Shown here: positions 1 to 25,007 of the stretch, one piece after another
Layout of the letters: every line of letters begins with the position of its first letter
How positions within the stretch are numbered: the first letter of the stretch is position 1
Source: a virus
Direction: 5' to 3' (one strand)
Virus record (IMG/VR): IMGVR_UViG_3300030099_000086
Location: 1 to 25,007 of that record
DNA: 25,007 nt
The notes under the pieces: model-generated
The model's database searches: none
What the model was told of the DNA's origin: nothing
Seen by the model: only the letters and a program-made list of their open reading frames with translations
Translations under genes and position numbers: made by a program

Positions 1-1
1 T

Positions 2-259
2 AAGGTACGTTTGACCGCCACAGCCCGTGAGATTGCTGTTTATGAGTATGTTTTGTTTTATCTTAACCCAATGCTAGGGCCTGAAGAGCGTAAGATGGTA
101 TGGGCTAGGTCTATTCGTGTACCCTGGCATTTTATTGGCAGCAATATACTTAAATGCAGTCGGCATACGGCTAAGAAACGATACATGGAAACTATTCGGT
201 TGTTGCGTATGAGAATATTAATTAGTGACGAATTGACAAAAAAATTACCACGATTGTAG
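2..259 (+). CDS. DUF6362-like helix-turn-helix protein, 5' truncated
   Basis: The reading frame is open to the left edge, so the start is missing. The TTG at base 11 is only an apparent start. The visible part has the order expected of DUF6362-type phage proteins: an AREI segment, then P-E-E-R-K-M-V-W-A-R, a short helix with V-P-W, and a C-S-R-H-T-A-K-K-R recognition-helix-like stretch. In that family these form a small helix-turn-helix DNA-binding fold, often encoded near terminase genes. That position fits here: the HGGxSTGP protein and small terminase follow directly. The role is unknown; a packaging-associated or regulatory DNA-binding protein is an inference. The family call is from memory of the motif, and the helix-turn-helix reading is the surer part. 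The stop lies 12 bases before a promoter-like element, so it probably ends an upstream operon. Confidence 0.6.
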   Translation, partial: KVRLTATAREIAVYEYVLFYLNPMLGPEERKMVWARSIRVPWHFIGSNILKCSRHTAKKRYMETIRLLRMRILISDELTKKLPRL

Positions 260-270
260 CTGTGTTTTTA

Positions 271-322
271 TTTTTGACAAGTTGACCCGAATAATCTACC
301 AAATAGTATATAATCAGCAAAT
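271..322 (+). promoter_or_regulatory. Promoter-like repeated element, copy 1
   Basis: A non-coding element whose twin lies at 19340-19391. Aligned without gaps the two match at 38 of 52 positions. Shared parts are TTTTTGACA (271-279), CCGAATAA plus CTA (287-298), a perfect TATAAT box (309-314) followed by C, and CAAAT (318-322). TTGACA to TATAAT is 29 bases in both copies, too long for an ordinary -35/-10 pair. A second TTGACC (282-287) is 21 bases from the TATAAT. I infer an activator-dependent or phage-specific promoter. If transcription starts about 7 bases after TATAAT, the next gene's ATG at 327 would be almost leaderless. Confidence 0.6.
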
Positions 323-326
323 CATT

Positions 327-653
327 ATGCCAGGAAGACCTAGCCGTAAAGTGTTTTGTCAAAGTATGACAAGACGCAGCAACTATACTGTACAGTGCAA
401 AGCCAAGGGATACCTTATGAAATCTGGTTATTACCGTTGTAAAAACCATGGCGGCATGAGTACAGGGCCAACATCTATTGAAGGTAAAATAAAAGCATTG
501 AAGAACTTAGTATCAATGCAAAACAAAACTGATGATGAAATTAGAGCAATACTCGGACAAGATACTAGAGCAACTACAGCTCGGCACACCACTGACCAAG
601 ATCTGCAAGCAGAAAGATATGCCAGGTCTGACAACAGTGTACAAGTGGGCTAG
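327..653 (+). CDS. HGGxSTGP-motif zinc-binding-like protein
   Basis: A 108-residue protein starting M-P-G-R-P-S-R. It carries Cys24, then a Y-R-C-K-N-H-G-G stretch (Cys38, His41) followed by S-T-G-P and E-G-K. This is the signature of the small phage and prophage proteins named for their HGGxSTGP motif, in which Cys and His residues probably bind a metal. The biochemical function is not established to my knowledge. The gene directly precedes and overlaps the small terminase by 122 bases in another frame, so a packaging role is plausible but inferred. ATG 327 was chosen over an upstream in-frame start at 282 because the latter lies inside the promoter-like element and the family motif begins later. 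No Shine-Dalgarno sequence is visible; with the TATAAT at 309-314 the message may be nearly leaderless. The last ~40 residues look unlike the family and may exist only because of the overlap. Confidence 0.7.
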   Translation: MPGRPSRKVFCQSMTRRSNYTVQCKAKGYLMKSGYYRCKNHGGMSTGPTSIEGKIKALKNLVSMQNKTDDEIRAILGQDTRATTARHTTDQDLQAERYARSDNSVQVG

Positions 654-999
654 AGAGAACAAAGAGTTTGCAGCAGACTTACAAGAAGCACGCAAGACTG
701 GAGCAGCAACGTGGTTAGACAGATGCTTAGAACTATTAGAGCAGAAGGATATACCACCTAATCAGCTAGGCTTTTTGCGTGAGCAGATGCATCACTACCG
801 TTGGTTAGCCAGCAAGCTAATCAGTGTGTACGGTGATAAGTCAGAAGTTAAACAGACAGGAGAGAGTACGATTAAGGTGATGTGGGAGTCAGATATACCG
901 ACTTCTACACATAACACGCAAGGTCTCGCACACGGGGGAGGAGTCCAGGAAATCCAGGAAAAAAAACAGCTGAGCAACCCAGAGGCTGACCCAAGGTAG
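532..999 (+). CDS. terS: Terminase small subunit
   Basis: A 155-residue protein with the features of small-terminase DNA-recognition subunits: an N-terminal helix (Y-S-D-K-I-L), a C-K-Q-K-D-M-P-G-L-T-T-V-Y-K-W helix-turn-helix (about residues 25-40), then E-F-A-A-D-L-Q-E-A-R and a C-terminal segment with W-L-A-S-K-L-I and Y-G-D-K. The order and Y-G-D-K ending match the Sf6-type small terminase family. It would bind the packaging-start site and hand DNA to the large subunit encoded after one small gene. The frame is closed by a stop at 508-510, so the start must be ATG 532 or 535, inside the preceding gene; no clear ribosome-binding site is seen. The last ~30 residues are polar and glycine-rich, without family resemblance. 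Subunit assignment is confident; DNA site unknown. Confidence 0.85.
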   Translation: MMKLEQYSDKILEQLQLGTPLTKICKQKDMPGLTTVYKWARENKEFAADLQEARKTGAATWLDRCLELLEQKDIPPNQLGFLREQMHHYRWLASKLISVYGDKSEVKQTGESTIKVMWESDIPTSTHNTQGLAHGGGVQEIQEKKQLSNPEADPR

Positions 1000-1024
1000 A
1001 TTTTTGGGGCGTAGCCTAGTGTTT

Positions 1025-1057
1025 GTGTGGTATGTGTACCCACACACACATATTTTT
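1025..1057 (+). terminator. Hairpin with T run after small terminase
   Basis: GTGTGG (1025-1030) pairs with CCACAC (1040-1045), extended by TA/TA with one bulged C and a TGTG loop. A run of six Ts follows at 1052-1057. It could be a weak terminator or a message-processing hairpin between the terminase genes. A strong terminator would be unexpected here because the large subunit lies downstream. The surrounding 1000-1136 stretch also holds an alternating TA run at 1101-1115 and no other gene I can support. Confidence 0.3.
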
Positions 1058-1136
1058 TGGCAGAAAACCAGGCTCGACCACCCCCAAAGCCGCCTGCCTG
1101 TATTATATATATATACATAGGACTTGAGAACGGACG

Positions 1137-1313
1137 ATGACAGACAAACCAGATGTGAAAGCAGCGGTCTATTTTGACGAACACCAAAAGAAAGTGATTG
1201 TCGAGATTGGCACTTTTGAAGATAACGCAGATGCAAAGGAGGCGTGCGATTTCATAATATCACTACTCGATCTGCACAAAACAAGTGTGCCGTTTGATGC
1301 CACGGTTCATTAA
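1137..1313 (+). CDS. Small conserved-looking protein before terL
   Basis: A 58-residue acidic protein (M-T-D-K-P-D-V-K-A-A start). Its stop overlaps the large-terminase ATG in a TAATG arrangement, a strong sign that it is translated and coupled. The middle, E-I-G-T-F-E-D-N-A-D-A-K-E-A, followed by a hydrophobic C-D-F-I-I-S-L-L-D-L helix, suggests a tiny beta-alpha fold. No catalytic residues or membrane segment are apparent. I do not recognise a named family. Short proteins of this general look occur next to phage terminases, but no function should be assumed. The start has only a weak GGA upstream (1132-1134). The ORF is real on grounds of codon usage like its neighbours and the tight junction. 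Confidence 0.6.
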   Translation: MTDKPDVKAAVYFDEHQKKVIVEIGTFEDNADAKEACDFIISLLDLHKTSVPFDATVH

Positions 1314-2596
1314 TGGAAGTTATCAAGATACCGTATTCACCTAGGCCGCAGCAAAAGGTGCTACATGATGCGTTGCAAAACTATAGGTTTGCAGTGTGCG
1401 TGATGCACAGACGGGGCGGCAAAACGATATTTTCGATCAACCATCTTATCAAAGAAGCGTTGATCACAAAGCATAAGGATTTTAGAGGAGCTTTCTTTTG
1501 CCCGACTAGGGTGCAAGCAAAGCAGGTGGCCTGGGATTACGTTAAAGAATATTCCAGGATGATACCTGGCATGAAGTTCAATGAGACTGAGCTGCGTGCT
1601 GACTTTCCAAACGGGTCAAGAATAACTTTGTTTGGATCAGAAAACATTGACGCAGCCAGGGGGCTGCGGCTAGACCTTGTAGTAAACGATGAGTATGCAC
1701 AAATGGACAGCAGAATGTTCAGTGAAGTGCAGAGGCCAGCCATAGCTGACCGTCAAGGCAAGGTAATATTCATTGGTACTCCTAATGGTATGGATGCGTT
1801 TTATCATCTATACGAGGATGCCAAGGCAAACAAAGAGTGGTTTACTTGCTTGTTTAAGGTAAGTGACACACAACTACTGCCACAAGAAGAGTTAGACTCT
1901 GCAAAGAAGCTGATGACAGAAGATCAGTACATGCAAGAGTTTGAGTGCAGCTGGACTGCTAATGTATCAGGTGCAATCTATGGTAAGTATATTGAAAAAC
2001 TAGAACAGGAGAAACGAATTGGACTATATCCGTATGATGCTGGCTACCCTGTGGACGTATATTTCGACCTGGGTATCTCCGATCAAACGTGTCTTTTATT
2101 CACTCAAACAATTGGTCGAGGACTATTCATCATTGACTGTTATTCTAATAGCAATTATGGCCTTGATCATTATGCTCAAGTTATAAAAGACCGAAACTAT
2201 TTGATTAGAAACTACATCTTTCCGCACGATGTTGCTGTCAGAGAGATGTCAACGGGCCACTCTAGGCAAGAGTATGCGTATCAGTTAGGCATGCGGCCTA
2301 TAAAGATATGCCCTAAGTTGCCGATAGAAGATGGGCTGCACGCAGGACAAATGCTGCTGTCAAAAACTTTTATAGACAGAGAAAAGTGCAAACCGTTTCT
2401 TGATGCTATGAAATGGTATCACAGAAAGTTTATTGATAAGGACAAAACATTTTCTAGACCCGTGCATGATTGGTCTAGTCATTTTGCAGACTGCTGGAGA
2501 TATGTAGCAGTGGCACATAAAGAATTAGATTTAAACCAACTACGACCACCGCAGAAAGAGGCTGCTGGTCTACACTACAATCCATTAGGAGATTAA
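1313..2596 (+). CDS. terL: Terminase large subunit (packaging ATPase and nuclease)
   Basis: A 427-residue DNA-packaging motor that pumps the genome through the portal and cuts it. Walker A is H-R-R-G-G-K-T (residues 32-38), Walker B is L-D-L-V-V-N-D-E-Y (120-128, Asp126/Glu127), and the coupling motif is G-T-P-N-G (155-159). The C-terminal RNase H-like nuclease has D-L-G-I-S-D (Asp252 and Asp257) and a closing S-H-F-A-D (Asp393). All expected motifs are present and the length is slightly short of, but within, the usual range. The start overlaps the preceding stop as TAATG. The gene end encodes AGGAG (2587-2591), the ribosome-binding site for the next gene. In T7 the terminase genes lie after the fibre; here they precede the portal, so this is not a simple T7 gene order. 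Confidence 0.95.
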   Translation: MEVIKIPYSPRPQQKVLHDALQNYRFAVCVMHRRGGKTIFSINHLIKEALITKHKDFRGAFFCPTRVQAKQVAWDYVKEYSRMIPGMKFNETELRADFPNGSRITLFGSENIDAARGLRLDLVVNDEYAQMDSRMFSEVQRPAIADRQGKVIFIGTPNGMDAFYHLYEDAKANKEWFTCLFKVSDTQLLPQEELDSAKKLMTEDQYMQEFECSWTANVSGAIYGKYIEKLEQEKRIGLYPYDAGYPVDVYFDLGISDQTCLLFTQTIGRGLFIIDCYSNSNYGLDHYAQVIKDRNYLIRNYIFPHDVAVREMSTGHSRQEYAYQLGMRPIKICPKLPIEDGLHAGQMLLSKTFIDREKCKPFLDAMKWYHRKFIDKDKTFSRPVHDWSSHFADCWRYVAVAHKELDLNQLRPPQKEAAGLHYNPLGD

Positions 2597-2597
2597 T

Positions 2598-2894
2598 ATG
2601 GGATTTTTAAAACCAAAAACAATTGTAATGCCACAGGCGGCACAAGCACCTGTGTCAGCAAGCAAAGTTGCACCACCGCCTGCAACCATAGAGGACACTT
2701 ATGCTAAGAAAAAAGATGATACGATTATTGTTAAAGATGCTGAAGGCAAAGAAACAGGAGAAGAAACGACAGCCGCAAAAGAAGCAGAGAAAAAAATTAA
2801 GAGGAAAAAGGCAGGCATGACTACGACTATACTGACTAGCCCATCAGGTGTAGATGAAGATGCCAATATATTTAGAAAATCATTATTAGGTTGA
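2598..2894 (+). CDS. Small accessory protein with C-terminal LLG signature
   Basis: A 98-residue protein with N-terminal M-G-F-L-K-P-K, a proline/alanine-rich segment (about 11-30), a charged lysine/glutamate-rich helix (about 35-73), then T-T-T-I-L-T-S-P-S-G and the ending N-I-F-R-K-S-L-L-G. The T-I-L-T-S-P-x-G plus terminal LLG arrangement recalls small proteins I associate with terminase/portal neighbourhoods of podoviruses; their function is unknown to me. It shares both ends with the product of 3286-3759 (M-G-F-[LI]; [NV]-I-F-R-x-[ST]-L-L-G), so the two are paralogous or built alike. The AGGAG at 2587-2591 gives a well-spaced start. A virion or assembly role is inferred from position only. 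The stop overlaps the next gene's probable start. Confidence 0.75.
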   Translation: MGFLKPKTIVMPQAAQAPVSASKVAPPPATIEDTYAKKKDDTIIVKDAEGKETGEETTAAKEAEKKIKRKKAGMTTTILTSPSGVDEDANIFRKSLLG

Positions 2895-3310
2895 TTGATA
2901 TTATCAGAGTGTACGGTCACGAAGAACTATACAGCTTCTTGACTGCAATTAAGTACCCGTACTTAGAAACACATAACGAAATAATTTATTATGCAAAAAT
3001 ATTTAAATTTGTACACGATCAGAATACGGCTGGATTTGTGTGGCTATATGACATCCAGGATGGGATGTTCCACACGCATCTTGTTATAGCTGACGAGTAC
3101 AAAGGAAGAATACTAACACGCAAGGTTGTAAATAATTTTTATAACTTTGCATACGGTTTGGGAGCAAAGACTTTAGTGGCAAGCCCAATACCTAAGAAAC
3201 TTATAGAACTTTACAAACGCATAGGCTGGACACAGTACAAACGTAACGAGTCCAGGCTAGACTTGCCCTACCAATGGAGAAAAAAATGGGATTTATACCA
3301 AAGCCAGTAA
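2891..3310 (+). CDS. GNAT-like acetyltransferase
   Basis: A protein of up to 139 residues with the GNAT fold pattern: a beta strand (A-G-F-V-W-L-Y), a second strand with T-H-L-V-I, then D-E-Y-K-G-R-I-L-T (about residues 75-85) as a diverged acetyl-CoA-binding loop, a helix, a strand (K-T-L-V-A-S) and the closing K-K-L-I-E-L-Y-K-R-I-G-W typical of the last GNAT helix-strand. The substrate is unknown; modification of a host or virion protein is possible. No ATG lies near the start: a TTG at 2891 overlaps the preceding stop, and GTG 2909 is an alternative. The last 25 bases overlap the start region of the next gene. A second GNAT-like gene lies at 11812-12252. Fold call fairly sure, activity unproven. 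Confidence 0.7.
   Translation: MIDIIRVYGHEELYSFLTAIKYPYLETHNEIIYYAKIFKFVHDQNTAGFVWLYDIQDGMFHTHLVIADEYKGRILTRKVVNNFYNFAYGLGAKTLVASPIPKKLIELYKRIGWTQYKRNESRLDLPYQWRKKWDLYQSQ
3276..3279 (+). promoter_or_regulatory. Ribosome-binding site deciding the start at 3286
   Basis: GGAG at 3276-3279 lies six bases before ATG 3286, while the upstream ATG at 3274 overlaps this GGAG and has no such signal. The 3286 start gives a product beginning M-G-F-I-P-K-P, matching the M-G-F-L-K-P start of the product of 2598-2894. Both points favour 3286. Confidence 0.65.
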
Positions 3311-3759
3311 TAGAATTAGTTGACAAGGTGATTGATGTTATACCTGAAGTACAAGCACCACCACCACCTGCACCCGCACCCACACCTGCACCAGTAGCAC
3401 CTACACCACCACCGCCTCCACCTGGGCCAACACCAGCAGAAATAGCAGCAGAAAAAGCTAGAAAAGAAGCTGCTGCAAAAAAAGCAGCACAAGAGGCAGC
3501 AGCTAAGAAAGCAGCAGAGGAAGCAGCTAAAAAGAAAGCAGCTGAAGAAGCAGCGGCCAAAAAAGCCGCAGAAGAAGCAGCGGCAGCCAAAGCAGCGGCA
3601 GCAGCCGACAAAGCTGCGGGAGCTACAGCAGAGCTTGGAGCATATTCTGCAACTGCAAATCAAAGTCGTATTTCAAAACAAAGAAAACCTTTGATACAAA
3701 CATCCAGTAAAGGTGTGCTTGGTGATCCTGTTATATTTAGACCAACATTGCTCGGCTAA
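3286..3759 (+). CDS. Proline-rich, Ala/Lys-helical accessory protein with LLG terminus
   Basis: A 157-residue protein of low complexity. After M-G-F-I-P-K-P and a short amphipathic segment comes a proline-rich stretch (about residues 24-47), then a long Ala/Lys/Glu helix (about 50-114) made of imperfect A-A-K-K-A-A-E-E repeats, likely a coiled coil or single helix. The C-terminal part ends D-P-V-I-F-R-P-T-L-L-G. The two ends resemble the product of 2598-2894, so the centre seems to have been expanded by repeat growth. Function unknown. The rod-like centre and place between terminase and portal suggest a head-assembly or virion linker, by inference only. Start chosen at 3286 because of GGAG and the paralogous N-terminus. 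Stop overlaps the next ATG (TAATG). Confidence 0.7.
   Translation: MGFIPKPVIELVDKVIDVIPEVQAPPPPAPAPTPAPVAPTPPPPPPGPTPAEIAAEKARKEAAAKKAAQEAAAKKAAEEAAKKKAAEEAAAKKAAEEAAAAKAAAAADKAAGATAELGAYSATANQSRISKQRKPLIQTSSKGVLGDPVIFRPTLLG
3346..3611 (+). repeat. Low-complexity coding repeat (Pro then Ala/Lys/Glu)
   Basis: The DNA is dominated first by CCA/CCT-type proline codons and then by GCA/GCT with AAA and GAA codons. It encodes the proline-rich segment and the imperfect A-A-K-K-A-A-E-E helix of the host gene. Such tracts change length easily by slippage, so length variation among relatives is expected. Confidence 0.7.
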
Positions 3760-3941
3760 TGTATCAATCTAACAACATGCTATCTGCACCCTTTAGTTCT
3801 CCAATAAAGTTTGCAGCGGCAACAGACATGACTAAATCACTCAAGCCAAAACAAAAACAAGGCAAAGTTTTTACAGAGTTCAACAATATGTTTGGACTAA
3901 ATCCAATGCGTCAGGGTAAAAAAACTTTGATGGGATATTAA
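3759..3941 (+). CDS. Small basic protein with terminal TLMGY
   Basis: A 60-residue protein starting directly at the previous stop (TAATG) and ending two bases before the portal ATG. The N-terminal half is polar; the middle is lysine-rich (S-L-K-P-K-Q-K-Q-G-K), then F-N-N-M-F-G-L and the ending Q-G-K-K-T-L-M-G-Y. It carries the shared [ST]-L-x-G terminal signature with one extra tyrosine, the only copy not ending exactly in glycine. No family is recognised. The tight packing and upstream/downstream coupling support that it is translated. A role in head or portal assembly is a guess from position. Confidence 0.65.
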   Translation: MYQSNNMLSAPFSSPIKFAAATDMTKSLKPKQKQGKVFTEFNNMFGLNPMRQGKKTLMGY

Positions 3942-3942
3942 T

Positions 3943-5532
3943 ATGAAAGCTAACGAGCTAACAAAACAATTTGATAAACTAAAGGCTTCACGGGCAAACT
4001 GGGAAAGTCACTGGCAAGAAGTTGCTGACTTTTGTTTGCCAAGAAGGGCAGATGTAACAAAGTCAAGAAGCAAAGGAGATAAACGCACAGAACAAATATT
4101 TGATGGCACAGCTCTTCACGCACTTGAACTTTTGTCATCATCACTGCACAGCATGCTTACAAACTCAGCCTCCCCCTGGTTTGACATGCGTTTTAAAGAC
4201 GAGTCATTTAGAAATGACGAAGAAGCTCTTGAGTGGTTAGAAACATCAACAAGAGTTATGTATATGGCGTTTGCTAGGTCAAACTTTCAACAAGAGGTAC
4301 ACGAAGTTTATACAGACCTAGTTGCATTTGGCACAGCTTGCATGCTCATAGAGCCAGACGATGAAAACGTATTACGTTTTAACACAAGACATATCAGAGA
4401 AGTGTATGCAGCTGAGAACCACAAAGGCGTAGTAGACACAGTACACCGTGAGTTTAAGATGACAGCAGAGGCTGCATTTAGAAAGTTTGGTGAGGCGTTG
4501 CCAAAGGTCATACTAAAAAAAGTAAAAGACCATCCATACGAAGAAGTTACCTTACATCATTGTGTCAAACCAAACGACAAATTAAATCCATACAAACTTG
4601 ATAACAAGTCTATGGCTTTTTCATCTATCTATTATCACAAAGATGAAAACCATATTATATCTGTGGGCGGTTACAGAGAGTTTCCGTACATAGTTCCAAG
4701 ATATTTAAAATCATCTAGTGAAGTGTATGGGCGTTCACCGTCTATGACAGCACTGCCTGATATAAAAATGTTAAACAAGATGGCAGAAACAACCATCAAG
4801 GCTGCACAAAAAATGGTAGATCCCCCGCTTCTTGTGCCAGATGATAGTTTTATTTTGCCAGTAAGAACACAACCAGGCGGATTAAATTTTTATAGGTCAG
4901 GATCAAGAGATCGTATAGAGCCACTTAACATAGGTGCAAACACACCTGTTGGCATAAATCTAGAAGAGCAAAGACGTAGAGCTATACAACAAGTTTATTT
5001 TATAGATCAACTTATCTCTGAGCAAAACCAACGTATGACTGCAACAGAAGTGATGCAGCGTAACGAAGAAAAAATGAGATTGCTTGCACCAGTCTTAGGC
5101 AGACTGCAAGCAGAGATGTTGCGTCCATTAATTGACAGAGTGTTTAATATATTGCTGAGAAATAAAAAATTACCTGAGCCACCACCACAACTACAAGGTG
5201 AAACTATTGACATTGAGTATGTATCACCGCTTGCAAGATCACAAAGACAAGGTGATGTACAAGCTATACTCAGAACTATGGAGATGATAGCTCCACTTAG
5301 TGACAGGCTACCTGTCATGGATCACATTGATCCTGATATGCTTGTTAAACATGTTACAGATGTTCTAGGCGTTCCTCGCAAAGTTCTGCGATCTGATCAA
5401 GAGATTGCAGAGATTAGAACCAACCGAGCCAATGCAGAGGCAGAAGCTGCACAGCAGCAAGCGTTGATGCAAGAAGCTCAAGCAACTGGACAACTTGCTC
5501 CTATGGCAAAAGTCCTATCTGAAGGAGGATAA
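3943..5532 (+). CDS. Portal (head-tail connector) protein
   Basis: A 529-residue protein matching the podoviral head-tail connecting protein family: the N-terminal helix with R-A-N-W-E-S-H-W-Q-E-V-A-D-F, the L-L-S-S-S-L-H-S-M-L-T-N segment with P-W-F near residue 80, and a C-terminal half with E-Q-N-Q-R-M-T-A-T-E-V (about 362-372) and repeated helices. The length is normal for the family. It would form the dodecameric ring at one head vertex, receiving DNA from terminase and later binding tail tube A. The C-terminal ~40 residues are Ala/Gln/Glu-rich, as in crown or barrel regions. The gene end encodes a GAAGGAGG ribosome-binding site for the next gene, whose ATG follows the stop directly. Confidence 0.93.
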   Translation: MKANELTKQFDKLKASRANWESHWQEVADFCLPRRADVTKSRSKGDKRTEQIFDGTALHALELLSSSLHSMLTNSASPWFDMRFKDESFRNDEEALEWLETSTRVMYMAFARSNFQQEVHEVYTDLVAFGTACMLIEPDDENVLRFNTRHIREVYAAENHKGVVDTVHREFKMTAEAAFRKFGEALPKVILKKVKDHPYEEVTLHHCVKPNDKLNPYKLDNKSMAFSSIYYHKDENHIISVGGYREFPYIVPRYLKSSSEVYGRSPSMTALPDIKMLNKMAETTIKAAQKMVDPPLLVPDDSFILPVRTQPGGLNFYRSGSRDRIEPLNIGANTPVGINLEEQRRRAIQQVYFIDQLISEQNQRMTATEVMQRNEEKMRLLAPVLGRLQAEMLRPLIDRVFNILLRNKKLPEPPPQLQGETIDIEYVSPLARSQRQGDVQAILRTMEMIAPLSDRLPVMDHIDPDMLVKHVTDVLGVPRKVLRSDQEIAEIRTNRANAEAEAAQQQALMQEAQATGQLAPMAKVLSEGG

Positions 5533-5766
5533 ATGAATGTACAAGAAGAAAAAGAAAAAGAAAAAATAGTTCAGCAGCTTATAGCTGACTACAAATTCGT
5601 ATTTAGTTCGGAAGAGGGCATGCGTGTTCTTGCAGACCTAAAACGAAGACTACACTATTTTACAACAACAAATGTAAAAGGTGACTCACATGAGAGTGCT
5701 TTTCTAGAAGGACAAAGAGCAGCAATCTTGTGGATTGATAATATCATCAAACAAAAGGAGAGATAA
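5533..5766 (+). CDS. Bbp19-like small protein
   Basis: A 77-residue protein with an initial Lys/Glu-rich helix, then F-S-S-E-E-G-M-R-V-L-A-D-L-K-R-R (about 25-40) and H-E-S-A-F-L-E-G-Q-R-A-A-I-L-W-I (about 54-69). The pairing of a V-L-x-D-L segment with a later F-x-E-G-Q-R helix is the pattern of the Bbp19-type small phage proteins encoded between portal and scaffold. Their molecular role is not known to me. It is entirely embedded in the portal-scaffold operon: start touches the portal stop, stop touches the scaffold ATG, and AAGGAG near 5755-5760 serves the scaffold gene. Confidence 0.7.
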   Translation: MNVQEEKEKEKIVQQLIADYKFVFSSEEGMRVLADLKRRLHYFTTTNVKGDSHESAFLEGQRAAILWIDNIIKQKER

Positions 5767-6618
5767 ATGTCAGAAGAAGTACAGACAACTGTAGCGGAGG
5801 AGCAACAAACTCCCACGCAATCTGCAACGACAACTGAAACACCTGCTAGATTTATAGACGGTCTAGCGGAAGATATAAGAAACGAACCGTCATTGCAAAA
5901 CATACAAGACGTGGATCAACTAGCTAAAGGCTACGTTCACGCACAACGAATGGTAGGGGCTGACAAAATACCACTACCTAATAAACACGCAACTGACGAA
6001 GATTGGAATCAATTCTATTCAAGACTTGGTAGACCAGACACACCTGAAGGTTACGAAGTGCAGTACACACCGCCAGCGGAAGGGTACGAAGCAACTAACT
6101 TACCAGGATTTCAAGAAGCAGCTTATAAGGCAGGACTAAATTCTAACCAGGCTCAACAATTATTGAACTGGTATTCAGGATTAGAAACTGCTGCTATAGA
6201 AACAAACGAAGCTGCATCTGAAATGCACCGCACAACAGCAGAGCAAGACCTTAGACAAGACTGGGGTTTAGCTTACGATAAAAAATTATCAGAAGCTAAC
6301 GGTGTGTTTCAAAAATTCTTTGGAAGTGATATGGCACAGGTTACACTAGAAGATGGATCATTGCTAGGCAACAATCCACAGTTTATTAGAGCTTTGACAA
6401 ATTTAGCCGCTAATTTTTCTGAGGACACTATAACAGCAGACCAAACATCTTCTGGTGCTATGACACCGCAAGAAGCACAGGCAGAAATAAACAAACTGAC
6501 TGCCCCAGGCACTGCGTATTGGGATAAATTACATCCTAATCACCAACAAGCTGTGGACGATGTTTTTGCGTTACGTCAAATGGCACACCCAGATTTAACA
6601 GAACAATCCAAGACTTAG
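5767..6618 (+). CDS. Scaffolding (capsid assembly) protein
   Basis: A 283-residue, strongly acidic protein just before the major capsid gene, where podoviral scaffolds are encoded. The N-terminal ~30 residues are Thr/Glu/Gln-rich and unstructured. The core has D-Q-L-A-K-G-Y-V-H-A-Q-R-M-V-G (about 51-65), the L-G-R-P-D-T-P-E-G-Y-E-V segment (about 87-98), and helices with Q-A-Q-Q-L-L-N-W-Y. These are typical of marine podovirus scaffolds. The C-terminal part (P-G-T-A-Y-W-D-K-L-H-P-N-H) is also a frequent pattern in this group. It would line the inside of the procapsid and leave or be degraded on packaging. No protease motif is visible in it. Ends 117 bases before the capsid ATG. Confidence 0.85.
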   Translation: MSEEVQTTVAEEQQTPTQSATTTETPARFIDGLAEDIRNEPSLQNIQDVDQLAKGYVHAQRMVGADKIPLPNKHATDEDWNQFYSRLGRPDTPEGYEVQYTPPAEGYEATNLPGFQEAAYKAGLNSNQAQQLLNWYSGLETAAIETNEAASEMHRTTAEQDLRQDWGLAYDKKLSEANGVFQKFFGSDMAQVTLEDGSLLGNNPQFIRALTNLAANFSEDTITADQTSSGAMTPQEAQAEINKLTAPGTAYWDKLHPNHQQAVDDVFALRQMAHPDLTEQSKT

Positions 6619-6626
6619 GACTCTGT

Positions 6627-6704
6627 TTGACAGCTGAGTATAGATCAGCCGATGAACAATCGTAAAATGTAAGAGAACCCGTAAGGACAATTTTCTGATT
6701 TTTT
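6627..6704 (+). promoter_or_regulatory. Capsid-gene leader with hairpin and promoter-like boxes
   Basis: The 117-base gap before the capsid gene is the longest break within the head operon. It holds TTGACA (6627-6632), a perfect inverted repeat GCTGA/TCAGC (6633-6637 and 6645-6649, seven-base loop), a TAAAAT box (6663-6668) 30 bases after TTGACA, and a T8 run (6697-6704). The TTGACA-TAAAAT distance resembles the 29 bases in the two promoter-like elements, but the CCGAATAA core is absent. It may be a diverged promoter, a processing site or a leader stabilising the capsid message. Confidence 0.35.
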
Positions 6705-6735
6705 TTAACTTAACATTGTAAAGAAGGAGGACTCC

Positions 6736-7608
6736 ATGAGTTCACAAATTACAACGGCATTTGTCGAGCAGTATTCTGCTAACGTACAAATGTTGTCACA
6801 ACAGATGGGTTCGCAATTGCGAGGTGCTGTAGATGTTGAGAGTATCACTGGAAAAAATGCGTTTTTCGAACAAGTCGGCTCAGTAGCTGCTGTAAAGAAA
6901 ACGTCAAGACACTCTGATACTCCGCAACTTGACACTCCACACGCAAGAAGACGTGTAAGTCTAGAAGACTACGTTTGGGCGGATCTCATTGATGACGTTG
7001 ACAAAGTTAGAATGTTAATCGATCCAACTAGCTCTTACGCAAAAGCAGCAGCAGCTGCGATGAACAGAGCTATTGATGACGTTATCATTACAGCTTTGGG
7101 CGGAACTGCGTTTACTGGCGTATCTGGTGGAACATCAACTGCTCTACCAAGTGCAAGTAAATTTGCAACATCAAACCAATCAGATGGATTGACTATTGCT
7201 AAATTATTAGCAGCTAAAAAGCGTTTTGATTTACAAAGCGTTGATCCATCGATCCCTAGATACATCGTATGTGGGCCACAACAAATCTCTGATTTGTTAG
7301 CAACTACTGAGATTAAATCTAGTGATTTTAACACAGTTAAAGCTCTAGCTCAGGGTGATATTGACAGCTTCTTAGGCTTCAAGTTTATCACTTCAAACAG
7401 ACTAAGTTTTGACTCAACTAATACGGATGACAGGCTATGCTTTGCCTTCACTCAAGACGCAGTAAAACTTGCTATCGGCAAGGACATCATGGCTAAAATT
7501 GATGAGAGAAACGACAAAAACTACTCTACTCAAGTTTACTATTGCATGTCAGTTGGTGCGACTAGAATGGAAGAAGTAAAAGTATTCCAAATTCCGTGTA
7601 ACGAATAA
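6736..7608 (+). CDS. Major capsid protein
   Basis: A 290-residue protein following the scaffold, in the place and size class of short HK97-fold capsid proteins of marine podoviruses. Recognisable parts are an N-terminal helix (F-V-E-Q-Y-S-A-N-V), the D-T-P-H-A-R-R-R-V segment (about 66-74) followed by the Y-V-W-A-D-L-I-D-D-V-D-K-V stretch, the small-residue-rich helix A-K-A-A-A-A-A-M-N-R-A (about 102-112), and the later S-N-R-L-S strand. The start has a strong GGAGG five bases upstream of ATG, as expected for the most abundant virion protein. Its own leader with a hairpin and the attenuating hairpin after the next gene suggest that capsid expression is set apart from neighbours. Confidence 0.9.
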   Translation: MSSQITTAFVEQYSANVQMLSQQMGSQLRGAVDVESITGKNAFFEQVGSVAAVKKTSRHSDTPQLDTPHARRRVSLEDYVWADLIDDVDKVRMLIDPTSSYAKAAAAAMNRAIDDVIITALGGTAFTGVSGGTSTALPSASKFATSNQSDGLTIAKLLAAKKRFDLQSVDPSIPRYIVCGPQQISDLLATTEIKSSDFNTVKALAQGDIDSFLGFKFITSNRLSFDSTNTDDRLCFAFTQDAVKLAIGKDIMAKIDERNDKNYSTQVYYCMSVGATRMEEVKVFQIPCNE

Positions 7609-7620
7609 TAGGAGGACATA

Positions 7621-8085
7621 ATGGCTACAGTATATTCAGTTCAAAAAACTAAATACGACCAAAACGTACCTTCTGAAAAAGTCAAAGCTAATGAGCTTGG
7701 CGGTAGAATGAGAGTTGCTTACGCACAATACGAGGCATCTTCTCTAGCATCTGGTGATGATATTGAAATGTTTATCTTACCAGACGGTGCAAGAATATTG
7801 CACGGCTACCTAGCACATGACGCTATGGGCAGCTCTACAACACTAAGTGTTGGACACGGAGCGTACAAAAATGCAGATGGTACATCTGTCGCAAAAGACG
7901 TAGATGAGTTCTATGCAGCAGCAGCTTCTACTTCAGCTCAAAAAGTTGACGTAGCAAACACTCTTGCTCTTGGATCAGGCATCGAAGTTGACGCTGATGG
8001 TGACGGTTACAATGTAACTGTAACTATGGGCGGTGCAGCAGGTACTGGCTCAATTGAATTAACAATGTTTTACGTTGTTGATTAA
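7621..8085 (+). CDS. Putative head decoration or minor head protein
   Basis: A 154-residue protein co-transcribed with the capsid gene, 12 bases after it, with GGAGG before its ATG. The sequence is rich in small residues and predicted beta strands: D-D-I-E-M-F-I-L-P-D-G-A-R-I-L-H-G-Y (about 47-64), T-T-L-S-V-G-H-G and T-G-S-I-E-L-T-M-F-Y. This looks like a compact beta-sandwich structural protein. Proteins encoded directly after the capsid gene in related marine phages are often virion components such as decoration or vertex proteins, but I cannot show which. No enzyme motif is seen. A hairpin follows nine bases after the stop, consistent with high expression as a unit with capsid protein. 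Confidence 0.65.
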   Translation: MATVYSVQKTKYDQNVPSEKVKANELGGRMRVAYAQYEASSLASGDDIEMFILPDGARILHGYLAHDAMGSSTTLSVGHGAYKNADGTSVAKDVDEFYAAAASTSAQKVDVANTLALGSGIEVDADGDGYNVTVTMGGAAGTGSIELTMFYVVD

Positions 8086-8093
8086 TTAACTAC

Positions 8094-8113
8094 AGGCGGG
8101 CTTCGGCCCGCCT
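8094..8113 (+). terminator. Strong hairpin, weak T tract (attenuator-like)
   Basis: AGGCGGGC (8094-8101), a TTCG tetraloop and GCCCGCCT (8106-8113) form a perfect eight-pair stem. The following bases are only moderately T-rich, so termination is probably partial. Lying just after the capsid pair and before the basic-protein and tail genes, it would reduce downstream message or protect the 3' end of capsid message. Confidence 0.8.
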
Positions 8114-8129
8114 ACTTATTGGAGGAACA

Positions 8130-8282
8130 ATGTCTAAACCAGGATTATATGCAAACATCAATCGTAGAAAACGTCTTGGCATATCAAGATCTAAAAAAGA
8201 TTCTACAATTACAGATAAAGCCTATGCAAACATGCAAGCAGGCTTCCCTAAGAAAAAAAAGAAAAAAACATTAGTAGGTTAG
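8130..8282 (+). CDS. Very basic GLYANI-type small protein
   Basis: A 50-residue protein: M-S-K-P-G-L-Y-A-N-I-N-R-R-K-R start, a polar middle, then a run of six lysines and the ending T-L-V-G. The G-L-Y-A-N-I-x-x-x-R-K-R opening is one I recognise from small proteins widespread in marine phages; their function is unknown to me. About a third of the residues are Lys or Arg, so nucleic-acid binding or DNA condensation inside the head is plausible, as inference. GGAGG at 8121-8125 gives a well-spaced start. First of three consecutive basic genes, all ending in T-L-[VI]-G. Confidence 0.75.
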   Translation: MSKPGLYANINRRKRLGISRSKKDSTITDKAYANMQAGFPKKKKKKTLVG

Positions 8283-8291
8283 GAGAACACT

Positions 8292-8435
8292 ATGCCACAC
8301 ACTAAAGCACACATGTCACCAAAAAACAAAAGACTTGCAGCAATGTATGGTGACAAAAACAAAATTACTAGAGGTGATGTTATAGCGGCTGCTACAAAAA
8401 ACAAGAAACCTAAGAAACAAACTCTTATTGGCTAA
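8292..8435 (+). CDS. Small basic protein with terminal TLIG
   Basis: A 47-residue protein with M-P-H-T-K-A-H-M-S-P-K-N-K-R, a short helix (L-A-A-M-Y-G), I-T-R-G-D-V-I-A-A-A and a basic tail ending K-K-P-K-K-Q-T-L-I-G. No named family is recognised. An AGGAG (8281-8285, overlapping the previous stop) lies six bases before the ATG, and its stop overlaps the next ATG (TAATG), so it is coupled on both sides. Charge and position suggest the same unknown role as its neighbours, perhaps with packaged DNA. Confidence 0.7.
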   Translation: MPHTKAHMSPKNKRLAAMYGDKNKITRGDVIAAATKNKKPKKQTLIG

Positions 8436-8701
8436 TGGCTAGAAAAGAACACCAAAACCCATCTGGAGGTCTAAATGCAAAAGGCAGAAAATTTTACGGT
8501 GTAAAAGCACCTGTAAGCAAAGGCACAAACCCAAGACGGGTTAGCTTTGCTGCTCGATTTTCTGGCATGAAAGGCCCACTAATGAAGGACGGCAAGCCAA
8601 CAAGATTAAAACTTGCACTAAAAAAATGGGGTTTTGGTAGCAAAGAAGCAGCTGCAAAGTTTGCAGCAAACAATAAAAAATCAAAAACTTTAGTAGGATA
8701 A
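8435..8701 (+). CDS. DUF6321-like basic protein
   Basis: An 88-residue, strongly basic protein. It contains S-G-G-L-N-A-K-G-R-K (about residues 10-19), K-A-P-V-S-K (24-29), R-R-V-S-F-A-A-R-F-S-G-M (34-45) and L-K-L-A-L-K-K-W (58-65). This ordered set, G-G-L...G-R, K-A-P-V, S-F-x-A-R-x-x-G-M and a final K-x-W, matches the DUF6321 domain known from tailed phages. That domain's function is not established to my knowledge. A C-terminal extension (about 66-88) carries an alanine-rich helix and the ending S-K-T-L-V-G. The start overlaps the previous stop. Only the tail, not the domain, is shared with the two preceding products. Confidence 0.8.
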   Translation: MARKEHQNPSGGLNAKGRKFYGVKAPVSKGTNPRRVSFAARFSGMKGPLMKDGKPTRLKLALKKWGFGSKEAAAKFAANNKKSKTLVG

Positions 8702-8702
8702 C

Positions 8703-9290
8703 ATGACATCAGTAGTAGAAATTTGCAACTCAGCACTAAATAGTCTGGGTGCTGCAAACATAACAGCATTAACTGAGGACTCAAGAAACGCAAGGCTCTG
8801 CAATCAAAGATACGAACCAATTCGAGATGCTATATTTAGAACGCATTATTGGAACTGTCTTATTAAAAGAGTTGAACTTGCAGCTGACAGTGATGCACCT
8901 GCATACGAATTTACAAAACAATATACACTGCCATCTGACTGCATAAGAATTTTGCAAATAGGTGGTTTCCACAATGGTTCATCATCTATGTTAGATAGCG
9001 GTCAAACATTTAAAGTTGAGGGCAGAAAAATTGTTACAGACGAAGAAGAGATATTTTTAACTTATCTTGCAAAAATAACTGATCCACAACAATACGACAC
9101 GTTACTAATAGAAACAATAGCAGCTAGATTAGCGGCAGAATTGTGTTATGCAGTTACACAATCAAACTCTTTAGCACAACAGTTAGAAGCAATATATCAA
9201 AGCAAATTAAGAGAAGCTAGGTTTGTAGATGCAACAGAGGGTACGCCTTATGATGTAGATGCAAGCACATTTATAAATTCGAGGTTTTAA
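8703..9290 (+). CDS. Tail tubular protein A (head-tail adaptor, T7 gp11-like)
   Basis: A 195-residue adaptor that would sit under the portal and start the short tail. It opens with V-V-E-I-C-N-S-A-L-N-S-L-G-A (about 4-17), followed by A-R-L-C-N-Q-R-Y-E-P-I-R-D-A-I-F-R (about 30-46), H-Y-W-N-C, and Y-T-L-P-S-D-C-I-R-I-L (about 75-85), the usual order in podoviral tail-tube-A and gp4-type adaptors. A helical C-terminal half with A-A-R-L-A-A-E-L-C-Y follows. Length matches T7 gp11. The gene ends overlapping the start of tail protein B, its assembly partner. Confidence 0.9.
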   Translation: MTSVVEICNSALNSLGAANITALTEDSRNARLCNQRYEPIRDAIFRTHYWNCLIKRVELAADSDAPAYEFTKQYTLPSDCIRILQIGGFHNGSSSMLDSGQTFKVEGRKIVTDEEEIFLTYLAKITDPQQYDTLLIETIAARLAAELCYAVTQSNSLAQQLEAIYQSKLREARFVDATEGTPYDVDASTFINSRF

Positions 9291-11815
9291 TGGCTAAAAC
9301 AACTTTTGGCTTTACGAATTTTACAGCAGGTGAGCTGTCACCACGGCTTGACGGCAGAACAGATTTAGAAAAATATTTTAATGGCTGTAAAACATTAGAG
9401 AACATGGTTATACACCCGCACGGTGGAGCATCAAGACGACCAGGTACAAATTTTGTAAGTGAAGTAAAAATCAGCGGTAATAAAACAAGGTTGATACCGT
9501 TTGAGTTTTCTACAACACAAACGTACATGATGGAGTTTGGAAACCAATATATTAGGTTTCACAAAGACAACGGCATCATTACAGAAACAGGCAAAACTAT
9601 ATCAGGTATAACACAGGCTAATCCTGGCGTTGTAACTGCAACCAGTCACGGTTATTCTAATGGAGATTATGTTATCTTGTCAGGCATAGTTGGCATGACA
9701 GAGCTTAATGGTAGACAATTTAAAGTTGCGGGCGTAGCAACTAACACGTTCCAGTTGCAAGATATGGACGGCAACAATTTTGATACGTCATCTCTTACAG
9801 CATACGCTTCAGCAGGCACTGCGTTTCGTGTGTATCAAATAACTTCACCTTACACAACCGACCAACTATTTGACATCAAGTTTGCACAATCAGCAGACGT
9901 TATGTACCTAGTGCATCCAAGTGTAGCAATCCAAAAACTAACAAGAACAGGCCATACATCATGGAGCATTGGTGCGTGTACAATCACAGGCAGCCCTAAT
10001 CCAAGTTTAAGTTCAACAGATAACTTTCCAAGTTCTGTTGCCTTTTTTGAGCAACGCCTAGTTTTTGCTGGTACAAACAATAATCCGCAATCCATATTTT
10101 TTAGTGTTGCTGGTAGTTATGAAAACTTTGCAACAGGTACAAACGCAACGGATGCGATGATATATACCATTGCATCTAACCAGGTAAATGCCATACGTTA
10201 TCTATCATCTACAACTGAGCTTTTGATAGGCACAGTAGGAGGTGAGTTTGTAGCAACATCAGGAAGCAACAGTGAACCTATCACACCAACAAATATACAG
10301 ATTACAAGACAAACAAACTATGGAGCTGCAAATGTTGACGCTATACAAATAGCAAACGTCACAATGTTTTTACAGCGTGCGAAAAGAAAAGTCAGAGAGC
10401 TTGTATATAACTATGAAGTTGATGGCTACATAGCACCAGACATGACTATTCTTGCAGAACATATTACAGAGGGTGGACTAACTTCTTTTGCTTACCAACA
10501 AGAACCAGATAGTATTTTGTGGGCTACAAGAAACGATGGCACATTACTAGGATTAACCTATCAGAGAAACGAAAAAGTTATTGGTTGGCATAGACACATA
10601 CTAGGTGGATATAGTGATAGCGGAAAAACAATAGCAAGATCATTTAAAAGTTTTACCGCTAACAGCACGAATGTTAGTGTTGCAAATGATACAATCACTA
10701 TAAGTTCACACGGTTTTAGCACAGGTGATCCTGTTTATTATTTTACAAGTTCTAATGCTATAGGCGGAATTACAACTGATTTGTTATATTTTGTAATATC
10801 AGTTGACAGCAATACAATAAAATTAGCAACAACGTCAGCAAATGCTACAGCTGGAACAGCCGTTGATCTAACGTCAGCACCAAGCAGTGATACAACACAA
10901 TTTATATTTAAAGGTGTTAATTTAGCAACTGATGTTGTGTATTCAACTAATCACGGTTTATCCACAGGTGATTATTTTTATTATGATTTAGGTGGTACGG
11001 GTCTAAGTAATATTACTGACAAAGCAAAATATTTTGTAAAAAGAATTGACGATAACCAATTTAAAATTGCAGCAGACAGAAAAATAAAGACTTTTGTAAA
11101 CTTGCAATACGATACAACAGTTACGTCAGCACGAACTGATAAAATATTATTAGACGCAAAAGCTGAGTCTGTTGGTGTAATACCATCTGATCAGGACGAA
11201 TACCAAGTTTATTTAATTGTAAACAGGTACATTAATGGATCGACAAGAAGATATGTTGAGTTTTTACAATCATTTGATTTTGGTACAACGCAAGATGATG
11301 CTTTTTTCCTAGATAGTGGATTGACATACGACAGTGTGCCAACGCAAACAATATCTGGTCTAAATCATTTAGAGGGTGAAGCTGTTCAAATACTTGCAGA
11401 CGGTGCATCACACGCAAACAAAACTGTGTCTGGTGGCAGTATTACATTAGATAGATTGGCACAAAAAGTTCATGTAGGATTGAACTATGATTCAATATTA
11501 CAAACTTTAAGAATAGAGGCAGGTGCTGCATCAGGAGTAGCACAAGGTAAAATAAAACGTATTAATGAAATAACTGTAAGATTACACAGAACACTTGGTG
11601 TAGAGGTTGGCGGTGATCTAGATAACATGGAAAACATACCATTTAGATCTTCAGCAGCATTAATGGGTTCACCAGTCAACTTATTTTCTGGTGATAAAAA
11701 AATAGAACTGCGAGATGATTACAACACTGACGGTCATGTTTTTGTAAGACAAACACAACCATTGCCATTGACAGTATTATCAATATACCCAGAGGTAACT
11801 GTTTACGAAGGATGA
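9290..11815 (+). CDS. Tail tubular protein B / nozzle (T7 gp12-like)
   Basis: An 841-residue protein forming the tube and nozzle below the adaptor. The N-terminus (F-T-N-F-T-A-G-E-L-S-P-R-L, then Y-F-N-G-C-K-T-L-E-N-M and G-G-A-S-R-R-P-G-T) is a clear hallmark of podoviral tail protein B. Inserted into it are three beta modules built around H-G-[YFL]-S-[NT]-G-D: about residues 103-188, 455-540 and 541-615. The first resembles the FCCH-type domain often found in phage nozzle proteins; the others are diverged. The last ~150 residues return to conserved family sequence. It is longer than T7 gp12, and the inserted modules account for part of this. Start overlaps the previous stop; end overlaps the next start. 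Confidence 0.9.
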   Translation: MAKTTFGFTNFTAGELSPRLDGRTDLEKYFNGCKTLENMVIHPHGGASRRPGTNFVSEVKISGNKTRLIPFEFSTTQTYMMEFGNQYIRFHKDNGIITETGKTISGITQANPGVVTATSHGYSNGDYVILSGIVGMTELNGRQFKVAGVATNTFQLQDMDGNNFDTSSLTAYASAGTAFRVYQITSPYTTDQLFDIKFAQSADVMYLVHPSVAIQKLTRTGHTSWSIGACTITGSPNPSLSSTDNFPSSVAFFEQRLVFAGTNNNPQSIFFSVAGSYENFATGTNATDAMIYTIASNQVNAIRYLSSTTELLIGTVGGEFVATSGSNSEPITPTNIQITRQTNYGAANVDAIQIANVTMFLQRAKRKVRELVYNYEVDGYIAPDMTILAEHITEGGLTSFAYQQEPDSILWATRNDGTLLGLTYQRNEKVIGWHRHILGGYSDSGKTIARSFKSFTANSTNVSVANDTITISSHGFSTGDPVYYFTSSNAIGGITTDLLYFVISVDSNTIKLATTSANATAGTAVDLTSAPSSDTTQFIFKGVNLATDVVYSTNHGLSTGDYFYYDLGGTGLSNITDKAKYFVKRIDDNQFKIAADRKIKTFVNLQYDTTVTSARTDKILLDAKAESVGVIPSDQDEYQVYLIVNRYINGSTRRYVEFLQSFDFGTTQDDAFFLDSGLTYDSVPTQTISGLNHLEGEAVQILADGASHANKTVSGGSITLDRLAQKVHVGLNYDSILQTLRIEAGAASGVAQGKIKRINEITVRLHRTLGVEVGGDLDNMENIPFRSSAALMGSPVNLFSGDKKIELRDDYNTDGHVFVRQTQPLPLTVLSIYPEVTVYEG

Positions 11816-12252
11816 TGCAGATTATCCCTTTTGAGTTTGAGCATGCTAAATATATTGCGTACAACGAAATGAACGCAGAAATTGTAAATGTAAAAGAAAG
11901 ATACCTAAAAAATCTTGAGCAACTTGTAAAACCTAAAACAAGTTGGACAGGAATTGTAGACGATAAGATTATTGCAGCAGGTGGCATGGTTGAATTATGG
12001 GATCATGTTTACGAAGGTTGGGTTATGGCAACAGCTGACATACAAAAACACCCCATAACAACGGCAAGAGTAATAAAAAAAATTTTTAAAAAAGTCATGG
12101 TAGAACATGACGTACATAGATTACAAACAACAGTAAAAGCAGACTATGAAGTAGGTCATAAGTTTGCAGCCTGGCTAGGTTTAGAAAAAGAAGGTTTGCT
12201 TAGAAAATACTTAGACGGCAACGATTATTATTTATATTCGAGGATATTTTAA
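11812..12252 (+). CDS. T7 gp13-like internal virion protein, GNAT-related fold
   Basis: A 146-residue protein at the T7 gene 13 position, between tail protein B and the gp14-like gene. It has a GNAT-like layout: N-terminal strand-helix, W-T-G-I-V-D-D-K-I-I-A-A-G-G-M-V (about 44-59) as the central hairpin, then helix A-R-V-I-K-K-I-F-K-K, strand R-L-Q-T-T-V-K and the closing F-A-A-W-L-G-L-E-K-E-G. The classic acetyl-CoA loop is not obvious, so catalytic activity is doubtful. In T7, gp13 is needed for infective particles and its family is related to acetyltransferases. ATG 11812 and ATG 11815 are both possible, overlapping the preceding stop. Ends in a TAATG overlap. Confidence 0.75.
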   Translation: MMQIIPFEFEHAKYIAYNEMNAEIVNVKERYLKNLEQLVKPKTSWTGIVDDKIIAAGGMVELWDHVYEGWVMATADIQKHPITTARVIKKIFKKVMVEHDVHRLQTTVKADYEVGHKFAAWLGLEKEGLLRKYLDGNDYYLYSRIF

Positions 12253-12740
12253 TGGCTACAGCAATATTAGGTGCAGGTGCATCAGTCTTAGGAGGAAGAG
12301 CTGCTGAACAAGAAGGGCAGTTTAATAGACAGATAGAACAACGTAATGCAGAAAAATTACGTCAGGATGCAGAGACTGCAATAAAACTTGGAAATAGAGA
12401 TGTCAAAATCTTTGAAAGAAAGTTTGCAAATTTGCAAGCACAGACAGAGATGGCATTTCTTAAATCAGGAGTTAGATTAGAAGGCACAGCCTTAGAAGTG
12501 CTTGAAAATAATTACGCCCTAGCAGAGCTTGAAAAAGAAACAATTAGATACAACGCAAAAGTAGAGTCAGCAGACAAAGCTGAGCTAAGTGTTATATCTG
12601 AAATGGAAGGTGAAGCAGCTTACGCTAGAGGCAAAAACAAGAAAAAATCTTCTTACTTGCAGGCAGGCAATACCTTGCTTGGTGGCGGCACACAAGCTGC
12701 TGATGCAAAGTCAAGCGGATCTAAATATTGGTGGGTATAA
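12252..12740 (+). CDS. Internal virion protein, T7 gp14-like
   Basis: A 162-residue protein at the gene 14 position. It starts with a glycine/alanine-rich hydrophobic stretch (A-I-L-G-A-G-A-S-V-L-G-G), followed by a long amphipathic helix region rich in Glu, Gln, Arg and Ala (about 17-120), and ends with a glycine-rich tail and K-Y-W-W-V. Short hydrophobic start plus long helices is characteristic of gp14-type proteins, which in T7 leave the head first and form the outer-membrane part of the ejection channel. No enzymatic motif is seen. Called from order, size and character rather than a diagnostic motif. Confidence 0.75.
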   Translation: MATAILGAGASVLGGRAAEQEGQFNRQIEQRNAEKLRQDAETAIKLGNRDVKIFERKFANLQAQTEMAFLKSGVRLEGTALEVLENNYALAELEKETIRYNAKVESADKAELSVISEMEGEAAYARGKNKKKSSYLQAGNTLLGGGTQAADAKSSGSKYWWV

Positions 12741-12743
12741 ATT

Positions 12744-14579
12744 ATGGTTAGGATTCCAGTCTATGAAACAAAAGTTGACGCAGCTCAACCTCAAAGTCGT
12801 GTTAGGCCACAATTACAAACAGGTGCGTCTGCTGTTTTTGACAACATGGCACAAGTTGCAGAGAACGCAGGGCAAATAGCAGCAACAATTCGTGAAAAAC
12901 ATACTAAGATACGAAACGATGAAGAATTTTACGAAAACATAAATAAATTACAAAAAGGTGATCCTGATAACAATATTCCAGGTTTAAACGAGTTATTTAC
13001 CACGGCATCAAGTAGCAGTGATTTTCAAAATGCACTTACAAATTACGACACATCTAGTAAAGAGTGGATCAACACACTGTCACAGAACATATCTAATGAA
13101 GCTGTCAAACAAAGATTTAATATAAGAGCTAGTGAAATAAGCACTGGTTACTATTTACAAGCTGAAAGAAGTATATATCAAAACGCCAGGCAATCTTATT
13201 TAGGAACGATTAAAGAACAAGTAAATAATGATATAAATAATTTTATCGTTGCAACAAACACAAATGATACATACGGAGCTTCCATAGCTCACGACAATCT
13301 TTTTGGAAAAATAGATAAAGACGGCAACATGTCTGTAATGTCCTATGGTCAAAGACTCGAAGACAAAGGTATGTTGCCTGATGGCACGACAGCAAAACAA
13401 TATGACGATAATGTTGAGGCTGCACTTGAAGCAACTTATGCAGCAGACCTTGTTGAAAACAATCCTGCACAGTTTTTTAAATTAGATGATCAACAATTTT
13501 TTGATACTATTGCTGCTGATAAGTTAGTTGCACTTAGAGCAAAAGCTAAAGATAATTTAAGAAATCAAACAATTAATCAATTGCTTACATTTTATCCTAT
13601 TGATGGCAACAGGGATTTTGAAGAATCACAAACAATGTTTGATGAAGCGTCAAAAGGTAATTTTGCAAACAATGAAACATTGCAAAACCTATACAATTCA
13701 CTTGATCAAGAGGGCAAAAACATATTTCAGGAGGCTATTGGTTCTAGACATAATCAACAAAAAGCAGAAATAAACGCTACAAGAGCAAATAATCAATTTA
13801 GAGAGCAAGAGGCTAACAAAGAAATTTTTGAGTCATCTTTAGAAACTGTCAATACAACTCTTACAATAAGTGAAATAAATAGCAAACAGTGGATTGGCAC
13901 TGAAGGCCTGGCTATGCAACAACAGCTTACAAATTTAGTTACAAAAAGAGAAGCAGGAGAACTGCCAACTGATGCAAACTTACAAATGTACAACCAAATT
14001 TTCCCACTTGTTGTAGATAAAAAAATTACATCTGTTACAGAGCCTTTTGCTTTACCTAATGAAAATACTCCAAAAAGTATCATGGAGCGTACAGGTGGAC
14101 AAAATGGGCTTGGTTACAATCAGTTTGCAACTTTTGCACAACTTATAAGTAACAGAAATAACCCAGATATTCTTAAACAAGAAAAAGATTTTCAAGACTT
14201 TATATCTGCATATCAGGCACAGATACTGGGTAGCCCTGCTTTATTGCAAAACAATACTTTTGCAGATGCACGATATTTTGATTTTACACTTGCTATGAGA
14301 GCTGCTTATAACAATGGATTAGCACAAGGCAAAACACCAACTGAATTATTAGTTTCAACAAGTCCTGATTTTATATTGCGTGATATTACACCTTATATAC
14401 CTAGCAATGACGAGATGATGAAAGAACTGATGAACTCTATGATACCACAAGAACAAATGCCTGAAAGTCTTGTTGAGTGGAGAGAAACAGCTCCGCAAAA
14501 ACCAGCTGATATGACTTTTGAAGATTTTCAACTTACAGACGAATACATTGAATGGATTAAAAGAAAGCCTGTAGAATGA
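12744..14579 (+). CDS. Internal virion (ejection) protein, T7 gp15-like
   Basis: A 611-residue, mostly helical, polar protein in the gene 15 position. The opening (V-R-I-P-V-Y-E-T-K-V, then a segment ending in a coil with A-G-Q-I-A-A-T-I-R-E-K) is typical of gp15-type ejection proteins in marine podoviruses. The rest alternates Gln/Asn/Glu-rich helices with no hydrophobic membrane segment and no catalytic motif I can recognise. In T7, gp15 forms the periplasmic tube with gp16. It shares an ATGA overlap with the next gene, so the two are translationally coupled, as expected for partners. Length is somewhat shorter than T7 gp15. Confidence 0.78.
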   Translation: MVRIPVYETKVDAAQPQSRVRPQLQTGASAVFDNMAQVAENAGQIAATIREKHTKIRNDEEFYENINKLQKGDPDNNIPGLNELFTTASSSSDFQNALTNYDTSSKEWINTLSQNISNEAVKQRFNIRASEISTGYYLQAERSIYQNARQSYLGTIKEQVNNDINNFIVATNTNDTYGASIAHDNLFGKIDKDGNMSVMSYGQRLEDKGMLPDGTTAKQYDDNVEAALEATYAADLVENNPAQFFKLDDQQFFDTIAADKLVALRAKAKDNLRNQTINQLLTFYPIDGNRDFEESQTMFDEASKGNFANNETLQNLYNSLDQEGKNIFQEAIGSRHNQQKAEINATRANNQFREQEANKEIFESSLETVNTTLTISEINSKQWIGTEGLAMQQQLTNLVTKREAGELPTDANLQMYNQIFPLVVDKKITSVTEPFALPNENTPKSIMERTGGQNGLGYNQFATFAQLISNRNNPDILKQEKDFQDFISAYQAQILGSPALLQNNTFADARYFDFTLAMRAAYNNGLAQGKTPTELLVSTSPDFILRDITPYIPSNDEMMKELMNSMIPQEQMPESLVEWRETAPQKPADMTFEDFQLTDEYIEWIKRKPVE

Positions 14580-17500
14580 GTTTATTAAATGATCTAGAAA
14601 ACATGCGTGCTGTGGGTGCGTCTGATGAAGAAATTCAAAAGTATAGACAAAATAAAATACTAGACATGCAAGCCGTAGGTATGTCTGACACACAAATACA
14701 AGAAGAACTTGGTCAGAAAAAAATAGACAACACAACACAAAAATCTTTTTGGAATGAAATAGAGAAAGTTAGACCACTAACACCTTACGAAGCAAAAGAA
14801 AAAAAATACATTAACAAATTGTATTCTAATCAAGATTTTATGCCTGAGCTGGAGTACACACCAGCAGGCCCAAGATTAAATAATGATACACAATTTCTTG
14901 TTGACGATTTAGAAAGAAAAACAGAATTTTCAACACAAGGCAAAATAGACAATAAGCTTGAATTTGGACGTTATTTTACAAGAGGTCTAGGTATGTCTAA
15001 TTTTAATCTTATGAAAGAATATTTTACTAATGGTTCACTACCAGAGGGATATTCACCAGATTTTACGCAGCCTAGTAGGTTTGAAAGAGTTACACAACAA
15101 ATAGGTAATATTTTAGCTGATTTGCCAATTTACGGTGCGACAGCATATTTAGCTGGTAAAGTAGAAAAAGGTAAAACAAAAGGCTTAGCACCATTATATG
15201 CAGCTGGTTTTGTTAATGGTGCAATAAGAGAAAGTTTTATACAGGCACTTGAACGTGGAGATGTTGATACATGGGGTCAATGGTGGGATATTTTTACACA
15301 TCACTCTATTGATGCTGGTAACAAAGAAGGTTTAACTTTGGCGGGGTCTGTAGGCCTTGGACAAGCTGCAAAATACGGAGCAACGAAAGCGTTAGCAAAT
15401 CCTAAACTAAACAAGTTTGGTTTACCTAGAGAGCTTGCAGCTATACCAGAATATCTAGCAACTGTTGGTGGTTTTAATATTATTGGAGGTTTGTTAGAAG
15501 GTGAAATGCCAACAAAAGATGAAGTTATTGATTCATTTTTTGTTGTTGGTGCTTTGATGGCAGGAGCAAGAGGAGCAAGCTACGGTATTGAAAGATATAA
15601 ACAAAAAATAAGAGAATCAGACAAACCGCCACACGAAACTATTATAGACATTGAAAAATCAAAAATTACGAAAGAAGATATTGTTAGTAAAAACAATCTA
15701 GATAGAACAAACAACTTTATACAATCACAAGAAAGGTTAGTTGAATTAAAAAACAAATTAGACGCAGGAAAAATTGAGTACAAAGAAAGCAAAGAATTAA
15801 AATTTTTAGAAGACCTGCAAGCTGAACAAAGAATACCTGGATCTAAAGATACAAACTTAACACCAGATACTTTTAATTCTATACCTTTGACAGAATTACT
15901 AAACGAAGGTTTTTATAACAAAAGAAAAGTAAGATCTATCTTAGAAGAAGAAGCTCTTATTAAAAATCATCCTGAAATTAAAAAACTAGAAAGAGATGCT
16001 AATGCTATACAAAGAACTGAAATTTTAGCAGAGCAGCGTGGACAATACTCTAAAGAGACAGGTTTTGCAGAAGCATGGCAAATAGAAAACAATTGGAAAA
16101 CTGTTGTAGAGGAATTGTCCAACAGAACAAACGCACCAAAAAATAAACAAGCTATAATATTATTAGGTGGTGCAGCTACAGGTAAAACAAGTTATGCAAA
16201 CAGAATAAACCAAGGCAAAGAAAAATACGAAACTATAGATCCTGACATTGTAAAAGAACACCCACAGTTTGCAGAAACTTACCAAGGCGGTAAGGGTGCA
16301 AATGCATTGCACTTAGAAAGTAAAGCTATTGCTGCAAAAATATTAAACAACGTAGTAAGCCAGGGCAAAAACTTTATATACCCTATGGTTGGTTCTGGTG
16401 GTTCAGGTAAAATGCAACAAATACTCAGTATTTTACAAAGCAAAGGGTATGACATTAACATAGCACTTTTAGAAATACCTAAGTCAGAAGCAACATACAG
16501 AGCCTTAAAAAGATCATTAGAAACAGGCAGATATGTACCACTTGACTATGTACAAAATGCTAGTAAATTTTCGGAGATAAATTATGAATACGCAAAAACA
16601 GCAAGAGAAGTTGTCGAAGCAAAAAGGGTCGACACCAGCACAGGACAACCTAAAGTTACAGAATCAAAGTCCTCTGAGTCTGTCAGAGACGATGCTGGAG
16701 CAAGACGAGACGGGTCTAGACCTAGTGATCAAGGAGTTGAGCCAGTCACCATCCAAGACAGGATAAGTTTTGAACCGCCACCTGAACCTGCTTTTAATGT
16801 TACAAAATTCAGAAATGATCTTGTAAAAGATTACATTGACAAGCTACATCCTATATTGCTTGCAGTAAGAAGAACAGAACAAGGCAAAGTACAAGGTGGT
16901 GAGTTAAATGTTTACGAACAACAAAGAATACAGCCTGGCATGGTTGGACGTGCTGAACATTTTATTAATACAGGTACACTAAAATTAGCTGATCTTTCTT
17001 TAGTTGGAAAAGGTTTGTTTGATATTTTATCTCCTTTAAAAAATATTACACAATACAAAGCATTTAGTGAATATGCTGTTGCAAAAAGAGTTTTAGAATT
17101 ATCTCAAAGAGGAATAGAGACTGGTGTTGATATTACAAAAGCAAGGCAAGTTGTAAAAAATGGCAAAGAACAGTTTGAATCAATATTTAGAGAAATAAAT
17201 CAGTACAATATAGAATTACTAAATTACCTTAGAGATGCAGGCATAATAAATCAAAAATCATACAAAGTTATGTTAGAGGCTAACAAAGACTATGTACCGT
17301 TTGGTAGAGTTATGGAAGAAGGCAACGTAGGCGGTAGTATTGGTAAATCAGTAAGTAACCCTTTAAAAAAAATAAAAGGCAGTGAAAGAACTATAATTGA
17401 TCCTATAGAAAGTATTTTTAAAAATACATATCATTTTGTTACACTTGCAGAAAGAAATATTGCAAACAGAAATTTTATTGACTTTACACAAAAATATAAA

Positions 17501-19339
17501 TCAGAATTTCCTGAAGTATCAAAAGTAACTGGCAAAGGTAAAGCTATTCAAATAAAAAAAGGTGAACTGGATAATGTTTTAAGTGATGCTGCAAAAGCTG
17601 ATATTGCAACATTAGACAATTTAACAATATTTAGAAGAGATGGCCAAAAAGCAACTGACACACAAATAGTTGTTTTTAGAAATGGTAAAAAAGAAATATG
17701 GGAAGTAGGCAGAGAATATGCAGAGGTAATAAATGGTGCTAATGCTTCAGCAGCAAGTGCATTAGTTAAATTTATGGCAATACCCGCAAGATGGTTAAGA
17801 TCAGGTTCAACTCTTGCACCAGATTTTTTTATGAGAAACCTACTCAGAGATACAAGCACAGCTGGTATCTTTACAAAATCTGGCAAAGGCATAGGAGGAT
17901 TGCCTATAATAACTACTTTGCGTGGTTTGACTTACATGGTGTTAGGCAGAAACAAAAAAAATGCAGATTCTGTAATTAGAGATTTTGAAAAATCAGGTGC
18001 TATGCAATCAATGCTAGTTAGCTTTGATAGAAAATATTTTGACAAAAAAATACAAAATGAATTGTACAATACGCCAGTACGCAATCTTATAAAAAGCCCA
18101 CTTGAAAGTTTACGAATTTTGTCTGAGTTAGCAGAGCAAACTACTAGGGTTGCTGAATTTAACTCAGCCTATAAAAAAGCTAAGTCACAGGGTTTATCAG
18201 AAAGAGATGCCTTACAAAGAGCTGGTTTTGAAGGAAGAGATATAACTATTGATTTTGCAAAAATAGGAGCAAAGATGCAGGCAACTAATATGATAGTTGC
18301 ATTTATTAATGCAAGAGTGCAAGGATATGCAAAATTATTTGAGTCTTTTAGAGATCAGCCACTTACAACTTCTGCTAGAATATTTACGCAAATTATGTTG
18401 CCTTCTGCTTTGCTGTGGTATGTCAACAAAGATGACCCTGTATATAAAGCGTTACCAAGATGGCAAAAAGATTTATTCTATATTGTTATAGTAGGAGAGG
18501 GTGATGATGCAACTGTTTATAGAATACCAAAACCATTTGAGCTTGGTGTTGTATTTGGAACAGGTACAGAAAAACTTTTAGATTTTATAACAAAAAGGTC
18601 AGAATCAGAAGACATTGCACAGTTTGTTGGTGATTTATTAGAAGACAATGCAAAAGGTATGTTGCCAATTCCACAAATTCTTTTGCCTTTTGTAGAAAAT
18701 TATTTCAATAAAAGTTTATTTACTGGTCAAGCAATCGTACCAAGAGGCACTGAAAATATTTTGCCAGAGTATCAATTTACACCTTACACAAGTCAAATAT
18801 CAAAGGCTTTAGGTTCAATAATTGCAGAAATAGATCCTACGACACCTTTTGCATCACCTGCTAGAATAGACGCACTTATTAGAGGTTGGACAGGAACATT
18901 AGGTAATTATGCAGTACAAATTGCAGACGCTGCTTTAATTAAATCTGGTATTATCGAAGATCCTGTAAAACCAACAAAAACACTTGCCGATATACCTTTT
19001 ATCAAAGCGTTTGTTGTACGAAACCCTTCATCTGGTTCTGAATTTATAGAAAAATTTTATGAATTATATGGGCCTATGGCACAGGCAACAGCTACCGTAC
19101 AAGAGGTTCAAGATCCACAAGCTAAAATTGATGTTTTAAATTATATACAAGATGACTTAGGAGTTGAAACATTAGGTCTTGAAGGCACGGCAAAAGCCTT
19201 GGCAAACATTAGAAAATACATTGCAGCGGTATATAACAACAAAAGCATAAGCCCTGATGAAAAAAGGGAGCTTATAGACGACTCATACAGGATGATGATT
19301 GAAATGGCTAAAAATGCTGTTGAAGCATTTGATAAATAA
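14576..19339 (+). CDS. Polyvalent gp16-like ejection protein with zeta-toxin-like kinase domain
   Basis: A 1,587-residue protein in the gene 16 position, coupled to the gp15-like gene. Order: two short helical repeats (10-21, 31-42); a Gly/Ala-rich hydrophobic-helix region (about 175-335) that could contact membrane; a charged coiled region (about 340-480); a zeta-toxin-like domain (about 490-665); a polar linker (about 675-735); a helical region; and a C-terminal part (about 1060-1500) like the large-polyvalent-protein domain LPD38, with P-D-F-F-M-R-N-L-L-R-D (1082-1092) and R-I-P-K-P-F-E-L-G. In the kinase part I see Walker A G-G-A-A-T-G-K-T (531-538), I-D-P-D (554-557), H-P (562-563) and T-G-R-Y-V-P (650-655). 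Family members phosphorylate UDP-N-acetylglucosamine. I infer ejection with the DNA. No T7-type transglycosylase motif is seen. Confidence 0.8.
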   Translation: MSLLNDLENMRAVGASDEEIQKYRQNKILDMQAVGMSDTQIQEELGQKKIDNTTQKSFWNEIEKVRPLTPYEAKEKKYINKLYSNQDFMPELEYTPAGPRLNNDTQFLVDDLERKTEFSTQGKIDNKLEFGRYFTRGLGMSNFNLMKEYFTNGSLPEGYSPDFTQPSRFERVTQQIGNILADLPIYGATAYLAGKVEKGKTKGLAPLYAAGFVNGAIRESFIQALERGDVDTWGQWWDIFTHHSIDAGNKEGLTLAGSVGLGQAAKYGATKALANPKLNKFGLPRELAAIPEYLATVGGFNIIGGLLEGEMPTKDEVIDSFFVVGALMAGARGASYGIERYKQKIRESDKPPHETIIDIEKSKITKEDIVSKNNLDRTNNFIQSQERLVELKNKLDAGKIEYKESKELKFLEDLQAEQRIPGSKDTNLTPDTFNSIPLTELLNEGFYNKRKVRSILEEEALIKNHPEIKKLERDANAIQRTEILAEQRGQYSKETGFAEAWQIENNWKTVVEELSNRTNAPKNKQAIILLGGAATGKTSYANRINQGKEKYETIDPDIVKEHPQFAETYQGGKGANALHLESKAIAAKILNNVVSQGKNFIYPMVGSGGSGKMQQILSILQSKGYDINIALLEIPKSEATYRALKRSLETGRYVPLDYVQNASKFSEINYEYAKTAREVVEAKRVDTSTGQPKVTESKSSESVRDDAGARRDGSRPSDQGVEPVTIQDRISFEPPPEPAFNVTKFRNDLVKDYIDKLHPILLAVRRTEQGKVQGGELNVYEQQRIQPGMVGRAEHFINTGTLKLADLSLVGKGLFDILSPLKNITQYKAFSEYAVAKRVLELSQRGIETGVDITKARQVVKNGKEQFESIFREINQYNIELLNYLRDAGIINQKSYKVMLEANKDYVPFGRVMEEGNVGGSIGKSVSNPLKKIKGSERTIIDPIESIFKNTYHFVTLAERNIANRNFIDFTQKYKSEFPEVSKVTGKGKAIQIKKGELDNVLSDAAKADIATLDNLTIFRRDGQKATDTQIVVFRNGKKEIWEVGREYAEVINGANASAASALVKFMAIPARWLRSGSTLAPDFFMRNLLRDTSTAGIFTKSGKGIGGLPIITTLRGLTYMVLGRNKKNADSVIRDFEKSGAMQSMLVSFDRKYFDKKIQNELYNTPVRNLIKSPLESLRILSELAEQTTRVAEFNSAYKKAKSQGLSERDALQRAGFEGRDITIDFAKIGAKMQATNMIVAFINARVQGYAKLFESFRDQPLTTSARIFTQIMLPSALLWYVNKDDPVYKALPRWQKDLFYIVIVGEGDDATVYRIPKPFELGVVFGTGTEKLLDFITKRSESEDIAQFVGDLLEDNAKGMLPIPQILLPFVENYFNKSLFTGQAIVPRGTENILPEYQFTPYTSQISKALGSIIAEIDPTTPFASPARIDALIRGWTGTLGNYAVQIADAALIKSGIIEDPVKPTKTLADIPFIKAFVVRNPSSGSEFIEKFYELYGPMAQATATVQEVQDPQAKIDVLNYIQDDLGVETLGLEGTAKALANIRKYIAAVYNNKSISPDEKRELIDDSYRMMIEMAKNAVEAFDK

Positions 19340-19391
19340 TTTTTGACATATTTGACCGAATAACCTAAAAAAAATACTATAATCTACAAAT
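19340..19391 (+). promoter_or_regulatory. Promoter-like repeated element, copy 2
   Basis: Twin of the element at 271-322, starting at the last base of the preceding stop-codon region. TTGACA (19343-19348) and a perfect TATAAT (19378-19383) are 29 bases apart as in copy 1. TTGACC (19352-19357), CCGAATAA (19356-19363) and CTA (19365-19367) are present. It lies just before the terminator and fibre gene. A start point about 7 bases after TATAAT would place transcription roughly 20 bases ahead of the terminator stem, so productive transcription would need readthrough or antitermination. Confidence 0.6.
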
Positions 19392-19408
19392 ATGTCTGTA
19401 TTTTAACC

Positions 19409-19435
19409 AAGCTGTCTTCGGACGGCTTTTTTTTT
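19409..19435 (+). terminator. Intrinsic terminator before the tail fibre
   Basis: AAGCTGTC (19409-19416), a TTCG tetraloop and GACGGCTT (19421-19428) form an eight-pair stem with one G-U pair. It is followed by an uninterrupted T run to 19435. It ends the long tail/ejection operon and separates it from the fibre genes. Confidence 0.92.
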
Positions 19436-19448
19436 ACCCAGGAAAACC

Positions 19449-21449
19449 ATGACACTTAGCACAACAACTGTGAAAAACAGCTATTCTGGAAATGGCTCTA
19501 CCACAGCATTTAACTACACTTTTGGCATAAATAGCACGTCAGAACTTAAAGTTATTATAAGAAGTTCACTAGGCACAGAGACCACAAAAACTATTACAAC
19601 ACATTACACCGTAGCAGACGCAGGAGCAGCTGGTGGTACAGTTACATTTACTAGCGGCAACACACCTGCATCTGGTGAAACTGTAGTTTTGATCCGTGAT
19701 ACGAACCTAACACAAGAAACAGACTACGTTGCAAACGATCCATTTCCAGCAGAAACACACGAAGATGCGTTGGATAAAATGCAAATGCAGATCCAGGAGA
19801 TACAAGAAGAAGTAGACAGGTCTATTAAGTTATCTCGTACAAACACGATGACTTCTACAGAGTTTACTGAAAATGCTACAGGTCGTGCATCTAAAGTTCT
19901 ATCGTTTGATAGCTCAGGTGAGTTATCAGTTACTAACGAAATAGGTAACTTTCTTGGAAACTGGACAACAGGTACAGCGTTTGCATTGCGTGACATTGTA
20001 AGACAAAACTCAACGTCTGACTCTAGCACGTTTAAAAACGTCTATATTTGTACAACAGCTCACACATCTACTGGCTCATACCTTACACAAAATGATACAT
20101 CTAACTGGGCTTTGCTTGTAGAAGTTGCATCTTTTGACACTTTACAAGAACTTAATGACACTAACATATCTAGCCTGGCATCAGGACATGTCCTAATTTA
20201 TGACGGCTCAGATAGTTTTGACAACAAGGCAATAAGTGGTGACGCAACTCTTGCTGCAAACGGTGCATTAACTATTGCAAGTGGTGCTGTAGAAACATCT
20301 ATGATTGCAGATGATGCCGTCACAGCGGCTAAGATGGCTGACGATGCAGTAGCAACAGCTGTTATAGCAGCAGATGCCGTAACAGGTGCTAAGATTGCAG
20401 ATGATGCTATAGACAGTGAGCATTACACTGACGGATCTATTGACACAGCTCACATTGCAGACTCACAGGTTACAACAGCAAAGATAGCAGACAACGCAGT
20501 AACAAATGCAAAACTTGCTGGTGGTGCTATAGATAGTGGCGGTTTAGCCTCCACAGTTATCACTGGTCACTCTGCACTAGCAAGTGCTGACGTTGATACA
20601 TCTAATGATGTTTTATTAATTAATGATGCAAGTGCGTCAGCTAACAAAAAAATTACAGTTGCCAATCTAATATCTAGTGCTGGTGGCTTGACAGACGTTG
20701 TTGCAGATACAAGCCCACAACTAGGCGGTGATCTTGATGTAAATGGCAACGACATCGTATCTACATCTAATGGTAATATTGACTTACTGCCTAACGGCAC
20801 AGGTAAAGTTATCATGGACGGTAACGGCAGCACAGGTGGTGTCATTGTATCAGATGGTAACATCGACATAAGATCTGGTTCTGGTGTTGTATCAAAAGTT
20901 AAATTTTATTGTGAAGTCAACAACGCACACGCACAAACTTTACAAGCACAACCACACTCAGCAGGAAGCAGTGCAACATTAGTTTTACCAGTAGCCAGCG
21001 GAACATTAGTAGGAACAGGTGATAGTGGTTCTGTATCTAACTCTATGCTTGGTGGTTCTATTGCTGACAGCAAACTGTCTACAATATCAACAGCAGGCAA
21101 AGTTGACATAGGTGCATTAGAGATTGACGGTGCAACTGAGATGAACGCAGCATTAGTAGATGCTGACTTGTTTATTGTTGATGATGGTGCAAACGGCACA
21201 GAAAAATCAATGTTAGCATCTAGAATAAAAACTTACGTTGGTGCAGAAGCAGGAGCGTTTTCTATAGCTAACTTAGATATTGATGGCGGTACAGAGATAG
21301 GTGCTGACATAGATGATAGTGACTTATTTATTATTGACGATGGTGCAGGAGGTACAAATAGAAAAGTCCTAGCATCAAGAATTAAATCATACGCAGCCAG
21401 TTCAGGTGCTACAGCAGGTTTTGCTGTGGCTATGGCAATAGCATTATAG
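19449..21449 (+). CDS. Tail fibre, T7 gp17-like N-terminus with repeat shaft
   Basis: A 666-residue fibre. Residues about 1-135 match the T7-type tail-fibre anchor domain (F-N-Y-T-F near the start, Y-T-V-A-D-A-G, then D-P-F-P-A-E-T-H-E-D-A-L-D-K and a Q-M-Q-I-Q-E-I-Q-E-E-V coiled segment), which attaches the fibre to the tail. The shaft contains ten-residue repeats of the I-A-D-D-A-V-T-x-A-K type (about 283-372), a Q-L-G-G-D-L-D-V-N-G segment common in marine phage fibres, and two 52-residue-period modules near the C-terminus. No receptor-binding tip of the DYEEG or C1q type is present, so recognition may be done by the following genes. AGGA at 19440-19443 precedes the ATG. Confidence 0.88.
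   Translation: MTLSTTTVKNSYSGNGSTTAFNYTFGINSTSELKVIIRSSLGTETTKTITTHYTVADAGAAGGTVTFTSGNTPASGETVVLIRDTNLTQETDYVANDPFPAETHEDALDKMQMQIQEIQEEVDRSIKLSRTNTMTSTEFTENATGRASKVLSFDSSGELSVTNEIGNFLGNWTTGTAFALRDIVRQNSTSDSSTFKNVYICTTAHTSTGSYLTQNDTSNWALLVEVASFDTLQELNDTNISSLASGHVLIYDGSDSFDNKAISGDATLAANGALTIASGAVETSMIADDAVTAAKMADDAVATAVIAADAVTGAKIADDAIDSEHYTDGSIDTAHIADSQVTTAKIADNAVTNAKLAGGAIDSGGLASTVITGHSALASADVDTSNDVLLINDASASANKKITVANLISSAGGLTDVVADTSPQLGGDLDVNGNDIVSTSNGNIDLLPNGTGKVIMDGNGSTGGVIVSDGNIDIRSGSGVVSKVKFYCEVNNAHAQTLQAQPHSAGSSATLVLPVASGTLVGTGDSGSVSNSMLGGSIADSKLSTISTAGKVDIGALEIDGATEMNAALVDADLFIVDDGANGTEKSMLASRIKTYVGAEAGAFSIANLDIDGGTEIGADIDDSDLFIIDDGAGGTNRKVLASRIKSYAASSGATAGFAVAMAIAL
20290..20565 (+). 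repeat. 30-base coding repeats in the fibre shaft
   Basis: About eight to nine imperfect 30-base units encode ten-residue motifs such as I-A-D-D-A-V-T-A-A-K, I-A-D-N-A-V-T-N-A-K and variants. The period and the small hydrophobic positions suggest a repetitive beta-helical or triple-stranded shaft. Such arrays vary in copy number between relatives. Confidence 0.75.
21111..21402 (+). repeat. Two 156-base-period modules in the fibre C-terminus
   Basis: The two units encode I-D-G-A-T-E-M...D-A-D-L-F-I-V-D-D-G-A and I-D-G-G-T-E-I...D-S-D-L-F-I-I-D-D-G-A, each closing with A-S-R-I-K-[TS]-Y. The second starts 156 bases (52 residues) after the first. A diverged earlier relative (D-V-L-L-I-N-D-A-S-A) lies near 20600-20670. 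Confidence 0.75.
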
Positions 21450-21458
21450 GAGGAAAAT

Positions 21459-21788
21459 ATGGCTCAAGATTTTGAACGAGTTCTAAAACAAAACATCGGT
21501 ACGTCTGCTACAGAAGTGAGAGCAGCTGCAAACAGTGATGATGCTATTATTGGCATGCGTTTTGCTAATAAATCAGGATCAACTGTAACAGTCGATGCTA
21601 CGGTAAAAAACTCATCAACAAGCTACTACTTAATTAAAGATGCTCCAATACCTTCAGGCGGATCTTTAGAATTAATTGATGGCGGAGCAAAAGTTGTATT
21701 GCAATCAGGTGACTCTGTTGAGGCCCTATCAAATACAGCAAGTGCAGTTGATGTAATTTTATCAGTTGTTGACTCAATAAGTACATAA
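21459..21788 (+). CDS. Small beta-rich virion-type protein after the fibre
   Basis: A 109-residue protein with I-G-T-S-A-T-E-V (about 13-20), I-I-G-M-R-F-A-N-K-S-G-S-T-V-T-V-D (about 30-46), I-P-S-G-G-S-L-E-L (about 64-72) and Q-S-G-D-S-V-E-A-L-S (about 82-91). Strand order and the S-G-D motif match small beta-sandwich proteins common in the tail or neck modules of phages; I know of no settled function. GGAGG just before the ATG gives strong initiation. Position between fibre and adhesin cassettes suggests a fibre accessory, by inference. Confidence 0.65.
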   Translation: MAQDFERVLKQNIGTSATEVRAAANSDDAIIGMRFANKSGSTVTVDATVKNSSTSYYLIKDAPIPSGGSLELIDGGAKVVLQSGDSVEALSNTASAVDVILSVVDSIST

Positions 21789-21801
21789 TTAGGAGAACAA
21801 T

Positions 21802-22356
21802 ATGGCAGCTACAATTCCAACTAATGGTATAGTTTTAAACTCAGGCTTAAATGTTGCTGATGGTGACATAACACTGGCTAATGGTCACGGCATAAGTTTT
21901 TCAGCTACTTCTGATGGAACAACCATGTCATCTGAATTACTTGATGATTATGAAGAAGGTGCATACACCCCAACAGTTACTGATGAGAATGGTGGGTCAT
22001 ATGGCTTAAGCACAAACAGTAATACGATACAATATACGAAAGTTGGTAGAAAAGTGACTCTTCAAGGAATGGTAGCGGTTACAAGTGAATCTTCTCCTAA
22101 TGGAACTTTAAGATTATCTTTACCATTTACAGCCGCAACTTTTGCACCATCAGATGATTCTGATTATGTAGTTTGGTCTATGGCTTTAATAAACAATGGA
22201 AGTACGCTTGGTGGAGAGACATATTTATTTGTACAGCCTGGATCTTATGCTTACCTTTATAATATAAGTACAAGTGGAGGAGGTAATTACATACAACATG
22301 ATGAAGTTGACACTAACTTTCAATTTCATGTACATGGAACTTATGTGATTTCATAA
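21802..22356 (+). CDS. DYEEG-type adhesin (receptor-binding-like) protein
   Basis: A 184-residue protein with a short N-terminal beta segment (G-L-N-V-A-D-G-D-I-T-L-A-N-G) and then D-D-Y-E-E-G-A-Y-T-P-T (48-58), followed by Y-T-K-V-G-R-K-V-T-L-Q-G (about 77-88) and a beta-rich C-terminal domain. The D-Y-E-E-G-x-[WY]-T-P-T plus Y-x-K-x-G arrangement is a familiar module at the tips of marine phage fibres. The same module is in the product of 22672-23715, but with a longer N-terminal half there. The small partner gene follows after 21 bases. Host-surface binding is inferred. Confidence 0.7.
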   Translation: MAATIPTNGIVLNSGLNVADGDITLANGHGISFSATSDGTTMSSELLDDYEEGAYTPTVTDENGGSYGLSTNSNTIQYTKVGRKVTLQGMVAVTSESSPNGTLRLSLPFTAATFAPSDDSDYVVWSMALINNGSTLGGETYLFVQPGSYAYLYNISTSGGGNYIQHDEVDTNFQFHVHGTYVIS

Positions 22357-22360
22357 AAAT

Positions 22361-22392
22361 TTTAAAAGGAGAAAACTATGGCAATAACAAAA
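22361..22392 (+). repeat. 32-base direct repeat, copy 1
   Basis: Covers the ribosome-binding site and first codons of the 97-residue partner gene: TTTAAAAGGAGAAAAC, one variable base, then ATGGCAATAACAAAA. It matches 23716-23747 at 31 of 32 bases, far above the similarity of the rest of the paired genes. Confidence 0.9.
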
Positions 22393-22671
22393 GAAGTAAA
22401 AAATGATAAGATTGAAATAGTAACTGATTATAAAAATATTCAAGTAAGAGAGGCTACTATTATATCTGAAGATGGTAAACAAATTAGTAAATCTTTTACT
22501 AATCGTTATGTTTTAGATCCAGGATCTTTAGACACTAGCAATAATTTAGTAGATACAGATGTCTCAGGTGAATCAGAAGAAGTGCAAGCAATAGCAAACG
22601 CAGTATGGACTGATTCTGTTAAGACGCTTTGGAAAAATAAATTAATAGCTGACAAGGCTAAAAGAGGATAA
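22378..22671 (+). CDS. MAITK-type small fibre-locus protein, first paralogue
   Basis: A 97-residue protein: M-A-I-T-K, K-I-E-I-V-T-D-Y-K (11-19), I-Q-V-R-E-A-T (about 21-27), E-D-G-K-Q-I-S-K-S (about 31-39), and a closing helix with E-E-V-Q-A-I-A-N-A-V-W-T-D. It is paralogous to the product of 23733-23984, and similar small proteins are common in phage fibre loci. Function is not known to me. Its repeated position directly after an adhesin gene suggests a partner or chaperone, by inference. Compared with the paralogue it has a short insertion in the middle (L-D-T-S-N-N-L-V-D-T region). Confidence 0.7.
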   Translation: MAITKEVKNDKIEIVTDYKNIQVREATIISEDGKQISKSFTNRYVLDPGSLDTSNNLVDTDVSGESEEVQAIANAVWTDSVKTLWKNKLIADKAKRG

Positions 22672-23715
22672 ATGAGTTACATAGGACAAGGACTACCAGC
22701 TGATACTTTTCAGGGGTACACAACAGACAGCTTTACAGGTGACGGCAGTGCTACGACATTTACGTTGTCAAAGCAGCCTTTTTCTGAAAACAGTTTAATC
22801 GTTGTTATCAACAACGTCATACAAAAACCTACAACAAACTTTACCGTATCAGGCACAACACTCACAATTGTTGGCACAGCTGTGGCATCAGGTGATGTAA
22901 TCTACGCTATACACACAGGTGGCGTATTGCCTATTGGTGAAGCAAACAGAGTTGATCTCAACGGTGCGTCCGATCAGCTTATTCTTGACCAGGATGGTGA
23001 TAGCACGATTAGTGCTGACACTGATGACCAGATAGATTTTAAAACTGGTGGCACAGACCGTATGCATATAGCATCAGATGGTGATGTGCTTATTTCCAAA
23101 ACAAGTAATGCATATCAAACAACTGGTCACGAATTTTTAGACGGTGGGAGAGCTTTTCACACAGCAGACGGTGGTAAAGCATTAAGTTTAGTAAGAAATT
23201 CAAGTAATGGAGCTATTATGGATTTTTATAATTCAAGTGGTTCAGAAGTTGGAAGTATAGAAACTGGGGCATCTGGCATTGGGATAAAACTTGGTGGCAC
23301 AGGTACAGGTAATTTACTAGATTATTATGAGGAGGGGTCTTGGACACCTACAACAAACACAGGTCAAGGTTTGTCAATTAGTGGGGCAAGGTTTACGAGA
23401 ATAGGACAATTTGTTTTTTTAAATTTTTATGTTAATCTTACAACAATAACTTCTACTAGTTCAGATACTTTAAAAATTACAGGGCTACCTTTTACGTCCA
23501 ATAACCAAGCAGTTTATGGTTTTGGTAATATTTCGTATATGGGAGCTACAAACTTCAATGATATGGCAGGGCCTTTAGTTAGCCCTAATTCAACTCAAAT
23601 GTATTTTCATCAAAATGATGGCACTACTGCAACTATAAGTATTGCGGAAATGAATAATAGAACAAGTGGAGGTGTACCGCTACTTGGAGGAGTTGTATAT
23701 CAAGTACCAGCTTAA
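22672..23715 (+). CDS. Longer DYEEG-type adhesin with YIG-type N-terminus
   Basis: A 347-residue protein. The N-terminus M-S-Y-I-G-Q-G-L-P-A and F-T-G-D-G-S-A-T-T-F-T-L (about 22-33), then a beta-rich module with V-V-I-N-N-V-I-Q-K-P, is a marine phage fibre element. Next come D-Q-L-I-L-D-Q-D-G-D-S-T-I-S (about 101-114), a mid segment with S-L-V-R-N-S-S-N-G-A, and D-Y-Y-E-E-G-S-W-T-P-T (217-227) opening the tip domain. The tip is shared with the product of 21802-22356, and the N-terminus with the truncated gene at the right edge. This makes it a composite of the locus's modules. AGAGGA precedes the ATG, which directly follows the previous stop. Confidence 0.75.
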   Translation: MSYIGQGLPADTFQGYTTDSFTGDGSATTFTLSKQPFSENSLIVVINNVIQKPTTNFTVSGTTLTIVGTAVASGDVIYAIHTGGVLPIGEANRVDLNGASDQLILDQDGDSTISADTDDQIDFKTGGTDRMHIASDGDVLISKTSNAYQTTGHEFLDGGRAFHTADGGKALSLVRNSSNGAIMDFYNSSGSEVGSIETGASGIGIKLGGTGTGNLLDYYEEGSWTPTTNTGQGLSISGARFTRIGQFVFLNFYVNLTTITSTSSDTLKITGLPFTSNNQAVYGFGNISYMGATNFNDMAGPLVSPNSTQMYFHQNDGTTATISIAEMNNRTSGGVPLLGGVVYQVPA

Positions 23716-23747
23716 TTTAAAAGGAGAAAACAATGGCAATAACAAAA
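23716..23747 (+). repeat. 32-base direct repeat, copy 2
   Basis: Second copy of the repeat at 22361-22392, differing by one base, again covering the ribosome-binding site and first codons of an MAITK-type gene. Possible recombination boundary between cassettes. Confidence 0.9.
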
Positions 23748-23984
23748 ACAACAGAAATAGCAAAGATAGAAATAGTCGGAGAGTATAAAGCTGTGCAAGT
23801 CAGAACCGATACTGTCATCAAAGAAGATGATAAAGAAATATCACGCTCAATACATAGACACGTTGTCCACCCTGATATGGATATATCTGGTGAAGATGCA
23901 GAAGTACAAGCAGTAGCAAATGCAGTTTGGACTGATGACGTAAAAACTGCATGGACTGAATTTATAGCTAATCAAACTATATAA
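23733..23984 (+). CDS. MAITK-type small fibre-locus protein, second paralogue
   Basis: An 83-residue paralogue of the product of 22378-22671: M-A-I-T-K, K-I-E-I-V-G-E-Y-K, V-Q-V-R-T-D-T, E-D-D-K-E-I-S-R-S, a central R-H-V-V-H-P, then E-V-Q-A-V-A-N-A-V-W-T-D-D-V-K-T. The first 15 coding bases and the leader are almost identical to the other copy, whereas the rest has diverged. It follows the 347-residue adhesin by 17 bases. A partner or assembly role is inferred from repeated pairing; no enzymatic motif is visible. Confidence 0.7.
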   Translation: MAITKTTEIAKIEIVGEYKAVQVRTDTVIKEDDKEISRSIHRHVVHPDMDISGEDAEVQAVANAVWTDDVKTAWTEFIANQTI

Positions 23985-23993
23985 GGATATAAG

Positions 23994-24509
23994 ATGAGCC
24001 AGACAAAAGTAGAGAGATTGTTTATAGCTGATAGAACTTCTTTAATGGTAGACCAATTTAGGTTAACAGCCAATTTTACACATTCAGGTGCTACAACTGC
24101 GGACATAACATCAAATTTAGAAAGAATAGATGACCCCTCTGGATTTGGTTCACTTGGCACTGGCATGTCAGAATCTTCAGGAGTTTTTACTTTTCCATCA
24201 ACAGGAATATATTTGATAAGAGCAGTAGCCTATGCTTTTAGAAATGTTACAAGTTCTGTTTACACAGGAATAAGAATTAAAACTACCCCTGACAATAGCA
24301 CTTATACAGTAGCATCTTTGGGTTATGGGTATGTACCAGATGTAAATGGAGCTTATCAAAATGTTGCAGTTGAGTATATTTTTGATGTTACAGACACCAG
24401 CACTCACAAAGCAATGTTTGAAATGCAATCAGGAAATGGAGTTATTTATGGTGGAAATTCATCACAAAATAGAACGCATTTTACATTTATGAAACTAGGA
24501 GATACATAA
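23994..24509 (+). CDS. C1q/TNF-like jelly-roll adhesin
   Basis: A 171-residue protein with the strand pattern of C1q-like trimeric jelly-roll domains: T-A-N-F-T-H-S-G (about 25-32), then S-S-G-V-F-T-F-P-S-T-G-I-Y-L-I-R-A (about 61-77), a variable middle with I-R-I-K-T-T-P-D-N-S (about 93-102), and F-E-M-Q-S-G-N-G with T-H-F-T-F-M-K-L near the end. V-F-T-F-P-x-x-G-I-Y is the most diagnostic part. In phages such domains serve as trimeric tip or receptor-binding modules. It is unlike the DYEEG adhesins, so the locus offers at least two adhesin folds. AAGGAT precedes the ATG. Confidence 0.72.
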   Translation: MSQTKVERLFIADRTSLMVDQFRLTANFTHSGATTADITSNLERIDDPSGFGSLGTGMSESSGVFTFPSTGIYLIRAVAYAFRNVTSSVYTGIRIKTTPDNSTYTVASLGYGYVPDVNGAYQNVAVEYIFDVTDTSTHKAMFEMQSGNGVIYGGNSSQNRTHFTFMKLGDT

Positions 24510-24510
24510 A

Positions 24511-24873
24511 ATGAGAATAGACGGTAGACCAGACCATATAGAAGATTATTTAGCACAATTGCACGCAGGTCAATGGTTTGGGTGGTCAGATAGTAAAAAT
24601 AAAATTTACGCTAATTTAATATTACACTCTAAAATGAGAGACTCTAGTAATAAAGAAATAGATAATCCACACTCCAAACCCTCAGAGGCAGATTGCACCA
24701 ACGGACTAAAAGCCATGCAAGATGCGTGGGATCTAGAGAATGACTCTTACAAATCTAAACGCAGAGCAGAATATCCAAGCATTGCAGACCAACTAGATGA
24801 CATGTACAACAACGGTTTTGATGCATGGAAAGCAACTATCAAAGCAACAAAAGACAAATACCCTAAAGGATAA
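24511..24873 (+). CDS. Fibre-locus accessory protein with YPSIADQLD motif
   Basis: A 120-residue protein, two bases after the previous stop. N-terminal M-R-I-D-G-R-P-D-H-I, an aromatic G-Q-W-F-G-W-S segment (about 20-26), a charged middle with one cysteine, and the C-terminal R-R-A-E-Y-P-S-I-A-D-Q-L-D-D-M-Y, then A-T-K-D-K-Y-P. The A-E-Y-P-x-I-x-D-Q-L-D...K-Y-P ending recurs in small proteins of phage fibre loci, some of which are treated as fibre-assembly proteins; I cannot confirm that role. The first ~95 residues are not recognised. Pairing with the preceding C1q-like adhesin parallels the MAITK pairs. Confidence 0.6.
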   Translation: MRIDGRPDHIEDYLAQLHAGQWFGWSDSKNKIYANLILHSKMRDSSNKEIDNPHSKPSEADCTNGLKAMQDAWDLENDSYKSKRRAEYPSIADQLDDMYNNGFDAWKATIKATKDKYPKG

Positions 24874-24876
24874 TTT

Positions 24877-25007
24877 ATGGCATATATAGGCAGATCATTA
24901 CAAGCAGGATCATTTAGACAGCTGGATGATATATCATCTAGTTTCAATGGATCAACAACAGCGTTCACCATGCAGGTCAACTCAACCAACGTATCAATGG
25001 GTGATGT
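24877..25007 (+). CDS. YIG-type adhesin or fibre protein, 3' truncated
   Basis: The frame is open to the right edge; 43 complete codons are visible. M-A-Y-I-G-R-S-L-Q-A-G-S-F and F-N-G-S-T-T-A-F-T-M (about 23-32) resemble the start of the 347-residue adhesin (M-S-Y-I-G-Q-G-L-P-A-D-T-F; F-T-G-D-G-S-A-T-T-F-T). It therefore probably begins a further cassette of the array, whose tip domain lies outside the window. AAGGA at 24866-24870 supports the ATG. Confidence 0.8.
   Translation, partial: MAYIGRSLQAGSFRQLDDISSSFNGSTTAFTMQVNSTNVSMGD

What the first reader, a model, noticed from the sequence alone, without database searches (positions are those of the whole stretch)
16050..16580. Zeta-toxin-like kinase domain inside a probably injected virion protein
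Seen: at residues about 490-665 of the 1,587-residue protein there is Walker A G-G-A-A-T-G-K-T (531-538), a following I-D-P-D (554-557) with H-P (562-563), a helix-strand, K-G-Y-D-I-N-I (623-629) and R...R...T-G-R-Y-V-P. This order parallels zeta/PezT toxins. Known: zeta toxins phosphorylate UDP-N-acetylglucosamine and block wall synthesis; polyvalent phage proteins combining effector domains with LPD modules have been described. Inferred: the kinase enters the cell with the DNA and acts before phage genes are expressed, perhaps on host wall precursors or rival phages. Odd: the Glu expected on the strand after the helix seems replaced (F-I-Y-P-M-V), followed by a second Gly-rich G-S-G-G-S-G-K (606-612); no antitoxin gene is visible.
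Basis: partly seen in the sequence, partly recalled or inferred. Interest (0 to 1): 0.75.

Follow-up and report, generated by a model that had tools for sequence, protein, structure and literature searches.

The report
Zeta-like kinase inside phage ejection protein
A marine short-tailed phage carries an extra enzyme module, a kinase with the fold of bacterial zeta toxins, inside the large protein it probably pushes into the host cell with its DNA, so the enzyme could act before any phage gene is switched on; what it phosphorylates is unknown and may not be the cell-wall precursor that zeta toxins attack.

Summary
Every motif lies at the stated residue. Residues 518-675 of the 1,587-residue protein match Pfam Zeta_toxin (E 3e-14), and the predicted structure's best PDB matches are zeta and PezT (Z 15.8 and 15.7). 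The protein is the third of a gp14/gp15/gp16-like ejection set in an HTVC034P/HTVC010P-type podovirus and ends in an LPD38-containing module.

The kinase sits in an insert (about residues 375-722) between two modules that about 80 relatives carry joined by a short linker. It occurs in one clade only. There the kinase core is the best-conserved part (60% identity where the flanks have 41-56%), under purifying selection. Walker A, the catalytic Asp and two LID Arg are invariant.

The wall-precursor inference is weaker. The strand Glu is Pro in every member, and most reported UDP-contact residues of zeta are replaced. The second Gly-rich motif is not a P-loop. No antitoxin was found.

Delivery is inferred, but a sequence test supports it: the gp14-, gp15- and gp16-like proteins contain no cysteine in about 159,000 residues, as in T7 gp15/gp16 and N4 vRNAP. 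Zeta-like kinases in injected polyvalent proteins were already described (Iyer 2017). New here are the podoviral ejection-protein cassette and the altered substrate side.

The parts
12252..12740 (+). gp14-like internal virion (ejection) protein, 162 aa
   Evidence: phrog_418 internal virion protein, E 4e-16; no Cys in it or in 65 homologues
12744..14579 (+). gp15-like ejection protein, 611 aa
   Evidence: position between gp14-like and gp16-like genes as in HTVC034P and T7; no family hit; no Cys in it or in 70 homologues
14576..19339 (+). gp16-like ejection protein with inserted kinase, 1,587 aa
   Evidence: ORF; LPD38 and Zeta_toxin; synteny with pelagiphages; no Cys
14576..15697 (+). N-module, residues 1-374, conserved in relatives without the kinase; hydrophobic segments within 176-339
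   Evidence: blastp against relatives; hydropathy
15698..16741 (+). Inserted cassette, residues 375-722; its first part (375-480) is predicted helical
   Evidence: absent from about 80 relatives, present in one clade; model
16073..16672 (+). Zeta-fold kinase, residues 500-699
   Evidence: Pfam 518-675; structure matches to 1gvn, 3q8x, 2p5t
16166..16189 (+). Walker A, GGAATGKT, residues 531-538 (Lys537 = zeta Lys46)
   Evidence: GG[AS]ATGK[ST] in all members
16235..16246 (+). IDPD, residues 554-557; Asp557 = zeta catalytic Asp67
   Evidence: alignment with 1gvn; invariant
16373..16411 (+). Strand FIYPMV with Pro603 at the Glu116 position of zeta, then GSGG loop, residues 600-612; not a P-loop
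16496..16540 (+). LID-region YR..KR....GRYVP, residues 641-655, with the two invariant Arg
16742..19336 (+). C-module, residues 723-1587, common to the whole family
   Evidence: model of it too poor to use
18434..19003 (+). LPD38 domain, residues 1287-1476
   Evidence: PF18857, E 6e-38

Best explanation
A zeta-fold P-loop kinase has been inserted once, as a cassette, into the linker between the two conserved modules of a gp16-like ejection protein in one clade of HTVC034P/HTVC010P-type marine podoviruses, and it is kept as a working enzyme. The protein is packed in the virion and ejected with the DNA. The kinase, lying just after the first hydrophobic region (where T7 gp16 is modelled to enter the cytoplasm), reaches the cytosol, uses host ATP and phosphorylates a small host molecule, probably a nucleotide-containing metabolite, during the first minutes of infection. 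No antitoxin is needed, because the protein is made late and ejected only into new cells. Shown: domain, fold, insertion, single clade, selection, conserved catalytic residues, altered second-substrate side. Inferred: packaging, ejection, cytosolic location, catalysis, class of substrate, timing.
For: Family and fold. Gene order as in HTVC034P, Lederberg and T7. Insert between modules that relatives carry joined; kinase-bearing proteins form one clade; six relatives have no such kinase elsewhere in their records. Kinase core is the most conserved part, 60.6% against 41-56%, dN/dS 0.15-0.19. Walker A, catalytic Asp and LID Arg invariant to haloviruses and Bacteroides phages. No Cys in about 159,000 residues of the three ejection-protein classes, as in T7 gp15/gp16 and N4 vRNAP, a feature linked to injection in the N4 literature. 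T7 topology from PMC8954989.
Against: No proteomics or activity data. The acidic strand residue present in the other zeta-like copies is lost, which could impair catalysis. Absence of cysteine is a correlate of ejection, not proof. T7-like topology is assumed; the C-module has no recognisable solved relative.
Confidence: 0.6

Rival explanations
1. It is a true zeta-type UDP-GlcNAc kinase. On injection it traps UDP-GlcNAc or another UDP-sugar of wall or LPS synthesis, loosening the wall for DNA entry or stopping host envelope growth, as Iyer et al. 2017 proposed for zeta-like domains in polyvalent proteins.
For: Closest solved relatives by sequence and fold are the UNAG kinases zeta and PezT; Asp67 equivalent kept; published proposal; other zeta toxins use several UDP-sugars with a different binding mode.
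Against: Glu100, Arg120 and Thr128 of the UNAG site are replaced, Thr118 is Val or Ser depending on the alignment, Glu116 is Pro, all across the clade; related copies occur in haloarchaeal viruses, whose hosts lack peptidoglycan (hosts from general knowledge).
Confidence: 0.25
2. The domain has lost catalysis and serves as a structural or binding module of the ejection protein.
For: Loss of the acidic strand residue in the whole clade.
Against: Walker A, Asp557 and both LID Arg invariant; core better conserved than the rest of the protein; purifying selection; relatives do without the domain.
Confidence: 0.12
3. The kinase acts in the producing cell late in infection, for example by weakening the wall before lysis, and its presence in an ejection protein is incidental.
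For: The gene lies among the structural, presumably late, genes, so many copies are made before lysis (inference).
Against: It is inserted inside an ejection protein rather than kept as a separate gene; the cassette has no Cys in any member.
Confidence: 0.1

Closest known systems
Zeta/PezT toxins (PF06414; PDB 1gvn, 3q8x, 2p5t)
   Same: Profile match, fold, Walker A, catalytic Asp, LID Arg
   Different: No antitoxin, domain embedded in a virion-type protein, substrate-side residues replaced
Zeta-like kinases in polyvalent proteins (Iyer et al. 2017, PMC5512222)
   Same: Zeta-like domain in a large multidomain protein with an LPD, encoded among virion genes, presumed injected
   Different: Described there in conjugative elements and fused to MuF in phages; here an insert in a gp16-like podoviral ejection protein with LPD38
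MuF-type and portal-type zeta fusions: cyanophage PSS2 gp30, halovirus HCTV-1 gp109 beside a gpF gene, portal fusion L105
   Same: Zeta-like domain tied to a virion gene
   Different: Head/portal carriers, acidic strand residue kept in those aligned (L105, L108, L012), PSS2 protein has Cys
HTVC034P gp44, Lederberg_8 and HTVC204P gp40 ejection proteins
   Same: N-module, C-module, LPD38 in two of them, gene order
   Different: No kinase cassette
AvrRxo1, an NAD 3'-kinase of zeta fold
   Same: Same fold (Z 13.8); an injected effector whose substrate is not UDP-GlcNAc
   Different: Type III effector of plant pathogens with its own inhibitor; no sequence relation tested here

Membership tests
Zeta_toxin (PF06414) kinase domain family | Profile score over the curated cut-off | tested here: met
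   53.4 bits against 22.3; L022 44.9
Zeta_toxin (PF06414) kinase domain family | Zeta fold | tested here: met
   Predicted model: Z 15.8 to 1gvn_B, 15.7 to 2p5t_F
Zeta_toxin (PF06414) kinase domain family | Walker A Lys and catalytic Asp (Lys46, Asp67) | tested here: met
   Lys537 and Asp557, invariant
UDP-GlcNAc kinases (zeta, PezT) | UNAG-contact residues Glu100, Thr118, Arg120, Thr128 | tested here: not met
   Glu100, Arg120, Thr128 replaced in both alignments; Thr118 Val or Ser depending on the alignment
UDP-GlcNAc kinases (zeta, PezT) | Phosphorylation of UDP-GlcNAc | not testable with these tools
   needs an enzyme assay
Epsilon/zeta or PezAT toxin-antitoxin system | Adjacent antitoxin gene | tested here: not met
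   The gene overlaps the gp15-like gene upstream and a tail-fibre gene follows; no antitoxin family among the window's small proteins scanned
Polyvalent proteins (Iyer et al. 2017) | Enzymatic domain plus LPD in one large protein encoded among virion genes | tested here: met
   Zeta_toxin and LPD38 in 1,587 aa; structural neighbours
Polyvalent proteins (Iyer et al. 2017) | Injection with the DNA | not testable with these tools
   Indirect only: no Cys, gene order
gp16-like podoviral ejection proteins | Last and largest of a gp14/gp15/gp16 gene order | tested here: met
gp16-like podoviral ejection proteins | Sequence or fold similarity to a solved ejection protein | tested here: inconclusive
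   No hit; C-module model poor, pLDDT 59

The most novel reading that the evidence does not exclude
An injected zeta-fold kinase with a new substrate (a nucleotide, NAD-type or defence-signal molecule, not UDP-GlcNAc), carried as an exchangeable effector cassette in the DNA-ejection machine and acting before phage transcription.
Probability: 0.3. Interest if true: 0.75.

Novelty: new variant of a known kind. Interest (0 to 1): 0.5.

Why it matters
It suggests that the podoviral DNA-ejection machine, not only MuF or portal proteins, can carry a zeta-fold kinase into cells, and it gives a natural with/without set of phages to test what such kinases do in the first minutes. The clade-wide change on the substrate side makes the assumed wall-precursor target directly testable. 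The absence of cysteine gives a sequence-only sign that a large phage protein belongs to the ejected class.

Tried and rejected
Second P-loop at 606-612: rejected, Lys lost in L023. Antitoxin in the neighbourhood: none found. Bacterial chromosomal source of the domain: the two scans of genome contigs gave no relative or one weak hit (L106), and a family search of 148 genomes of that phylum gave only 3 strong Zeta_toxin hits, so the origin is unknown. C-module against solved structures: no match by sequence or by fold (model too poor to count). Claim that Thr118 is replaced by Val: withdrawn to 'Val or Ser', because the phmmer and profile alignments differ in that loop. Host: relatives infect Pelagibacter, but the kinase clade has higher G+C (35-38% against 31-32%) and the window has no tRNA, so the host is left open. 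Literature: no paper in the library holds 'zeta toxin' together with 'pelagiphage' or 'internal virion protein'.

Full report
Observation. The ORF at 14576-19339 (+) encodes 1,587 residues. Residues 518-675 score 53.4 bits against Pfam Zeta_toxin (cut-off 22.3, E 3e-14), and the six-frame search of the record gives 57.8 bits. phmmer against PDB sequences ranks S. pyogenes zeta (1gvn) first, E 6e-6. A model of residues 376-722, built from nine sequences of this window and fetched loci (mean pLDDT 76), has as its best PDB matches zeta, PezT and UNAG-bound zeta (Z 15.8, 15.7, 15.6), then AvrRxo1 (13.8) and bacterial polynucleotide kinase (12.5). The zeta-like region spans residues 500-699.

Carrier. 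The window is a podovirus structural region: small and large terminase, portal, major capsid, tail tubular A and B, a GNAT-like protein, internal virion protein, then two large genes and tail fibres. The gene order equals that of Pelagibacter phages HTVC034P and Lederberg and parallels T7 genes 14, 15, 16. The 1,587-aa protein is therefore gp16-like by position. Its C-terminal part carries LPD38. Distant phages carry the same C-terminal region in proteins annotated as DNA methylase, DarB-like or RelA/SpoT, so it behaves as a carrier of varied effectors.

Insert. HTVC034P, Lederberg, HTVC204P and most relatives from IMG/VR have the N-module (about 1-374) and the C-module (from about 723) joined by a linker of about 35-100 residues, without a kinase. 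The kinase cassette is found in the window and in seven other contigs: those of L002, L003, L017/L020, L018/L019, L022, L023 and L104. In a tree of 87 C-modules the seven kinase-bearing rows (L104 not included) form one clade with support 100, one change on the tree. Records of six relatives without the cassette contain no such kinase elsewhere.

Selection and exchange. Between the window and L022 the kinase core is 60.6% identical, the N-module 40.8% and the C-module 47-56%. dN/dS in the kinase is 0.15-0.19 among members about 80% identical there. Sliding identity shows exchange at module borders. Window and L002 are 91-100% identical up to about residue 720, mostly 70-88% to about 1360, then 91-97%. 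L022 and L023 are about 90-100% identical over nearly all of the protein, but 67-91% over residues 466-630, within the kinase. The kinase segment is thus both constrained and exchanged.

Active site. By the alignment with 1gvn, zeta Lys46 and Asp67 correspond to Lys537 and Asp557. Asp67 is the proposed catalytic base, and its PezT equivalent Asp66 is needed for activity (PMC3062530). Both are invariant, as are two Arg of the LID region, across the marine clade, a halovirus, a Bacteroides phage and a portal-fused copy. The substrate side differs. The strand residue at Glu116 is Pro in all clade members, while every other zeta-like copy that aligned there has Asp or Glu. Of the residues reported to contact UNAG (Glu100, Thr118, Arg120, Thr128), Glu100, Arg120 and Thr128 are replaced in both alignments; Thr118 is Val or Ser depending on the alignment. 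The same fold phosphorylates UDP-GlcNAc at 3', UDP-sugars at 4' or NAD at 3', so the fold alone does not give the substrate.

Delivery. No virion proteomics for this clade was found in the sources held. An independent sequence sign was found. Across fetched relatives, 86 gp16-like (108,242 aa), 70 gp15-like (40,840 aa) and 65 gp14-like proteins (10,253 aa) contain no cysteine, while neighbouring tail, GNAT and fibre proteins contain 0.19-2.2%. Given codon composition, the gp16-like protein of the window would be expected to have about 20. T7 gp15 and gp16 and N4 vRNAP, gp51 and gp52 also have none; T7 gp14 has one. For N4-type vRNAPs this had been noted and tied to injection (PMC3915230, PMC2784036). 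Carriers of other effectors, in Pondi (2,192 aa), MinM2 (2,803), X14 (2,714, start cut) and Pascal (1,672), have none either, whereas the zeta-bearing head protein of cyanophage PSS2 has four. The sign is supportive, not proof.

Mechanism. In T7, gp16 residues after the first hydrophobic region are modelled in the cytoplasm (PMC8954989). The cassette lies just after the hydrophobic segments at 286-339, so a cytosolic kinase with access to ATP is plausible by analogy. About a dozen copies of the comparable protein are injected by P22 (abstract); at a turnover such as the 200 per second reported for gonococcal zeta on UDP-MurNAc a dozen copies could convert a few thousand molecules per second, enough to matter in a very small marine cell (inference). 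No antitoxin is found, and none would be needed for a late protein released into new cells (inference).

Known and new. Iyer et al. 2017 already describe zeta-like kinases in polyvalent proteins, fused to MuF in phages, and propose wall weakening. The present case is a new variant: an insert in a gp16-like podoviral ejection protein with LPD38, confined to one clade, with a changed substrate side. No paper in the library joins zeta toxins with pelagiphages or internal virion proteins.

Noticed in passing
window 12252-19339 and 86 relatives: The gp14-, gp15- and gp16-like proteins of this phage group contain no cysteine at all (about 159,000 residues), like T7 gp15/gp16 and N4 vRNAP/gp51/gp52; effector-bearing LPD38 carriers of other phages up to 2,803 aa also have none. 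Possible general sign of ejected proteins; known for N4 vRNAP.
   Followed up: partly
window 14576-18811 against L002; L022 against L023: Recombination edges near module borders: window/L002 identity drops after about residue 720 and recovers near 1360; in L022/L023 mainly the kinase segment (466-630) is exchanged.
   Followed up: partly
L105 3643-6834; L108: A portal protein fused to a zeta-like kinase, with a further large structural gene downstream; a second contig of the same metagenome (L108) carries a 77% identical kinase.
   Followed up: partly
L125 3786-8285; L012 2057-5552: Cyanophage PSS2 gp30 (1,499 aa head protein) and halovirus HCTV-1 gp109, next to a gpF gene, carry zeta-like domains; the halovirus host has no peptidoglycan, which argues for other substrates.
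   Followed up: partly
L011 4787-8124 (HTVC010P): The gp16-like region of the HTVC010P record is split over several ORFs (377, 182 and 505 aa), either a real gene split or frameshifts in the record.
   Followed up: no
window 22378-22671 and 23733-23984: Two similar small proteins (97 and 83 aa, both starting MAITK) each follow a tail-fibre-like gene, perhaps fibre-associated partners.
   Followed up: no
window 3274-3759: 161-aa ORF made largely of Pro-rich and Ala/Lys/Glu repeats between the terminase and portal genes.
   Followed up: no
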